This document shows, piece by piece, positions 1 to 64,000 of a stretch of DNA of 64,000 nucleotides. How positions within the stretch are numbered: the first letter of the stretch is position 1; each line of letters opens with the position of its first letter. A model generated the notes under the pieces. It searched no databases and was not told the DNA's origin. It saw only the letters and a list, made by a program, of their open reading frames with translations. The stretch is from Bacteroidota bacterium. Its GTDB lineage: Bacteria > Bacteroidota > Bacteroidia > B-17B0 > Aurantibacillaceae. A program made the translations under genes and the position numbers. The stretch is from positions 1-64,000 of the forward strand of contig SYAL01000047.1 in NCBI GenBank assembly GCA_005787585.1, in the 5' to 3' direction.

Positions 1-246
1 AGATATAATTATAAATAAGTTTAGGTTGAATTACGAGCTATTTTAAGTTTTATAAAAAAAATAATAAAATCCTATTTTTTAGAAAAAGAATATTTTGGTA
101 AAGTAAGATAAAAATAAAGGCCATAAATGAATTCTTAAATCCCTTTCAAAATTAGTATAAAGTGTTGATTTTCATATTTATAACTAGTTTTACCATTGAT
201 TTTACAAGTAATTTTGTTAATTTAAGTTGTAATTATGAAAAAATAT
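1..246. other. AT-rich non-coding left edge
   Basis: I see no coding region, RNA gene or clear hairpin in these bases before the promoter of the first gene. The stretch is almost entirely A and T. It could be the tail of an intergenic region belonging to a gene outside the window. Confidence 0.5.
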
Positions 247-277
247 TTTGAATTTATTTAAAAAGTTACTATATTTG
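247..277 (+). promoter_or_regulatory. Bacteroidota-type promoter (TTTG-N19-TATATTTG)
   Basis: TTTG at 247-250 and TATATTTG at 270-277 are separated by 19 bases, matching the known Bacteroidota primary sigma factor consensus (-33 TTTG, -7 TAnnTTTG). Transcription would start near 284, leaving a leader of about 95 bases before the ATG at 379. That leader holds a GC-rich island at about 314-320 in otherwise AT-rich DNA, and an uninterrupted run of about 15 A residues (363-377) just before the start codon. Such A-rich start regions favour strong translation in this phylum. Confidence 0.6.
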
Positions 278-378
278 ATTAAGTTAATTTTGTTATTAAT
301 CTAAAATGCTGTACCCGGCGTAATTCAAAAGGGAGGAGTATCTGAAAATCCAAAAGAGTAAGAAAAAAAAAAAAAAAT

Positions 379-792
379 ATGAAAAAATTAAGCCTTATTG
401 TTTTGTTAGCTGGTTCTTTAAGCACTTTTGCTCAAGACGGAACTTCAGTTAGCGCTAGTACTGGATCATCAGATAAGATAACTGCTTATGTTGCTCTTGT
501 TGATGATTGTATTGCAAATGGTCACGCTGGTGATGCAAAAATGACTGAATTAGCAAATGAAATTAAATGTCTTTTAACTGAAGATCAAGCTATGTCAGTT
601 GATCAAAACTTAGCAAGACCAAATGTACGTATGTCACTTTGCCACAACGAATGGCCAGAAGTTATTACGATTTCTAAAGCAGATTTAGATAAATTTGGTT
701 CAAGTTATAATACTTACACCAAAAAATTTCCTAGTACCTCTAATGCTTCTGGAAGCGGAAATGCTCCTTTAAAAACTAAGAGCACTCGTTAA
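379..792 (+). CDS. Small secreted protein of unknown function
   Basis: I do not recognise the family. The 137-residue product begins with a clear Sec signal peptide (MKKLSLIVLLAGSLSTFAQ, cleavage after about residue 19). The mature part is short and hydrophilic, with three cysteines at about 44, 64 and 88 and a low-complexity Ser/Asn/Gly/Thr/Lys tail from about residue 115. It has no T9SS sorting domain and no lipobox, so it is probably periplasmic or released. The gene is a single transcription unit: a consensus promoter with a long leader lies upstream and a strong intrinsic terminator follows 19 bases after the stop. That arrangement, with an A-tract before the ATG, suggests high expression. 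The odd number of cysteines would leave one free or allow dimerisation. The coding call is firm; the function is unknown. Confidence 0.8.
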   Translation: MKKLSLIVLLAGSLSTFAQDGTSVSASTGSSDKITAYVALVDDCIANGHAGDAKMTELANEIKCLLTEDQAMSVDQNLARPNVRMSLCHNEWPEVITISKADLDKFGSSYNTYTKKFPSTSNASGSGNAPLKTKSTR

Positions 793-810
793 TTCTTTTA
801 AAATTTAAAT

Positions 811-847
811 TAAAAAGTCCGTTTTTAAAAAACGGACTTTTTTTTTA
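811..847 (+). terminator. Intrinsic terminator after the small secreted protein
   Basis: An inverted repeat (AAAAAGTCCGTTTTT / AAAACGGACTTTTT) closes a short A-rich loop and runs directly into a T-tract ending at about 847. The A-tract on the other side means it could also work on the minus strand for the tRNA-Arg transcript. Confidence 0.85.
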
Positions 848-875
848 CTCAATAACATTAATTATTTAAAATTAG

Positions 876-947
876 TAGTCTCGCCCAGAATCGAACTGGG
901 ATCAAAAGTTTAGGAAACTTCTATTCTATCCGTTGAACTACGAAACT
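876..947 (-). tRNA. tRNA-Arg (anticodon CCT)
   Basis: Read on the minus strand, a 72-base cloverleaf folds. The acceptor AGTTTCG pairs with CGAGACT and the D stem is GTTC/GAAT. The anticodon stem GAAGT/ACTTT encloses loop TTCCTAA with anticodon CCT. The T arm is CCCAG-TTCGATT-CTGGG and the discriminator is A. No CCA is encoded. It decodes AGG. Confidence 0.9.
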
Positions 948-1176
948 TTTTTTATTTTTTAAAAACTTATTTTAAAAGTTAAAGATAGCATTTATGTGCT
1001 TTTTTGACTAATACTATTTTTTTATTGTTCTCTAAAATTTTCTATTTATTTATTATTAGAGTTAATTTTTAGAAATTTTGAACCGTAAAATATAATATTT
1101 GATATTAAATTAAAATCTCTCATTTAATAATTTTATTTAAAAAAATTAATCTATTTTTATATAATATCTTAAAATT

Positions 1177-1626
1177 ATGAGAATATTACTTTGTAAAATT
1201 TTATCGATTTTTTTTTTGTCGCTAACGGCACAAACAGATTATTTTAATAAATATAAAATTTTAGCTGATAGCTTAGGCGAAAAATATGAAGTACCTTCTT
1301 GCTTAATTTTAAGTATAGGCTTTTTGGAGTCGGGCAACGGTAAAAGTAAAGTGGCGAAAATTTTAAATAACCATTTCGGACTTGTTGGCAAAAATAATCT
1401 TGATAAGAAGAATAGCTTTAAAAGTAAATACAAATATTTTTATTCTGTAACTGATTCTTATGTTAGCTTTTGTAAATTAATTGCTTCAAAAACATATTAT
1501 TCGGATTTAAAAGGAAATAAAAACATTGATAAATGGGCAATTGCGATAGCATCAAAAGGTTATGCAGAAAATGCTAATTTATGGAGTAGCTATATAATTA
1601 AATTAGCAAAAAAACAATGTAAATAG
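1177..1626 (+). CDS. Exported N-acetylglucosaminidase-domain protein (peptidoglycan hydrolase)
   Basis: The 149-residue product has a short N-terminal hydrophobic signal (about residues 1-18) followed by a compact glucosaminidase domain of the FlgJ/mannosyl-glycoprotein endo-beta-N-acetylglucosaminidase type. This family cleaves the glycan strands of peptidoglycan. The diagnostic stretch is SIGFLESGNGKSKVAK, whose Glu is the expected general acid. It is followed by the HFGLVG segment and then by YSVTDSYVSFCKLI and KGYAENANLW, which are conserved along this fold. There is no separate cell-wall-binding module. It converges on the SGNH-LysM gene 39 bases away, so two predicted wall-acting enzymes sit tail to tail. 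The family call is good; the exact bond cleaved is inferred. Confidence 0.82.
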   Translation: MRILLCKILSIFFLSLTAQTDYFNKYKILADSLGEKYEVPSCLILSIGFLESGNGKSKVAKILNNHFGLVGKNNLDKKNSFKSKYKYFYSVTDSYVSFCKLIASKTYYSDLKGNKNIDKWAIAIASKGYAENANLWSSYIIKLAKKQCK

Positions 1627-1665
1627 TTTAATTTAAACTAATAATTTAATTTTTTTAAATAAATT

Positions 1666-3198
1666 TTAGTTTAAATTTGATAGTTCTTGTTTAGTGATAA
1701 TTATTTTATCTCCTATTTTAAGAATAGATTTTTTATTAAGATGGTTAGTCCTAAAAATTACTTTTTGACTTATTTTATAAATCCTACTTAATTTGGTTAT
1801 TGTATCTCCTTTTTTTACGAAGTGTATTATATTTTTTGAATTCTTTGAAACTAGACTATGCTTTTTTTTATCTACTGGTAATATATTAATTAAACTATCG
1901 TTTTCACTACTTCTGATTAAAACTGCCATTGAATCTTTAACCATAATTCGAATTTGATTAATATTAATAGTGTCATTAAAATTTATTTTATTATAAGTTT
2001 CAATTAAGGAAAGTATAAAAATATCCCCTTGTAATGAATATCCCTGTGGCGTAAAATGCAATTTATCTTTAAGTGTAAGCCCTTTTTTAGACCAAGAATG
2101 TATCGATCCCCATCCCCCCATTGATTGATTTAAATCAAAAATAGAGTAATTACTATTATTAGAAATTCTTTTTAATATACTGTTAACAATAGTTTGATTT
2201 GAAGGAATTCTATTCTGACTTCTAGTATCAGGAGCAGTAGTAAATATAAATGCAGTTTTAGGAGATGCAAATTCTAAATCTTGCATAAATTTAACTATTA
2301 AAGATTTATAATAAGAAGTGTCTAGGTCATCGTTATAAGCCTCATTGGTTCCAAAAGAAAAAATGATAATATCTGGATTTAAATGAACTATTTGTTCTAC
2401 TGACCATGGCGCATTATTTATAAAGTGAGTAAATTGAGCTCCAACGACACCACAATGATGATAATTTACTCCATATTTAATATCAGAAATTAATTCAAAA
2501 CCATAAAACCCGAAATGATTTTGTTTATTACTAGTTTTGAAAGGAAAAAGAGAAAAGTTGTTGCATGAAGTGTTGGTGTAAAATGAACTTACCCCCCAAC
2601 CAGAGGAAATTAATTTACTTTCTAAAAACTTTAATTCATTATTTAATTTAAATGAATAAGACTCCAAATCTGAGCTGTGCCAAATATTAATTTTTTTAAA
2701 TGGTGACCCTTCAAAATTTTCATTGAAAGTTAGGGTAACACTGGAATTACTATCATTTGTAAACGCAGCATATCCAATAAGACCAAGTTTATTCGAAAGA
2801 TCTGGTGTTAATATTTTAACTCCTGTCCATTTTTTATTTGTTTTAAGAATTGTGGCTCTCGGGCCAAAACTTTTAGCTAAGGCATAAGGAAATAAAATAC
2901 CCCTGCCCCCATTTCCAAAATAGTATTGTAGCTGTTTACGTATTTGGCCGCTGAAATAATCTCCTTGAATATGGCTATCACCTATATGAATAATTGTAAA
3001 AATAGAATCTCCTGAGGAATAATTATTTTTTATTTTATTTTCATGTATTTTTTGAAGTTTTAATAAAGCTGATTTTAATTTAGGAGTTTCATTAATAGGC
3101 GAAACAGAATAATTTATTGCCAAACTATCTTTTAAAATTTCTTGAGAATTAATTTTACAAAAAGAAAATAATAATGAGAATATAATTATAACTTTCAT
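1666..3198 (-). CDS. SGNH/GDSL hydrolase with C-terminal LysM domain
   Basis: The 510-residue exported protein starts with a signal peptide (about 1-19). An SGNH hydrolase domain follows with all four blocks: GDSH (Ser about 75), the HCGVVGAQ Gly segment, FGTNEA, and DKLHFTP (Asp about 378, His about 381). A linker leads to one LysM module at about 458-504 (HFVKKGDTITKLSRIY, then LKIGDKIIITK), which typically binds GlcNAc-containing glycan such as peptidoglycan. The likely role is an envelope carbohydrate esterase or O-acetyltransferase. It is the last gene of a three-gene operon, 5 bases after the MBOAT gene. In this position it resembles Ape1-type O-acetylpeptidoglycan esterases, although those carry a different binding module. 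The substrate is inferred, not shown. Confidence 0.8.
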   Translation of the reverse strand: MKVIIIFSLLFSFCKINSQEILKDSLAINYSVSPINETPKLKSALLKLQKIHENKIKNNYSSGDSIFTIIHIGDSHIQGDYFSGQIRKQLQYYFGNGGRGILFPYALAKSFGPRATILKTNKKWTGVKILTPDLSNKLGLIGYAAFTNDSNSSVTLTFNENFEGSPFKKINIWHSSDLESYSFKLNNELKFLESKLISSGWGVSSFYTNTSCNNFSLFPFKTSNKQNHFGFYGFELISDIKYGVNYHHCGVVGAQFTHFINNAPWSVEQIVHLNPDIIIFSFGTNEAYNDDLDTSYYKSLIVKFMQDLEFASPKTAFIFTTAPDTRSQNRIPSNQTIVNSILKRISNNSNYSIFDLNQSMGGWGSIHSWSKKGLTLKDKLHFTPQGYSLQGDIFILSLIETYNKINFNDTININQIRIMVKDSMAVLIRSSENDSLINILPVDKKKHSLVSKNSKNIIHFVKKGDTITKLSRIYKISQKVIFRTNHLNKKSILKIGDKIIITKQELSNLN

Positions 3199-3203
3199 AC
3201 GAT

Positions 3204-4700
3204 TTAAAATTGAAAGTATATAAAGGGTTGCACGAGATCTTCTTTAAATTGAATAATTATTTGTAAAGATATCATAATCCATATTATCCAAGTTAATGTC
3301 GGCAATCTATTTAAAAGAAGAAAGAATTTTTCTTTTATAATAGGAGGGATAAAAACTATAGAGAAGGCAATCATTAGTAAATAACAAAATTCTCTTCGAG
3401 AAAACCAAAATCCTTTAAAATCTATTAATCGAATATTGAAAATAATTTTATTTATACTTTTATAAGCATCCATAAAAGAATTTGACCTAAAAAGAATCCA
3501 ACATAAAGCAACAAAATGAAAAGTTATTATAATTCCAATAAAATTACTAATCATATTATTTTTTAGCTTAAGAAATAATTTTGACCAAATTTTATGAATA
3601 ACTAAAGCTAATCCATGAGCTAAACCCCAAATTAAAAATCGCCAGTCTGCCCCATGCCAAAATCCACCAATAAGCATTGTTGCTAATAAAAATAAATAAG
3701 TATTAAACATTCCTTTTCTGTTACCGCCTAATGGAATATATATATAATCTTTTAGCCAGTTACTTAAAGATATGTGCCATTTTCGCCAAAATTCAGATAT
3801 ATTTTTTGAAAAATAGGGGTTATTAAAATTTTCTTTAAGACGGTAGCCTAACAAAAGGGCTATTCCTATTGCAATATCAGAATAACCTGAAAAATCAAAA
3901 TAAATTTGAAAACAATAAGCATACATTGATAAAAGATTTTCAGCACCTGAAAAATTTGCAGGGGATTGATGAATTATATCAACATATTTTCCTAAATAAT
4001 CTGCTACAAATAATTTTTTTAAAAGCCCAATAATAATTCTTAAAATACTTTCTTTATATAAAATTTTATTTAAAATATTCGGATATGTTATTTGAGGGAG
4101 AAAATCTTTTGCTCTTACTATTGGCCCTGCAACTAAATGTGGGAAGAATGTCATGTAAAAAGCATAGTCGCTCATTTTTTTTGCCGGGGAAATTTCGTTT
4201 CTATAAACATCAACTAAATAACTTATAGATTGAAACGTATAAAAAGAAATACCAATTGGTAAAAAAAGATTATGCTGATTAAATGATGTTCCTAAAAGTT
4301 CATTAAAATTTTGAATGAAAAAATTAGAATACTTAAAATAAAGTAAAAATGAAAGACTGAATAATAATGATATCCATAAAAATATTTTTTTTAAACTACC
4401 TTCTTTTTTATAAATTAAAAATGCTAAAAAATAGTCAATTATTATCATTAAAATAAATAGAAGTAAAAAAGGTCCGCTCGACTTATAATAAAAAAATAGG
4501 CTAAAACAGATGATGTATATTTTTTTAAAATTGTTTTGCTTAATAATTAATGTATAACAAATCAAAAAAACACTAAAAACAAATAGAAAACTAAATTCAG
4601 TAAAAAACCAAGGTTCTTTAAAAGAATAATCAAATGCTTTTTTAAAAAAGCCATCAGACGTAATTTCGGAAGCCATATTGTTTAACCAATTAATATCCAC
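3204..4700 (-). CDS. MBOAT-family membrane O-acyltransferase (AlgI/PatA-like)
   Basis: The 498-residue protein has roughly ten or more hydrophobic segments and the signatures of the AlgI/DltB/PatA branch of membrane-bound O-acyltransferases. These include SFYTFQSISYLVDVYR, FFPHLVAGPIVRA, the YFDFSGYSDIAIG stretch, FWRKWHISLSNWLKDYIYIPLGG, and GGFWHGADWRFLIWGLAHG with the expected catalytic His. Such proteins move acetyl groups across the inner membrane for transfer to exported polysaccharide or peptidoglycan. Its start overlaps the upstream SGNH gene by 11 bases and its stop lies 5 bases before the SGNH-LysM gene, so the three are translationally coupled. This gene set points to O-acetylation. 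AlgI (alginate) is unlikely because no alginate synthesis genes are nearby. Confidence 0.9.
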   Translation of the reverse strand: MDINWLNNMASEITSDGFFKKAFDYSFKEPWFFTEFSFLFVFSVFLICYTLIIKQNNFKKIYIICFSLFFYYKSSGPFLLLFILMIIIDYFLAFLIYKKEGSLKKIFLWISLLFSLSFLLYFKYSNFFIQNFNELLGTSFNQHNLFLPIGISFYTFQSISYLVDVYRNEISPAKKMSDYAFYMTFFPHLVAGPIVRAKDFLPQITYPNILNKILYKESILRIIIGLLKKLFVADYLGKYVDIIHQSPANFSGAENLLSMYAYCFQIYFDFSGYSDIAIGIALLLGYRLKENFNNPYFSKNISEFWRKWHISLSNWLKDYIYIPLGGNRKGMFNTYLFLLATMLIGGFWHGADWRFLIWGLAHGLALVIHKIWSKLFLKLKNNMISNFIGIIITFHFVALCWILFRSNSFMDAYKSINKIIFNIRLIDFKGFWFSRREFCYLLMIAFSIVFIPPIIKEKFFLLLNRLPTLTWIIWIMISLQIIIQFKEDLVQPFIYFQF

Positions 4701-5643
4701 GAAAATTTACTGCATTAAGGTTAATAATTTTTGATTTGAAAGGGTATTTAGATTTAGTAGGTTTTTCCATTGCAATTTTATATTTTGCAGATATGCTTAT
4801 CCATTTTGCAATACTATCCATCCAAAGCCTATAACCTCTATAATCAGGATGTCTTCCATCTTCTGCCCTTGGAAGTAACATATTATTTGTAAGAAAAAAA
4901 CAATCTGTTTCAGCAGCACTTTCAAACACTTTATTTATTCCGTTATCTTTCATATAATTTGCTGGTCCAATCCATAAATATGGAATACCTTTAATCTTTT
5001 TTGCAAATTGATCTGCAGCTTTTTTTCGCCGTTCTAAATCTCTTGTAGGAAGTTCATTTAAACCAAAAACAATAAATAAATAGCTTGGTTTGTATTTTAA
5101 AATAATTTTATCTATTGTATCAGAAAATGCGAAATTAAAAACGGTTGCAGAATTCCAAACGAAAGTAGCTACTAATCTGTGTTTATTTTGTTCACAATAA
5201 TCATTTAAAGCAAAGCATAATCCTCCACATTCAGAATCTCCAATTAGTAATACTTTATGTTTGACTGTGTCAGAAATATAAATTTGATTATTTAATGTTT
5301 TATAATTTGAGATTGATATTTGTTTTGTTTGTGATTTAGAATCTGTATTTTTTATTAATTGATTATTATCGGTTGGATTTGTTGGTATGTTAAAGGAATC
5401 TTTTGATTCTATTATTATTTTTGCAGAATCAATTATATTTTTATTAGACTTTAAAATATCTGACTTTACAAATAAATCGTTTTTTTCTCTTATAAGCTTT
5501 TTTACTTCAAGCCCAGCTATAATGACTGTTTGATCGTAAAAACTATATGCGTAAATTATAAAAACAGGAATAAAAAAACTAATCCCAGCCCATAAATTTA
5601 AAAGTCGAGAAGGTCTTTTATTGTCCTTTTTTTTAAATTTCAT
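4690..5643 (-). CDS. Membrane-anchored SGNH-fold protein (PatB/AlgJ-like acetyltransferase partner)
   Basis: The 317-residue product has a basic N-terminus, one transmembrane helix (about 14-35, WAGISFFIPVFIIYAYSF) and a low-complexity Asn/Ser/Lys stretch to about residue 120. An SGNH domain follows with LLIGDSECGG (nucleophile Ser), FGLNELPTRDLERR, and DGRHPDYRGYRLW (Asp/His). The topology places the catalytic domain in the periplasm. It is the first gene of the operon and overlaps the MBOAT start. In PatA/PatB and AlgI/AlgJ/AlgX systems the MBOAT protein hands acetyl groups to such an SGNH partner. I infer that role here; the acceptor polymer is not identified. Confidence 0.78.
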   Translation of the reverse strand: MKFKKKDNKRPSRLLNLWAGISFFIPVFIIYAYSFYDQTVIIAGLEVKKLIREKNDLFVKSDILKSNKNIIDSAKIIIESKDSFNIPTNPTDNNQLIKNTDSKSQTKQISISNYKTLNNQIYISDTVKHKVLLIGDSECGGLCFALNDYCEQNKHRLVATFVWNSATVFNFAFSDTIDKIILKYKPSYLFIVFGLNELPTRDLERRKKAADQFAKKIKGIPYLWIGPANYMKDNGINKVFESAAETDCFFLTNNMLLPRAEDGRHPDYRGYRLWMDSIAKWISISAKYKIAMEKPTKSKYPFKSKIINLNAVNFRGY

Positions 5644-5700
5644 TTAAAGTATTTAAAAAATTAAGGCATTAAACTTTATTTATTAAATTCAGTTTAATTG

Positions 5701-7725
5701 TTATTGTTTTATTATTTTTTGAGACAATATTAATTTTTTGTTTCTTTCTAGTACATTTATTAAATATACTCCGTTTACATAATTTGTTAAATCAATCTTT
5801 AGTTGCTTTTGAAAACTAGATTGTAAAATTAAGTTCCCATTAATATCATGTACCTCAGCAGATAAAACATCTTCGGTATTTTTTGATATATTAATTAATC
5901 CGCTGCTTGGATTAGGGCCAATAAAAATTTGAGTATTATTTAATTGTAAATCCATTGATTCCATAGATGTTGGATTAATGCCTAAGGTTAAATCTCGTGA
6001 AGGACCGACTACTTTATTAATTAACCAATTATTCGGATCGCATGAAACGGATGAAACAGTTCCAGATAGTGCGAAAGAATAATTCTCTGTTGCTTGAAAA
6101 TGATTAAATCGGATTGTTGTATCAACTTTACCAATTCTTGAAATTTTATACTGTAATGGGGTTTCAAAAAGTGAAGTTACATTTGGCATACTTACACTTT
6201 GAGTATTTTTTAAATAAAAAATCCCATTAGAAAAATTATATTTTACGTTAAATGTTGGGTATCCCTCACCATAATACCATTGATTAAAAAATTGTGTGGC
6301 ATTAATGCCAGTTTGAGTTTGATAATAATTTTTAAAATCAATTACTGAAGCTGTACTATTTTTATATGTGTTTTGAAAACCTCTTAAAGTATTAAACCAA
6401 ACAGAATCATTATTAGTTAAAAATTGTAAACTTCTTATTATTGAGCCGCCTTTATCATAAGTTAGACGAGAATTAAATATTACATTAGCATCAACAGTAT
6501 CTTGATTTGTAAAAAAAACACTGCCACCAGGCTGACTCATAACATTATTATGAGCTGAATTCAAATTTGGTAAAAAATTAATTGGATCTAAATATTGTGC
6601 GACTAAATGTTCTGTATAAGATGCAAAACCTTCGTTTATCCATATATCTGCCCAACCCTTGCATGTAACGTTATCCCCCCACCATTGATGGCCAAGTTCG
6701 TGAGCATTAAGGTAATATTCAAAAAAACCTAAGCTTGTCATTGTTTGATGTTCCATCCCTCCGCCAAAAGGAGCCATGCAATGTCCATATTTTTCTTTAT
6801 AAAACGGATACATGCCATACATTTTAGACTGAAACTCGAGAACCTGAGGCATTTTATTTAGTTGTACTTTTTGTTGATTAATCCAATTTGTATTATTGAT
6901 AGCCCCATCGTAAATATAATTTTGAATTAGAATTGAATCGTTTGGTAAATAAAGTGGATGAGCATATAAATTATATTCTTTATATTTAGCAACAGCAACA
7001 GATATTAAGTAATAACTAATTGGTGAACGAGACTTCCATTCATAACGTTTTTTATTTCCTATAGTTACAACACTTTTTAATCTACCGTTTGAACCTGCTT
7101 TATTTATAGAATCTGTGGTTATAAAAACCCAACTAGAATCTATTTTATCTGTTAAAATTTGTTTAGTAGGCCACCAATGATAAGCAACTAAGCTTTCACT
7201 TAAACTCCAGGTGACCTGATTTCCCCAAGATCCTGATGTTCCGTTACTAAAACCGCTTCCAATAGCTGAACCGCCTACTGGTGGAATCCCTTTATAATAA
7301 ATAGAAACAGTAAAGCTTGTTCCGTTATTTAAAGTTGCAGGGGTTTTAATTTTTACCATACTGTCTTGCCTTAAAGCTGTAAGGAAAATACCGTTAAAAC
7401 GAATAGAATCAATTATTAAATTTTGATGTAATAAAGTCATAAAAGTATCAAGTGGTGCTAATGTTACAGTGGCGATTGTTTTAACGCCTCCAACAATATA
7501 TTTATTAATTCGCTCTAACTTTAAATCCAAGTGAACAAATTTTACATCGTATTTAAATTCGTGAGATATCTGAGCAGCTGGTGAAGAAGAGTTTTTGGCT
7601 TGAAATAAAATGTGAGAGGATAAAGATTGTTTTTTAGCTCTAGAGCAAAAGTGATCTTGAGAATAAACTAATGTAAAATGAGTAATACAAAACAGAATAA
7701 TAATTTTTTTCATAGTAGCTTTCAT
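5701..7725 (-). CDS. T9SS-exported M1 family aminopeptidase
   Basis: The 674-residue secreted zinc metallopeptidase has a signal peptide near residues 1-22; a second ATG four codons in (MKKIIILF) is an equally good start. An N-terminal beta-rich domain leads into the catalytic domain with FGGGMEHQT (the GxMEN-type exopeptidase loop) and HELGHQWWGD at about 341-345. NEGFASYTEHL supplies the third zinc ligand. The last 80 or so residues form a T9SS type A sorting domain (IFIGPNPSSGLINIS through NGVYLINV to KKLILSQKIIKQ), so the enzyme should be exported through the outer membrane and attached or released. It probably degrades peptides for nutrition. A second T9SS-tagged M1 enzyme lies at 24344-26770. 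The gene stands alone, divergent from hemE. Confidence 0.92.
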   Translation of the reverse strand: MKATMKKIIILFCITHFTLVYSQDHFCSRAKKQSLSSHILFQAKNSSSPAAQISHEFKYDVKFVHLDLKLERINKYIVGGVKTIATVTLAPLDTFMTLLHQNLIIDSIRFNGIFLTALRQDSMVKIKTPATLNNGTSFTVSIYYKGIPPVGGSAIGSGFSNGTSGSWGNQVTWSLSESLVAYHWWPTKQILTDKIDSSWVFITTDSINKAGSNGRLKSVVTIGNKKRYEWKSRSPISYYLISVAVAKYKEYNLYAHPLYLPNDSILIQNYIYDGAINNTNWINQQKVQLNKMPQVLEFQSKMYGMYPFYKEKYGHCMAPFGGGMEHQTMTSLGFFEYYLNAHELGHQWWGDNVTCKGWADIWINEGFASYTEHLVAQYLDPINFLPNLNSAHNNVMSQPGGSVFFTNQDTVDANVIFNSRLTYDKGGSIIRSLQFLTNNDSVWFNTLRGFQNTYKNSTASVIDFKNYYQTQTGINATQFFNQWYYGEGYPTFNVKYNFSNGIFYLKNTQSVSMPNVTSLFETPLQYKISRIGKVDTTIRFNHFQATENYSFALSGTVSSVSCDPNNWLINKVVGPSRDLTLGINPTSMESMDLQLNNTQIFIGPNPSSGLINISKNTEDVLSAEVHDINGNLILQSSFQKQLKIDLTNYVNGVYLINVLERNKKLILSQKIIKQ

Positions 7726-7867
7726 ATATGGTTGCTAATATACGAAGCTGTTTTACTACAAAAAAATATAAAACGTAACTGATAATAGCTATTTATACAT
7801 TAATTATTGAAATATTAATTATTAAATTAATTTAAATAATAAACAAATTTGAGTGTAAATTTACATT

Positions 7868-8896
7868 ATGTTAAAAAATGATTTATTGATACAAGCGGCC
7901 AAAGGATTAGTGGTTTCTCGCCCACCGATTTGGTTAATGCGACAAGCTGGAAGAGTATTACCGGAATACCGGGCTACCCGTTCAAAAGCAAAAAACTTTA
8001 TAGATTTTGTTAAAAACTCTGAACTTGCATGTGAGGTTAGCATTCAGCCAGTTGATATTTTTGGAGTAGACGCTGCAATTATTTTTAGTGATATTTTAGT
8101 AATACCAGAAGCAATGGGATTACCTTATCAAATGATTGAAACAAAAGGGCCTTGGTTTGAAAAAACCATTAAAACAAAACATGATATTGATGCGCTTAAA
8201 ATTGCCGATGCTACTGATTTAAATTATGTAATCAAAGCCATTGAGTTAACAAAAAAAGAATTGAATAATCGAGTTCCTTTAATTGGATTTGCAGGAGCTC
8301 CATTCACAATTTTTGCTTATATGATAGAAGGAAGCGGAAGTAAAACATTTAGTAAAGCCAAACAATTTTTGTATACTCAACCCGAATTAGCTCATCAATT
8401 ACTTGATAAAATTACTCAAAGTACCATTCACTATTTAAAAGCACAAATTGAGGCTGGTGCTGATTTAATTCAAATATTTGATTCGTGGGCAGGTGTTTTA
8501 ACAGAACAAATGTTTTATGAGTTTTCTTTAAATTATATTTCTATAATTTGCGACGCTCTATCATCTTTAGTTCCGGTTACTATTTTTGCGAAAGATGCTC
8601 ATTACGCTATAAAAAAAATTTCAAAAACTACCTGTAGTGTGATTGGATTAGATTGGACAATTAACCCCACCATTGCTAGACAGCAGGCGATACATAAAAC
8701 TCTTCAAGGAAATATCGATCCATGCTTATTATATGCTGATGAGAAAAAAATTATATCAGAAACTGAAATCATGCTGAATTCCTTCGGTAAACAAAAATAT
8801 ATTTGTAATTTAGGTCATGGTTTATATCCTGATATTGATAAAGAAAAGGTAAAATTTTTTGTTGATTTTGTGAAGAATTACAATAATAAGATGTGA
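7868..8896 (+). CDS. hemE: Uroporphyrinogen decarboxylase
   Basis: HemE decarboxylates the four acetate side chains of uroporphyrinogen III to give coproporphyrinogen III in haem synthesis (cytosol). The 342-residue product is of normal length. It shows the N-terminal signature [29 protein letters not shown] with the catalytic Asp, [29 protein letters not shown], and [10 protein letters not shown] near the end with the conserved His. The ATG at 7868 gives the expected N-terminus. The gene is not in an operon with other hem genes here: its upstream neighbour is divergent, and 208 bases without a gene follow. Confidence 0.96.
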
Positions 8897-9104
8897 GTTA
8901 AAAAATACCCCCGAAATTTTTTTACTTTCTTTTCCTCTTATTGGATATAAAAGTTAATTTTTATTTAAAAATATTTTTTCGCTAGACCTGTATATGTTTT
9001 TCCGTCTATAATGAAAAATCTCTTTAAAATCAAATTCAATCTTTACAGTTAAACTAATGAAGAAATTTAAATTGAATTATTCTAATATTAAAATTATAAA
9101 AAAA

Positions 9105-12100
9105 TTAATCACGAATTATATGTTTACGATAGACTATTTGTTTATTATAATTTAAACGTAAAATATAAACTCCAGAATTGAGGCCACTAATGTCAATTCG
9201 ATCAAAGCCTTGTATAAACTGAGAAAAAACTGTTTGGCCTAATAAATTTACCATCTCAAGTTCAAATAATCCTATTTTTGAAATATTTAAATTTATTATT
9301 CCATTAGAAGGATTGGGATATATTAAAATATCTGAATCTTCAAACTCCATAATTCCTAGGCAGCTATTAACTTTTATAGTAATTACGGCTGAATTTTTAC
9401 ATCCACTTGCATCTATTCCGGTAACAGTATAATTAGTATTTCCGATAAATGTAGAAGAAGTTGTGAAAGATGGCATTGTTACACCAGTATTCCAACTAAA
9501 AGTATTTGCTCCGCTTGCTGATAGAGTAAATGTTTGGCCACGACATACCATTGTATTTGAAGCCATAGTAATAATAGTCGGCAATGGTTTTACTGATACA
9601 ATAAATGTAGTTGGCAAATTATTTACACAACCTGCTGAACTTGTTCCTACAACTGAATAAGAGCTAGTAACCGAGGGTTGAAAAGAAGTACCATTAAAAA
9701 TACCTCCGGTCCAAGTATAAGATTGTGCTCCAATTGCTGTGAGGACAACGCTTCCACCAGAACAAACAGAAGGAGAAGAGGCTGTAAGGGTGAGAGTTGG
9801 TAATGGATAAACTGTTACTTGCAATGTGGCAGGTAAAAGATTTTCGCAGCCTACTGAACTAGTGCCTATGGCTGAATAAGAGCTGGTAGTAGTGGGTTGA
9901 AAAGGAATACCATTAAAAATACCACCTGTCCAGGTATAAGATTGGGCTCCAATTGCTGAAAGGGCGATGCTTCCACCAGAACAAACAGAGGGAGATGAAG
10001 ATGTAAGTGTAAGAGTTGGTAATGGATAAACCGTTACTTGAAATGTAGCGGGTAAAATATTTACGCAACCAACTGAACTGGTGCCTGTAGCTGAATAAGA
10101 GCTAGTAACCGAGGGTTGAAAAGGAGTTCCATTTAAAATACCTCCAGTCCAAGTATAAGATTGTGCTCCAATTGCTGTGAGGACGATACTTCCACCAGAA
10201 CAAACAGAAGGGGTTGAGGATGTGAGGGTAAGAGTTGGTAATGGATAGACAGTTACTTGAAATGCAGCCGAACTGATACAATTACTTGCATTAGAAGCGG
10301 CAATTAAAGAATATGTTGTAGATACGTTTGGGTTTATAGAAAGTGTTGATGAATTTGCGCCGCTATTAATCCAAGTATATGTTAATGCTCCAAGAGCAGT
10401 TAATGTGGCGGTTTGCCCAATACAAATTGTGTTTGAAGTAGCTAAAATAGTTGGAGAGGTTATAGCACATGAGCAATTTAAAGGAGCGAGAGGCCCTTGA
10501 AGTGGAACATCAAAGCCAGAAAATTCAGAAGCGTCCATTCCTGAAAACTGAATAGCTACTATATCGTTAGAAATTGGAATTAGAGAAGTAAATGTCCATG
10601 TTGCTCCAGAAGTAAATCCCAAATATTTAAATCCTTGTTGAGGTTGACCTGAATCCCACAAATAAAGTTCAACACGTCCTCCCAAACCAGTTCCTTGAAC
10701 TGTAAAAGGAAGAGTAACCGATGAAATTACAGGAGGTAAAATATTGTTATTTGGAGAGCCTCCATTATTTTTTACAGGAACTAATGCTGTATTTTTCCAA
10801 AATTCATTGCCCGACCACTGGACGTTATCCATATTATCATTACGAATGGCTTCTTGGCAATAGCCAATTTTATTTCTACGATTAGGGTTATTTACATTGC
10901 CAATACTAATATTATTTGCATTTGAATTTAACAAAATTCCATATTGTAAGCTATTGGTCGTTATAGCACATCCGTTGGTTCTGCAACCAATCAAATTTCC
11001 TTCTATAATTCCATTAGCAGATTTGAATTCTATTCCTTTTCCACCTGAACCACCGCAAATAAAATTTCGGTAAATCAAAGAATCACCTCCTATATTAGTA
11101 AGAGAAGGGCCATCAATTTGAACAGCAGAGTTATTAGAATTTGATAAGCAATTTAATCCGTCTGAACTAACATTAATACAATTTCCCCTAATCAAGGTGG
11201 TATTTTGACATTGACTTGATACATTAATAGCTTTTCTTCCGCCGCCATTGGTACTAGCAATAATTACATTTCCTAAATTTAGTGATCTATCGCCACCAAC
11301 TGTACAATTGTCGCAGTCATTTAAATCAATAGTATTTCCAGTAAAAATTGAAAGGCCCGGAGCATTTAAAGAATTTGTCCCCAAGATGTTTCCTGTAATT
11401 GTAACATTGTCGCAATCATCATTAATCTCTATACAAGCATCTTTTGAGCAGTTATATATCAAATTTTCATGAATAGTCATATTGTCTGAATAACGACACA
11501 TAATAGCTCTACCATGATAATTGGTTATTGTATTTGTTGTAATAACTGCACCAGAATAATTGTTACCCCATCCACCTATTTCTATTACTTGATCAATTGC
11601 ATCTAAATTTATACCAGTACCTGTTAAAAGATTATTACGGATTGTTACACCACCATAAACTCCAGAATTTGACTCGATATAAATGGTATGCTGACCTTTA
11701 ATATTTGTAACTATATTGTTATAAATAGAATCTCTATTTGCTATTATACCACTGGTATTAATGAATTCGACTAGTTTTGATGGTGAGGTGTTAACAGAAT
11801 TATTTCTTACAGAAAATAATGCCCCGTGGTTAGTATATGATGAAAATATATGTGAACCTTTAGTGCCTGAACTTCCGTCTTCATATCCAACATTGGTAAT
11901 AGTATTATTATAAATAGATATTTTTCCCAAAGATCCTCCATTAGCTGAACCGTTAATTTCATATACCTTACGAGGGATATTACTAATTGAACAAAAAGAA
12001 ATATCAACCAAACTTCCGCTGTTAACTTCAAACACTTTTGCTGAACCATTATTATCAAAATTATTAGCTGAACACTGAATAACTCTGACATTAGCCCCCC

Positions 12101-12575
12101 CTTGAACACGAACAAGATTTTTTCTTTGATTATATGCTCTGCATCTGTTTACCAATAAATTATTTCCTCCATTAACTCTGATAGCAGCATCTCCGTTACC
12201 TAAGAAATTTTCTGTAAAAGTAAGGCCACGAATAATATTATTGTTACCTGAGTTTTGTTGAAAACAATCATCCTCACCGTCCCACAAAATTGTAACCATG
12301 CTAGATGGATAAGAAAAACCTGAAGCTGAAGTTCCGTCTATTAATAGATTGCTTACAGTGATTGATGGGAGATCTGAAAGTAAGACAATTGTACTTGTGG
12401 AAGAAATCGAAAATGATATTGTTGGGGCTCCTAAACATGCATTTGAATTAATAATAGCCTGACGTAATGATCCTGAGCCATTATCATTAGTATTTGACAC
12501 AACATTTACACATTGCGAATATATCTTGGGTAAAAAAAGGAGAAAAAATGATGAAACAAAGATTTTTTTATACAT
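9105..12575 (-). CDS. Large beta-helix surface protein with Ig-like repeats and T9SS sorting domain
   Basis: The 1156-residue protein begins with a signal peptide (about 1-21) and an NTNDNGSGSLRQAI motif typical of secreted proteins with right-handed beta-helix folds. Residues of about 85-610 are Asn/Gly/Ser-rich with repeated short 'xxIxxNxxxx' strands, as in PbH1 parallel beta-helices. From about residue 700 come five Ig/PKD-like Cys-containing domains; the middle three are nearly identical (73 residues each). The C-terminus is a T9SS type A domain (ILIYPNPSNGIINLN, GVYILRLNYNKQIVYRKHII). No catalytic residues are obvious, so an adhesin or glycan-binding surface role is more likely than a lyase, though this is inference. 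It follows punA by 27 bases and may share its transcript. Confidence 0.85.
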   Translation of the reverse strand: MYKKIFVSSFFLLFLPKIYSQCVNVVSNTNDNGSGSLRQAIINSNACLGAPTISFSISSTSTIVLLSDLPSITVSNLLIDGTSASGFSYPSSMVTILWDGEDDCFQQNSGNNNIIRGLTFTENFLGNGDAAIRVNGGNNLLVNRCRAYNQRKNLVRVQGGANVRVIQCSANNFDNNGSAKVFEVNSGSLVDISFCSISNIPRKVYEINGSANGGSLGKISIYNNTITNVGYEDGSSGTKGSHIFSSYTNHGALFSVRNNSVNTSPSKLVEFINTSGIIANRDSIYNNIVTNIKGQHTIYIESNSGVYGGVTIRNNLLTGTGINLDAIDQVIEIGGWGNNYSGAVITTNTITNYHGRAIMCRYSDNMTIHENLIYNCSKDACIEINDDCDNVTITGNILGTNSLNAPGLSIFTGNTIDLNDCDNCTVGGDRSLNLGNVIIASTNGGGRKAINVSSQCQNTTLIRGNCINVSSDGLNCLSNSNNSAVQIDGPSLTNIGGDSLIYRNFICGGSGGKGIEFKSANGIIEGNLIGCRTNGCAITTNSLQYGILLNSNANNISIGNVNNPNRRNKIGYCQEAIRNDNMDNVQWSGNEFWKNTALVPVKNNGGSPNNNILPPVISSVTLPFTVQGTGLGGRVELYLWDSGQPQQGFKYLGFTSGATWTFTSLIPISNDIVAIQFSGMDASEFSGFDVPLQGPLAPLNCSCAITSPTILATSNTICIGQTATLTALGALTYTWINSGANSSTLSINPNVSTTYSLIAASNASNCISSAAFQVTVYPLPTLTLTSSTPSVCSGGSIVLTAIGAQSYTWTGGILNGTPFQPSVTSSYSATGTSSVGCVNILPATFQVTVYPLPTLTLTSSSPSVCSGGSIALSAIGAQSYTWTGGIFNGIPFQPTTTSSYSAIGTSSVGCENLLPATLQVTVYPLPTLTLTASSPSVCSGGSVVLTAIGAQSYTWTGGIFNGTSFQPSVTSSYSVVGTSSAGCVNNLPTTFIVSVKPLPTIITMASNTMVCRGQTFTLSASGANTFSWNTGVTMPSFTTSSTFIGNTNYTVTGIDASGCKNSAVITIKVNSCLGIMEFEDSDILIYPNPSNGIINLNISKIGLFELEMVNLLGQTVFSQFIQGFDRIDISGLNSGVYILRLNYNKQIVYRKHIIRD
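9600..10257 (-). repeat. Tandem 219-bp coding repeats (three near-identical copies)
   Basis: Within the beta-helix protein gene the same DNA segment recurs with a period of exactly 219 bases; for example the marker AGAGTTGGTAATGGATA begins at about 9793, 10012 and 10231. Each unit encodes a 73-residue Ig-like domain running from YPLPTLTLTSS through SVCSGGS and AQSYTWTGG to VGC. Copies differ by scattered substitutions, mostly silent or conservative. More divergent copies flank them on both sides. High identity suggests recent duplication or ongoing recombination. Confidence 0.85.
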
Positions 12576-12602
12576 ATTTGATTTTTTTTTGTTAAAAATA
12601 TA

Positions 12603-13418
12603 TTAAATTTTTTTAATTAATTCTTTTAAAATTAAAGTCATTTTAGGTTCTTGTAAATTAGCAATATGTTGAACTTCCTCATGAGTAACTGTTTTGATAT
12701 TTCCTTCAATTCCTAAATCGGTAACTATACTAATTCCAAAAACATCAATGCCTGAATGTTTTGCTACAATAACCTCAGGTACTGTACTCATTCCAACAGC
12801 ATCGGCTCCTAATCTCAATAAATATTTGTATTCGGCTGGTGTTTCAAAACATGGGCCAGTTAAACCAGCATATACCCCCTCGCTTAATTTTATATTATTT
12901 TCTTTTGCAATTTGTTTTGCTAAATATATATATTTTTTATTGTATACACAACTCATATCCGGAAAACGAGGGCCTAATTCAGAAAAGTTTTTCCCTATTA
13001 ACGGATTGGTAGGAAACAAATTAATATGATCTTTAATAATCATCAACTCGCCTACCTCAAAAGAAGGATTCATGCCACCACAAGCATTACTTATGAATAG
13101 CGTTTTTACACCCATTGCTTTCATTATCCTAACTGGAAAAGTTACTTCTTGCATTGTATATCCTTCGTAAAAATGAAAGCGCCCTTGTAATACCATTACC
13201 TTTTTTTTATTAAGTTCGCCAAAAATCAATTTACCATTGTGGCCTTGCACTGTGCTAATAGGAAAATTCGGAATATCTTGGTAAGAAATTTCAAATTCAA
13301 TTTTAATCTCATTTACCAATTTACCCAAACCAGTACCTAAAATAATTCCTACTTCTGGCTTAAAATGATTAGTTTTATTAAGAATATTTTTGGTGGTGAA
13401 ATCTATTTGTTCTAGCAT
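12603..13418 (-). CDS. punA: Purine nucleoside phosphorylase
   Basis: This enzyme phosphorolyses purine (deoxy)nucleosides, mainly inosine/guanosine types, to base plus (deoxy)ribose-1-phosphate. The 271-residue length and motifs are those of the trimeric PNP class: ILGTGLGKLVNEI (phosphate loop), VQGHNGKLIFG, LQGRFHFYEGY, SNACGGMNPSF, GPCFETPAEYKYLLRLGADAVGMST (the Glu and Met of the base pocket) and a C-terminal VTDLGIEG. The start overlaps the 3' end of lpxK by 41 bases, and the lpxK-punA order suggests translational coupling. Its product feeds the same catabolic route as deoC at 35404. Confidence 0.93.
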   Translation of the reverse strand: MLEQIDFTTKNILNKTNHFKPEVGIILGTGLGKLVNEIKIEFEISYQDIPNFPISTVQGHNGKLIFGELNKKKVMVLQGRFHFYEGYTMQEVTFPVRIMKAMGVKTLFISNACGGMNPSFEVGELMIIKDHINLFPTNPLIGKNFSELGPRFPDMSCVYNKKYIYLAKQIAKENNIKLSEGVYAGLTGPCFETPAEYKYLLRLGADAVGMSTVPEVIVAKHSGIDVFGISIVTDLGIEGNIKTVTHEEVQHIANLQEPKMTLILKELIKKI

Positions 13419-14466
13419 ATTTAAAAATCATTTCGTTAAATTCATTTTCTTTATCTTTAAAATTTACTTCTACTGGGAGAATATAAATATTCATTCTTTC
13501 AGCTATTGGCCAAAGAACTATATTTTTTAATCGCATTAAATCTTTCTCGGTTGTAACCATAATTTTATTTCCGCCCTTAAAGCTATGATAATATCTTTCT
13601 ATATCTTCTAAATCTTTTATAGAATATTCATAATGATCACTAAAAGTTAAATGCTTAACTTCTGCGCTATATTCTTTTAAATAATTAATCAAAAGATCTG
13701 CGCTTGCAATTCCTGAAAAGCAAATAATTCTGTAACGATATAGATCATTTAGAGTATGAATTTTTTCATTTAAATTACTAATAGAATAAAGTTCGCCATA
13801 TTTTAAATAACTAAAAAAGACCTGTTGATATGCTTTTGGGTCAATATCTTTTAATAAGTTTCTTAATTCAATTGCCGTTATTTTATCTGGAATTTTGCTT
13901 ATTACAATCACATCTGCTCTAATAATTTCGGATTTATATTCTCTTAAAGTACCAGAAGGTAGCATCATATCATTAAAATATAAATTATTAAAATCACTAA
14001 CTACAATATTTAATCCACATTTTATTGCACGATGCTGAAATACGTCATCTAATAAAATATATCTTGGAGATTTTTTTTCTAAAGCCATTAAATTTTTTAT
14101 ACCAGATACACGATTATCATCAACTGCGACCAAAATAGGGTATTTTAATTTATATAATAATGGCTCGTCGCCAATTTCTTGAACTGTTGAAGTATCTGTT
14201 GCTAAAATAAAACCTTTTGTTTTTCTTTTGTATCCTCTGCTCAATGTTGCAATACGAGAATCTTCTTGTAAAAGTAAACGAATTAAATATTCAACTAATG
14301 GCGTTTTTCCGGCACCGCCGACAGACAGATTTCCAACACCAATGGTATGAATGTCAAAATGATTTTCTTTTAGAAATGTCCAATCGTATAAACGGTTTCT
14401 TAAAAAAGTAATTAAGCCGTAAATAATCGAAATTGGATAAAGTAATATTTTTATTGCACTATTCAA
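13378..14466 (-). CDS. lpxK: Tetraacyldisaccharide 4'-kinase
   Basis: LpxK phosphorylates the 4'-position of the lipid A disaccharide at the inner membrane. The 362-residue product has an N-terminal membrane-associated helix (SIIYGLITFLRNRLYDW) and the characteristic Walker A variant VGNLSVGGAGKTPLVEYL. It then has LSRGYKR, GDEPLLYKLKYP, LLDDVFQHRAIKCGLNIVV and the C-terminal VTTEKDLMRLK, all standard for the family. The most upstream start is a TTG at 14466; no ATG precedes the conserved region. Together with lpxA and lpxC-fabZ further upstream on the same strand it forms a lipid A gene group. Confidence 0.94.
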   Translation of the reverse strand: MNSAIKILLYPISIIYGLITFLRNRLYDWTFLKENHFDIHTIGVGNLSVGGAGKTPLVEYLIRLLLQEDSRIATLSRGYKRKTKGFILATDTSTVQEIGDEPLLYKLKYPILVAVDDNRVSGIKNLMALEKKSPRYILLDDVFQHRAIKCGLNIVVSDFNNLYFNDMMLPSGTLREYKSEIIRADVIVISKIPDKITAIELRNLLKDIDPKAYQQVFFSYLKYGELYSISNLNEKIHTLNDLYRYRIICFSGIASADLLINYLKEYSAEVKHLTFSDHYEYSIKDLEDIERYYHSFKGGNKIMVTTEKDLMRLKNIVLWPIAERMNIYILPVEVNFKDKENEFNEMIFKYARTNRFHHQKYS

Positions 14467-14523
14467 TCGATATAAATATGCTTATTTATTTTGAAATAAA
14501 ATAAACTTCAAAAAATAAACTCA

Positions 14524-15162
14524 TTATTTTTTATAATCCATTACATTTAATTCAGTATTACAGAAATTAAATTCATCTTCTAAGGCATTAGAACAAACTA
14601 TTACTGTTCGTTGTTTGCAATGATTTGCAATAAGCTCCTGATACCAAGTAATTGACTTTTTATCTAAATTAGAAATCGGTTCATCTAAAAGTAATAAAGG
14701 GGTATCACTTAAAATTGCTAAACCTAATTTTAAACGTTGTTTCATACCACTACTAAATTGTTTAACTAGCTTGTTTTTTGACCCGTCTAATTCAATTAAA
14801 TTAATAATTTGTTTTACAGAAAAATTATTTATAAAAGGCTTAAAGATTAAACAATGTTCTAAAATTTCTTGTAATGTAAATTCCTCTAATATTTGAAGAT
14901 ATGGTGAGGCAAATGATATGTGATTTTTAAGTTCTTCTGGTACTATTTTGCTATCAGATAGGGAATATTCTAAATCTCCTTCGCTCTGAGTTACAAACCC
15001 CGAAATAATTTGAAGCAAGGTTGATTTACCAGAGCCATTACCGCCTAAGATAACTAATTTTTGATTAGCAAAAATCGTAAAATTAAGATTTCGAAAAACC
15101 CATTCTTTATAAAATTTTTTGCCTAGATTATTTAATTGAAGTGTTAGCAATTTTTTTGGCAT
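14524..15162 (-). CDS. ABC transporter ATP-binding protein without an adjacent permease
   Basis: This small ABC ATPase (212 residues from the ATG) has Walker A GGNGSGKSTLLQII, signature SSGMKQRLKLG (SSGMK in place of LSGGQ) and Walker B LLLLDEPISNLD. A Q-loop region lies around SFASPYLQI. It resembles the CcmA/ABC-2 type ATPases of export systems. No permease gene lies next to it: lpxA precedes it and lpxK follows, all on the minus strand. A TTG at 15177 would add five residues; I prefer the ATG at 15162 because it leaves a normal N-terminus (MPKKLLTLQLNNLGKKF). The substrate cannot be inferred from this sequence, though the lipid A neighbours hint at an envelope role. Confidence 0.85.
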   Translation of the reverse strand: MPKKLLTLQLNNLGKKFYKEWVFRNLNFTIFANQKLVILGGNGSGKSTLLQIISGFVTQSEGDLEYSLSDSKIVPEELKNHISFASPYLQILEEFTLQEILEHCLIFKPFINNFSVKQIINLIELDGSKNKLVKQFSSGMKQRLKLGLAILSDTPLLLLDEPISNLDKKSITWYQELIANHCKQRTVIVCSNALEDEFNFCNTELNVMDYKK

Positions 15163-15182
15163 TAAATTTAATTTCAAAAGTA

Positions 15183-15956
15183 TTAAATACCTTTTACAAT
15201 ACCCTCTTTTTGATCTTTAATAAAATCTAAAATTTCTTTACGATAGGCAGAATCAGGAATTTCGTTTTCAACTACTTCTATGGCGTTGCTAATATTATGC
15301 CCTCTTACAAAAATAATTCTATAAATATCTTCAATTTGTTTTATTATTTCTTTATCAAATCCTCTGCGACTTAATCCGATTGTGTTTACACCAATAAATT
15401 GTAGAGGCTCTCTTGCAACCCTAATATAAGGAGGAATACTTTTTCTAACTAAAGAAGCTCCAGCAACAAAAGAATGTGCGCCTATAGTTACAAATTGTTG
15501 TGCAGATACAACGCCTTCAATAATTACAAAATCTTGAACGGTAATGTGGCCAGCAAGGCTGCCGTTGTTTGCTATAATTACATTATTACCAATAGCACAA
15601 TCATGACCTATATGAGTATAACACATAATTAGACAGTTTTCACCAACTTTTGTTGTCATTCTGTCGGCAGTCCCTTTATGAATAGTAGCATATTCTCTGA
15701 TAGTTGTATTATTTCCAATGACGGTGTTTGACTTTTCACCTTTATATTTTAAATCTTGATTCATGATACCAATAACTGCCCCAGGAAAAATTTTACAGTC
15801 TTTACCAATAACTGTATCTGGATAGATAACTGCATTAGATTGGATATGGCAATTATCGCCAATCTCAACATCTTGGTGAATACTTGCAAATGCATCAATT
15901 GTAACATTTTTACCAATATTAGCTTTTGGGCTGATATTTGAAAGATTTGAAATCAT
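15183..15956 (-). CDS. lpxA: UDP-N-acetylglucosamine acyltransferase
   Basis: LpxA catalyses the first step of lipid A synthesis, 3-O-acylation of UDP-GlcNAc using acyl-ACP. At 257 residues it is family length. About the first 190 residues are left-handed beta-helix hexapeptide repeats (for example NIGKNVTIDAFASI, VIGKDCKIFPGAVIG). MCYTHIGHDCAIGNNVIIANN carries the catalytic His. The typical IGVNTIGLSRRGF and a helical C-terminal domain follow. It lies 35 bases downstream of the lpxC-fabZ gene on the same strand, so the first lipid A steps are co-transcribed. Confidence 0.96.
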   Translation of the reverse strand: MISNLSNISPKANIGKNVTIDAFASIHQDVEIGDNCHIQSNAVIYPDTVIGKDCKIFPGAVIGIMNQDLKYKGEKSNTVIGNNTTIREYATIHKGTADRMTTKVGENCLIMCYTHIGHDCAIGNNVIIANNGSLAGHITVQDFVIIEGVVSAQQFVTIGAHSFVAGASLVRKSIPPYIRVAREPLQFIGVNTIGLSRRGFDKEIIKQIEDIYRIIFVRGHNISNAIEVVENEIPDSAYRKEILDFIKDQKEGIVKGI

Positions 15957-15991
15957 TACTGTTTTATTTACGCAAAGTTATTTTAATCTAT

Positions 15992-17395
15992 TCATTTAAT
16001 TTTTGATAATAAAGCCATCATTTCAGCTTCCATTACTAATTTTTCTCTAACAAAAGCTTCTCCACGCATATGAACTATACCTCTACGAATCGGCGAAATA
16101 AGAGATAATTTAAACACAATAGTGTCGCCAGGTATTACTTTATTTTTAAACTTTACTTTATCTAAACTCATAAAAAAAGTAAGGTAGTTTTGTGGGTCTG
16201 GCACTTTGCTTAATGAAAAAATTCCTCCGACTTGAGCCATGGCTTCAACTTGCAAAACCCCAGGAAAAACAGGTGAACCAGGAAAATGTCCTTTAAAAAA
16301 CTCCTCGTTTATACTCACGTTTTTGACCCCCACAATGCCTTCTTCAGTAATTTCCATAATTTTATCTATAAATAAAAATGGTTGACGGTGTGGTATTATT
16401 TTTTGTATTTGGTTTATATCATAAAGTGGTATTTTATTTAAATCGTAGGGAACATAACTATTTTTCTTTTTTTTCATTGATTCTTCCCGAATCATTTGTT
16501 TAATTTTTTTTGCAAAATTAATATTACCCGCGTGACCTGGACGAGCGGCTAGTACATGGATTTTTAATGGCTTTCCTATGAGCGCCAAATCGCCAACAAT
16601 ATCTAATAATTTATGCCGAGCGGGCTCGTTATAAAAATGTAGTTTTGTATTGTTTAAAACGCCTCTGCCTTTAACTTGCACATTTGGCTTATTAAATACT
16701 TTACGAAGATCATTGATCTTTTCTTCAGGCAAATCACTGTCAACTAAAACTATGGCATTATCTAAATCTCCACCTTTTATTAAATTATTAGCCAGTAAAG
16801 TCTCTAATTCTCTCAAAAAAACAAAGGTTCGGCAAGATGCAATTTCAGTTTTAAAATCATCTATTTTATACATAGATGCGTGCTGTGTGCCTAAAACTTC
16901 ACTGCCATAATCCACCATTACGGTTACCCTAAAATCATCTTGAGGCACCGCCAGCATTTCGACTTTTTTATCAGAATCTTCGTAAGATAAATTTTGAGTT
17001 AATACAAAATAGTCTCGCTCTGCGGTTTGTTCAACAATGCCTGCTTGATCTAATAATTCCATAAATTTAATTGAACTTCCATCCATAATTGGCATTTCAG
17101 GTCCTGTAACCTGAATTAAGCAGTTATCAATTTTAAGGCCAACTAATGCGGCTAAAACATGCTCTGTAGTATGAACTCTTGTGCCATTATGTTCTAAAGT
17201 GGTTCCTCGTGAGGTATCTACTACTAAATCAGCATCGGCGTCAATAATAGGTTTATTTTCTAAGTCAAGGCGCTGGAATTTATACCAATGGTTTTCGGGT
17301 GCAGGGTTAAATGTAAGGGTTACCTTTTTTCCGGTATGAAGTCCAACACCAGAAATTGAAACAGCACGTTTGATAGTTCTTTGTTTATCACTCAT
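15992..17395 (-). CDS. lpxC/fabZ: Bifunctional UDP-3-O-acyl-N-acetylglucosamine deacetylase / 3-hydroxyacyl-ACP dehydratase fusion
   Basis: The 467-residue fusion joins LpxC (about 1-310), the zinc deacetylase that commits to lipid A, to FabZ (about 320-467), the dehydratase of fatty acid elongation. LpxC motifs are SGVGLHTGKKV, HTTEHVLAALVGL (zinc His), MDGSS, and EPARHKLLDIVGDLAL (His and Asp ligands). FabZ motifs are IIPHRQPFLFIDKI (catalytic His) and GHFPGSPVFPGVLQVEAMAQ (catalytic Glu). A basic MREESMKKKKN linker joins them. This fusion is a known Bacteroidota feature and physically couples the two users of 3-hydroxyacyl-ACP. It heads the lipid A group; 536 mostly empty bases precede it. 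Confidence 0.96.
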   Translation of the reverse strand: MSDKQRTIKRAVSISGVGLHTGKKVTLTFNPAPENHWYKFQRLDLENKPIIDADADLVVDTSRGTTLEHNGTRVHTTEHVLAALVGLKIDNCLIQVTGPEMPIMDGSSIKFMELLDQAGIVEQTAERDYFVLTQNLSYEDSDKKVEMLAVPQDDFRVTVMVDYGSEVLGTQHASMYKIDDFKTEIASCRTFVFLRELETLLANNLIKGGDLDNAIVLVDSDLPEEKINDLRKVFNKPNVQVKGRGVLNNTKLHFYNEPARHKLLDIVGDLALIGKPLKIHVLAARPGHAGNINFAKKIKQMIREESMKKKKNSYVPYDLNKIPLYDINQIQKIIPHRQPFLFIDKIMEITEEGIVGVKNVSINEEFFKGHFPGSPVFPGVLQVEAMAQVGGIFSLSKVPDPQNYLTFFMSLDKVKFKNKVIPGDTIVFKLSLISPIRRGIVHMRGEAFVREKLVMEAEMMALLSKIK

Positions 17396-17665
17396 AGCAT
17401 CTAATTAAATTCATGTAAATATACTAAGAAATAAATAACCTAATTTTTATAAATAACATGTCATTTTGAATTTTTGAATTATAAAACACAAGTATTTTTA
17501 TTTAATTAGCCATTTATTATTTAACTCGAAATCTTTTAAAAACTTTACATCCTGAAATTTATATGGATAAAAATATATTTTGCCGATAAAAAATATCATA
17601 ACAAACTTTATTTGTAAATGTCCGAAAAAACAAAACTCTAAAAATTTTAATATCTTAAAAATTAA
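17396..17665. other. AT-rich intergenic spacer upstream of lpxC-fabZ
   Basis: I find no intact gene or RNA. On the minus strand a TATATTTA-like element lies about 30 bases before the lpxC-fabZ start and could be its -7 box, but no good -33 TTTG pairs with it. The right part borders the orphan T9SS tail, so some of this spacer may be decayed remains of that gene. Confidence 0.4.
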
Positions 17666-17854
17666 GACATAATTTACACTAAAATAAATAATAATAACAT
17701 TACCATTACAAATGTATTAGGGCAGATCATAAAAATACAAAAAGCAGAATTAATGAATCAAATTAATCTGAATGCATTTAATAAAGGAATTTATTTTATC
17801 CATGTAATGAAAAATAATCAATTTGTTTACAGAGGAATAGTGATAAAAGAATAA
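17666..17854 (+). pseudogene. Orphan C-terminal fragment of a T9SS type A sorting domain
   Basis: After a stop at 17663-17665, the plus strand stays open to a TAA at 17852-17854 and encodes a recognisable sorting-domain end. It contains ITITNVLGQIIKIQ, then INLNAFNKGIYFIHV, and closes with YRGIVIKE. This matches the second half of the type A domains of the full-length exported proteins here (compare NGVYLINV...KIIKQ and SGVYILRL...HIIRD). The upstream half (the YPNP segment), any passenger domain and a start codon are absent, and I found no continuation in other frames. I interpret it as the last piece of a degraded exported-protein gene. It is followed by a terminator 27 bases later, as a real gene end would be. 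Confidence 0.7.
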
Positions 17855-17880
17855 TGATTTAAATCAAATCATAATCAATA

Positions 17881-17914
17881 AAAAATACCCGATAAGTTAT
17901 CGGGTATTTTTTTG
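17881..17914. terminator. Bidirectional intrinsic terminator
   Basis: AAAATACCCGATAA pairs across a three-base GTT loop with its complement ATCGGGTATTTT. It is flanked by A residues on the left and a T-tract on the right, so it can serve both the plus-strand remnant and the minus-strand rsgA, whose stop is at 17932. Confidence 0.85.
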
Positions 17915-17931
17915 TTTCAGAATAAATTCAA

Positions 17932-18864
17932 TTAATTGATTTCCCAATCTTTCCAATCCATTTCTTCACCATTTAAGATTCCTAAATAACTTGCATAGCG
18001 TTCTTTACTAATCTCTCCTTTTTCAACTGCATTAATAATTTCGCATTTTGGCTCATTAACATGAACACAATTGTTGAATTTACAATTATTCATTAGAGAT
18101 CTAATTTCAGGAAAATAATGCCCTACTTCTTCTTTTTTCATTTCCACTAATCCCAATTCTTTAATGCCTGGTGAATCAATAATACTGCCTCCAAAAGATA
18201 ATTGATGAAGTTCTGCAAAAGTAGTTGTATGTTTTCCTTTAGCATGAGCTGAAGAAATTTCACCAGTTTTGATATCTAAATTAGGCTCTAAGGCATTTAC
18301 GAAAGTCGATTTTCCTACACCCGAATGCCCTGCAATTAAAGTGATTTTATTCTTAAATACTATTCTTAAAGCATTAACTTGGGCCTTATCGTAACTACTC
18401 ACTTCGAAACACTCATATCCAATTTTAGAATATAATTTAATGATGTTTGTTTGAATTTCTTTCATTTCAATACTTAACAAATCGCACTTATTAAAAATAA
18501 GTTTTGCAGGAATTTGATAGGCCTCTGCCGTTATTAAAAATCGATCGATAAAGCCTAAACTTGTTCGTGGAAAAACTAAAGTCACAATTAACGCTGCTTG
18601 ATCTAAATTACTAGCAATGATTTGAGATTGCTTACTTAAATTTATAGATTTACGAATAATATAATTTCGTCTTGGATGAATTTTTTTTATACAAGCTTCT
18701 CCATTTTCTTCTAAGACAAAATCTACAATGTCTCCTACCGCAATAGGATTAGTCGTTTTCCTGCCTTCTAATCTTATTTTTCCTTTTAAAACGCAGTCAT
18801 AAATAATATTTTGCGATTTAACAAAACACCTGCTTCCAGAAGATTTAATAACAATTCCGTTCAT
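17932..18864 (-). CDS. rsgA: Ribosome small-subunit-dependent GTPase A
   Basis: RsgA is a late 30S-assembly GTPase. The 310-residue product has the N-terminal OB-fold and then the circularly permuted G-motif order that defines the family: G4 NKCDLL before G1 GHSGVGKSTFVNAL and G3 DSPGIKELGL. HAKGKHTTT forms the switch region. The C-terminal zinc knuckle is CKFNNCVHVNEPKC (Cys-x5-Cys-x-His-x5-Cys). Length and motifs are complete. It is a single gene bounded by the bidirectional terminator downstream and a divergent thiolase gene upstream. Confidence 0.95.
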   Translation of the reverse strand: MNGIVIKSSGSRCFVKSQNIIYDCVLKGKIRLEGRKTTNPIAVGDIVDFVLEENGEACIKKIHPRRNYIIRKSINLSKQSQIIASNLDQAALIVTLVFPRTSLGFIDRFLITAEAYQIPAKLIFNKCDLLSIEMKEIQTNIIKLYSKIGYECFEVSSYDKAQVNALRIVFKNKITLIAGHSGVGKSTFVNALEPNLDIKTGEISSAHAKGKHTTTFAELHQLSFGGSIIDSPGIKELGLVEMKKEEVGHYFPEIRSLMNNCKFNNCVHVNEPKCEIINAVEKGEISKERYASYLGILNGEEMDWKDWEIN

Positions 18865-18972
18865 TTTTATTTGGGTAAAGTTAATAAATAAAGTGTTTTT
18901 TATATTTATAAAAATTAACCGCTTATCTTTTAATTAATTAGTAATTTAGTGCTGTTTTTAATTAAAAAAATC

Positions 18973-20151
18973 ATGAAAGAAGTATATATTGTATCAGCTG
19001 TAAGAACCGCATTTGGGACTTTTGGTGGGACCTTAGCTAGCGTTTCTGCTACAAGACTTGGAGCTGCGGCTATAAAAGGAGCTTTAGATAAAATAAAATT
19101 AGATGGTAAATTAGTAAACGAAGTGATAATGGGCTCAGTTTTACAAGCTAATTTAGGTCAAGCGCCTGCGAGGCAAGCAGCAAAATTTGCAGGCTTACCT
19201 GATCATGTTAATTGTACCACCGTTAATAAAGTATGTGCCAGTGGCATGAAATCTATTATGCTAGCTGCTCAAAGTATTATGTTAGGAGATAATGATGTGG
19301 TAGTAGCTGGTGGAATGGAAAATATGAGCGCCGTTCCATTTTATTCAGACAGTACCCGTTGGGGCGCAAAATATGGAAACGCGCAATTGATTGACGGCTT
19401 AGCTAAAGATGGCTTAACCGATGTGTATGGTGATTTTCCTATGGGTAATTGTGCAGAATTATGCGCAAAAGATATGAATTTTTCGCGCGAAGCACAGGAT
19501 GCTTTCGCTATTGAATCTTATAAAAAATCTGCTGCAGCATGGAGTGCAGGTAAATTTAAAGATGAGGTTGTAGAAATAACTGTAAAGACAAAAAAAGGAG
19601 ATGTTTTATTTTCAGAAGACGAAGAATATAAAAATGTAAACTTTGAAAAAATACCTACTTTAAAGCCGGTATTTATTAAAGAAGGCACCGTAACAGCCGC
19701 TAATGCAAGTACCATGAATGATGGCGCAGCAGCTTTAGTTTTAATGAGTAAAGAAAAAGCAGAAGAATTAGGCTTAAAGCCTTTAGCAAAAATAAAAGGG
19801 TTTGCCGATGCAGAGCAGGCTCCTGAATGGTTTACAACCTCACCAAGTTTGGCAATGCCAAAAGCGGCTCAAAAAGCAGGCTTAACAATAAAAGATTTAG
19901 ATTATTTTGAATTTAACGAAGCCTTTAGTGTTGTTGGCTTAGCAAATATTAAATTATTGGATTTAGATGCGAGCAAAGTAAATGTAAATGGTGGTGCTGT
20001 TTCTTTAGGGCATCCTTTAGGCGCAAGTGGAGCAAGAATTATTGTGACATTAATTAATGTGTTAAAACAAAATGGTGGTAAATTTGGCGGTGCCGCTATA
20101 TGCAATGGCGGTGGCGGTGCAAGCGCAATGGTGATTGAAAATATAACTTAA
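18973..20151 (+). CDS. Acetyl-CoA C-acetyltransferase (thiolase)
   Basis: Thiolases condense two acetyl-CoA to acetoacetyl-CoA or cleave 3-ketoacyl-CoA. From the ATG at 18973 the product is 392 residues, the standard length; a GTG at 18949 would add an unconserved MLFLIKKI. Catalytic features are complete: nucleophile Cys88 in NKVCASGMKS, His347 in SLGHPLGASGAR and Cys377 in ICNGGGGASA. The substrate-loop Asn/His region reads EFNEAFSV. It is followed by gcvT 67 bases on. The biosynthetic (acetoacetyl-CoA) class is favoured by overall similarity, but without a 3-ketoacyl partner gene nearby I cannot separate it from a degradative enzyme. Confidence 0.92.
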   Translation: MKEVYIVSAVRTAFGTFGGTLASVSATRLGAAAIKGALDKIKLDGKLVNEVIMGSVLQANLGQAPARQAAKFAGLPDHVNCTTVNKVCASGMKSIMLAAQSIMLGDNDVVVAGGMENMSAVPFYSDSTRWGAKYGNAQLIDGLAKDGLTDVYGDFPMGNCAELCAKDMNFSREAQDAFAIESYKKSAAAWSAGKFKDEVVEITVKTKKGDVLFSEDEEYKNVNFEKIPTLKPVFIKEGTVTAANASTMNDGAAALVLMSKEKAEELGLKPLAKIKGFADAEQAPEWFTTSPSLAMPKAAQKAGLTIKDLDYFEFNEAFSVVGLANIKLLDLDASKVNVNGGAVSLGHPLGASGARIIVTLINVLKQNGGKFGGAAICNGGGGASAMVIENIT

Positions 20152-20218
20152 TAAACGACCAAATTAATTCTAGATTAAAATACAAAATTTTATTTATTAT
20201 TTAAAAAAGAATCTACTC

Positions 20219-21301
20219 ATGAAATTAACAGCCCTTTATAATAAGCACATTTCTTTAGGTGCTAAAATGGTACCATTTGCAGGCTATAGCATGCCCGTGT
20301 CTTATTCTGGCTTAAATGAAGAACATCAGATTGTTAGAACCGGTGTTGGAGTTTTTGATGTAAGTCACATGGGTGAATTTATTTTAAAAGGTACAGATGC
20401 TTTAGATTTAATTCAACGTGTAACAAGTAACGACGCTTCAGTTTTAACTAATGGAAAAACTCAATATTCTTGCTTACCAAATGCTGATGGCGGTATTGTT
20501 GATGATTTGCTTGTGTATCGAATAGATTCTGAAACATATATGTTAGTTGTAAATGCAAGTAATATAGAAAAAGATTGGAATTGGATTATGCAAAAAAACA
20601 CAAAGAGTGTACCGATGAAAAATATTTCAGAAGAGACTTCATTGTTAGCAATACAGGGCCCTGATGCATTAGCCACTTTACAAAAACTAACAGCAGTTAA
20701 TTTATCTGAAATACCTTATTATAGTTTTGTTAAAGGAACATTTAATGGCATAGAGAATGTTGTTATTAGCAATACTGGATATACCGGAGCTGGTGGATTT
20801 GAACTTTATTTCGAAAATCAATTTGCAATTGCCATGTGGGAATCTATTTTTGATGCAGGAAAAGAGTTTAATATAAAGCCAATTGGTTTAGGAGCCAGAG
20901 ACACCTTACGTTTAGAAATGGGCTTTTGTTTATATGGTAATGACATTGATGACACAACCTCGCCTATTGAAGCGGGTTTAGGTTGGATTACAAAATTCAC
21001 CAAAGATTTTACAAATCGGGCAGCCATAGAGCAACAAAAGATTTTAGGTGTATCAAAAAAATTAGTGGGTTTTGAAATGATTGATAGAGGAATTCCTCGT
21101 CACGATTATTTAATTGCTGATGGTGCTGGAAATATTATAGGCAAAGTAACCTCAGGCACTCAATCGCCGACTTTAAACAAAGCCATCGGATTAGGTTATA
21201 TTAATTCTGACTTTTGTAAAATAGATACAGAAATAAATATTATGATACGCGATAAAGGCATCAAAGCAAAAGTTACTAAAATCCCATTTTTAAAAAAATA
21301 A
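20219..21301 (+). CDS. gcvT: Glycine cleavage system aminomethyltransferase (T-protein)
   Basis: GcvT takes the aminomethyl group from the lipoylated H-protein and passes the one-carbon unit to tetrahydrofolate, releasing ammonia. The 360-residue product shows [39 protein letters not shown] (the catalytic Asp region), [34 protein letters not shown] and the C-terminal [20 protein letters not shown]. All are typical of GcvT and distinguish it from YgfZ. The other gcv genes are not in this window. The tRNA-Ala gene starts 28 bases after the stop and has its own -7 element overlapping the gene end region. Confidence 0.95.
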
Positions 21302-21305
21302 AACT

Positions 21306-21313
21306 TATTTTTG
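21306..21313 (+). promoter_or_regulatory. Putative -7 element for tRNA-Ala
   Basis: TATTTTTG fits the TAnnTTTG -7 consensus and lies 17 bases before the mature tRNA start. No TTTG is found at the expected -33 distance, so this is only half a promoter. Confidence 0.35.
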
Positions 21314-21329
21314 CAACTCAATACAATAA

Positions 21330-21406
21330 GGGGGATTAGCTCATTTGGCTAGAGCGCTTCGCTGGCAGTGAAGAGGTGATCGGTTCGAATCCGATATTCT
21401 CCACCA
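21330..21406 (+). tRNA. tRNA-Ala (anticodon GGC)
   Basis: A full cloverleaf folds. The acceptor GGGGGAT pairs with ATTCTCC including G-T wobbles. The D arm is GCTC/GAGC. The anticodon stem CTTCG/TGAAG has loop CTGGCAG (anticodon GGC). The T arm is ATCGG-TTCGAAT-CCGAT and the discriminator is A. The terminal CCA is encoded (404-406 of the 21 kb block), unlike the tRNA-Arg gene in this window. Confidence 0.93.
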
Positions 21407-21456
21407 ATATTTTTAGTTAATAAAAATTATTTTAAATTTTCAAACGATTAAAAAAA

Positions 21457-23247
21457 TTAATCCTCACCAAATATTTTATTAATTACGGCAAGGTGTTTTT
21501 GGTGTATTATTTTTCTTTTCAAACTTAATTTAGGAGTAATCTCACCAGTTTCGATGCCCCAAACTGCAGTAATTAACTGATGGCGTTTTAGCTGTTCGAA
21601 TGGAGCAAGTGTGGCGTTTACTTTTTTTACATGATCTGCAATAACTTTTTTAACCTCTTCGTTGAGACAGATGTCTTCATTAGGCGGCCAAACTAAATTA
21701 TTTTGAGAAAAATATTCCTTAAAATTTAATAAATTAGGAATTATTATTGCAGATACATATTTTTTTCCATCACCTACCACCATGCATTGTTCAATGTATT
21801 TAGATTCTTTTAATTTATTTTCAATAGCAATTGGTGATATATATTTACCCGAGCTAGTTTTAAAAAGTTCTTTTTTTCGATCAGTAATTTTTAGAAATTT
21901 AGAATCTATAATAACTCCTACGTCGCCCGTATGAAACCATCCATCTGAATCAATTACTTCAGCTGTAGCTTCAGGATTTTTATAATAGCCCAACATTAAA
22001 CTTGGACCTTTCATTAAAATTTCACCATCTTCATCAGCTATTTTTACCTGCGAATTTTCTACAACTACTCCTGTTGTTCCAAACATCCGATTATCCTCAT
22101 CAAATCTATTCATAGAAACAACAACACAAGTTTCGGTTAAGCCATAGCCTTGTAATAAATTTAGACCTGCACAATAAAAAATCCTCTCAATACGCGGATT
22201 AAGGGCTGCGCCACCACTGGCTATAGCAACTATATTTCCTCCGACAGCCTCACGCCATTTTTTATAAACTAATTTATCGGCTATTTTTCTTTGTAGAGCA
22301 TACCATGGGCCATTAGCGCCATGTAACTCAAAACGTTCAGCCAATTTCAAACTCCAATTAAAAATTACTTTTTTAAAGCCAGTCAATTTTTCACCCGCCG
22401 CACATATTTTTTCTAATACACGCTCTAATATTCTTGGAACAGCAACAAACATTTCGGGATGTAACTCACGACAATTATCTCCTATTGTTTCAAAATTCTC
22501 TACATAATAAATACTAACATCATGAAACAAATACATAGTATTTAAAAATCTTTCGTAAACATGGTTTAAAGGTAAAAAGCTCAATGCCCGCCATTTATTT
22601 GTAAAAGGAGCTAAATTTTGAGTAATTTTTACATTTTCTACTAAATTTTTATGAGATAACATTACACCTTTCGGCTGACCAGTTGTTCCAGATGTATATA
22701 AAATAGTTAATAGGTCCTCTTGAAGAACACTATCCTTAATCGCTTGTAATTTTGTTGCATTAAAATGTTTTTCGCCTAATAATACAAAATCATCAAATGA
22801 ACGAACACCTTCAATTTCATTAAAACTATAAATATGTTTTAAATGAATTAATTCATTTTTAATGGCCAATACTTTTTGATAGGTTGCTTTATCAGAAATA
22901 AAAATAATTTTTGCCTCACAATGATTTAAAATATATTTTAAATCGCCGTTACTTAAGGTAGGGAAAATTGGAGCGGTGGGCATATTAACCTGCTGAGAAC
23001 CATAATCAACAAAATTCCATTTTGGCATGTTTCCCGCCATAATAGCAACTATGTCTTTAGGGATTAAACCAATGTGAAGTAAGGCCGAGCTCACATAATT
23101 AGCTTTTAAAATAAATTCTTCGGCGCTACAATGCACCCATTGTTTATTTACCTTGATATTTAAAACATCTTTTTTTGTAGAATTAAGTTTTAATTTCTCT
23201 AAAATATCAAATACGCGTTTTATTTCCATAACTCTAATTTGAGTCAT
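21457..23247 (-). CDS. Long-chain fatty-acid--CoA ligase (AMP-forming)
   Basis: This 596-residue enzyme activates fatty acids to acyl-CoA through an acyl-adenylate. It shows the P-loop LLTILYTSGTTGQPKGVMLSHKNL, LPLNHVYERFL, the A5-type LLQGYGLTETCVVVS, DGWFHTGDVG and ITDRKKELFKTSSGKYISP near the C-terminus, all standard for bacterial FadD/FAA-like ligases. A second ATG six codons downstream (23229) is an alternative start. It has no membrane anchor and should be cytosolic or peripherally membrane-bound. It stands alone, converging on tRNA-Ala and diverging from hldD, and may act in fatty acid scavenging together with the thiolase. Confidence 0.93.
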   Translation of the reverse strand: MTQIRVMEIKRVFDILEKLKLNSTKKDVLNIKVNKQWVHCSAEEFILKANYVSSALLHIGLIPKDIVAIMAGNMPKWNFVDYGSQQVNMPTAPIFPTLSNGDLKYILNHCEAKIIFISDKATYQKVLAIKNELIHLKHIYSFNEIEGVRSFDDFVLLGEKHFNATKLQAIKDSVLQEDLLTILYTSGTTGQPKGVMLSHKNLVENVKITQNLAPFTNKWRALSFLPLNHVYERFLNTMYLFHDVSIYYVENFETIGDNCRELHPEMFVAVPRILERVLEKICAAGEKLTGFKKVIFNWSLKLAERFELHGANGPWYALQRKIADKLVYKKWREAVGGNIVAIASGGAALNPRIERIFYCAGLNLLQGYGLTETCVVVSMNRFDEDNRMFGTTGVVVENSQVKIADEDGEILMKGPSLMLGYYKNPEATAEVIDSDGWFHTGDVGVIIDSKFLKITDRKKELFKTSSGKYISPIAIENKLKESKYIEQCMVVGDGKKYVSAIIIPNLLNFKEYFSQNNLVWPPNEDICLNEEVKKVIADHVKKVNATLAPFEQLKRHQLITAVWGIETGEITPKLSLKRKIIHQKHLAVINKIFGED

Positions 23248-23361
23248 TTTTAATTAAAAACAAAATATCTTTTATTAAATTTTATTTGAATGATTTCAAA
23301 ATTATTTATTTTACATTAACAATAAAAAATTAACTAACTTTATAACTCATGTTTTCATGTT

Positions 23362-24327
23362 ATGATTGTAATTACAGGATCTGCAGGTTTTATTGGTAGT
23401 TGTTTAGTTTCTAAATTTAATTTAGAAGGTATTTCAGATATCATTCTTGTTGACGATTTCTCAAAAAGTGAAAAAAATAATAATTTAGTAGGCAAAAAAT
23501 TTATAAATAAACTTGAAAGATCTCTTTTTATAGACTGGTTTAAACTTAATTACAGTAAAATAAACTATGTTATTCACATTGGAGCTAGAACCGACACTTC
23601 GGAATTTGATATAAACATTTTTAACGAATTAAATCTAAACTACACGAAGTCTATTTGGGAAATTTGTTCAGAAAATGAAATTCCATTTATTTACGCTTCA
23701 TCAGCTGCAACATATGGCTTAGGCGAAAATGGCTATGATGATGATGAATCTAAAATAGAGTTATTAAAACCCTTAAATCCTTATGGAACTAGTAAAAATG
23801 ATTTTGATAAATGGGCTATAAAACAAACAAAATCACCTCCTTGTTGGCAGGGACTAAAGTTTTTTAATGTTTATGGCCCGAACGAATATCATAAATCTAG
23901 AATGGCCTCAGTTATTTTTCAAGCGTTTAATCAAATTAAAAATAATGGTCAGGTTAAATTATTTCGCTCACATCATTCAGATTATAAAGATGGTGAACAA
24001 TTACGCGATTTTGTTTATGTAAAAGACATAGTAAATGTTATCTGGTTTTTATATTCAAACAATACAAAAAATGGTATCTATAATTTAGGCAGCGGTAAAG
24101 CTCGAACGTTTTTAGATTTAGCTAAAGCAACATTTAGCGCTTTGAATTTAAATCCAAAAATTGACTTTATTGATACTCCAATAGACATTAGAGATAAATA
24201 TCAATATTTTACTGAAGCCAATGTGCAAAAATTAATTACAGCAGGATATCACATTCCTTTTACAAGTTTAGAAGATGGCGTAAGCGATTATGTAAAATAT
24301 TATTTAAGCCAAAATAAATATTTATAA
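23362..24327 (+). CDS. hldD: ADP-L-glycero-D-manno-heptose 6-epimerase
   Basis: This short-chain dehydrogenase-type enzyme epimerises ADP-D,D-heptose to ADP-L,D-heptose, the donor of the lipopolysaccharide inner core. The 321-residue product begins with the Rossmann motif VITGSAGFIGSCL. It then has the family-specific IHIGARTDTSEFD, YASSAATYGLGENGYDDDES, NPYGTSKNDFDKW (Tyr/Lys catalytic pair), FNVYGPNEYHKSRMASV and QLRDFVYVKD. These patterns fit HldD rather than a general UDP-glucose epimerase. The M1 peptidase gene starts 16 bases downstream and may be co-transcribed, but it has no functional link. Confidence 0.93.
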   Translation: MIVITGSAGFIGSCLVSKFNLEGISDIILVDDFSKSEKNNNLVGKKFINKLERSLFIDWFKLNYSKINYVIHIGARTDTSEFDINIFNELNLNYTKSIWEICSENEIPFIYASSAATYGLGENGYDDDESKIELLKPLNPYGTSKNDFDKWAIKQTKSPPCWQGLKFFNVYGPNEYHKSRMASVIFQAFNQIKNNGQVKLFRSHHSDYKDGEQLRDFVYVKDIVNVIWFLYSNNTKNGIYNLGSGKARTFLDLAKATFSALNLNPKIDFIDTPIDIRDKYQYFTEANVQKLITAGYHIPFTSLEDGVSDYVKYYLSQNKYL

Positions 24328-24343
24328 TTTAAACAAGAAAAAA

Positions 24344-26770
24344 ATGTGTAGGGGCACTTTAAATACGTTAATTTGTTTTTTATTTTTAATCGCTTCAATT
24401 AAGTCGCAGACTATCTCTTGTCAGAATTCCAAAATTAGTCAGGTTCCAATATATAACTCTCTCGAAAATTTACGTAGCGATACTTTTGACATTTTAAAAT
24501 ATAAAATCAATTTAGAAATAGGGAACACAACTAATCAACAAATTTCTGGAAATACTCAGATCATTTTTACTCCAAAAATAAATAATAGACTTTTTATAAG
24601 ATTTGATTTATTAAAATTAATTGTAGACTCTATAAAAGAAAATAATTCAATCCTTACTTATAATTATAACGATACCATCTTAAAAATAAATTTTACTGTA
24701 AATAAAAATATTACCGACACCTCTTTGATTACTATTTATTATCATGGCCATCCGCAAATAGACGCTACTAATTGGGGTGGGTTTTATTTTAATAATACTC
24801 AAAACGCGCAATACGCTTATAATTTAGGGGTTGGATTTGGAGCAAAGCCACATAATTATGGAAGAGTATGGTTTCCTTGTTTTGATAATTTTGTAGAGAG
24901 GAGTAAATATGAATTTATTATTTGCTCTGATACTTTAAGAAAAGCTTTTTGTAATGGACAACTTATTTCTGACCTCGTCACAAACAATAAACGTCAAAGA
25001 AATTGGATTTTGAATGAACAAATTCCAACTTATTTGGCCTCTGTGGCTCTAGCCAATTATACTCAAGTAAATTGGAATATTAATACCTTAAGCGGAAACA
25101 AACCGATAATATTAGCTGCGTTGGCGAGCGATACTAGTGCAATGAAATCTGGATTTATTAATTTAAAAAATTGTATTCATGGTTTTGAAAATTATTTTGG
25201 GCCATATAAATGGAATCGATTTGGATATGCGCTAGTACCATTTAATAGTGGAGCAATGGAACATGCAACCAATATTGCTTATCCCAGATCTGCAATCGGC
25301 AATCTATCTTACGAGGCCGATCTAATGGCACACGAATTATCACATCATTGGTGGGGAAATTTAATCACTTGCGAAACTCAAGAAGATATGTGGATAAATG
25401 AAGGCATGGCAACATTTAGCAGCTATATGTTTACCGAATGGCAATATGGAAAGAATGCCTATTTAAATAAAGTAAAAAACGAACACGATAAATTATTACA
25501 TTTTCTTCATTTGAAAGAAGGAGGATTTAGAGCTATTAGTGGCGTTCCTCATAATATGACATATGGCGATCACGTATATAAAAAGGGTGCAGATGTTGCT
25601 CATAACTTAAGAAGTTACATGGGGGATTCAGCTTTTTTTGATGCAACAAAATATACTATGATTAACTATAATAATAAAAGTATAAATAGTGTTGAATTTA
25701 AAAACAGCCTTCAGACCTCTAGTGGGCAAAATTTAAATGATTTTTTTACAAATTGGATTTTTTCAGGTGGATGGCCTCAATTTTCAATTGACTCGTCTAA
25801 ATGTGTTGCGTCTTCTTTATCAAGTTTTAATGCGATGGTTTCGTTGAAACAAAAATTATTTGGTTGCAATACTTTGTATACAAATGTTCCCTTAGAAATT
25901 AGTTTTTTTAAAAGCGATTGGACAAGAGTTATTAGAAAAGTTTTATTGTCGGGTGCAGGAAATACTTTTACTATTAATATTCCATTTATTCCTATTTATA
26001 CAGCGTTAAATTTTGATAGTAAAATCAACGATGCAAGTTCTCACGAAGTAAAAACAATTAAAAATATTGGTAATGTTAGTTGGAATTTAGGGAAATTATT
26101 TATGCAAGTTAAGAATAAGGGACAAGATTCTTCTTTAATCAGAGTAATTCATAATTATGTTAAACCTGATCCTTTTATTAATAATCCGATAAATCACAAA
26201 TTATCCAACCAAAGATATTGGAAAATTGAAGGGATTTTGTCCCCGGGTTTTGTTAGTAAAGCTAAATTTTATTATGATGGAAATAAGAATCTGGCGGGAA
26301 CATATAGTTATTTAGATACTATTCTTACAATTGTTAATGGAGATAGCATCGCTTTGTATTACAGAAAAAGCGCAAAAGAGAATTGGAGTTGGTTAAACAA
26401 TGCAACAAAATTTATAAGTGGTATAAAAACTGGGTTTATTGAAATTGACACTCTAAAATTAGGTGAATATTCTTTCGGTATCATAGGTGATACCGCTACA
26501 TTATCTTTTAATAAAAACAGCTTTCCAAAAATAGAAATAACAATTTATCCCAATCCAATTAAAAATACAGTAGTAATTGAATTTAAAGAAAGACCTAATT
26601 TAAATCTACAATATATTATTTCTGATTTAAGTGGAAAAAAAATTATAAGCAACAACTTATTTTTTAAAAAAAATGAAATTAATATTGAATCTCTTTTAAG
26701 TGGAGCATATATAATTGAAATAAAAAATAAAGAAAAAAGAATTTATACACAAAAAATAATTAAAGAATAG
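24344..26770 (+). CDS. T9SS-exported M1 family aminopeptidase (second copy)
   Basis: The 808-residue secreted metallopeptidase has a signal peptide (about 1-21), a beta-sandwich N-terminal domain and PFNSGAMEHATN, the exopeptidase loop with GAMEH where many M1 enzymes have GAMEN. The zinc site is HELSHHWWG (His330, Glu331, His334) with NEGMATFSS (Glu353). A further domain is followed by a T9SS type A sorting domain (TIYPNPIKNTVVIEF, SGAYIIEI, YTQKIIKE). It is longer than the first copy (674 residues) mainly between the catalytic core and the tail, and the two are only distantly similar. Secreted peptide degradation is the likely role. Confidence 0.92.
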   Translation: MCRGTLNTLICFLFLIASIKSQTISCQNSKISQVPIYNSLENLRSDTFDILKYKINLEIGNTTNQQISGNTQIIFTPKINNRLFIRFDLLKLIVDSIKENNSILTYNYNDTILKINFTVNKNITDTSLITIYYHGHPQIDATNWGGFYFNNTQNAQYAYNLGVGFGAKPHNYGRVWFPCFDNFVERSKYEFIICSDTLRKAFCNGQLISDLVTNNKRQRNWILNEQIPTYLASVALANYTQVNWNINTLSGNKPIILAALASDTSAMKSGFINLKNCIHGFENYFGPYKWNRFGYALVPFNSGAMEHATNIAYPRSAIGNLSYEADLMAHELSHHWWGNLITCETQEDMWINEGMATFSSYMFTEWQYGKNAYLNKVKNEHDKLLHFLHLKEGGFRAISGVPHNMTYGDHVYKKGADVAHNLRSYMGDSAFFDATKYTMINYNNKSINSVEFKNSLQTSSGQNLNDFFTNWIFSGGWPQFSIDSSKCVASSLSSFNAMVSLKQKLFGCNTLYTNVPLEISFFKSDWTRVIRKVLLSGAGNTFTINIPFIPIYTALNFDSKINDASSHEVKTIKNIGNVSWNLGKLFMQVKNKGQDSSLIRVIHNYVKPDPFINNPINHKLSNQRYWKIEGILSPGFVSKAKFYYDGNKNLAGTYSYLDTILTIVNGDSIALYYRKSAKENWSWLNNATKFISGIKTGFIEIDTLKLGEYSFGIIGDTATLSFNKNSFPKIEITIYPNPIKNTVVIEFKERPNLNLQYIISDLSGKKIISNNLFFKKNEINIESLLSGAYIIEIKNKEKRIYTQKIIKE

Positions 26771-26804
26771 TTTTTTGGTATAAATAAAATTATTGTTTAA
26801 AAAA

Positions 26805-27662
26805 TTAATTAATTAAAATTAATTTTTGATTTATTTTTTGTCCATTGGCAGTTACTTTAATAAAATAAATACCTGGTGTAACCATAGTTAAATCTAATAA
26901 TTGATTATGTATGCCAGCTATTTGAACTTCATTAAAAAATTCTTTAGTAATCTTTCCATTTATTTCTACCAACTCAATATGAATATTTTTTGATTCATTT
27001 AAAAAATAAGAAATTTTTGTAAAGTCTTGGGCTGGATTAGGTAAAACATAAAACTTAGAAATAGAATAATTTTCTTTATTTTCAATTGAAACATTATTGG
27101 TAGGCGTTGGCGCAACCCCTTCAGTAATAGTATAACTGTAGGGTATTGGTAAGTCACCAGTCATAGCATTATTACCATTTACAGCATTTCCACAAACATA
27201 AAATACTGCATCACTTCCGCCAGCGCTTGGAGCAATCCATGTAAAAGTAAACGTTGCTGAATTAGTGCCTATTTTTGGAGTTGTTTGAGTAGCATTTTTT
27301 CGGCCATTTACTGCATTTAAAAATTGAACTCCTGGTCCTGCGGTTTGCATATTTCCTACATTTAAATTAAACATATTTAATATTTCGCAGCCAAACCCAA
27401 ACTTACTAAAGCCTGTTGCATTTACTGTAATCGAAACCCTATAAGCTGAATCGGGAAGATATTTATCTTGAATAAAAGCTGGTGAAGCAGTGACGCTGAT
27501 ACTTTTAGCTGCACTAGTTCCTCCCCCATGACAATTAGCACATGTTGCTTCCGATGGTGAACCAGTATACCCAGATTTACCATTACTATTTTTAATAATA
27601 AAAGCTGTGCTCATACTTATGGTTGTAATTGATAAAATTATTACTGTAATTTTTTTTCTCAT
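26805..27662 (-). CDS. Secreted CxxCH-containing T9SS protein (choice-of-anchor V type)
   Basis: The 285-residue protein has a signal peptide followed at once by SGYTGSPSEATCANCHGGG. This is the conserved opening of 'choice-of-anchor V' exported proteins, which contains one CxxCH that could bind a c-type haem. A beta-rich middle domain (about 50-185) follows and then a T9SS type A sorting domain (KFYVLPNPAQDFTKISY, PGIYFIKV, QKLILI). The function of the family is unknown. The gene sits 8 bases after gldH in the ricT-gldH transcript, tying an exported T9SS substrate to a gliding/T9SS-associated lipoprotein gene. Whether haem is really attached is not shown by sequence. Confidence 0.85.
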   Translation of the reverse strand: MRKKITVIILSITTISMSTAFIIKNSNGKSGYTGSPSEATCANCHGGGTSAAKSISVTASPAFIQDKYLPDSAYRVSITVNATGFSKFGFGCEILNMFNLNVGNMQTAGPGVQFLNAVNGRKNATQTTPKIGTNSATFTFTWIAPSAGGSDAVFYVCGNAVNGNNAMTGDLPIPYSYTITEGVAPTPTNNVSIENKENYSISKFYVLPNPAQDFTKISYFLNESKNIHIELVEINGKITKEFFNEVQIAGIHNQLLDLTMVTPGIYFIKVTANGQKINQKLILIN

Positions 27663-27669
27663 CTTATTA

Positions 27670-28158
27670 TTAATTTATTACTTTTTCAATTTCAAAACCA
27701 AAATCCATTATTAATGGTAAGGGATCTTCACGCATACCATGCTTAAAACTAAATAGATATTTTCCAGACATAGGTAAACGCGTATTTTTTTTAATAATAA
27801 CTTTATAATCAAAAATATCGCCTGCGCCACTTCCTTGCCATTCACCTTTTTCATTTGATAAGATAATTTCCATTGTATCAGTTGAAACTTTACCATTGGG
27901 ATATTTTGAAATTACAAATAAAAATAAATTTCTATATTGATAAGAATCGGCATGCCTAACCATTAATGAGATATTATTTAATGATAAGGTATCTTTAACA
28001 TCAAATTCAAATATTGCGCTATCTTTTAAATGCCACTCATTTTGTGAAAAAGTTTGATACTTTGTATAAACAATATTTTTGTTGCAAGACAAAAGAATAA
28101 AAGCTAATATAAATAATATCCAATATTTATTATTCACGTGAATCTTTTTTTGAATCAT
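27670..28158 (-). CDS. gldH: Gliding motility lipoprotein GldH
   Basis: GldH is an outer-envelope lipoprotein required for gliding in flavobacteria and connected to the type IX machinery. The 162-residue product has a type II signal peptide ending in LLSCNKN (lipid-modified Cys about 25). It then shows the family pattern: YTKYQTFSQNEWHLKDS, MVRHADSYQYRNLFLF, EWQGSGAGDIFDYKV and MSGKYLFSFKHGMREDPLP. The start overlaps the end of ricT by 29 bases, an arrangement suggesting translational coupling. Its presence supports a functional T9SS and possibly gliding; a gld gene alone does not prove motility. Confidence 0.9.
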   Translation of the reverse strand: MIQKKIHVNNKYWILFILAFILLSCNKNIVYTKYQTFSQNEWHLKDSAIFEFDVKDTLSLNNISLMVRHADSYQYRNLFLFVISKYPNGKVSTDTMEIILSNEKGEWQGSGAGDIFDYKVIIKKNTRLPMSGKYLFSFKHGMREDPLPLIMDFGFEIEKVIN

Positions 28159-29470
28159 TTTTAGGCAAGTTTGGCTTCACATTGGTTTGTGAATTCCTAT
28201 CTTTATTTTTCTCAGTAGAATTATTTATTTGTCTTTTTGAATTAAAGTTTTTTTGTTGGCCTTTTGATGCTTGAACAGGAGGTTTGCCTGATTTGTTTTG
28301 AATTGCATTAGTCCTAGAGGGCTTTCCTCTATTAGATTTAAAGTTTTGATTTGATTTTCCTTTTCTATCAAAACGGGTTAAGCTATCTTGACCAACAACA
28401 TTTTCAAAATTAGGCTCTGTATTTATTATCTTATCTATTGATTTTACTATGGGGATAAGAGCTTCGGGCATTTCGCTTTTTGCGTTTAGTTCTAAAATTG
28501 AATGAACTGTTTTTAAATCAAGAGGTATAAAAACACCAGGGTCGTTTCTGTAACTAAACCACATCGTGCGTTTAAAGATATCGATTTTTTGAAGAAAAGC
28601 ATCGCCTTTTTTGGTTCGTAGTTTTTTGCCATCCATTTCAGGAAATTCTTTCAAGGCGTCTAAATAACTATCTAATTCATAATTTAAACAGCATTTTAAT
28701 TTGCCACACTGTCCAGCTAATTTTAATGGATTTAAAGATAATTGCTGATATCTTGCTGCGCTTGAAGTTACACTTCTAAAATCTGTTAACCAGGAGCTGC
28801 AACACAACTCGCGACCACAAGAGCCAATGCCCCCCAATCGAGAAGCTTCTTGTCGGGCACCTATTTGTTTCATTTCAATTCGAACTTTGAATTCATCAGC
28901 CAATAACTTAATTAACTCTCTAAAATCAACTCGGGCATCGGCTGTATAATAAAAAATAGCTTTTGATTTGTCGCCTTGATATTCTACGTCGCTTAATTTC
29001 ATTTGCAATCCCAAATTTAAGGCTATAGTTCTGGCGCGATACATTGTATTTATTTCTAGAGATTGCGCTTCGCGCCATTTTTCAATATCTGTTTGTTTAG
29101 CTTTTCTATATATTTTTTTTATTTCTTCACTATCAAAATTAAGATTGTGTTTTTTTAATTGTAACTTAACTAATTCCCCTGTTAAAGAGACTGTTCCTAT
29201 ATCATGTCCTGAATTTGATTCAACAGCAATAATATCACCTACATTTAAAATTAAACCATTAGTATTACGAAAAAACTCTTTTCGTGAATTTTTAAATCTT
29301 GTCTCTATAATATCAAATTTTTTTTGTCCTTCAGGTAAATTCATATTTCCTAACCAATCAAAAACACTTAATTTATTACAGCCATCTTTAGTGCCACAAG
29401 ATCCATTATTATTACATCCTGAAGGAATTCCGTTTTTTTCTGAATTACATCCGCCACTGCTACATCCCAT
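28130..29470 (-). CDS. ricT: RicT/YaaT-like PSP1-domain protein
   Basis: The 446-residue cytosolic protein centres on a PSP1 C-terminal domain. In Bacillus RicT (YaaT) belongs to the Fe-S-containing RicAFT complex, which affects RNA processing. Here the domain shows VGDIIAVESNSGHDIGTVSL, VDFRELIKLLADEF, and the Cys-rich GIGSCGRELCCSSWL and AGQCGKLKCCLNYEL, likely Fe-S ligands. The N-terminus has an additional Cys-rich segment with six Cys in the first 31 residues. From about residue 370 the tail is Lys/Asn/Ser-rich and disordered, probably RNA-binding. It heads the operon with gldH and the CxxCH T9SS protein. The role in Bacteroidota is not established. Confidence 0.88.
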   Translation of the reverse strand: MGCSSGGCNSEKNGIPSGCNNNGSCGTKDGCNKLSVFDWLGNMNLPEGQKKFDIIETRFKNSRKEFFRNTNGLILNVGDIIAVESNSGHDIGTVSLTGELVKLQLKKHNLNFDSEEIKKIYRKAKQTDIEKWREAQSLEINTMYRARTIALNLGLQMKLSDVEYQGDKSKAIFYYTADARVDFRELIKLLADEFKVRIEMKQIGARQEASRLGGIGSCGRELCCSSWLTDFRSVTSSAARYQQLSLNPLKLAGQCGKLKCCLNYELDSYLDALKEFPEMDGKKLRTKKGDAFLQKIDIFKRTMWFSYRNDPGVFIPLDLKTVHSILELNAKSEMPEALIPIVKSIDKIINTEPNFENVVGQDSLTRFDRKGKSNQNFKSNRGKPSRTNAIQNKSGKPPVQASKGQQKNFNSKRQINNSTEKNKDRNSQTNVKPNLPKNDSKKDSRE

Positions 29471-29616
29471 AATTTAAAAATTTATATTTTAAAATTAAGA
29501 ATTTTGACTGGGTTATCCAAAATACTTTTTATTATTTTTAGAATAATAAATTTTTGAACTTATAAATCTAGATTTATCTTTCGATCGAAATCCCTAAATT
29601 TATTAACTTTGAAAAA

Positions 29617-30468
29617 ATGAAAGTTAAACTAATAATTATTTACTTTTTTATAAGCAGTTTTTTTAATGCTCAAGACAAAATTTACTTTTTAGACGGATCG
29701 ATCAAAGATGGAAAGACCCTAGAAATTTCAAATGAATTTATTTTATTATCCAATTATAGCCTTATTGACTCTATTTTAATTTCTAAGGTATTATTAATTG
29801 AATATCATAATGGTAAAATTGAACTTATTAATAAACCAAAAGAAAATTCAATTAAATATTTAGGTTCATCAAAAAAAAATCAAAAAAGATTAGCTGATTT
29901 TTATAATTATAATCAAGTCTCTTTAAATACATTTGCGCTATGTAATTCTGACCTTGCTTTTTTTTATGAACATATCTTTAAAAAAAAAATTATTGGTGTG
30001 GGTTTAATGGGAGCATATAATTTTAATACAAGAGCTAGTTTTTTGAATTTATTCATCTCAACATTAAATAACTCTAAAAAGAATAATGATTTAGGTGCAT
30101 TTGTAAATTTTTATATTAATCGAACAAAAAAAAAGAATCAGTTATATTTTGGCACTCTCGTAAAATATTGCCAATTTTCATATACAAAAATTATACAAGA
30201 AAATAATAATGGCGCTAATTCTATAAAATACATTAATACCAAGAGCTATCAGCTAGCAACTGTTCTAACAGTGGGGTCGCATTTAAATTTCACGAAAACT
30301 TTTTTTATAAAATCATACTTTGGTATAGGAGGGTTTAACTTGCGAGGTGACTATCGCGAACAATATAATTATCAATTAAAATTAAATAGAGGCTTTCAAA
30401 AAACAAATCAGAATATAGGGGTTTTGCCAAAATTATATTTAGGAATTAATATTGGATTTAAATTATAA
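29617..30468 (+). CDS. Exported protein, probable outer-membrane beta-barrel
   Basis: I do not recognise a named family. The 283-residue product has a signal peptide ending FFNAQ (about 19), then a short conserved head (DKIYFLDGSIKDGKTLEI ...), and from about residue 95 alternating hydrophobic/polar strands rich in aromatic residues, as in an eight-strand outer-membrane barrel. It terminates in LGINIGFKL, compatible with a C-terminal beta signal. Its head resembles that of the next gene (AQDK, then DG-K and an EI-type strand), so the two look like diverged duplicates. The stop and the next start share one base (TAATG), so they are co-translated. A TAACTTTG lies 6 bases before the ATG. Confidence 0.7.
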   Translation: MKVKLIIIYFFISSFFNAQDKIYFLDGSIKDGKTLEISNEFILLSNYSLIDSILISKVLLIEYHNGKIELINKPKENSIKYLGSSKKNQKRLADFYNYNQVSLNTFALCNSDLAFFYEHIFKKKIIGVGLMGAYNFNTRASFLNLFISTLNNSKKNNDLGAFVNFYINRTKKKNQLYFGTLVKYCQFSYTKIIQENNNGANSIKYINTKSYQLATVLTVGSHLNFTKTFFIKSYFGIGGFNLRGDYREQYNYQLKLNRGFQKTNQNIGVLPKLYLGINIGFKL

Positions 30469-31220
30469 TGAAATATATTCTAATTATATTACTTTTTTAT
30501 TCTTTTTCAAACTTTGCTCAAGATAAATTGATTTATAATGATGGTAAAATTTTAAATTGTAAAATTATTTCAATTGGAGCAAATATTGTTTATTTTAGAT
30601 ATTCAGATTCAAGTGAAGTGCAAAAAATTGAAAAATCTAATTTAATTTTTGCTGAAATTTTTAATACTAAACGCTATGTTTTTAAGGATACAATTAATAT
30701 TGAAACTATAAACACATTCAAACTAAAAGAAAAAAACCATTTTATCGGTATACAACCAATAGGAGTTTTATTAGGAAGAATTAATCTGATATATGAAAGA
30801 CTGAGTGCAAATCAAAAAGTAGGCTTTGTTTTTCCAATTTCAATAACTTTTGACCCTAATTCAATTTTTTATAAAATAAAACGAGATTCGTTAAGAAATA
30901 ATATTATTCATAGCCGACAAACAATTGGGATTATTACAGGCGCTGATATAAATTTTTATATAGGGCAAAAAGAAACTCGATGTTTTTTTATTGGCCCTAG
31001 GTTTAGGTATGGTAATAATTTATTTATTGAAAACTTAAATTTATTAACCCTTCAAACTCAAATTGGATGGAGATTTCAAAAACCAATTAGTAATTTTGTT
31101 CAGCATCTTTCATTTGGATTTGGATTTGCAAAAACATCTATTACTTTACCAAGAACCTTAAATGAATATATAATATTTAGCTGGTTTAGTTTAAATTATA
31201 GATTAGGAATTAACTGGTAA
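30468..31220 (+). CDS. Exported protein, probable beta-barrel paralogue of the preceding gene
   Basis: The 250-residue product has a signal peptide ending SNFAQ and a head domain (DKLIYNDGKILNCKIISIG, then VQKIEKSNLIFAEI) of the kind seen in the preceding protein. An aromatic-rich beta-strand region follows, ending RLGINW. The conserved 'head then barrel' order and one-base overlap (TAATG) argue for tandem duplication and joint function, perhaps a small outer-membrane complex. The 3' end overlaps the 3' end of the convergent PLP-enzyme gene by 25 bases. No known function could be assigned. Confidence 0.7.
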   Translation: MKYILIILLFYSFSNFAQDKLIYNDGKILNCKIISIGANIVYFRYSDSSEVQKIEKSNLIFAEIFNTKRYVFKDTINIETINTFKLKEKNHFIGIQPIGVLLGRINLIYERLSANQKVGFVFPISITFDPNSIFYKIKRDSLRNNIIHSRQTIGIITGADINFYIGQKETRCFFIGPRFRYGNNLFIENLNLLTLQTQIGWRFQKPISNFVQHLSFGFGFAKTSITLPRTLNEYIIFSWFSLNYRLGINW

Positions 31221-32131
31221 CGATTTTCAAATGCAAAATTCCCTTGCAATCCTCCAGTATGAATCATTAATAACTTTGACCCAATTTTAAACTTTTCTCG
31301 TTTCATCAAATCTGATATTGCAAAAGCAAGTTTTGAAGTATAAATATAATCAAGAGGAATTTGATGCTTTAATTCAAAATCTTTTTTAAAATTAAACCAT
31401 ATTTTATCAAATTTTGCATAACCATTAAAACTATATTGATTTGTGATGAAACTTTGGGTTATCGTTTCTTTTTCTAGTTCCTCATTTCCTTTACAAAAAT
31501 AAGGTGAGTTTAATTTTAACAAATTTGCATTTGAATTTTGAACTAAATTATTTTCTCCTTTTAATACACTTACACCAACTATAATTGATTTTTTTTTTGC
31601 TTTTAAGCACAAACCTGTAAATGTTGTAGCGGTTCCACATGAACAGAAAATATATTGGTAATTCCATTCTTCTTTTATAATTTCAAAGCACCCTTTAACT
31701 CCTAATAAATTATTTCCTCCTTCTGGTATAAAAAAGTGGTCGCCATAAATTTGGTGTAATTTTTTTTTAAACTCATAGGTATTTTTATTCAAATATTCAT
31801 TGCGCGAAACAAAATGTAAAATCATTCCATTTTTTTTTGCTTTTGATAACGTGGGGCTTAAAACTTGTTGATTTTCACCACGAATAATTCCAATAGATTT
31901 AAATCCCATGGCTTTGGATGCTGATGCAAAAGCAGCAATATGATTAGAATTAGCTCCTCCAAAAGTAAGTAAAGTATCATGCCCATTTTTTTTTGCCTCA
32001 ATAAAGTTATGCTTTAATTTAAACCATTTGTTCCCATTTACAAAAGGACTGATTAAATCTAACCTCAGCACATCCAATTGATAAGGCTCATCTATAACTA
32101 ACGACTGAATTATTGGTGAATACGAAATCAC
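31196..32131 (-). CDS. PLP-dependent deaminase / D-cysteine desulfhydrase family protein
   Basis: This tryptophan-synthase-beta-fold PLP enzyme belongs to the ACC deaminase / D-cysteine desulfhydrase family. Motifs are SPFVNGNKWFKLKHN (PLP lysine), LTFGGANSNHIAAFASASKAMGFKSIGIIRG, and PEGGNNLLGVKGC. FCSCGTATTFTGL is the phosphate-binding loop region. I place the start at the GTG at 32131, four bases after the stop of the TPR gene, giving 311 residues. A further start at 32194 would add an unconserved N-terminus overlapping the TPR gene by 59 bases. It is probably co-transcribed with the TPR gene. Which substrate (D-cysteine or another D-amino acid) is used is not evident. Confidence 0.85.
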   Translation of the reverse strand: MISYSPIIQSLVIDEPYQLDVLRLDLISPFVNGNKWFKLKHNFIEAKKNGHDTLLTFGGANSNHIAAFASASKAMGFKSIGIIRGENQQVLSPTLSKAKKNGMILHFVSRNEYLNKNTYEFKKKLHQIYGDHFFIPEGGNNLLGVKGCFEIIKEEWNYQYIFCSCGTATTFTGLCLKAKKKSIIVGVSVLKGENNLVQNSNANLLKLNSPYFCKGNEELEKETITQSFITNQYSFNGYAKFDKIWFNFKKDFELKHQIPLDYIYTSKLAFAISDLMKREKFKIGSKLLMIHTGGLQGNFAFENRYQLIPNL

Positions 32132-32135
32132 AAAG

Positions 32136-33998
32136 TTAATTATTTGGTGAGTCGCCTCGCAATTCTCTATAACGCTTTCTTGCGTCAACAGCATATGTAC
32201 TTCCCGAAAAATTTAATAATAATTCTTGATAAATCTGTTTAGCTTTTTCTTTATCATTCAAAAAAATCTCATAAAGTTCGCCTAACTTGAATTGCGAATC
32301 ATCAGCATATAATTCGTTAGGATAATATTCTAAAATATTTTTATACATCATTTCAACATCTTTATACTTTTTTTGAATCATATATATTTGAGCTTTCTTA
32401 AAATATATATCATCTCCTAAAGTATTTGAGCTATATAATAGATTAATACTATCCATTTTTAGAATAGCATCTTTATATTTATTTTGCTTTATCATTAATT
32501 CAGCACAAGCAAAAAGTTTAAGAGGTGCCTCATTTGTATCAACTGCAATAGCATCAGAAATAATTAGACTTAAATCAATAGCATCGTTAGAAATTAATTT
32601 GGTAGTAGCTCCTTTTAAAACATCTGCTTGTGTTTTAGCCCATGCAAAATCTCCAGCATAAAAACTTAATTTTGCATTTTTAAACTTAGCTTCCTGACCA
32701 ATAGCTTCATATTTAAAATCCTTTTCTACCTGAGAATAAAGTAAAGATGCCTCCCATATTTCGCCACTTATTAAATAAATATCTGCTAGCATTAATTTTA
32801 GCTCTGCCTTTAATTGTTGTTCTATACTATTATTTATTAAATAATCCTCTAAAACATTAATTGCCTCTGAACTCTTATCTAAATAATATGCTTTTAAAGA
32901 GGCTATATCTTTAATTAATATAGAACTTAAATATGAGTTCTTATATATTTCATAGGCTTTTAATAAATTTACCTCTAGTGAAACAAACGCCTCTCTCTGA
33001 GATTCTTGCGACTCAGTTAAAGATAAGTATTCAACTGATAATTTATCAATTGTTGCAGCATCAAAATATAAATTACTCGAGCCCTTAAGAATTAAATAAT
33101 CAAAACATTGTTTTGAAACACTCCATTGTTTATTGGTAACAAATAATTTTGATAATTCATAAATGCGTTGCCCCTCCTCATTTAATCTTTTATCTAAAGA
33201 TTTAGATTGAATAAAAGCTCCATAAAAATCTTTTTGTTGAAGTTGAACAAAAATTAAAAATTCAATTAAAACTATTTTATCAGGATTTTTTTGAATTCGT
33301 TTTTGTAATTCTTCTTTTAATAATGGATTTTTAAACCCCCCAGTTTCTTCATTATATCCTAATGAATTTTGCAAATTAATTTTTACTAATTGAATATCAC
33401 TTTCTTTAAATTCTAATGCATCTAATAATTCATTAATCATAGATTTTAAATCGTTCATAGACTTAAAAACTTCGGCCTTTTCAAAAAAATATGGATACTC
33501 AGGGGTTGCTTTTCTTCCCTTTTGATAGGCATCTAAAGCATAATTATACTGACCAGCTTCTAAAAAAGCGATTGCTAAGTTTTGAACATAAGGGGGAAAC
33601 GCAATCAACTCTTTAATTGCCTTATCGTAAAAGTCTTTTTCTTTTTTTTCGTTATTTTGTAATTTATATATTTGTCCTAATCGAACAAATAAAGTTGTGT
33701 TATTTTTATCTTCCTTTAAAAACTTTTTAGTTATCTTTTCTGCTTTGGAATAATCTTTTATTGCTAACAAACTTTTATAATAATAAGTATACCAAATTTC
33801 GGCCGACTTATTAAATAATTCATCAAAATAAATATTTGCTTTTTCAAACTCTTTTTGCTCGTAATACTGAATGGCTAATTTTTCATTTGTAAGAGTTTGA
33901 CTTGATGAAGGACCATGCATTTGAACCTGTTGTGAATACGAATAAATAGGAACTGAGGCTAGCAACAAAAAAATAAATATTTGTTTATAATAATTCAC
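32136..33998 (-). CDS. Secreted tetratricopeptide repeat protein
   Basis: The product of about 620 residues is predicted to be exported and almost entirely helical, with many degenerate TPR units (for example AIQYYEQKEFEKANIYFDEL, AIAFLEAGQYNYALDAYQKG, FKLGELYEIFLNDKEKAKQIY). I prefer the GTG at 33998 as start because it gives a clean signal peptide (MNYYKQIFIFLLLASVPIYSYSQ read from that codon). A TTG at 34022 adds eight residues and sits inside a TATATTTA-like element. TPR scaffolds assemble envelope complexes; the partner is not known. The downstream PLP enzyme starts 4 bases after its stop. Confidence 0.85.
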   Translation of the reverse strand: MNYYKQIFIFLLLASVPIYSYSQQVQMHGPSSSQTLTNEKLAIQYYEQKEFEKANIYFDELFNKSAEIWYTYYYKSLLAIKDYSKAEKITKKFLKEDKNNTTLFVRLGQIYKLQNNEKKEKDFYDKAIKELIAFPPYVQNLAIAFLEAGQYNYALDAYQKGRKATPEYPYFFEKAEVFKSMNDLKSMINELLDALEFKESDIQLVKINLQNSLGYNEETGGFKNPLLKEELQKRIQKNPDKIVLIEFLIFVQLQQKDFYGAFIQSKSLDKRLNEEGQRIYELSKLFVTNKQWSVSKQCFDYLILKGSSNLYFDAATIDKLSVEYLSLTESQESQREAFVSLEVNLLKAYEIYKNSYLSSILIKDIASLKAYYLDKSSEAINVLEDYLINNSIEQQLKAELKLMLADIYLISGEIWEASLLYSQVEKDFKYEAIGQEAKFKNAKLSFYAGDFAWAKTQADVLKGATTKLISNDAIDLSLIISDAIAVDTNEAPLKLFACAELMIKQNKYKDAILKMDSINLLYSSNTLGDDIYFKKAQIYMIQKKYKDVEMMYKNILEYYPNELYADDSQFKLGELYEIFLNDKEKAKQIYQELLLNFSGSTYAVDARKRYRELRGDSPNN

Positions 33999-34077
33999 TT
34001 TAAGGCTTTTATAAATATACAAAATCTGTTTTATTTTTTAAAAATTATTTTAATACTTTAACTTGGTTTAACTCTGA

Positions 34078-35301
34078 TTATTTAAATGGATTACGAGGTA
34101 TCCAAGGTGATGGATTCAATAAATCAATAAAAGGATTTAGAAAAAGTTTAGAAATTGTGTTTTGAGGTTTAATATAACAATATAGATTTTCTGGAAATGC
34201 CCCTACCGTCGATTTAATCTCTGCAGCAGATCGGCCTAAATTAACACTTGTACATTTATTAATAATTGCATCATTTATTAAAGAATATAAAATATTTTGA
34301 TATAAATTTAACTTAGCGTTAAACTCATAATTAAATCCTATATAATGTGCCTCAATTGATGAATTAGGTATAAGGAAACTGCTAACAAAAGCAACAATTT
34401 GTTTATCGTAAAAAAAAGCTTTTATAAAAAAAGTTTGAGGATATAGCACTTTTAAATCAGAAAAATAATTTTGAGGTAATTTAAGTAACTTAAATTTTGC
34501 CCTTTCAAAAACCTCACTATATAAATCGTAAAGCTCAATTTCATATTTTTTAATTTCTTCAGTATTTAGTACCCTCGACTCAACATCTCTAAATAAATTT
34601 AAAACTGCCTTAGCTCTTTTTCTATATTTTTTTGAAAAAGATTCAATATAATCATCTAAAGTTTTTATATTAGATTGAACTTGTATTATTAAGCGAGGAT
34701 CAACTATAAACTGAAAATAATTTTTTGATTCAAATAATTTATATGGTTCTAGTGGCTTAACAAAATCTTTAATTAATGTTGCAGAAATTATTCCCCTCAA
34801 TTTTTCTTCTTTTGAAATCAAATCAATTATATTTAACAAAAGCTCACTTGCTGTTTTTTTATTTATTTTTTCATCAAACAAAAAACCAAAATCTCCACTT
34901 AAGAGATTGTTTCCACAGGTAATTAACATCAAATGACCATCATTTTTGTTCGAGCTAATAATTTTTTTAAATATATTTAATCTATTAAATTTCGAAGTGT
35001 CTATTTGATTAGAAAATAAATCTATATTAAAATTGGCAATCTGAATATAAATTATGCCACAAGGTTTATTTTTATAATAAACCAAAATATATCTAAAATT
35101 TAATTTCACATAAATGCATTGTTCTACTAAAGTCAAATATGGAAGGGCTAAAAAAAGGGTTCTATTCTGTAAAACACATTCCCAATCTGATGCCGAAACA
35201 GACGATACTTTTTCAAATAAAGAAAAAGAATAAACTTCGTTTAATTTTCTGAATGGTAAAAAACGTTTTTTAGAAGAAATCGGGTTACAAAATATCGTCA
35301 T
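34078..35301 (-). CDS. GNAT-type acetyltransferase-like protein
   Basis: The 407-residue cytosolic protein has a C-terminal half resembling the GNAT acyltransferase fold of the 'peptidogalycan biosynthesis'/BioF2-like group. It contains a YIESFSKKYRKRAKAVLNLF stretch, FERAKFKLLKLPQNYF, KQIVAFVSSFLIPNSSIEAHYIGF, and LGRSAAEIKSTVGAFPENLY. The N-terminal half lacks recognisable motifs. It starts with MTIFCNPIS. It is not closely coupled to a neighbour (79 bases to the TPR start). Members of this group transfer amino acids or acyl groups, but I cannot specify the reaction. Confidence 0.65.
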   Translation of the reverse strand: MTIFCNPISSKKRFLPFRKLNEVYSFSLFEKVSSVSASDWECVLQNRTLFLALPYLTLVEQCIYVKLNFRYILVYYKNKPCGIIYIQIANFNIDLFSNQIDTSKFNRLNIFKKIISSNKNDGHLMLITCGNNLLSGDFGFLFDEKINKKTASELLLNIIDLISKEEKLRGIISATLIKDFVKPLEPYKLFESKNYFQFIVDPRLIIQVQSNIKTLDDYIESFSKKYRKRAKAVLNLFRDVESRVLNTEEIKKYEIELYDLYSEVFERAKFKLLKLPQNYFSDLKVLYPQTFFIKAFFYDKQIVAFVSSFLIPNSSIEAHYIGFNYEFNAKLNLYQNILYSLINDAIINKCTSVNLGRSAAEIKSTVGAFPENLYCYIKPQNTISKLFLNPFIDLLNPSPWIPRNPFK

Positions 35302-35403
35302 TATCTATAAAAATACTAATTTAAAATAGGTCAGAACTAATAATAATTATTAAAAAATGATAAAAATTGATGCAAGTAAAATTGCTATATTTAATGCGTT
35401 GAT

Positions 35404-36300
35404 ATGATCCCAAATTTTAAATATAATTCTCCTATTGATCAAACTGGTGTTGAAGAGCGCATCCAGCGGTTTAATTGTCGCAGTATAAAAAAAGAAACTA
35501 AAGTTATTGGATTAAAGTTAGCTTTAAGTATGATTGATTTAACAACTTTAGAAGGAAAAGATACGCCTGAAAAAGTAAAACAATTATGTTACAAAGCTTT
35601 ACATCCATCCAATGATATTACAGATTTACCGAATTTAGCGGCTGTTTGTGTTTATCCAATTCATGTTAAAACAGCAAAAATTTCTTTAAAAAACAGCTCT
35701 GTAAAAGTAGCTTCTGTCGCTACCAGTTTTCCTAGTGGAAATGCCTCATTAAAAACAAAATTAATCGAAACAAAATACGCGATAGAACAGGGTGCTGATG
35801 AAATTGATATGGTGATTAGCCGAGGCGAATTTTTAAGTGGTAATTATACTTTTGTTTTTGATGAGATTGCTGCAATAAAAAATGTTTGTGGTAAAATTAA
35901 GCTAAAAGTAATTTTAGAAACTGGTGAACTCTCTACATTAGACAACATAAGAAAAGCTAGCGATATTGCAATTTATGCAGGAGCAGACTTTATTAAAACT
36001 TCAACTGGAAAAATACAGCCTGCTTCAACTATGCCTGTCACACTTGTAATGTTAGACGCCATAAAAGATTATTATTTAAAAACTAATATTCAAATTGGAA
36101 TGAAGCCTGCAGGTGGTATATCTAATGCTAAAAGTGCGCTACAATATTTAGTAATGCTTAACGAAACTTTGGGTTCAAAATGGATGACTAAAGAATGGTT
36201 TCGATTTGGAGCGAGTAGTCTGGCCAACGATATTCTCTTACAACTAGGAAAAGAAAAATATAATGGTGTTTATTATAGTAAAGATTATATTAGCCTATAA
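35404..36300 (+). CDS. deoC: Deoxyribose-phosphate aldolase
   Basis: DeoC splits 2-deoxyribose-5-phosphate into glyceraldehyde-3-phosphate and acetaldehyde. The 298-residue product belongs to the longer variant of the family and shows LALSMIDLTTLEG, AVCVYPIHVKTAK, VASFP-type TSFPSGNASLKTKLIE, EIDMVISRGEFLSG and KLKVILETGEL. FIKTSTGK carries the Schiff-base Lys and IGMKPAGGI carries the second lysine. An aldehyde dehydrogenase starts 29 bases later on the same strand and could oxidise the acetaldehyde. Together with punA they form a route from purine deoxynucleosides to central metabolites. Confidence 0.94.
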   Translation: MIPNFKYNSPIDQTGVEERIQRFNCRSIKKETKVIGLKLALSMIDLTTLEGKDTPEKVKQLCYKALHPSNDITDLPNLAAVCVYPIHVKTAKISLKNSSVKVASVATSFPSGNASLKTKLIETKYAIEQGADEIDMVISRGEFLSGNYTFVFDEIAAIKNVCGKIKLKVILETGELSTLDNIRKASDIAIYAGADFIKTSTGKIQPASTMPVTLVMLDAIKDYYLKTNIQIGMKPAGGISNAKSALQYLVMLNETLGSKWMTKEWFRFGASSLANDILLQLGKEKYNGVYYSKDYISL

Positions 36301-36329
36301 TAAACTAATTATTTTTATTAAATAATGAT

Positions 36330-37790
36330 ATGAAAAAATTAAACAACATTAATCCTTTTACTTGGAATTATTCACCAGCAATTGAAACTACTGATCACAT
36401 TCAAATTAATCCTCAATACAATTTATATATTAATGGAAAATTTGTTAAGCCAAATAGCAAAATCTATTTTGATACATATAACCCAGCAACCGAAGAAAAA
36501 TTATCGGAGGTGGCCTTAGCTAATGAAAAAGATGTTAACGGAGCCGTTTTAGCTGCCAACAACTCGTACTCAAAAATATGGAAAAAAATGCCTGCTAAAG
36601 AACGAGCTAAATATATTTTTAGAATTGCTCGTGTAATTCAAGAGCGCTCGCGGGAACTAGCAATTATAGAAACTATGGATGGAGGAAAGCCAATAAGAGA
36701 GAGTCGTGATTTTGATATTCCATTAGCAGCAAATCATTTTTTTTATTATGCAGGTTGGGCTGATAAACTTAATTATGCTTTTCCTACTAAAACGCCTCAA
36801 TCACTTGGAGTTGCTGCACAAATAATACCTTGGAATTTTCCACTTTTAATGGCTGCCTGGAAAATAGCACCAGCATTAGCTACAGGAAATACTGTAGTAT
36901 TGAAGCCTTCAGAAAACACTTCTCTAACGGCTTTAAAATTAGCTGAAATTATTAGAGATTGTGATTTACCCGCTGGTGTTGTAAATATTATTACTGGTCC
37001 AGGAAGTACTGGTTCTTTTATGGTTAATCACCCTAACATTCATAAAATTGCTTTTACTGGAAGCACCCAAATTGGAAAAAATATTCAACATTCAATTGCT
37101 GGCACTAATAAAAAACTCACACTTGAATTAGGAGGAAAGGCTGCCAACATAGTATTTGAAGATGCTCCAATTAATCAAGCAATAGAGGGGATTATAAATG
37201 GTATTTTTTTTAATCAAGGCCATGTTTGTTGTGCGGGCTCTCGATTATTTGTTCAAGAAAATATTGCAGAAGAAATAATCAGCAAATTAAAAGCCCGTAT
37301 GGAAACTTTAATTGTTGGAAATCCGTTAGATAAAAATACAGATGTAGGCGCAATTAATAATAAAGTGCAATTAGAAAAAATCAAAACTTACATAAAAATG
37401 GGCAATGAAGATGGCATAACATTATACCAAACATTAGGCGAATTACCGAAAAAAGGATATTTCTGTAAACCTTCTTTATTTATTAATGCCAAGCAAAGTA
37501 GTAGAGTAGTTCAAGACGAAATTTTTGGACCTGTTTTAACTGTTCAAACATTTAGAACTATTGAAGAAGTAATTGAAAAAGCTAATAATATTCCATACGG
37601 ACTAAGTGCAGGAGTATGGACAGACAAAGGTTCTAAAATTTTTAATCTTACTCAACAATTAAAGGCAGGAGTAGTTTGGGCTAATACTTATAATAAATTT
37701 GATCCGAGCTCTCCTTTTGGAGGATTCAAAGAAAGTGGATTTGGACGAGAAGGAGGATTACACGGACTTATTCCTTATTTAAAATTTTAA
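36330..37790 (+). CDS. NAD-dependent aldehyde dehydrogenase
   Basis: The 486-residue cytosolic enzyme is of standard ALDH length. The motifs are IIPWNFPLLMAAWK, KPSENTSLTAL, FTGSTQIGK, LELGGKAANIVFEDA (general-base Glu) and FFNQGHVCCAGSR. In the last, the first Cys aligns with the catalytic Cys of the ALDH family. DEIFGPVLTV and FGGFKESGFGREGG close the set. Placed 29 bases after deoC, it most plausibly oxidises acetaldehyde to acetate, but many ALDHs are broad in substrate. Its stop lies immediately next to the stop of the convergent ABC exporter gene, with no intergenic base and no terminator seen between them. Confidence 0.92.
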   Translation: MKKLNNINPFTWNYSPAIETTDHIQINPQYNLYINGKFVKPNSKIYFDTYNPATEEKLSEVALANEKDVNGAVLAANNSYSKIWKKMPAKERAKYIFRIARVIQERSRELAIIETMDGGKPIRESRDFDIPLAANHFFYYAGWADKLNYAFPTKTPQSLGVAAQIIPWNFPLLMAAWKIAPALATGNTVVLKPSENTSLTALKLAEIIRDCDLPAGVVNIITGPGSTGSFMVNHPNIHKIAFTGSTQIGKNIQHSIAGTNKKLTLELGGKAANIVFEDAPINQAIEGIINGIFFNQGHVCCAGSRLFVQENIAEEIISKLKARMETLIVGNPLDKNTDVGAINNKVQLEKIKTYIKMGNEDGITLYQTLGELPKKGYFCKPSLFINAKQSSRVVQDEIFGPVLTVQTFRTIEEVIEKANNIPYGLSAGVWTDKGSKIFNLTQQLKAGVVWANTYNKFDPSSPFGGFKESGFGREGGLHGLIPYLKF

Positions 37791-39626
37791 CTAGCTTAAT
37801 TCAAATTGCATTTTACTAAGTTTGTAATATAACCCTTGTTCGTTTAAACTTAGTTGTTGGTGGGTACCAATTTCTTGAACTAAGCCTTGATGTAAAACAA
37901 CAATTTTATCTGCATTACGAATAGTAGCAAGCCTATGAGCAATTACTAAACTTGTTCTCCCAATCATTAGTTTATCTAAAGCTTCTTGAACTAAATATTC
38001 ACTTTCACTATCTAAACTACTAGTAGCTTCATCTAAAATTAAAATACTTGGATTTTTTAGCACTGCTCGTGCAATAGCCACACGTTGCCTTTGCCCTCCT
38101 GAAAGTTGAATCCCTCTTTCACCAACAAGAGTATCAAATTTATCAGGGAAAGAATTAATAAAATCTAAAGCATTGGCTTTTTTAGCGGCTTCAGCTATTT
38201 CCGCCTCCGTAGCATTAGCTTTACCGTAAGCGATATTATCTTTAATACTTCCGGCAAATAAAATAACATCTTGCGGCACTAATGCTATTTGTTTTCGAAG
38301 TTCGGTTAAACTCATGGTCTTAGTATCTGTGCCGTCAATTAAAATTTTTCCATTTATTGGATCGTAAAAACGCAACACTAAACTTGCAATTGTTGTTTTT
38401 CCGGAGCCGCTGCTTCCAACCAAAGCTACTGTTTGTCCGGCACTTACTTTAAAAGAAATATTTTTTAGAACATTAAACTCAGGTCTAGATGGATAATTAA
38501 AAGAAACACCATCAAATTCAATTTCTCCACTGGTTGACTTTACAGCTATATTTTCATTGATAATATCAATATTTTCGATATCGCCATCAATCAATTCAAA
38601 CACTCTATCTGTTGCCCCCAATGCGCGCTGTAAACTTGCAATTTGATCGGGTAAGCCGCCTAAACTCCCTGCAACAAATAATGAAAGCATTAAAAACTGA
38701 CCAAATTCCTCACCTTTAATATCGCCACTAATAACAGCTTTTACCATTAAATATAAAATAAAAAACATTGCACCGAATACAAACGATACTATAAAAGCAA
38801 AAAAAGCTCCTCTAAAAATACCGTACTTAATCCCAAATTTTTTAATGTCATCTGTTTTGGCAGTAAATTTATTTATTTCGTAAAACTCATTAGTAAAAGT
38901 TTTTACATTGGTAATACCTGTTAAACTTTCACTTACAATAACATTAGCTTCTGCTATTTTATCTTGAAAATCTTTAGAATATTTTCTAATTCGTTTTGCG
39001 AAAATTATTGATACGAAAGTTAATGGAGGGATAATAAAAATAAACCATCGAGCAATTGTCCAATCTATTTTGATTATCATTAATACTAAACCACCTATAC
39101 CAACGATACTTTGTCGAATAATTTCGGCAATGTTAACAGTAAAAGCTTCGCTAATAACGTTTACGTCTGTTGCCATACGACTATTTAATTCTGCTACTTG
39201 ATTTTTTGAGAAAAATCCCATAGGCATTTGAATGATTCGTTTAAAAGTATCATTACGTAGTCCTTGCAAAATACTTTCAGTTACTTGAGAGAAAAAATAA
39301 ACTCTACCAAATGAAATAAACCCTTGAAAAATAAGTATAATTAATAAAGTAATTCCTAAACCTTGTAATTCAGAAAATTTTTGAACAGTATCCATTTTAG
39401 AATCACTTAAAAAACCAAATAATGATCCAGCTTTTAAAGGAAAAACTAAACCAATACCTGCTGAAGCCACTAAAAATATCATTCCTATTAAGAACTTCCA
39501 TTTTTGCTTACCTAAATAACCAAATAACCGAAAAGATTTTTTAAAATTTGCCAAAGTTAATTTTGCCTTTGGAAGCTCATCCATATCTGAAATTCCAGCT
39601 CTAGTTCCTTTTCGACTTTTTGCCAT
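37791..39626 (-). CDS. MsbA-like ABC exporter (fused permease and ATPase)
   Basis: The 611-residue half-transporter has six predicted transmembrane helices in the first 330 residues (for example FLIGMIFLVASAGIGLVFPL). A nucleotide-binding domain follows with Walker A VALVGSSGSGKTTIA, Q-loop IALVPQDVILFAG, signature LSGGQRQRVAIARAVL, Walker B ILILDEATSSLD and switch IAHRLAT. This organisation matches lipid and drug exporters of the MsbA/BmrA type, acting as a homodimer in the inner membrane. Given the number of lipid A genes here, lipid export is attractive, but nothing in the sequence fixes the substrate. It forms a single-gene unit. Confidence 0.92.
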   Translation of the reverse strand: MAKSRKGTRAGISDMDELPKAKLTLANFKKSFRLFGYLGKQKWKFLIGMIFLVASAGIGLVFPLKAGSLFGFLSDSKMDTVQKFSELQGLGITLLIILIFQGFISFGRVYFFSQVTESILQGLRNDTFKRIIQMPMGFFSKNQVAELNSRMATDVNVISEAFTVNIAEIIRQSIVGIGGLVLMIIKIDWTIARWFIFIIPPLTFVSIIFAKRIRKYSKDFQDKIAEANVIVSESLTGITNVKTFTNEFYEINKFTAKTDDIKKFGIKYGIFRGAFFAFIVSFVFGAMFFILYLMVKAVISGDIKGEEFGQFLMLSLFVAGSLGGLPDQIASLQRALGATDRVFELIDGDIENIDIINENIAVKSTSGEIEFDGVSFNYPSRPEFNVLKNISFKVSAGQTVALVGSSGSGKTTIASLVLRFYDPINGKILIDGTDTKTMSLTELRKQIALVPQDVILFAGSIKDNIAYGKANATEAEIAEAAKKANALDFINSFPDKFDTLVGERGIQLSGGQRQRVAIARAVLKNPSILILDEATSSLDSESEYLVQEALDKLMIGRTSLVIAHRLATIRNADKIVVLHQGLVQEIGTHQQLSLNEQGLYYKLSKMQFELS

Positions 39627-39820
39627 ACAACTTACAAAAATACAAGTAAAATTATATTTAGTGTCATTATATTGTAATAAAAGTAGGATATATTTGAAAA
39701 TTTATTATTAAAATGTTTATCATTTGATTTAATGAAAAATATTAATGCATATAAAAATAATTAAATTTATAACGATGCGTTATTTTAGGTGACTTGGTTA
39801 ATTAATAACCTATTTAGTAA

Positions 39821-40954
39821 ATGTATAACAATAAGATGCGAAAGTTAAAATATATATTACCATTTATTATTTTACTTATTTTTATGTCTTATACATTTAC
39901 AATATCAAAAACAAAACCCTGTGAAATTAATTTAAGCTATACACTTAATTTTAAGGGCGATTCTTTAAAAAATAAACTCATCGGATTAAAATGGACTCTC
40001 TCGTATTTAGGTGCAAAATTGCCTAAAGGAAGTTTCAATAAATCTATCAGTGCTATTAGTAATGAAACCTTTACTATAAATTTTGATAGTATTGGATTTA
40101 ATGAGGACGCCTTAAATTCTATTAAAGAACTTATCAATAACTTAAAAAAAACGGAGGAGTATAGATACAAGAATTCTATTGATTTAGGCGAATTTGTAAC
40201 CTTAACTATTGGTGTGAGTGAAAATTATTATAGTATTACTGGCGTAAAAAAAACATTTACTGAATTTAAAAAATCATACTTATTTAACGATAGTCTTAAA
40301 TTTGCTGTACTTAATTCAACAGTCGCCTTTCATAACAGAATTTTGTACTTGAGCACCGGAAAAGCAACTAATAAACAAGCTTATTTTGCTTTAGAGGGCA
40401 ATGGATCAGTTATAGATGATTCGTTCGTTCCAGAAGTATTTGAAACCTTTGACATAATGGAAAATGGACAATTACGTTTTGCCATATTTAATTCAAATGG
40501 CGATTTAATTTCAGCCAGTAATCCAAAGTTAGGAATTGCCGGCAAACCAGGCAAGTGTATATGGTGTCACGAAATATCGCTATCTCCATTATTTAAAGAA
40601 ACTCCAGATGTATTAAATTACATGACAAAAAACGAATTTACAACTATTATAAAACAAAGGATGATTAATTTAAATGATTATCGAAAAAGATTAGATTCTG
40701 ACATTGATTTCACAAAAAATCAAGAGCATACACAAATGGAACTTTTATACATAAGTTATATGGAGCCATCTTTAGAAAGACTTTCTCAAGAATGGAACAT
40801 GCCTATTAATACTTTAAAAAAATTATTGAATAATAAACTCACTCATAAACACGAGGAATTTAGTTTTTTCGGAAATTTATATCATAGAAACGATAATTTA
40901 AAAATAGCCCCTTACATATTAAATAAAATACCATTATCGGTAAGAGAAAAATAG
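39821..40954 (+). CDS. Membrane-anchored or exported protein with one CxxCH motif, family unknown
   Basis: I do not recognise this 377-residue protein. It begins with a basic stretch and one hydrophobic segment (about 6-27; a second in-frame ATG at 39836 starts MRKLKYILPF), so it is exported or anchored with a periplasmic body. The only distinctive motif is GKCIWCHEISLSPLF at about residues 244-258, a single CxxCH that could bind c-type haem. The flanking text (VIDDSFVPEVFETFDIMENG and GIAGKPGKC) resembles a cytochrome-like segment inside a larger domain. Regions after about 275 are helical. It is a lone gene between two minus-strand genes; no cytochrome maturation genes are close by. Confidence 0.7.
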   Translation: MYNNKMRKLKYILPFIILLIFMSYTFTISKTKPCEINLSYTLNFKGDSLKNKLIGLKWTLSYLGAKLPKGSFNKSISAISNETFTINFDSIGFNEDALNSIKELINNLKKTEEYRYKNSIDLGEFVTLTIGVSENYYSITGVKKTFTEFKKSYLFNDSLKFAVLNSTVAFHNRILYLSTGKATNKQAYFALEGNGSVIDDSFVPEVFETFDIMENGQLRFAIFNSNGDLISASNPKLGIAGKPGKCIWCHEISLSPLFKETPDVLNYMTKNEFTTIIKQRMINLNDYRKRLDSDIDFTKNQEHTQMELLYISYMEPSLERLSQEWNMPINTLKKLLNNKLTHKHEEFSFFGNLYHRNDNLKIAPYILNKIPLSVREK

Positions 40955-40964
40955 AAAATTAATG

Positions 40965-42428
40965 CTAATTAAACTCCAAAGATTTATCCTTAAGATCAAG
41001 AGCGACTATGGATGAAATTGAAACAAAAAACAACATACCAATTTTATCTGTTTCAATAAAGCCATTAAAAAAGGCATGAACAATGTATGTAAAGAAGCCT
41101 AATAAAATAAACATTGTTGTGTCTCTTATAAAATCATCCTTAGTTTTATAAATTATTTTTATGGCAAAATAACATGTTAAAATAATTAAGAGTACAAAAT
41201 TTAAAAAACCAACTAAACCAGTTTCACTTAAATAATTTAAATACTCGGAGTGAGCGTGTCCCTTGTTTCCTTTAAAGGTACTAATTGCGGTCATGTCTTT
41301 GCGAAGCTGATAAGAGCCATAAAAAAATTGATAACACCCAGGACCAGAACCAAAAACAGGCTTATCTAAAAACATTTTCCAAGCACATTTCCATCTATTT
41401 AACCGTTCTGTATTCGATGCATCCGTTTTTATATTTGTTACCGATTTAAAGTGAGCGCTAACATTATTTTTATGGCTAATTTCACTGTTACGTTCAATAT
41501 ATTCAACTATACTGCTCCAACTTAATGCTATAATAAACGCTCCTATAATAAAAGTACTAATAAAATACTTTACTTTAATTTTAAACTTTAGAATTAAAAA
41601 TAATAAAAGCGAAAAAATTAATGAGAGCCATGCAGCACGAGAATAGGAAAGTACAATACCAATTAATAATATAAAAATTAATACGTTACCCAGCATTATT
41701 TTCAACTTATTTTTCTCAGCTAAACTCTTGACAAGAAAATAAATTGAAAAAGGAGTAATAAATGCTATAGCGGCTCCATAAATAGTATGATCATTATAAA
41801 ATGGTAGGCTTGCCATTACTGACCCTTGAGAGCTGAAATCAAACTGATAATGGAAAACAATAGAATGAATAATAGGGTATATCATTCCAAGGGAGTATAA
41901 CAGCAATACTTTATAAATATTTTTAATATCATGTTTAAATAATTCATTAAATAAATAGTAATAAACAATAATATACATAATTCGAATTAAAGTCCTTTTA
42001 AAAGCTACATCCTTAAGCTGGCATACATAACTTGTAATTATTAACCACACGATATCTATAATTATTACAATAGTTATTGGATGGTAAATAAAACGTTTAG
42101 TAATTTTTAAGTTAAAGGTTACCTTAACAATTACATAAAAAGTTAAAACAAGGCAAATTACTTCAGAGGGAAAATTAATTTTTGAGCTACCAATTACTGA
42201 AGTCTGAATACTGAGAGGTATCGAAAAAGCAAGAAAATATAATGCAGTATGTTTATATTTTAAAACAATATATCCTAATAGAAATATTAAAATTACTTCA
42301 ATAACTATAATTACAGAAATAGAAATATACTCGTTATAAGATAAGGGTAATAATAAACTAATCAATATTGGCACGATTATAAATAAATCAAAATGATTTT
42401 TAAAGAAATTATTTTTCAAATAATTCAA
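40965..42428 (-). CDS. O-antigen ligase/polymerase family membrane protein
   Basis: The 487-residue inner-membrane protein has about twelve hydrophobic segments and a large periplasmic loop near residues 315-395. That loop carries the Wzy/WaaL signature: ERLNRWKCAWKMFLDKPVFGSGPGCYQFFYG, then GHAHSEYLNYLSETGLVG. Enzymes of this family either ligate O-antigen to lipid A-core or polymerise repeat units, and sequence alone cannot separate the two. It starts directly after the Wzz-like gene with no gap, which favours a polymerase/ligase paired with a chain-length regulator. It begins a surface polysaccharide region that extends to 51740. Confidence 0.85.
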   Translation of the reverse strand: MNYLKNNFFKNHFDLFIIVPILISLLLPLSYNEYISISVIIVIEVILIFLLGYIVLKYKHTALYFLAFSIPLSIQTSVIGSSKINFPSEVICLVLTFYVIVKVTFNLKITKRFIYHPITIVIIIDIVWLIITSYVCQLKDVAFKRTLIRIMYIIVYYYLFNELFKHDIKNIYKVLLLYSLGMIYPIIHSIVFHYQFDFSSQGSVMASLPFYNDHTIYGAAIAFITPFSIYFLVKSLAEKNKLKIMLGNVLIFILLIGIVLSYSRAAWLSLIFSLLLFLILKFKIKVKYFISTFIIGAFIIALSWSSIVEYIERNSEISHKNNVSAHFKSVTNIKTDASNTERLNRWKCAWKMFLDKPVFGSGPGCYQFFYGSYQLRKDMTAISTFKGNKGHAHSEYLNYLSETGLVGFLNFVLLIILTCYFAIKIIYKTKDDFIRDTTMFILLGFFTYIVHAFFNGFIETDKIGMLFFVSISSIVALDLKDKSLEFN

Positions 42429-43355
42429 TTATCTCTTTGATTTATTAACTATTAGAATTATTGAAATAACTAAGGAAAGTAAAATAGCTACTAATGCATT
42501 TAAAGCATAGGATGGGTAAACCTTTTTAAATGAAGGTAGTCCTTTATCAATTAAATAAAGTTTTGGTACCGGATTGTCAAGTATTTTCTTAATCTTAAAT
42601 AACTTATTTTCAATTTCTCTTTGCCTATCTAATTGGCTGCGGTAATTAATAATATTTATTCCTACATTAGAATTTTCAATAGAAGCTTGCATTCTATTTA
42701 AATCATTAAAATTTAATTGCGCATTCGTAGCTAATACTAACAATCCAGATAAATTTAATTTATCCAAATCTTTTTTAACAATAGTAATAATTGAATCTGA
42801 AATTTTCGTCTGAAAATCGAGTTCTTCTTTTGCTTTACTGTAAGCCGATAATACATTTTGCTTATAGATTCTCTCTCTAAATTCATTTGCTTTGTCTATA
42901 ATATAATTCACCATATCCGCCGACATATATGGATCTTTTGATTTAACTGAAATAGAGACTGACATATAATTTGTTCTTTCAAATTTTACCATTTTTAAAA
43001 ACATTCTACTTAGCTTATCTCTTCTATCTGTGTCTTTTATATCGATATCAAAATAGGTAATCAAATTAAATTTACTAGCCGTTGAATCCATAATAACTTG
43101 TGATTGCATAATTTGAATTATCCGATCCGCCTCAATATCATATCCAAAATTTGGGTTCTCCACCGAATTTTCTAAAGATGTTGAAGATGGCGGGTATACT
43201 ATCCCATAAGAACGGTATTCATTTGGGATGAAATAAGTAATGACTAAACTTAAGATTAAAGCTATACTAATATTTAAAACTAACTTGAATTTATATTTTA
43301 TTATAAATTCCTTCACATTTTTAGTTTCAAAATCTTGGCTCACTTTGTTTAACAC
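42429..43355 (-). CDS. Wzz-type polysaccharide chain-length determinant
   Basis: The 308-residue protein has the two-helix layout of polysaccharide co-polymerases: a first transmembrane segment at about 26-45 (LVLNISIALILSLVITYFIP) and a second near 278-302. Between them lies a periplasmic helical domain (for example YSKAKEELDFQTKISDSIITIVKKDLDKLN). It ends in a short basic cytosolic tail (VNKSKR), without the tyrosine kinase domain found in some relatives. The start is a GTG at 43355, 71 bases from the divergent radical SAM operon. The ligase/polymerase follows without a gap, so the pair is co-transcribed. Confidence 0.85.
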   Translation of the reverse strand: MLNKVSQDFETKNVKEFIIKYKFKLVLNISIALILSLVITYFIPNEYRSYGIVYPPSSTSLENSVENPNFGYDIEADRIIQIMQSQVIMDSTASKFNLITYFDIDIKDTDRRDKLSRMFLKMVKFERTNYMSVSISVKSKDPYMSADMVNYIIDKANEFRERIYKQNVLSAYSKAKEELDFQTKISDSIITIVKKDLDKLNLSGLLVLATNAQLNFNDLNRMQASIENSNVGINIINYRSQLDRQREIENKLFKIKKILDNPVPKLYLIDKGLPSFKKVYPSYALNALVAILLSLVISIILIVNKSKR

Positions 43356-43426
43356 ACAATAAATTTACTTTATAAAAACAGTTATTCAAATTTTTTAAAT
43401 GGTAAAATTATTTATAAATTTATATT

Positions 43427-44926
43427 ATGCTTAATTTAGTATTATTTAACCCCAGAGCAGCATGCCATAAACCAAGAATACCCAATAGCATATTACAAGT
43501 TGCGTCTAGTATTAATAATATACACAATTATTTTATTATTGACGGTAATCTAGAAACGAACCCACTAGATAAATTATTAGATTGCTTTTCCAAAAATAAA
43601 ATTCAAGTCTTTGGATTAACTGTTATGCCTGGGCCACAGCTTAAGCAAGCAATTCCGTTTTCTAAAATAATTAAAGAAAAATACCCAAATATAGTTATTA
43701 TTTGGGGGGGATATTTTCCTTCAAATCAACCAAAAACAGTTTTAAATTCTGGATATGTTGACTTTATTATTAATGGCATGGGAGATAAAGTATTTCCTGA
43801 ATTGTTGAATTGTATTGAACACGATAAACCCATTTTAAAACTATCTAATATCATTTACAAAAAAGAAAACGACATAATAATATCTAAAAAAGATAATATT
43901 TATGATCTCGAAAAATTGCCCATCCTGCCTTACGAAAAACTAAATACGTTTTACAATATAGATAATTATTTAGGTAAAACATATTTAGGAACTAAAACTA
44001 TTGCCTATCATAGCAGCTTTGGTTGTCCGTTTACTTGCTCATTTTGTGCTGTCGTTCCCATTTATAATGCAAGGTGGAAAGGGTTCTCTGCGCAACGTAT
44101 TTATTCAGACATAATGACTATTAAAAAAAAATATGGAGGTAATGCAATAGAATTTCATGATAATAATTTTTTTGTTTCAGAAAAAAGAACTGTAGAATTT
44201 GCTAAACTAATTTCAAAAGAAAAAATGAACTGGTGGGGGGAGGCAAGAATTGATACTATGGATAAATATAGTGATGAGTCATTAAAACAAATTAGTGAAA
44301 GCGGCTGTAAAATGATATTCTTTGGCGCTGAAACAGGAAACGATGAAGTTCTTAAAAAAATAGATAAAGGTGGCAGTCAAACAGGAGAACAAATAATTAG
44401 TTTCGCTAAACGCATCGCTAAATTTGATATTATACCTGAATACTCTTTTGTTTTAGGTATACCAGGAGATAATGAATACGAGATAAATAAACAAATCGAT
44501 GAAGATATTAATTTTATCAGAAAAGTAAAAGAAGCTAATTCAAAAACGGAAATAATAATTTATACCTACAGCCCAGTTCCTACAGAAGGAAGCGATTTAT
44601 TTAATAAAGTGCAATCATCAGGATTTAAATTTCCCGAAAAATTAGAAGATTGGATTAGCCCCGAATGGGAAAAATTTGATTTAAGAAAAAATCCATTAAC
44701 GCCTTGGCTTAAACCTTATATGATTGATAAAATTAGAAATTTTGAAACTGTCTTAAATGGTTATTACCCTTCTATTTCAGATATAAGATTTTCTTACAGA
44801 AAGAAAAGAATAATAAAAACAATTTCTACTATAAGATATACTGCCAAAATTTATAAATTTCCGAATGAAATAAAACTCCTACAGAAAATTTGGAAATACC
44901 GACAACCAGAAATAGAAGGATTTTAA
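43427..44926 (+). CDS. Cobalamin-binding-type radical SAM protein A
   Basis: The 499-residue protein has an N-terminal domain of the B12-binding type (about 1-135; FGLTVMPGPQLKQA, IVIIWGGYFPSNQP). A radical SAM domain follows with the Fe-S motif GCPFTCSFC (Cys200, 204, 207). The SAM-binding GGE-like position is replaced by a FHDNNFFV region, and FGAETGNDEVLKKIDKGGS and EYSFVLGIPGDNEYEI follow. The C-terminus (about 400-499) is basic and specific. Such enzymes typically methylate unactivated carbons or rearrange substrates in lipid, cofactor or natural product pathways. It heads a tightly packed six-gene operon; the product is unknown. It is distinct from the two more alike paralogues downstream. 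Confidence 0.88.
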   Translation: MLNLVLFNPRAACHKPRIPNSILQVASSINNIHNYFIIDGNLETNPLDKLLDCFSKNKIQVFGLTVMPGPQLKQAIPFSKIIKEKYPNIVIIWGGYFPSNQPKTVLNSGYVDFIINGMGDKVFPELLNCIEHDKPILKLSNIIYKKENDIIISKKDNIYDLEKLPILPYEKLNTFYNIDNYLGKTYLGTKTIAYHSSFGCPFTCSFCAVVPIYNARWKGFSAQRIYSDIMTIKKKYGGNAIEFHDNNFFVSEKRTVEFAKLISKEKMNWWGEARIDTMDKYSDESLKQISESGCKMIFFGAETGNDEVLKKIDKGGSQTGEQIISFAKRIAKFDIIPEYSFVLGIPGDNEYEINKQIDEDINFIRKVKEANSKTEIIIYTYSPVPTEGSDLFNKVQSSGFKFPEKLEDWISPEWEKFDLRKNPLTPWLKPYMIDKIRNFETVLNGYYPSISDIRFSYRKKRIIKTISTIRYTAKIYKFPNEIKLLQKIWKYRQPEIEGF

Positions 44927-44928
44927 CT

Positions 44929-45597
44929 TTGAAACTATTAAAAATAATTGCTACTAAATTTATTAAACCGCTTATAAATTGGTATTTAAAAAAGCCCCGT
45001 AAATATAATCATGATGGATTTAAACTGATAATTAATCCAGGCGTTTTTCATCCAGGTTTCTTTTTTAGTACAAAATACTTCTACTCATTTATTAAAAAAC
45101 TTACTTTAATAAATCAAACAGTTTTAGAAGTAGGCAGTGGTTCTGGTTTATTAAGTTTATTATTATGTAAAAAAAAATATATCTTAACAGCCATTGATAT
45201 TAGTGAATCGGCGATACAAAATACAAAATTAAATTTTGAATTAAATAAAAATTGTATTACTAATAACTTCAAAATCATTACCTCTAACCTATTTGAAAAT
45301 TTACAAAATAATATTTATGATTTAATTATAATAAATCCTCCATACTTCTTTAAAAACCCAATAAACGATGCTCAAAATGCTTGGTATTGTGGTAATAATG
45401 GTGAGTATTTTGAGCAATTATTTTATCAATTACCCCTTCATATCCATTCTTCTACTTCTATTTATATCATCTTAGCAGATAATTGTGATATTAAAAAGAT
45501 TACTGATATTGCACAAAAATATAGTTGTACTTTTACTTTGAGAGAATCAAAAAAAATCTTTTGGGAAGTAAATTATATCTATGCGCTTAACTATTGA
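44929..45597 (+). CDS. Class I SAM-dependent methyltransferase (first of the cluster)
   Basis: A Rossmann-fold methyltransferase with motif I VLEVGSGSGLLSLLLC and IDISESAIQNTKLNF (acidic loop), and LIIINPPYFF, an NPPY tetrad. That tetrad is typical of methyltransferases acting on N of protein, rRNA or tRNA, but it also occurs in small-molecule enzymes. I place the start at the TTG 2 bases after the previous stop (222 residues). An upstream TTG at 44890 would overlap the radical SAM gene by 37 bases. The stop overlaps the next TTG start by four bases (TTGA). The substrate is likely the same molecule handled by the radical SAM proteins. Confidence 0.8.
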   Translation: MKLLKIIATKFIKPLINWYLKKPRKYNHDGFKLIINPGVFHPGFFFSTKYFYSFIKKLTLINQTVLEVGSGSGLLSLLLCKKKYILTAIDISESAIQNTKLNFELNKNCITNNFKIITSNLFENLQNNIYDLIIINPPYFFKNPINDAQNAWYCGNNGEYFEQLFYQLPLHIHSSTSIYIILADNCDIKKITDIAQKYSCTFTLRESKKIFWEVNYIYALNY

Positions 45598-47060
45598 AAT
45601 TACTTTTTACACATAGCTATTTTTTAAATTTTGATGCAAAGCAACTTAAAACAGCGATGCCATATCCACCATTGGGTACACTTTACGCTTTAGCTTATCT
45701 TAGAAATCATAGCTTTGATGTTAAGCTATTTGATACTCAATTTTGTTTAAATGCCAATGAGATTAATTCCACAATTGATAACTATAAACCTGATGTTTTA
45801 GTAATTTACGATGACGGGTTTAATTACTTAACAAAAATGTGCCTAACCAATATGAGGAAGGCGGCCTTTAAAATGCAATCATATGCTAAAAAAAAAGGTT
45901 GTAAAATAATAGTTTCAAGTAGCGATGCTACTGATCACGCATATAAATATTTACAAAATAACGCTGATATAGTTATATTTGGCGAAGCTGAACAAACTCT
46001 CTTGGAAATTTGTGAGGCTATTAAAAAGAAAAAATTATTAAAACATATTGACGGTATTATTTATTTGAATGAAAATAATGAAATCATTCGAACAAAAAAT
46101 CGTATTGTTTTAAAAGACTTGGATCAATTACCTCTTCCTGCATGGGATTTGCTTGATATTAATCCGTACAAAAAAATGTGGCAAAATAAACATGGGTACT
46201 TTGCATTAAACTTTGTTACCACGCGTGGCTGCCCATATAAATGTAATTGGTGCGCTAAACCAATTTACGGCAATAGATATAACTCTCACAGTGCAGAAAA
46301 AATTGTTATACAAATTAAACAATTACAAGGACAATTTGGGTTTACCCATGTTTGGTTTGCAGATGATATTTTTGGGCTAAAATCTAATTGGTTGAAAGAA
46401 TTCAATAAACATATACAACAACAAAATATAAAGATAAAGTACAAAATTCAATCTCGAGCAGATTTATTATTAGAAGACGAAAATATAAAATACTTGTCCG
46501 AAAGTGGTTGTGAAAAAGTTTGGATAGGTGCTGAAAGTGGCTCTCAAAAAATACTAAATGCAATGGATAAAGGAATAACTGTTCAACAAATTTATGAAGC
46601 AACAAGCCTACTTAAAAAAAATAAAATAAAAGTATGTTTATTTTTACAATTTGGTTATTTAGGAGAAACTATTGAAGATATTAATAAAACGATAGATATG
46701 GTAAAAACTATTATGCCTGATGAAATTGGTGTTTCGGTTTCATATCCTTTACCTGGTACCAAATTTTACGAAAAAGTAAAAGAACAATTAATAGAAAAAA
46801 CTAACTGGACAGACAGCGACGATTTAGATTTAATGTTTAAAAATACATATTCTAATAATTTCTATAAGGTATTGCACAGGTATATTCATAAAAATTACAG
46901 AAAACAATTATCCATTCAGTCATTAAAAAAATTAAAATCATTTCGCGTAAGTTCCAATGATATATACAATATAGCCTCTATAGCCTATTACTATCCAAGT
47001 TTGATTTTAACTAAAAATAAATTAAAAAAAATAGAACCTGATGCATTTAAAAGCATTTAA
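45594..47060 (+). CDS. Cobalamin-binding-type radical SAM protein B
   Basis: The 488-residue protein starts with a TTG inside TTGA overlapping the methyltransferase stop. Its N-terminal (about 1-140) B12-binding-like domain contains PPLGTLYALAYLRNHSFDVKLFD. The radical SAM domain has GCPYKCNWC (Cys213, 217, 220), VWFADDIFGL, VWIGAESGSQKILNAMDKGIT and FLQFGYLGETIEDI. It is similar to the protein at 47839 along the whole length (shared MK/MEILLTH opening, GCPYxCxWC, and AESGSQKI). This suggests a tandem duplication now separated by a methyltransferase. Members of this class act on lipids, isoprenoids or small peptides; no partner here identifies the target. Confidence 0.88.
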   Translation: MKLLFTHSYFLNFDAKQLKTAMPYPPLGTLYALAYLRNHSFDVKLFDTQFCLNANEINSTIDNYKPDVLVIYDDGFNYLTKMCLTNMRKAAFKMQSYAKKKGCKIIVSSSDATDHAYKYLQNNADIVIFGEAEQTLLEICEAIKKKKLLKHIDGIIYLNENNEIIRTKNRIVLKDLDQLPLPAWDLLDINPYKKMWQNKHGYFALNFVTTRGCPYKCNWCAKPIYGNRYNSHSAEKIVIQIKQLQGQFGFTHVWFADDIFGLKSNWLKEFNKHIQQQNIKIKYKIQSRADLLLEDENIKYLSESGCEKVWIGAESGSQKILNAMDKGITVQQIYEATSLLKKNKIKVCLFLQFGYLGETIEDINKTIDMVKTIMPDEIGVSVSYPLPGTKFYEKVKEQLIEKTNWTDSDDLDLMFKNTYSNNFYKVLHRYIHKNYRKQLSIQSLKKLKSFRVSSNDIYNIASIAYYYPSLILTKNKLKKIEPDAFKSI

Positions 47061-47826
47061 TAAATATGCGCACCAATATGACGATCATTTCACTAATTCA
47101 TTAATCGGAAAAATTCAACGGCAACAAGTGTATGATTATTTGAAAACTTTAAATTTTTTTTCTAATAAAAAAGTGCTCGAAATAAATTGTGGTACAGGTG
47201 AAGATGCCAAAACTCTCAGCAAATTCGCTTCTAAAGTTTATGCAACAGATATTTCAGAACAAATGATTGATATTGCCAAACTAAAAAATAAAAATAATTC
47301 AATAGAATTTATACCCTGTTCAATTCAAAACATTCCTAATAAATATATCAATGCTAACTTCGAAGTAATTTTTTCAAATTTTGGTGGGTTAAACTGTTTA
47401 GATGCGAATGAACTAAAAGAATTTTCAATTCAACTTCCAACATACATAAACCATAATGCTGATCTTGTTTTAATAATTATGGGAACAAAATGCATTTTAG
47501 AAAAATTTTATTTTATTTTAAAATTCGATATTAAAAAAGCTTGGAGAAGGAAACAAAGGCATGGAATAGAAACTTTTCTAAATGAGGAAGTTTTTAAAAC
47601 CTACTATTATTCTCCAAAGCAAATAAAAATAATTTTTAAACCTAATTTTAATGTAATAAAGATAAAGCCCATTGCTTTGTTCGTTCCGCCTTCCTATTTT
47701 GAATCTTTTATTAAAAAACATCCAATTTTATTTAAGTTACTTATTAAATTAGATTCGGTATTTATACGATTTAATTTTTTAGCTAATTACTCGGATCATT
47801 ATCTTATTCATTTAAAAAGAATTTAA
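47041..47826 (+). CDS. Class I SAM-dependent methyltransferase (second of the cluster)
   Basis: The 261-residue methyltransferase of the UbiE/COQ5-like small-molecule class has motif I VLEINCGTGEDAKTLSKF, YATDISEQMIDIAKLK, and IFSNFGGLNCLDANEL (post I). It is basic in the middle (KKAWRRKQRHG), perhaps contacting lipid or an anionic substrate. The start at 47041 overlaps the previous gene by 20 bases and the next gene begins 12 bases after its stop, so it is fully embedded in the operon. The overlap and the lack of its own promoter suggest stoichiometric production with the radical SAM enzymes. Confidence 0.84.
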   Translation: MHLKAFNKYAHQYDDHFTNSLIGKIQRQQVYDYLKTLNFFSNKKVLEINCGTGEDAKTLSKFASKVYATDISEQMIDIAKLKNKNNSIEFIPCSIQNIPNKYINANFEVIFSNFGGLNCLDANELKEFSIQLPTYINHNADLVLIIMGTKCILEKFYFILKFDIKKAWRRKQRHGIETFLNEEVFKTYYYSPKQIKIIFKPNFNVIKIKPIALFVPPSYFESFIKKHPILFKLLIKLDSVFIRFNFLANYSDHYLIHLKRI

Positions 47827-47838
47827 TACGTTTATTTA

Positions 47839-49236
47839 ATGGAAATCTTACTCACGCATGGTTATTTTTTAGAAGAAGATGAAAAAGAAAAATCTATAAT
47901 GCGACCGTATGCTCCATTGGGATTACTATACATATCATCTTATTTAGAACATTTTGGTTACCATAATAGTGTTTTTGACAGTACATTTCAAAGTTTTATT
48001 AAATTAAAGCAACACTTAATTTCCACAAAACCAGATGTAATTGCTATTTATGTTAATCTAATGACTAAACTAAATGTAGTTAAATTAATTCAGTTTATAA
48101 AAAATGAGGAGGAGCTAAAAAATAAAAAAATAGTTTTAGGCGGACCAGAAGTTACTTATCATGCTGATAAATTTTTATCTATTGGTACTGATTTTATTAT
48201 CTTAGGAGAAGGAGAATTGACTATGCTTGAACTTATAAAATCAATTGAATCAGGTCAAACAGATTATTCAGAAATTGCTGGACTGGTATTCAAAAAAGAA
48301 AATGTTATTATCACCAACAAAGAAAGAGAATTAATAAAAGATATTTCGAAATTACCATTACCAAATAGAAAAAAAATTGATATAAATAAATATATTGATA
48401 CATGGCGAAAAAATCATGGATTTGGTATGATAAGTGTAAGTTCGATGCGTGGTTGTCCTTATACTTGCAAATGGTGTAGTAGAGCAGTTTATGGCGGAAC
48501 ATATCGTAGGAGAACCCCCAATCAAGTAGCGGAGGAAATGTTGTTTTTGAAAACTATTTACAATCCTGATATGATTTGGTTTGTGGATGATGTTTTTACA
48601 ATTCATCATCGTTGGTTAAAAGAATTTGCAGATTGCGTAAAAAAATTGAGTGCTTTTATTCCCTATGAAATTATTTCACGTGCAGATAGATTAAACGAAG
48701 ATATTATTATTATTTTAAAAAATAGTGGTTGTAAACGCATTTGGATTGGTGCAGAAAGTGGTTCTCAAAAAATAATTGAAGCAATGGATAGACGTGTTGA
48801 TGTTGTTGAAACTCAAAAGATGATTCAACTAGCAAAAAAACATGGTATTGAGGCAGGTACATTTATTATGTTGGGATACCCTGGCGAAACCAAGGCCGAT
48901 ATAAAACAAACAATTCAACATTTAATTGTGTCTAATCCTACTTATTTTACAATTACCGTTGCCTATCCAATCAAAGGTACGCCGTTATTCGACGAAATTA
49001 AAGATAAACTTATAGTGCATCCTCCATGGGAAACGTCTACCGATAGAGAAATTGATTTTAAGCGAATTCACTCAACAAATTATTATAAGTATGCTGTAAG
49101 ATGGGTCGTTAATAGTGTTGAATTAGAGACAAAATCAAATCCAGTTTTAAAAAAAATTAAACTATATTTAAAATCTTATTTTGCTCAACTATTAATGTTT
49201 AAAGAAACTCTATTTACTGAAACCATTAAGTCATAA
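47839..49236 (+). CDS. Cobalamin-binding-type radical SAM protein C
   Basis: The 465-residue paralogue of the protein at 45594 has MEILLTHGYFLEEDE at the start, a B12-binding-like domain (YAPLGLLYISSYLE, IVLGGPEVTYHADKFL), and radical SAM motifs GCPYTCKWC (Cys206, 210, 213), IWFVDDVFTIHHRW, IWIGAESGSQKIIEAMDRRVD and FIMLGYPGETKADI. It has its own ATG with a normal spacing. The three radical SAM proteins of this operon may act on successive positions of one scaffold. Its stop lies 53 bases before the TTG I annotate for the nucleotidyltransferase, but the open frame of that gene extends back into this one. Confidence 0.88.
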   Translation: MEILLTHGYFLEEDEKEKSIMRPYAPLGLLYISSYLEHFGYHNSVFDSTFQSFIKLKQHLISTKPDVIAIYVNLMTKLNVVKLIQFIKNEEELKNKKIVLGGPEVTYHADKFLSIGTDFIILGEGELTMLELIKSIESGQTDYSEIAGLVFKKENVIITNKERELIKDISKLPLPNRKKIDINKYIDTWRKNHGFGMISVSSMRGCPYTCKWCSRAVYGGTYRRRTPNQVAEEMLFLKTIYNPDMIWFVDDVFTIHHRWLKEFADCVKKLSAFIPYEIISRADRLNEDIIIILKNSGCKRIWIGAESGSQKIIEAMDRRVDVVETQKMIQLAKKHGIEAGTFIMLGYPGETKADIKQTIQHLIVSNPTYFTITVAYPIKGTPLFDEIKDKLIVHPPWETSTDREIDFKRIHSTNYYKYAVRWVVNSVELETKSNPVLKKIKLYLKSYFAQLLMFKETLFTETIKS

Positions 49237-49288
49237 TCAACTTGCTGTTATAAAAACAATTATCTACTTCGATATTTTTAACTACCCA

Positions 49289-50119
49289 TTGAAAATAAAT
49301 GAAATTATTAAATTCTGCTCCATCCAAATTAGTTTAGTTGACATTGAAAAAGTAACCTCAGAATTAATTACAAATAAACTTATTATTAAAAATAACGAAT
49401 ACTATTATTTGTCAAGCAACGATGAATTAATTATTCAAAATAGAAAAATAAATGAAGAAAGAGCGAAAAAATCAGAAAAAAAAATCAAAAAATATTCTAA
49501 ATTAATATGCTCCTTTCCCTTTGTTGAAAATTTATGTATTTCCGGTTCTTTTTCTAAAGGAATTTTAACTGTGGATGGTGATATTGACTACTTTATTATT
49601 TGCCAACCGAATAGACTTTGGCTTTGCAGATCCTTATTAATTCTCTATAAAAAAATCTTCCTTTTAAACTCTAAAAAATACTTTTGTGTAAACTATTTTA
49701 TAGATACTAACACTTTAGTAATACCTGATAAAAATATTTATACTGCTACTGAAATTGCTACTCTTATTCCAATAAATAATATTTCGTTATTTAGTCGTTT
49801 TATAAACGAAAATTTATGGGTCTACAAGCAATTTCCAAATATTAATGAAAATAGAACTACTCCCTATTTTAATTATACAAAAAATAAAATTTCTCAATTA
49901 ATTGAAAAGTGCTTTGGAGGTAACCTAGGTAACAAACTGGATGACTATTTATTAAAACTCACATTAAAAACTTGGAAAAAAAAATTTCCACATTTCAATA
50001 CCATTGATTTTAAATTAAACATGCGTAGTAAAAAATACACTTCAAAACATCACCCACAAGGGTTTCAATCAAAAGTTCTTCTTGAAATAGATAAAAAATT
50101 ACAAAACTATATTCATTAA
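49289..50119 (+). CDS. Nucleotidyltransferase-fold protein
   Basis: The 276-residue product from the TTG has the nucleotidyltransferase core CISGSFSKGILTVDGDIDYFIIC, with GS(x)G and the DxD acidic pair, and continues with an alpha-helical region. The frame stays open upstream: codons back to about 49238 give QLAVIKTIIYFDIFNYP. That matches the usual N-terminus of this family, so translation may begin at a non-standard codon upstream of the TTG, overlapping the previous gene. It closes the radical SAM operon. Its substrate could be a nucleotide sugar-like or lipid-linked intermediate; this is inference. Confidence 0.72.
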   Translation: MKINEIIKFCSIQISLVDIEKVTSELITNKLIIKNNEYYYLSSNDELIIQNRKINEERAKKSEKKIKKYSKLICSFPFVENLCISGSFSKGILTVDGDIDYFIICQPNRLWLCRSLLILYKKIFLLNSKKYFCVNYFIDTNTLVIPDKNIYTATEIATLIPINNISLFSRFINENLWVYKQFPNINENRTTPYFNYTKNKISQLIEKCFGGNLGNKLDDYLLKLTLKTWKKKFPHFNTIDFKLNMRSKKYTSKHHPQGFQSKVLLEIDKKLQNYIH

Positions 50120-50174
50120 GTAAACTATAGATAATTATTTTTATTTCTCTTTTGATTGATTAATAAATGGCTAA

Positions 50175-51740
50175 CTATTTTATTGGTATTATGCGTAATT
50201 TATAAAATCTTATCCCTTGATTTAAATCACTCATAAAAATTATACTTGTATCGTTAAATAATTTAGCATTCTTTTTATTATCTTTTGTCCCACATAATAA
50301 CTTGCTTTTATAATAAATGAGATTATTTTTAAGAGTAATATTTGAATCCTCCTTAATATAATCTTTGTTTCTAAATAATTCTCTATGGGTTTTATCTCCA
50401 TTAGTAGAATATAAAATCAACGAGTCCTTACTTATTTTATAGTCATACATAATACCTTTAGTATTCTGAATATTATAATATTTAGCTGGAAGAATTAAAA
50501 AAGAAATATACTTTAACAAAAAAATTGATCCAAATAATACAACTAACATTCCATAATTAAATTTTACTTTATATTGATTAACAAAAATTATATATCCTAC
50601 AAGTAATAATAATAATTTAATGTATTGAATTAAAATTGGGGAATTACTTAAACTAACTATAGGAATATTTAAAGCAATAAAAAAACAAGATAAAATAGCA
50701 ACCGTTCCTTTTTTTGTAATACTTAGTTTTAATATACTCACAAGAAATGGAACTAATACTATCATTCCATAAGTTGTGTTATAACGGCCTATCAATATGA
50801 TGACGGTCAAACACATTCCAAAAAGCATAAAAGAATCTATCTTTCTTAATTGAAATAAACTATTAATTATCAAAGAAACACAGATACTTTCCAAACAAAT
50901 CAACAAAGTAGGATTATTTGCAATTGGATATCTATTGACTAATCCATCAAACGAAAATATATTTAATAACATACTATATATGCTTTGATTTCCATAATAA
51001 TAAGCGCCCACAACATCATTATTTAATAATCTCGGAACAATATCGGTAAAATAATACTTAACCATTTCTGAATTTGAAGCATATGCAGTAATAATATAAA
51101 ACAACAAACTTATAACTACAGTAAAAACAAAAATTTTATTCTTCTTTTTAAAAAGAAAATAAATTAAAATTATTGCCGGGAAAATTTTTAAACAAATACA
51201 AACAGTAACGAAAAAACTTGCTAATAGCGTTTTATTTTTTTCTGACGCAATAAATGCTTCCATCAAAAGGCTAATTATTAACAAGTAAGTTTGGCCTTGA
51301 ATTATATTATTATATAAAGTAAAAAAAAATACTAAGGGAAGAAATAAAATAAACCAACTCTTAACCAGTAACACTTTCAAAATTCTATTTAATGAAAAAC
51401 AAAAGAGAACTATACTTAGTGCATTAAAAATTAATTTAGAGGTAATACTTTTAAATATAGTAAATGGTGAATAAAATAATAAATTAAATGGAGGCACTGG
51501 TATATAATTTTCGAAAAAATTAGTCTCGCCATAAGCAATTATTTGATTATTAAAATGGACTATACTTTTATAATTTTCAATTGTAAAATTTCCATCCAAA
51601 TAAATTTTACTTCCATAAAAATAATTCCCAAAATCACCTATAGGATAATTTTTAGTAGCAATAATTATAATTAACCCAATAATTAAAAAACCTAAACAGC
51701 AAATAGTGTTATAATTATAAAAAAGCCTGCTTATTTTCAT
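50175..51740 (-). CDS. Polytopic glycosyltransferase, GT87/DUF2029-like
   Basis: The 521-residue membrane protein has about ten to twelve transmembrane helices and, after the first, the acidic loop GDFGNYFYGSKIYLDG characteristic of GT-C polyprenyl-phosphate-sugar glycosyltransferases of the GT87/DUF2029 type. A soluble C-terminal part of about 90 residues follows the last helix. Enzymes of this class use lipid-linked donors to glycosylate lipids or surface polymers on the periplasmic face. It is convergent with the radical SAM operon, and no terminator is apparent between them. The nearby ligase/polymerase and Wzz-like genes support a role in a surface glycan. Confidence 0.72.
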   Translation of the reverse strand: MKISRLFYNYNTICCLGFLIIGLIIIIATKNYPIGDFGNYFYGSKIYLDGNFTIENYKSIVHFNNQIIAYGETNFFENYIPVPPFNLLFYSPFTIFKSITSKLIFNALSIVLFCFSLNRILKVLLVKSWFILFLPLVFFFTLYNNIIQGQTYLLIISLLMEAFIASEKNKTLLASFFVTVCICLKIFPAIILIYFLFKKKNKIFVFTVVISLLFYIITAYASNSEMVKYYFTDIVPRLLNNDVVGAYYYGNQSIYSMLLNIFSFDGLVNRYPIANNPTLLICLESICVSLIINSLFQLRKIDSFMLFGMCLTVIILIGRYNTTYGMIVLVPFLVSILKLSITKKGTVAILSCFFIALNIPIVSLSNSPILIQYIKLLLLLVGYIIFVNQYKVKFNYGMLVVLFGSIFLLKYISFLILPAKYYNIQNTKGIMYDYKISKDSLILYSTNGDKTHRELFRNKDYIKEDSNITLKNNLIYYKSKLLCGTKDNKKNAKLFNDTSIIFMSDLNQGIRFYKLRIIPIK

Positions 51741-51912
51741 TAACTATAATTTTTATCATAAACGCCTACTTATAGTCTCATAAAAAAATCAATATTTAGG
51801 CCCTAATTGGTTAAATTTAGCCCATTTTATTTCATTTTTACTCATTTTCAACTGATTTTATTGCTTTTTTACTTTATCAAAAAATCCAATTAACATCTAT
51901 TTTTTAATTAAG

Positions 51913-51943
51913 TTTGTTAAACTAAAAATTAACTTTATATTTG
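51913..51943 (+). promoter_or_regulatory. Bacteroidota-type promoter of rpmH
   Basis: TTTG at 51913-51916 and TATATTTG at 51936-51943 are 19 bases apart, exactly as upstream of the first gene and of yceD. Transcription should begin near 51950, about 37 bases before the rpmH ATG. Confidence 0.72.
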
Positions 51944-51986
51944 CAATACATTTTAAATAACTACAATTTTTAATTAAATATATATC

Positions 51987-52142
51987 ATGAAACGGACCTT
52001 CCAGCCATCACAACGTAAAAGAAAAAACAAACATGGTTTTAAAGAACGTATGGCATCTGCAAATGGCCGCCGAGTTTTATCTTCTCGCCGTGCCAGAGGG
52101 CGTAAAAAATTAACTGTAAGCTGCGAAAAAAATCATAAATAA
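51987..52142 (+). CDS. rpmH: 50S ribosomal protein L34
   Basis: This gene for a very short protein encodes 51 residues beginning [18 protein letters not shown] and continuing with [22 protein letters not shown], which is diagnostic of L34 of the large subunit. It has its own consensus promoter (51913-51943) and a terminator 20 bases after the stop, so it is a single transcription unit. The dnaA/rnpA neighbours often found next to rpmH are not present, which is common in this phylum. Confidence 0.97.
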
Positions 52143-52161
52143 ATTGTTTTTGAATCTATTT

Positions 52162-52194
52162 AAGCCGTTTAGCTTTATGCAAACGGCTTTTTTA
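52162..52194 (+). terminator. Intrinsic terminator of rpmH
   Basis: AAGCCGTTT (52162-52170) pairs with AAACGGCTT (52181-52189) around a ten-base loop and is followed by a T-rich stretch. Confidence 0.85.
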
Positions 52195-52255
52195 TTTTTA
52201 AAATATTACTGAATAGCTCTTTCTTTTAATGTTTAAAAGGTTTTTAGGCAATAAA

Positions 52256-52286
52256 TTTGTAAATCAGACCAAAAAGCCTATATTTG
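52256..52286 (+). promoter_or_regulatory. Bacteroidota-type promoter of the yceD operon
   Basis: TTTG at 52256-52259 and TATATTTG at 52279-52286 are 19 bases apart, again the full consensus. The start of transcription should fall near 52293, some 16 bases before the yceD ATG. Confidence 0.72.
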
Positions 52287-52308
52287 CAGTCCTTTTTTTA
52301 AAAAAACA

Positions 52309-52854
52309 ATGGGTAAAAGTCAATATATTATAAAATTTGGCGGATTGCCTGTAGGAATACATGAATATGAATTCAAAGTATCCGATACGTTCTTTAATAA
52401 AATAGAAACTAGTGAAATTGCTAAGGCTAACATAGTTGTTAAGGCTAAGCTTACAAAACAAAACAATTTACTTCAAATGAATTTTGAAATAGTTGGCTCT
52501 GTAGAAATAGAATGTGATCGATGTATTAAATACTTTGATTTTCCTATTGAAACAGAAGAAAATTTAGTTATTAAGTATGGTAATCCTTTAGAAAGTACTG
52601 ATGATATTTTAATCATTCAAGAAGGACAAGAAGAATTTGAGTTGTCGCAATATTTATATGAATATATTACATTAGCCATTCCTGCCCGAAGAGTTCCTTG
52701 CGAAATAGATTCAATTCATTTTAAATGTGACAAAGAAATGTTGTATAAACTAGATAATTTGCTTTTAAAATCAGATAAAAAATCTTATAAAAATAAATCA
52801 GAAAACCCAATTTGGGAAGAATTAAATAAAATAAAAAAAATTAATAAAAATTAA
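52309..52854 (+). CDS. yceD: YceD/DUF177 family protein
   Basis: DUF177 (YceD) proteins are small cytosolic proteins linked to 23S rRNA accumulation in plants and E. coli, and are nearly always encoded next to rpmF. The 181-residue product shows IECDRCIKYFDFPIE, the CxxC-containing core (a probable zinc site), followed by the acidic DDILIIQEGQEEFELSQYLYEYITLAIPARRVPC region. It has its own promoter and is followed by rpmF 11 bases later and by plsX-fabH. The gene order is conserved and supports the assignment. Confidence 0.9.
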   Translation: MGKSQYIIKFGGLPVGIHEYEFKVSDTFFNKIETSEIAKANIVVKAKLTKQNNLLQMNFEIVGSVEIECDRCIKYFDFPIETEENLVIKYGNPLESTDDILIIQEGQEEFELSQYLYEYITLAIPARRVPCEIDSIHFKCDKEMLYKLDNLLLKSDKKSYKNKSENPIWEELNKIKKINKN

Positions 52855-52865
52855 ATTTAATAATC

Positions 52866-53051
52866 ATGCCAAATCCAAAACGAAAACTCTCTCGCTCTCG
52901 CACTGGCTCTCGTCGTGCAACATACAAAGCTCCCTCAATGACTATTTCTAAAGATTCAACTACTGGTGAGGCTCATTTAATGCACCGCGCTCATTGGTTT
53001 GAAGGCAAACTATATTATAAAGGAAACGTTGTAATGGAAAAAAAAGTATAG
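52866..53051 (+). CDS. rpmF: 50S ribosomal protein L32
   Basis: L32 has 61 residues beginning MPNPKRKLSRSRTGSRRATYKA and containing the HLMHRAHW motif. The four zinc-binding Cys of many L32 proteins are absent, which is usual for the Cys-minus form in this phylum. It sits 11 bases after yceD. A gap of 212 bases before plsX holds no gene and no clear promoter. Confidence 0.96.
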   Translation: MPNPKRKLSRSRTGSRRATYKAPSMTISKDSTTGEAHLMHRAHWFEGKLYYKGNVVMEKKV

Positions 53052-53263
53052 TTTAGTTATTTAAACTGCTTTTTTATTAGAGATAACAAATAATCTCGAT
53101 TTTTAAACTCATTTTTAGCAATTAACCACAATTTTTAGCAAAATTTTAGAGCTTGAATTTAAAAGATACTAACTTTATCTTTTTGAAATCAATCCTTTCT
53201 ATATATGTTTTTATAATTAATAAATTGTATAATTGTATGTTATAAACTATCAAATAATAAATT

Positions 53264-54208
53264 ATGAAGATTGGGTTTGATATATTAGGAGGTGATTTCG
53301 CTCCAAAAAATTGCTTAGATGGAGCTTTATTAGCTTTTAAAGAATTGCCCAGTAATGTAAAATTAGTTCTAATTGGAGACTCTGAAATGGCTCAAAACTA
53401 TTTTAAAGCGAAACAAATAGATCCTGATCAATTTGAATATCTTCATACTACAGAAATGATTGAGATGGGAGAGCATCCTACAAAAGCTTTTTCGCAAAAA
53501 CCAAATAGTAGTATTACTTTGGGATTTAAACTTTTAAAAGAACAAAAAATAAATATATTTGCCAGTGCCGGAAATACGGGTGCAATGTTAGTTGGATCTA
53601 TGTTTACAGTTAAAGCAATTCCAGGAGTTATTAGGCCTTGTATCACCTCAATTCTTCCAAAAGAAAATGGAGGGTTTGGATTATTATTAGATGTGGGTAT
53701 TAACGCAGATTGTAAACCAGATGTTCTTTATCAATTTGGAATTTTAGGAACTATTTTCGCAAAAGAGGTTTATAAGATTCAAAATCCAAAAGTTGGACTT
53801 TTAAACATTGGCACTGAGCCTGAAAAAGGAAATTTAATAACACAGGCGGCTTATACTTTGATGAAAGATTCAAATGACTTTAATTTTGTCGGAAATATTG
53901 AAGGAAGAGATTTGTTTTCTGATAAATTAGATGTGGTTGTTTGCGAAGGTTTTGTAGGTAATATAGTGCTTAAAACTGCTGAAACTTTTTACGACATGCT
54001 TAAAGCTAGAAATAACAGTAATGAATATTTTGATAGATTTAACTACGAATTGTATGGTGGCACACCGGTATTAGGTATTAATTCAAATGTAATAATTGGG
54101 CACGGCGTATCATCAGCTTTTGCTTTCAAAAATATGATATTATTATCAAAAGATGTAGTGGAGGCAAAACTGAATGATAAAATAAAAAAAATTTTCAATA
54201 ATGATTAA
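53264..54208 (+). CDS. plsX: Phosphate acyltransferase
   Basis: PlsX converts acyl-ACP and phosphate to acyl-phosphate, the donor for glycerol-3-phosphate acylation in phospholipid synthesis. The 314-residue product shows IGFDILGGDFAPKNCLDGAL, HTTEMIEMGEHPTKAF, FASAGNTGAMLVGS, LLLDVGINADCKPDVL, NIGTEPEKG, DVVVCEGFVGNIVLKTAE and ISH-like VIIGHGVSSAFAF. The 3' end overlaps fabH by 8 bases, so phospholipid and fatty acid initiation enzymes are coupled. The order yceD-rpmF-plsX-fabH is a widely conserved operon. Confidence 0.95.
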   Translation: MKIGFDILGGDFAPKNCLDGALLAFKELPSNVKLVLIGDSEMAQNYFKAKQIDPDQFEYLHTTEMIEMGEHPTKAFSQKPNSSITLGFKLLKEQKINIFASAGNTGAMLVGSMFTVKAIPGVIRPCITSILPKENGGFGLLLDVGINADCKPDVLYQFGILGTIFAKEVYKIQNPKVGLLNIGTEPEKGNLITQAAYTLMKDSNDFNFVGNIEGRDLFSDKLDVVVCEGFVGNIVLKTAETFYDMLKARNNSNEYFDRFNYELYGGTPVLGINSNVIIGHGVSSAFAFKNMILLSKDVVEAKLNDKIKKIFNND

Positions 54209-55202
54209 AGCCGCCATTACTTCAATTGCAGGATTTTTACCAGAAAACATAGTTACTAATGCTGATTTAGAAAAAATTATTGATACATCTGACGAATGGA
54301 TAACTTCCCGCACAGGTATTAAACAACGTCATTTAGAAAATAACCCCGAACGCGGTACTTCTGATATGTGCGTTGAAGCGGTAAAACTACTTTGTAAAAA
54401 GAGAGGCATTAGTTCGGAAGAAATTGATTTACTAATTTGCGGAACTGTAACGCCAGATTTAGTATTCCCTTCAACTTCAAATTTAATTTGTGCAAAAATA
54501 GGAGCAAAAAATTGTTGGGGCTTTGATTTAAGTGCAGCATGCTCTGGATTTCTTTATGCATTATCTACAGGCTCTCAATTTATTGAAACTGGGAGATACA
54601 AAAAAGTTGTTATTGTTGGTGCAGATATGATGAGTAGAATTATAGATTATACCGATAGAACTACCTGCGTAATATTTGGAGATGGAGCTGGTGCTGTTTT
54701 ATTAGAACCAAATGACGAAGATTTAGGAATAATGGATTTTGAATTACATGCTGATGGAAACGGAGTAGAACATCTTCACATGAAAGCAGGCGGATCTTTA
54801 AGACCCGCATCTCACGAAACAGTAAATAATAAAATGCATTTTGTGTATCAAGAAGGCCAATCTGTTTTTAAACACGCGGTCTATAGCATGGCTGAAGTGA
54901 GTGCTAATATTATGAAAAATAATAATTTACAAGCTGAAGATATTCAATGGCTTGCTGCTCACCAAGCAAATAAACGTATTATTGATGCAACCGCTAATAG
55001 GATGGGAATTGGGGCTGAAAAGGTAATGATGAATATTGAAAATTATGGTAACACAACTGCTGGTACTATTCCTTTATTATTATGGGATTATGAAAAACAA
55101 CTTAAAAAAGGGGACAACATTATTCTTTCGGCTTTTGGAGGTGGATATACCTGGGGGGCAATTTATTTAAAATGGGCCTATGATGGTGATAAAGTGTTTT
55201 AA
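54201..55202 (+). CDS. fabH: 3-oxoacyl-ACP synthase III
   Basis: FabH condenses acetyl-CoA with malonyl-ACP to begin fatty acid synthesis. The 333-residue product has SDEWITSRTGIKQRHLE, WGFDLSAACSGFLYAL (catalytic Cys), and WLAAHQANKRIIDATANRMG (His). MMNIENYGNTTAGTIPLLLWDYE carries the catalytic Asn in ENYGNT. Its start overlaps plsX by 8 bases. A gap of 30 bases separates it from the convergent thiL. Confidence 0.96.
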   Translation: MIKAAITSIAGFLPENIVTNADLEKIIDTSDEWITSRTGIKQRHLENNPERGTSDMCVEAVKLLCKKRGISSEEIDLLICGTVTPDLVFPSTSNLICAKIGAKNCWGFDLSAACSGFLYALSTGSQFIETGRYKKVVIVGADMMSRIIDYTDRTTCVIFGDGAGAVLLEPNDEDLGIMDFELHADGNGVEHLHMKAGGSLRPASHETVNNKMHFVYQEGQSVFKHAVYSMAEVSANIMKNNNLQAEDIQWLAAHQANKRIIDATANRMGIGAEKVMMNIENYGNTTAGTIPLLLWDYEKQLKKGDNIILSAFGGGYTWGAIYLKWAYDGDKVF

Positions 55203-55232
55203 AATAGATTCGCTTTATATTTTTATTTAAAC

Positions 55233-56288
55233 TCACTTTCTAATTTTTTTCAATAATGAGTTCCAACCTTGTGCTTTCAATTCGTGAACAGTTCCTGATT
55301 TTGAAATCATATTGTATCCTTTTGCTTTATCCGTTATATGTCCAATAATTGTTATGTCCATTGAATTCTTTAATTTTTCGTATTCACTAATATCAACAGT
55401 AAATAATAATTCATAATCTTCTCCTCCACTTAATGAACATAAAGTTGGATCTAAATTAAATTCACGGGCAGTTTCATAAGTTAGTGAATCGATAGGGATT
55501 TTTTCTTCATATAATTCAACTCCAACTTCTGATTGAGAACAAAGATGTAATATTTCAGAAGACAATCCATCACTCACATCAATCATCGCTGTTGGTTTTA
55601 TTCCTATACTATTTAATGTGTCAATAATATCTTTTCTTGCTTCTGGTTTTAATTGGCGCTCAAGTAAATAATCTTTCCCTTCGAGATCAGGTTGTAATTT
55701 TGGATTTTCTTTAAACACCGATTTTTCTCGCTCCAAAATTTGTAAGCCCATGTAAGCGCCTCCTAAATCACCACTCACGCATAATAAATTACTTTCTTTT
55801 GCGCCATTTCTGTAAGTAATATCTTCTTTCTTTACTCCTCCTATTGCAGTAATGCTAATTACTAAACCACTCAAACTAGATGTTGTATCGCCTCCAACTA
55901 AATCAACTTTATATTTTTTACAAGCGGCAAGCATCCCCGAATATAATTCCTCAATAGCTTCTAATTTAAATCGATTAGAGAGCGCAATAGAAACTAAAAT
56001 CTGCTTGGGCTGAGCATTCATTGCATAAATATCACTTAGATTAACAATAACACTTTTATAGCCCAAATGTCTTAATGGCACATAAGTTAAATCGAAGTGA
56101 ACACCTTCTATTAAAATATCTGTCGAAATAACGGTTTGTAAGTCTTCGTTAAAAATAATTGCGGCATCATCACCAACCCCTTTAATAGTAGAGGATTGAT
56201 ATAATTCTATGTGCTGCGTTAAATGCTTTATTAATCCAAATTCGCCAAGCTCTGCTAAATTTGTATCTGAAGTATTATCAAATTCCAT
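55233..56288 (-). CDS. thiL: Thiamine-monophosphate kinase
   Basis: ThiL phosphorylates thiamine monophosphate to the diphosphate cofactor. The 351-residue product shows GEFGLIKHLTQ, IKGVGDDAAII, VISTDILIEGVHFDLTYVPL, VGGDTTSSLSGLVIS, SGDLGGAYMGLQIL, AMIDVSDGLSSEILHLC, SLSGGEDYELLFTV and the C-terminal ...AQGWNSL, all consistent with the PurM-like ATPase family. It starts at MEFDNTSD. No thiamine synthesis genes are close. It lies upstream of the convergent fabH. Confidence 0.94.
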   Translation of the reverse strand: MEFDNTSDTNLAELGEFGLIKHLTQHIELYQSSTIKGVGDDAAIIFNEDLQTVISTDILIEGVHFDLTYVPLRHLGYKSVIVNLSDIYAMNAQPKQILVSIALSNRFKLEAIEELYSGMLAACKKYKVDLVGGDTTSSLSGLVISITAIGGVKKEDITYRNGAKESNLLCVSGDLGGAYMGLQILEREKSVFKENPKLQPDLEGKDYLLERQLKPEARKDIIDTLNSIGIKPTAMIDVSDGLSSEILHLCSQSEVGVELYEEKIPIDSLTYETAREFNLDPTLCSLSGGEDYELLFTVDISEYEKLKNSMDITIIGHITDKAKGYNMISKSGTVHELKAQGWNSLLKKIRK

Positions 56289-56373
56289 AATTTTATCTTA
56301 TCAATACTTATTTACCAAAATAAAATAAATTAATGTGTAATATTTTTAAATATAAAGTTATTATATTTTTGAT

Positions 56374-56733
56374 TTAAAATTCATCTTTTATCTCTACACT
56401 AACTTTTTCTACATTTCCATTCATTGGGGGCGTTAACTTTGTTAATTTAACGTGTAGGGTTTTTATTTGTTTAAATTCTAGCTTAATTTTTTGAAAAATC
56501 CTTTCGCAAACACATTCAATTAATTTGTTTCGGATTGCCATTTCGGATTTACTAATTTCGTATATGCTACAATAATCTATAGTTTTACTTAAATTGTCTG
56601 TTAAAAAAGATTCTGAAAAATCAGTAGTCAAATATACGTCTACAATGTAATGGCCACCAATTTTTGCTTCTTCTTCTAAACAACCATGATGCCCATACAA
56701 CTTGATTCCTTCAATATTTATAGAATATACCAT
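56374..56733 (-). CDS. folB: Dihydroneopterin aldolase
   Basis: FolB converts 7,8-dihydroneopterin to 6-hydroxymethyl-dihydropterin and glycolaldehyde in folate synthesis. The 119-residue length is typical. Signature stretches are IKLYGHHGCLEEEAKIGGHY, TIDYCSIYEI (pterin-binding Tyr) and HVKLTKLTPPMNGNVEKVSVEI (conserved Lys). It is 85 bases upstream of thiL on the same strand; the two may be co-transcribed. No other fol genes are adjacent. Confidence 0.93.
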   Translation of the reverse strand: MVYSINIEGIKLYGHHGCLEEEAKIGGHYIVDVYLTTDFSESFLTDNLSKTIDYCSIYEISKSEMAIRNKLIECVCERIFQKIKLEFKQIKTLHVKLTKLTPPMNGNVEKVSVEIKDEF

Positions 56734-56843
56734 ACTTTTATCTAATTTTTATTTAAATATTATCAGAAGACTTAAAAAAACTACAAATTTATTAATATTA
56801 AATAAATTTGCTTACTAATATTTTGAATTTTATTTACCTCTTT

Positions 56844-57857
56844 TTATTCCCAAACCTTTGTTCCTTCAGAACAATTAGTACAAATATCAATTTTATTTCT
56901 ACTTTCTAAAATTGATTTTCTAAAATTATTATAAGAATCAGAATACCAAATGTCTCTAAAATTTTCAACTTCTAAGTTCCCTAATTTATACTTTGCATCT
57001 TTATCAAAACAACATGGTACAATTTTTCCATCCCAAGTAATTACACATCCTTGCCACATTCGCCAACATTGATCAAGTAATTTATTTTTTATTTTAAATA
57101 CTCCATTTTCATCTTTTTTATACCTAGAATAATTTTCAAACTCAGGAATCAATTCATTATCATTCTCAAAATCATAAATTTGTGCTGTTTTTATTTTTAC
57201 TTCGTTTACACCCAATTCTTTTCCTAATTTTTTAACCGAAGCGATTTGATTTTGGTTCGATTTAAATACAATAAATTGCCAGACAATATGTGGCGTATTG
57301 CTTTTATGAATTTTTTTTTGCCTTATAATTTCTTTTGTGCCTTCAATTACTTTATTTAAACTGCCTCCAACTCTATAGTGCTCATAAACCTCTTGAGTTA
57401 AACCGTCGACTGAAATAATAAGCTTATCTAATTTAGATAAAATTGTATTTTTTGCTATTTCTTCGCTTAAAAAATGGGCATTAGTACTTGTTATTGTATA
57501 AATATTTTTATCATTTGCCATTTTAACCATATTTAAAAAATCTGGGTTTAGGTAAGGCTCGCCTTGAAAATAAAAAGTTAAGCTATGAACATGCGATTTA
57601 ATTTGACAAATCACTTTTTCAAATAAATAAATATTAAGCATACCAATCGGTCTTGTAAAAGTTCTTAAACCGCTTGGACATTGAGGACATCTTAAATTAC
57701 AACTAGTAGTAGGCTCAATACTCACAAAAAGAGGAAGCCCAAATTGTTTTGGGAATTTGATAAGTCGCGATAAATAAAAGCCAATAACTAATTTTAAAAA
57801 GTTGTAACATTTATAAAAAGAGAGTTTCTTGACTATGCCTATATAATATATTATCAA
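56844..57857 (-). CDS. Radical SAM/SPASM-domain protein
   Basis: The 337-residue protein has a radical SAM domain with TTSCNLRCPQCPSGL (Cys53, 57, 60) and a C-terminal SPASM-type region. That region has CWRMWQGCVITWDGKIVPCCFD, then GNLEVENFRDIWYSD, and CTNC, giving at least six auxiliary cluster cysteines. SPASM proteins modify peptides, proteins or small substrates. No precursor peptide or transporter gene lies nearby, so it is an orphan here. The start is a TTG at 57857; no ATG precedes the conserved domain in the open frame. The nearby genes (folB, an Ig-like lipoprotein) give no functional hint. Confidence 0.88.
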   Translation of the reverse strand: MIIYYIGIVKKLSFYKCYNFLKLVIGFYLSRLIKFPKQFGLPLFVSIEPTTSCNLRCPQCPSGLRTFTRPIGMLNIYLFEKVICQIKSHVHSLTFYFQGEPYLNPDFLNMVKMANDKNIYTITSTNAHFLSEEIAKNTILSKLDKLIISVDGLTQEVYEHYRVGGSLNKVIEGTKEIIRQKKIHKSNTPHIVWQFIVFKSNQNQIASVKKLGKELGVNEVKIKTAQIYDFENDNELIPEFENYSRYKKDENGVFKIKNKLLDQCWRMWQGCVITWDGKIVPCCFDKDAKYKLGNLEVENFRDIWYSDSYNNFRKSILESRNKIDICTNCSEGTKVWE

Positions 57858-57937
57858 AGTATTACAAAGATAGTTTTAAATAAGAAACATAAACTTAAAT
57901 GGTTTATAAAATATTGTGATTACTTTTACTTTATTTT

Positions 57938-59572
57938 ATGCTAAAATCGATAACGCAATTAGAACTAATTATATTATTTTCTTTACTCTTTTTTAACTGT
58001 GCTCAGGTTGTAACTCTTAGTGGCGGAAAAAAAGATGTAAGTCCGCCAAAATTGATAGAGGCAATTCCTAATAATAACTCCGTTCGATTCGATTCAGAAA
58101 TAATATCAATTAAATTTGACGAATTTATTAAATTAAATGACATAAATAACCAACTAATAATATGTCCTAAAATAAAAACAAATCCTGAAGTAAATGTTAT
58201 AGGAAAAGAGTTATTGATTCGTCTAAAAAAAGAGGAGTTATTGCCAAATACCACTTATCGCTTTTATTTTGGTTCCGCTATTATAGATATGCATGAAGGG
58301 AATCCATTATTAAATTTTGAATACATTTTTTCGACTGGAGATATAATCGATTCACTAAAAATAATGGGGACAGTATTAAACGCGTTTAATAATAAGCCTA
58401 TGGATAAAATTAGTGTTGGATTATATGAAAATATAAATTTTAACGATACTATTCCATTTACTAATAGCGCTATTTATTTAACAAAAACAAGTGAAGATGG
58501 ACAATTTATTTTACCAAAATTACCTTCAAAAACATTTGTAGCTATCGCTTTTTTTGATAAAAATAAAAATAATCAGATAGATGGTGAAATTGAAAAAAGA
58601 GGATTTTTAGATCGCCCCCTTGATTTATTTAGCGATACAAGTGTAATTTTTAGAGTATTCGATGAAATCCCCTCAAAATCATTCGTAAAAAAAATAGCAA
58701 ATCCATATTATGGTTTTATACAAATTATACTTAACCAAAAAACACTAATAAATTTAAAGCCTCTTTTGGAAATAAATGATAAAAATATATTTGAAATAAA
58801 CTTAAAAAAAGAGAAGGATACTATTTCAATTTATTATAAAAACATAAGTGACACTTTAAAATTAGTTTTATCATATAAAAATTTAACTAAAACAGACACC
58901 CTTATAATCGACTTACCCAAGGATAACAATAAGAAAAAACTTAATTCTTTTGAAACTAATTTACATTCAAACATATTAAAACTTAACGATACCTTAAAAA
59001 TTAGTTTTTTAAATTGGATGGATACAAATAAGGTTAACTTAAATAAAATTAAATTCGAATCAAAAGAAGACTCTTTAATTAATTTAATAAATATTAAAGG
59101 CAAATGGATTAACCCATGTCAATATCAAATCATTAATAAATTAAAACAAGGGGCTAATTACAAACTTAAATTTGACACATCAGCTTTTTTTGATCTAAAA
59201 GGAAATACAAATGATAGTATTAAATTAAATTTTAAAACTCAAAATAAATTAGAATTTGGTAAAGTAAGTTTGAAAATACTTTTTAATAAAAAACAAAATC
59301 ATATTATTCAGCTTACCGACGAAAGAGAAAATGTAATAAAAGAGCAATCAGTTTCTTTATCATTATCATCAAGTAACTCTAAAACAATTGAGTTTACTGA
59401 CGTTGAGCCTGCTAATTATTTTTTAAAAATAATTTATGATCTAAATGAAAATAAAAAATGGGATACTGGTAATTTTAGTTTAAAACATCAACCTGAAAAA
59501 GTATATATTCATTCAAAACAATTAAAAGTAGTTTCAGATTGGGAAATCGAAGAAGATATTTTTATAAAGTAA
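57938..59572 (+). CDS. Ig-like domain lipoprotein (SbsA-type)
   Basis: The 544-residue exported protein has a type II signal peptide with lipobox LFFNCAQ (lipid Cys near residue 21). The well-known Bacteroidota opening VTLSGGKKDVSPPKL is followed by an Ig-like 'SbsA/Big_5' domain (IPNNNSVRFDSEIISIKFDEFIKLND ... LLPNTTYRFYFG). Later sections look like carboxypeptidase-regulatory-like and beta-sandwich domains (IMGTVLNAFNNKPMDKISVGLY, FDKNKNNQIDGEIEKRGF). No catalytic residues are apparent. It is probably a surface or periplasmic lipoprotein of unknown role, and a single-gene unit. Confidence 0.85.
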   Translation: MLKSITQLELIILFSLLFFNCAQVVTLSGGKKDVSPPKLIEAIPNNNSVRFDSEIISIKFDEFIKLNDINNQLIICPKIKTNPEVNVIGKELLIRLKKEELLPNTTYRFYFGSAIIDMHEGNPLLNFEYIFSTGDIIDSLKIMGTVLNAFNNKPMDKISVGLYENINFNDTIPFTNSAIYLTKTSEDGQFILPKLPSKTFVAIAFFDKNKNNQIDGEIEKRGFLDRPLDLFSDTSVIFRVFDEIPSKSFVKKIANPYYGFIQIILNQKTLINLKPLLEINDKNIFEINLKKEKDTISIYYKNISDTLKLVLSYKNLTKTDTLIIDLPKDNNKKKLNSFETNLHSNILKLNDTLKISFLNWMDTNKVNLNKIKFESKEDSLINLINIKGKWINPCQYQIINKLKQGANYKLKFDTSAFFDLKGNTNDSIKLNFKTQNKLEFGKVSLKILFNKKQNHIIQLTDERENVIKEQSVSLSLSSSNSKTIEFTDVEPANYFLKIIYDLNENKKWDTGNFSLKHQPEKVYIHSKQLKVVSDWEIEEDIFIK

Positions 59573-59834
59573 TAAAAAAATCTTGTTCATTTATCATTAT
59601 AATTTTTCTATTTATTTTTATAAACTTTTATATCCCCTCTGTAATATAATGTTTAAGGTCTTTATAAAATAATAATCATTTTTTATTATTAATAATTGTA
59701 TTTATTAAAAAAACATTTTTTTCGCTATTAACAATTTCAACAATTCAATGTTGAAAAATTAAACATATAATAATTAGATAATATTAAAAATTTTATTTAC
59801 TTCGTATTAACAAATCTCAAAAACAAAAAAAATC

Positions 59835-59948
59835 ATGGCTAAAAAAGCAACAAAAAAAGCAGCTCCAAAAAAAGCAGCTCCAAAAAAAGCAGCTAAGAAA
59901 GCAGCTCCAAAAAAGAAAGCAGCTAAGAAAGCAGCTAAGAAAAAGTAA
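59835..59948 (+). CDS. Lys/Ala-rich histone H1-like peptide
   Basis: A very short gene (37 residues) encodes MAKKATKKAAPKKAAPKKAA and continues in the same pattern: only Lys, Ala, Pro, one Thr and the initiator Met. This composition is that of the C-terminal tails of histone H1 and of bacterial H1-like nucleoid proteins, so binding to DNA or RNA is likely. The coding DNA is built from a 15-base unit (AAAGCAGCTCCAAAA and variants). The ATG is preceded by an A-rich stretch and the stop by nothing else; a strong terminator follows 3 bases after the TAA. It is flanked by long AT-rich spacers, so it is its own transcription unit. Confidence 0.8.
   Translation: MAKKATKKAAPKKAAPKKAAKKAAPKKKAAKKAAKKK
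59845..59945 (+). repeat. 15-bp tandem coding repeat (KAAPK unit)
   Basis: Within the histone-like peptide gene a 15-base unit recurs with small changes (AAAGCAGCTCCAAAA, AAAGCAGCTAAGAAA and the like). Such tracts readily gain or lose units, so the peptide length may vary between strains. Confidence 0.7.
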
Positions 59949-59951
59949 TAA

Positions 59952-59976
59952 AAGCCCCGCATTAGCGGGGTTTTTT
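59952..59976 (+). terminator. Intrinsic terminator of the histone-like peptide gene
   Basis: AAGCCCCGC pairs with GCGGGGTTT around a four-base ATTA loop, followed by a T-tract. It is among the most GC-rich hairpins of the window. Confidence 0.88.
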
Positions 59977-60308
59977 GTTTTACTAATTATTCTTAAAATT
60001 AATTTAAACCTGTGCAAACAGGTTTTTTTTATTTAAATTATTTTGAATATAAAATTACTAAATCTTAATTTTAGTACAACACTGTTTCTACTAAAAATTT
60101 ATTCATCTAATGATTTTAATTTACTTTATATAAAAACTAATCTTTTTTTATAATTAAAAATATAAGTTTTTTATTTAATTATTCTAAATTTAAGTTTAAT
60201 GGTTTTCAGTTTTATAATTTAAGGCTATTAACAATAAATTTAAATTATTAACACTATAAACAACCTATTAAGTTTTTTTATAATATTTGTTTTTATAAAA
60301 TATATATT
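59977..60308. other. AT-rich spacer upstream of the PUR-family gene
   Basis: No gene or tRNA was found. A second hairpin with T-tract occupies 60006-60030. An AATATTTG at about 60282 is one base off the -7 consensus and could belong to the promoter of the gene starting at 60309, but no matching TTTG at -33 was seen. Confidence 0.4.
60006..60030 (+). terminator. Possible second intrinsic terminator
   Basis: AAACCTG pairs with CAGGTTT around a six-base TGCAAA loop and is followed by T residues. It lies 29 bases after the first terminator and could be a back-up for it. Confidence 0.6.
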
Positions 60309-60641
60309 ATGTCAGACGAATTTGAAAGAAATGATAGAGACGACTTATTCTCTAAATCTGTGAGAGCAGGAAAGCGTACTTACTTTTTCGATGTTAAAAG
60401 TACTAAGGGAAATGATTATTACCTTACAATTACAGAAAGTAAAAAGCGTTTTAGTGATGATGGAAAATTTACTTATGAAAAACATAAAATCTTTTTATAT
60501 AAAGAAGATTTTGATAAATTTATAGAGGGCTTGGATGAATCTATCAAACATATTAAAAAAAATGCTCCCGAAATTAAGCCTAGCAATAATTCAAATGATC
60601 ATCTCGACTCCGACGTTAGATTTGAAGATTTAGGAAATTAA
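60309..60641 (+). CDS. PUR-family DNA/RNA-binding protein (DUF3276)
   Basis: The 110-residue acidic-start protein matches the bacterial PUR-alpha-like family (DUF3276). It has LFSKSVRAGKRTYFFDVKSTKGNDYYLTITESKK and FTYEKHKIFLYKEDFDKFIEGLDESIKHIK, one PUR repeat with its beta-sheet and helix. The tail from about residue 88 is disordered. The single-repeat form dimerises and binds single-stranded nucleic acid in characterised homologues. It follows the histone-like peptide unit, which may also bind nucleic acid. The regulated targets are unknown. Confidence 0.9.
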   Translation: MSDEFERNDRDDLFSKSVRAGKRTYFFDVKSTKGNDYYLTITESKKRFSDDGKFTYEKHKIFLYKEDFDKFIEGLDESIKHIKKNAPEIKPSNNSNDHLDSDVRFEDLGN

Positions 60642-60712
60642 AAAAATATTCCATTAATCTGTTGGGCATAACCCTTCATATATATTTTATATTAGTATAA
60701 AGTTTCGTGCTG

Positions 60713-60720
60713 TATTTTTG
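60713..60720 (+). promoter_or_regulatory. Putative -7 element for pabA/trpG
   Basis: TATTTTTG fits the -7 consensus and lies 20 bases before the ATG at 60740, inside a possible upstream extension of the reading frame. No TTTG is seen at the -33 distance. Its position supports the ATG at 60740 as the start. Confidence 0.4.
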
Positions 60721-60739
60721 TAAATTAGCATTAAAATAT

Positions 60740-61312
60740 ATGAAACTTTTAGTTATAGATAATTATGATAGTTTTACTTATAATCTAATTCATTTAATTG
60801 AAAAAGTAAGTTCTATTAACATAGATTTATTTAAAAATGATCAAATAAAACTAGAACAAATTAACGTTTACGATAAAATTTTATTATCCCCAGGTCCTGG
60901 ATTGCCATCAAAAGCTGGTATATTACCCCAACTAATCCATCATTTTTATAAAACTAAATCAATTTTTGGAGTTTGTCTTGGCCATCAGGCTATTGGTGAG
61001 GCATTTAATTCGCCATTAAAAAATGTTTCGCCTGTATGGCATGGACTAGCTTCTAATATTAATGTTATATCAAAAGATAAAATATTTAATAACTGTCCAC
61101 AAAAATTTTTAGCGGGTCGTTATCATTCCTGGCTTATTAATGAGTTAACCATTCATCCTAATTTAATTGTTACGGCAATTGATGATCAAAATAATATAAT
61201 GGCGATAAAACACAAATTTTATGATGTAAGGGGTGTTCAATTTCATCCCGAATCCATTTTATCTGAATATGGAGAAACAATAATGGAAAATTGGCTTTCA
61301 GCTGATAAATGA
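60740..61312 (+). CDS. pabA/trpG: Aminodeoxychorismate/anthranilate synthase component II (glutamine amidotransferase)
   Basis: This subunit hydrolyses glutamine and supplies ammonia to the chorismate-using partner for folate or tryptophan synthesis. From the ATG at 60740 the product is 190 residues. It opens with MKLLVIDNYDSFTYNLIHLIE and has the LLSPGPGLPSKAG oxyanion loop, VCLGHQAIGEAF (nucleophile Cys), GRYHSW and VQFHPESIL (His/Glu). An upstream start at 60707 would add MLYFCKLALKY, which is not conserved. The component I gene is absent here, so the two pathways cannot be separated. aroB follows after 23 bases and aroA overlaps it, making a chorismate-related group. Confidence 0.9.
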   Translation: MKLLVIDNYDSFTYNLIHLIEKVSSINIDLFKNDQIKLEQINVYDKILLSPGPGLPSKAGILPQLIHHFYKTKSIFGVCLGHQAIGEAFNSPLKNVSPVWHGLASNINVISKDKIFNNCPQKFLAGRYHSWLINELTIHPNLIVTAIDDQNNIMAIKHKFYDVRGVQFHPESILSEYGETIMENWLSADK

Positions 61313-61335
61313 ATTAATTAAAATTCAAAATAAAT

Positions 61336-62400
61336 ATGACGCTAGTTAAATCAAATGGTTACAATATTATAATAAAAAATAATTCACTTGATTCATTGTG
61401 TAAATTTTTTGAAGATAAAAAATACACATCTTATTTTATTTTATCTGATCAAAATATAATAAAACTTTGTCTACCTCATTTATTAATTGCATGCCCAAAA
61501 TTAATTACAGCTCAAATTATAAAAATTAAATCTGGCGAAAAGGCAAAGTCTTTAAAATTTAGTGCACAAATTTGGCATACACTAATTGATAAGACTGCTG
61601 ATAAAAATACTTTATTAATTAATTTTGGAGGCGGAGTTGTTAGCGATTTGGGGGGATTTGCTGCAGCAACTTTTAAAAGAGGAATTGACTTTATTAATAT
61701 CCCTACAACTTTATTAGCAATGGCAGATGCTAGTTTGGGTGGAAAAACAGGAATAAATTTTAATAAATTTAAAAATATAATTGGCACCATTAATCAACCC
61801 AAAGGCGTATTTATAAATATTAAATTTCTAAAAACACTCCCCCAACGCCAACTTAAAAACGGACTTGCTGAAATTTTTAAAATAGCTCTAGTTAATAGCC
61901 ATTCTTTTTGGGATGAATTGGTCTCTTTTTCACAAAAAACAAGTTATCATACATTAATTACTAAAAGTATTCAAATAAAAAATAAAATTATATTAAAAGA
62001 TCCTTTTGAAAAAGGGATAAGAAAATCTTTAAACTTTGGTCACACCATTGGTCATGCTATAGAATCAGAGTTCTTAAATTCAAAGGCGCCTTTACTTCAT
62101 GGAGAAGCTGTTCTTATTGGCTTATTAATAGAAAGTAGAATTTCATATCAAAAACAATTAATTCCAAAATCTGTACTTTTAGAAATTTATTTAGTTTTAA
62201 CTTCTCATTTCAAGCCTCGGTCAATATCTAAAATATCTATTTCTTCAATTATTAATCGAATTAAAAATGATAAAAAGACATCAAAAAATATTTTTTTATT
62301 TTCTTTAATTAATGGTATTGGCTCTTTTAAACTAGATGTTATTGTAAGCGAAACTCAAATTAAAAAAGCGATAATGGACCACAATAAATTGATTAGATGA
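61336..62400 (+). CDS. aroB: 3-dehydroquinate synthase
   Basis: AroB cyclises DAHP to 3-dehydroquinate, the second shikimate step, using NAD and zinc. The 354-residue product contains FGGGVVSDLGGFAAATFKRGIDFINIPTTLLAMADASLGGKTGINF, the full family signature with the NAD loop and catalytic Asp/Lys. It also has NGLAEIFKIALV, and FGHTIGHAIES plus LLHGEAVLIGLL for zinc-binding His. Its stop overlaps the aroA start by 4 bases. Confidence 0.95.
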   Translation: MTLVKSNGYNIIIKNNSLDSLCKFFEDKKYTSYFILSDQNIIKLCLPHLLIACPKLITAQIIKIKSGEKAKSLKFSAQIWHTLIDKTADKNTLLINFGGGVVSDLGGFAAATFKRGIDFINIPTTLLAMADASLGGKTGINFNKFKNIIGTINQPKGVFINIKFLKTLPQRQLKNGLAEIFKIALVNSHSFWDELVSFSQKTSYHTLITKSIQIKNKIILKDPFEKGIRKSLNFGHTIGHAIESEFLNSKAPLLHGEAVLIGLLIESRISYQKQLIPKSVLLEIYLVLTSHFKPRSISKISISSIINRIKNDKKTSKNIFLFSLINGIGSFKLDVIVSETQIKKAIMDHNKLIR

Positions 62401-63635
62401 TTCAAATAATTGCCCCGAAACTTCCAATTAATTGCAGTATTAATTTATCTGGTTCAAAAAGTATTAGTAATCGTTTATTATTATTAAGGCAAATATTAGA
62501 TTTAAAAATCGAAATAAAAAATTTATCAGATTCAGAAGATACTAAGATTTTATTAAAAGCGCTTCGTCAAATTAAAGAAGAAAAAAATAAAAATATAAAT
62601 GTTTTTGATGCCGGAACTGACATGCGGTTTTTAACTGCATTACTAGCAATTAAAAAAGGGAAGTGGACGATAACTGGTTCTGATAGAATGAAAAAAAGAC
62701 CTATAGGCAAATTAGTTTCTGCATTAAAAAGTTTAGGCGCTGAAATAAAATTTCTTGAAAAAAAAGACTATCCACCTTTAGAAATTAAAGGCAAAATTCT
62801 TTTAGGCGGTATTTTAAAAATTGATGCGAGCCAGAGTAGTCAATTTATTTCTGCTCTACTTCTTATTGCTCCAAAATTAAAAAATGGATTAATTTTAACT
62901 TTGAAAAATCGAATTGTATCGTCGCCTTATATTGAGATGACGGTTGCCCTTTTAAAAAAATTTAAAGTCCCTATTTCTAAACACAAAAATACTTATACTG
63001 TTAATTCGAACTCAAAATCAAAACAAATAAATAAAATAAAAATAGAGTCCGATTGGTCATCGGCATCATATTGGTATAGTATTTGTGCATTATCAAAAAA
63101 TGCCATAATAGAACTAAATTTTTTAAATAAAATAAGCTTACAGTCAGATTCAATACTTCCCGAACTTTATAAAAAATTGGGCGTAGAAACAAAATATAAA
63201 AAAAATTCTATTATTATTTATCAAAAAAAATTAAAAATAAAATCTATTAATTATGATTTTATAAATTGTCCTGATATTGCTCAAACATTCGCAGTTACTT
63301 GTTTTGGATTAGGTGTTTGTGCTAAATTAATTGGTTTATCTACTTTAAAGTTTAAAGAAAGTGATAGGATTATTGCTTTAAAAACAGAATTAGAAAAAAT
63401 GGGAGCTAAATTAGCGATAACAAATAATTCAATTGAATTAAAAAAATCAAAACCTATACTTTTTAAAGGCATAGTCGAAACCTATAAAGATCATCGGATG
63501 GCGATGAGTTTTACCCCTTTAGCTTTAGTTTATAAATCAATTAAAATTGCTAATCCAGATATTGTTTCAAAGTCTTATCCCCGTTTTTGGAAAGATTTGA
63601 AATCAGTTGGTTTTAGTGTAAATTTATGCTCATAA
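62397..63635 (+). CDS. aroA: 3-phosphoshikimate 1-carboxyvinyltransferase (EPSP synthase)
   Basis: AroA transfers enolpyruvyl from PEP to shikimate-3-phosphate, the sixth shikimate step. The 412-residue product shows SGSKSISNRLLLLRQ (shikimate-3-phosphate site), DAGTDMRFLTALLAIKKGKW, KRPIGKLVSAL, DASQSSQFISALLL, ESDWSSASYWYSICALS, FKESDRIIALKTELEKMGA and DHRMAMSFTPLAL. In the GTxMR loop an Asp stands where Ala is frequent in other EPSP synthases. The start overlaps aroB by 4 bases. The tatC gene starts 3 bases after the stop. Confidence 0.94.
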   Translation: MIQIIAPKLPINCSINLSGSKSISNRLLLLRQILDLKIEIKNLSDSEDTKILLKALRQIKEEKNKNINVFDAGTDMRFLTALLAIKKGKWTITGSDRMKKRPIGKLVSALKSLGAEIKFLEKKDYPPLEIKGKILLGGILKIDASQSSQFISALLLIAPKLKNGLILTLKNRIVSSPYIEMTVALLKKFKVPISKHKNTYTVNSNSKSKQINKIKIESDWSSASYWYSICALSKNAIIELNFLNKISLQSDSILPELYKKLGVETKYKKNSIIIYQKKLKIKSINYDFINCPDIAQTFAVTCFGLGVCAKLIGLSTLKFKESDRIIALKTELEKMGAKLAITNNSIELKKSKPILFKGIVETYKDHRMAMSFTPLALVYKSIKIANPDIVSKSYPRFWKDLKSVGFSVNLCS

Positions 63636-63638
63636 TTT

Positions 63639-64000
63639 ATGGCTTTTTTCGATTCATTTAAAAATAAATCAAATGCCTCCCAAATGTCATTTCTTCAACA
63701 TATAGATGCGTTTAGATGGCATCTGGTTAGAAGTGTGGCTTTTATTTTAATATTTTCGATAGCTGCTTTTTGTTACAATAATTTTATTTTTGATACAATT
63801 ATTTTTGGGCCATTAAATCAAAATTTTATTTCTTACCGAGCTCTTTGTTCTTTAGGGCATAAAATTGGCGCTGGTAATATTATGTGTATGATAATAAAAC
63901 CAGCTCATCTTCAAACTTTAAGCGCTTCTGAACAATTTTTTAATCATATGTGGATTTCTTTTTTATGTGGAATAATTATCGGCTTCCCTTTTATACTATG
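63639..64000 (+). CDS. tatC: Sec-independent protein translocase TatC (partial, runs off the window)
   Basis: About 120 codons are visible before the edge. The N-terminus carries the TatC signature MSFLQHIDAFRWHLVRSV (the conserved F/L-x-H-L-x-E/D-L-R type stretch), then the first transmembrane helix (AFILIFSIAAFCY), the periplasmic loop with HKIGAGNIM and the beginning of the next helix (MWISFLCGIIIGFPFIL). TatC forms the receptor core of the twin-arginine pathway for folded proteins. It starts 3 bases after aroA and is likely in the same transcript. The 3' part is missing from this window. Confidence 0.9.
   Translation, partial: MAFFDSFKNKSNASQMSFLQHIDAFRWHLVRSVAFILIFSIAAFCYNNFIFDTIIFGPLNQNFISYRALCSLGHKIGAGNIMCMIIKPAHLQTLSASEQFFNHMWISFLCGIIIGFPFIL

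Follow-up and report, generated by a model that had tools for sequence, protein, structure and literature searches.

B12-dependent radical SAM enzymes have been described mainly from natural-product and pigment synthesis and from a few modifications of proteins or lipids, and OxsB, BchE and AprD4 are non-methylase relatives within this enzyme class. In OxsB, TsrM and TokK, the residue below the cobalt is located in the loop that follows strand 3 (PMC13331322), and in the fosfomycin pathway a nucleotidyl handle (2-HEP-CMP) precedes the B12 radical SAM methylase Fom3 (PMC8158854). Here we describe six genes in a 64,000-nucleotide stretch of DNA from a Bacteroidota bacterium, referred to as the window, which encode three B12-type radical SAM proteins (A, B and C), two methyltransferases (m1 and m2) and a nucleotidyltransferase (N). 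We propose, with a probability of about one half, that these genes constitute one pathway that puts unusual groups on a surface-glycan precursor, most likely by C-methylation, with nucleotidyl transfer as the first step. The proposal draws on sequences and structure models, namely on gene content, motifs, the B12-enzyme fold of A, the nucleotidyltransferase fold of N, co-occurrence, nesting, and presence or absence as a single block.

Inspection of the open reading frames bore out the first-pass annotation of six genes in the order A-m1-B-m2-C-N, all on the plus strand between 43427 and 50119 (Table 1). Two of the start positions were corrected. The start of m1 is most likely TTG 44929, 2 bases past the stop of A, instead of TTG 44890, since it yields a protein of 222 aa compared with an orthologue median of 225. 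The frame of N remains open 5' of TTG 49289 and encodes YFDIFNYPL there, which corresponds to the family-conserved segment YFDxFxYPL. N should therefore start upstream of TTG 49289, from which the ORF is too short, and CTG 49217, located inside the end of C with an overlap of 20 bases, is a plausible start. An internal stop in N that came up in the genome search was ruled out as a nonsense mutation, because it is the normal terminal stop. A promoter and terminator scan gave promoter-like matches at chance level and one terminator-like site.

Table 1. Features of the window around the six-gene set.
Feature	Position	Strand	Remarks
Block: haem protein, Wzy, Wzz, A-m1-B-m2-C-N, GT87	39627..51867		12.2 kb; between ABC gene and rpmH
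Probably secreted haem-motif protein	39821..40954	+	Single CxxCH (CIWCH); no Pfam family
Wzy_C / O-antigen ligase-polymerase-like membrane protein	40965..42428	-	Wzy_C 100 bits
Wzz-like chain-length protein	42429..43355	-	24.7 bits, just under the Pfam cut-off of 25.5
A: B12-type radical SAM protein	43427..44926	+	499 aa; CX3CX2C at C200/C204/C207; invariant MPGxQ loop after strand 3
m1: class I methyltransferase, HemK/PrmA-like	44929..45597	+	Conserved NPPY; start most likely TTG 44929
B: B12-type radical SAM protein	45594..47060	+	488 aa; CX3CX2C from C213; most constant partner of N
m2: class I methyltransferase	47041..47826	+	BioC/UbiE-like motif I, without NPPY; usually directly 3' of B
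C: B12-type radical SAM protein	47839..49236	+	465 aa; CX3CX2C from C206; paralogue of B (~36%)
N: Pol-beta-fold nucleotidyltransferase, unnamed family	49217..50119	+	GSxSK...DxD; predicted start CTG 49217
GT87-family (GT-C) glycosyltransferase	50175..51740	-	Pfam 81 bits; in the genus only in N-positive genomes
337-aa ORF reading like a SPASM-type radical SAM protein	56844..57857		CNLRCPQC; outside the block

The description of three cobalamin-type radical SAM proteins was supported. Their Radical_SAM scores (PF04055) are 51, 74 and 83 bits, all above the Pfam cut-off of 29.5. Each protein carries the CX3CX2C cluster of class 1 cobalamin radical SAM enzymes, beginning at residue 200 in A, 213 in B and 206 in C. 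The B12-binding family PF02310 (cut-off 32.1 bits) is clear in C (51 bits), borderline in A (31.7 bits) and below the cut-off in B (27.4 bits). An N-terminal Rossmann-type B12-binding domain was found by fold in A, the only one of the three that was modelled, and by Pfam in C, B being the least certain. The AlphaFold model of A (pLDDT 87.2) matched MgmA, OxsB, TsrM, TokK, CysS and AprD4 over both domains in Foldseek. Within each group, the loop after strand 3 is almost invariant, but the three groups differ from one another: it reads MPGxQ in 90 of 90 A sequences, DGFNYLTKMCL-type in 74 B sequences and YxNLMT in all 35 C sequences. This pattern would fit true cobalamin binding with three distinct chemistries, without proving either. 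In some relatives, A has a divergent paralogue of 471 aa and 28-29% identity as its neighbour (L065:15135-16550 and L071:9314-10729, both on the minus strand), so that the radical SAM set can expand further.

None of A, B and C reached the cut-off of the NCBIfam equivalogs BchE, HpnJ, PhpK, HpnR, rSAM_ladder_B12 or AprD4. The best score per protein, obtained with BchE or HpnJ, ranged from 105 to 161 bits compared with cut-offs of 481-578, the highest being 160.7 against 481 (BchE). Both m1 and m2 are class I methyltransferases by Pfam, as originally annotated. NPPY is a motif of amino- and amide-methylating enzymes, and its presence in m1, but not in m2, suggests that m1 may methylate an amino or amide nitrogen.

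A tenable, though more tentative, explanation is that the B12 radical enzymes of the same glycan or glycoside pathway deoxygenate, contract or oxidise the sugar instead of methylating it, as in the cases of AprD4, OxsB and BchE. AprD4, a sugar 1,2-diol dehydratase, is the best PDB sequence match of A and C and has a WWxExRID stretch in common with A, but CX3CX2C is kept in A while the third cysteine is spaced differently in the AprD4 alignment. By fold, OxsB is among the top matches of A, and the methylases MgmA, TsrM, TokK and CysS are equally close. While the top NCBIfam scores belong to HpnJ and to BchE, which is a non-methylase (PMC13142503), the two ordinary methyltransferases in the operon fit a methylated product.

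With respect to N, the first-pass annotation as a nucleotidyltransferase is borne by the fold of its model and a conserved motif, whereas the window protein belongs to no Pfam or NCBIfam family; it also had no sequence match in the PDB. One N orthologue scored 20.0 bits with PF01909 (NTP_transf_2), just under the cut-off of 21. The AlphaFold model of N (pLDDT 92.7) resembles MNT and AadA-type nucleotidyltransferases over approximately 100-120 residues, and its nearest folds are MNT, AadA-type, HalB and CdnC proteins, all of them weak matches with a best E of 0.0075. The Pol-beta signature GS-x(9-13)-DxD is present, and G86, S89, D98 and D100 (numbering from TTG 49289) are invariant in 59 N sequences.

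Among 246 genomes of the class, taken as one fixed sample, A was carried by 31, B by 37 and N by 40. N occurred in every one of the 37 genomes with B, and 30 of the 31 genomes with A had both N and B (Fisher p <= 1e-28 for co-occurrence, uncorrected for relatedness). The positive genomes belong to 16 to 21 families, and 8 of the 30 genomes with all three genes have A and B on separate contigs. This near-perfect co-occurrence at the genome level, together with translational coupling, bears out the view that the six genes form one functional set, which we consider well supported. The nesting of A within B within N suggests that N would act first and B thereafter, with A being later or optional.

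The neighbourhoods read in approximately 150 loci revealed two units among the homologues, N-B-m2(-C) and A-m1, each of which can stand alone between unrelated genes elsewhere. The order N-B-m2 is kept in other classes of the phylum, often as a free-standing unit. Neighbouring genes overlap or lie almost end to end: m2 adjoins B in 51 loci, where the median overlap is 4 bases, and m1 adjoins A in 60, compared with 24 loci for m1-N and 22 for N-B. In the genus, N is normally located between m1 and B, and in the window it is the last gene. The window order is a local fusion of the two units, which refines the description as a six-gene operon. The grouping is judged not to be due to chance, since orthologues of A, B and C with approximately 50-75% identity have the same neighbours phylum-wide. 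A comparison of homologous operons, as proposed in the first-pass annotation, showed that the flanking genes of free-standing copies vary. Pfam analysis of 125 genes flanking such copies yielded no recurrent partner, and 18 free-standing loci had no recurrent glycan families.

Further genes accompany the module in relatives. A SPASM radical SAM protein of approximately 350 aa joins it in L117, L121, L202 and about 40 other loci, including many Chitinophagaceae and Sphingobacteriaceae; this protein is absent from the window operon and scores below every NCBIfam equivalog cut-off. In 14 loci (L148:8041-9913, L145 and other Mucilaginibacter-type loci), A has next to it a closely spaced pair of genes, which encode a methyltransferase and an amidohydrolase nearest to aminofutalosine and nucleobase deaminases. 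Many genomes of the genus have the module flanked by a 242-aa protein that belongs to no Pfam family (L050:14468-15196); it was present in 12 of 12 genus genomes searched, module-free ones included.

The Wzy-like, Wzz-like and glycosyltransferase genes of the block are those of a surface-polysaccharide assembly locus, and neither an initiating transferase nor a flippase was found among the block's genes. The sister genome G004 is collinear with 82-90% DNA identity on both sides of the block. Its ABC gene lies directly beside rpmH with nothing between them, which indicates that the 12.2 kb occur as a whole or not at all. At the 5' end of the ABC transporter gene (39208-39626), identity to G004 is approximately 70%, compared with approximately 88-90% at the other flank, and this stretch is possibly a recombination boundary. 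Within the genus, GT87 was found in 17 of the 25 genomes with N and in none of the 15 without it, in four cases on another contig than N. The haem protein occurred in 13 of 40 genus genomes, all 13 of them N-positive, and only together with N and GT87. Given that genomes lacking N are generally smaller in this genus and that size alone can yield co-occurrence, we regard this association as supportive, not decisive.

Where N is detached from B, a Wzy gene, an initiating sugar transferase or a glycosyltransferase is immediately adjacent in 20 of 28 loci, and in each of the three genomes of the class sample that have N but lack B, polysaccharide genes adjoin N. A position inside a glycan region is common but not obligatory, because free-standing copies have no constant neighbours. 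The original placement of the operon inside a surface-glycan region is correct for its neighbours here, but does not extend to the units standing between unrelated genes elsewhere. With no recurrent glycan families in the 18 free-standing loci, the glycan substrate is not fixed by neighbours. The first-pass annotation had left a methylated lipid, a lipid-linked glycan or a small molecule as possible products; the co-occurrence with GT87 and the haem protein and the presence or absence of the block as one piece favour the glycan over a lipid or a free small molecule.

A secreted small molecule or nucleoside-like natural product that is glycosylated and exported is an unlikely alternative. In Mucilaginibacter and relatives from other classes, A lies beside glycosyltransferases and an MsbA/PglK-like ABC exporter, and the SPASM radical SAM protein and the deaminase-like amidohydrolase also accompany A there. 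However, no scaffold-forming gene (NRPS, PKS, peptide precursor) is recurrent, and Wzy and initiating sugar transferases point to the assembly of a polymer. Small-ORF inspection of the operon gave no candidate for a RiPP precursor peptide, and there is no intergenic room for one. Even less probable is the modification of a membrane lipid or hydrocarbon, as in hopanoids and ladderanes, with incidental glycan neighbours. The NCBIfam matches include HpnJ, HpnR and rSAM_ladder_B12, but with scores far under every lipid equivalog cut-off, and although in many genomes the units are free-standing among unrelated genes, lipid-synthesis genes do not recur in the vicinity of the module and glycan assembly genes adjoin the detached N. 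An anti-phage defence island is very improbable: MNT-type and Hailong-type nucleotidyltransferases and radical SAM proteins do occur in defence, the nearest folds of N are MNT, HalB and CdnC proteins and the block is variably present, but the PADLOC matches of A-C and the methyltransferases are only weak and generic, the window N has no match there, an effector gene is lacking, and the orthologues persist at high identity across families.

According to the proposed tailoring of a surface-glycan precursor, this precursor would be a sugar nucleotide, or a polyprenyl- or lipid-linked sugar. N would act early by transferring a nucleotidyl group onto the precursor, or onto an acceptor that is incorporated into it. 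Thereafter B, along with C in genomes that have it, would apply [4Fe-4S]/SAM/cobalamin chemistry to the precursor, the most likely reaction being C-methylation of an unactivated carbon, and m2 would methylate a heteroatom. A together with m1 may perform a second tailoring step, later or optional, before variable assembly genes, here GT87, Wzy and Wzz, would polymerise or attach the glycan. We infer the order of the steps, the glycan substrate, the methylation and the activity of every enzyme, and consider the odds on substrate and chemistry to be about even. The position of N as last gene of the window operon, not 5' of B, counts against this explanation, as do the B12-binding score of B under the Pfam cut-off, the weak structural matches of N and the non-methylases among the relatives of the enzyme class.

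A wider version is more doubtful, in which glycan tailoring of this kind is phylum-wide, with N marking a sugar or lipid-linked sugar and two to three B12 radical SAM enzymes modifying unactivated carbons. If true, B12-dependent radical chemistry would be brought into bacterial envelope glycans. Up to three such enzymes with a nucleotidyltransferase across many families of Bacteroidota would represent a widespread, unexplored cell-surface chemistry and would tie envelope structure to the supply of vitamin B12. Since the set occurs in the cultivable genera Niastella, Mucilaginibacter, Longitalea and Terrimonas, it is directly testable.

Each of the proteins belongs to a known superfamily, whereas the set, in particular the fixed N-B pairing, appears in no curated family or open-access paper that we found. 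The first-pass annotation had matched the operon to no described pathway and proposed a search of curated families; no curated pathway model fits, and no pathway for the set was found in the open-access literature. A-C resemble the class 1 cobalamin radical SAM enzymes OxsB, TsrM, TokK, CysS and MgmA in their domain order, with a Rossmann B12-type domain and a TIM-barrel radical SAM domain carrying CX3CX2C, and the model of A matches at Foldseek E values of 1e-14 to 1e-18. They differ by identities of approximately 12-16%, other invariant sub-cobalt loops, and the lack of a common equivalog and a common gene context. AprD4, as the best PDB sequence match of A and C, provides a precedent for a sugar substrate (an aminoglycoside sugar), but the NCBIfam AprD4 model gives only 52-83 bits compared with a cut-off of 500, and the spacing of the cysteines differs in the alignment. 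N shares the Pol-beta nucleotidyltransferase core and the GS...DxD motif with MNT antitoxins and AadA-type adenylyltransferases, from which it is set apart by an extra N-terminal winged-helix-like region, a C-terminal helical part, a weak fold match and the lack of a toxin partner. Although no phosphonate genes were seen here and the comparison concerns only the way of working, Fom1/Fom3 offer a parallel for the proposed sequence of events, in which nucleotidyl transfer to a precursor is followed by the action of a B12 radical SAM methylase (PMC8158854).
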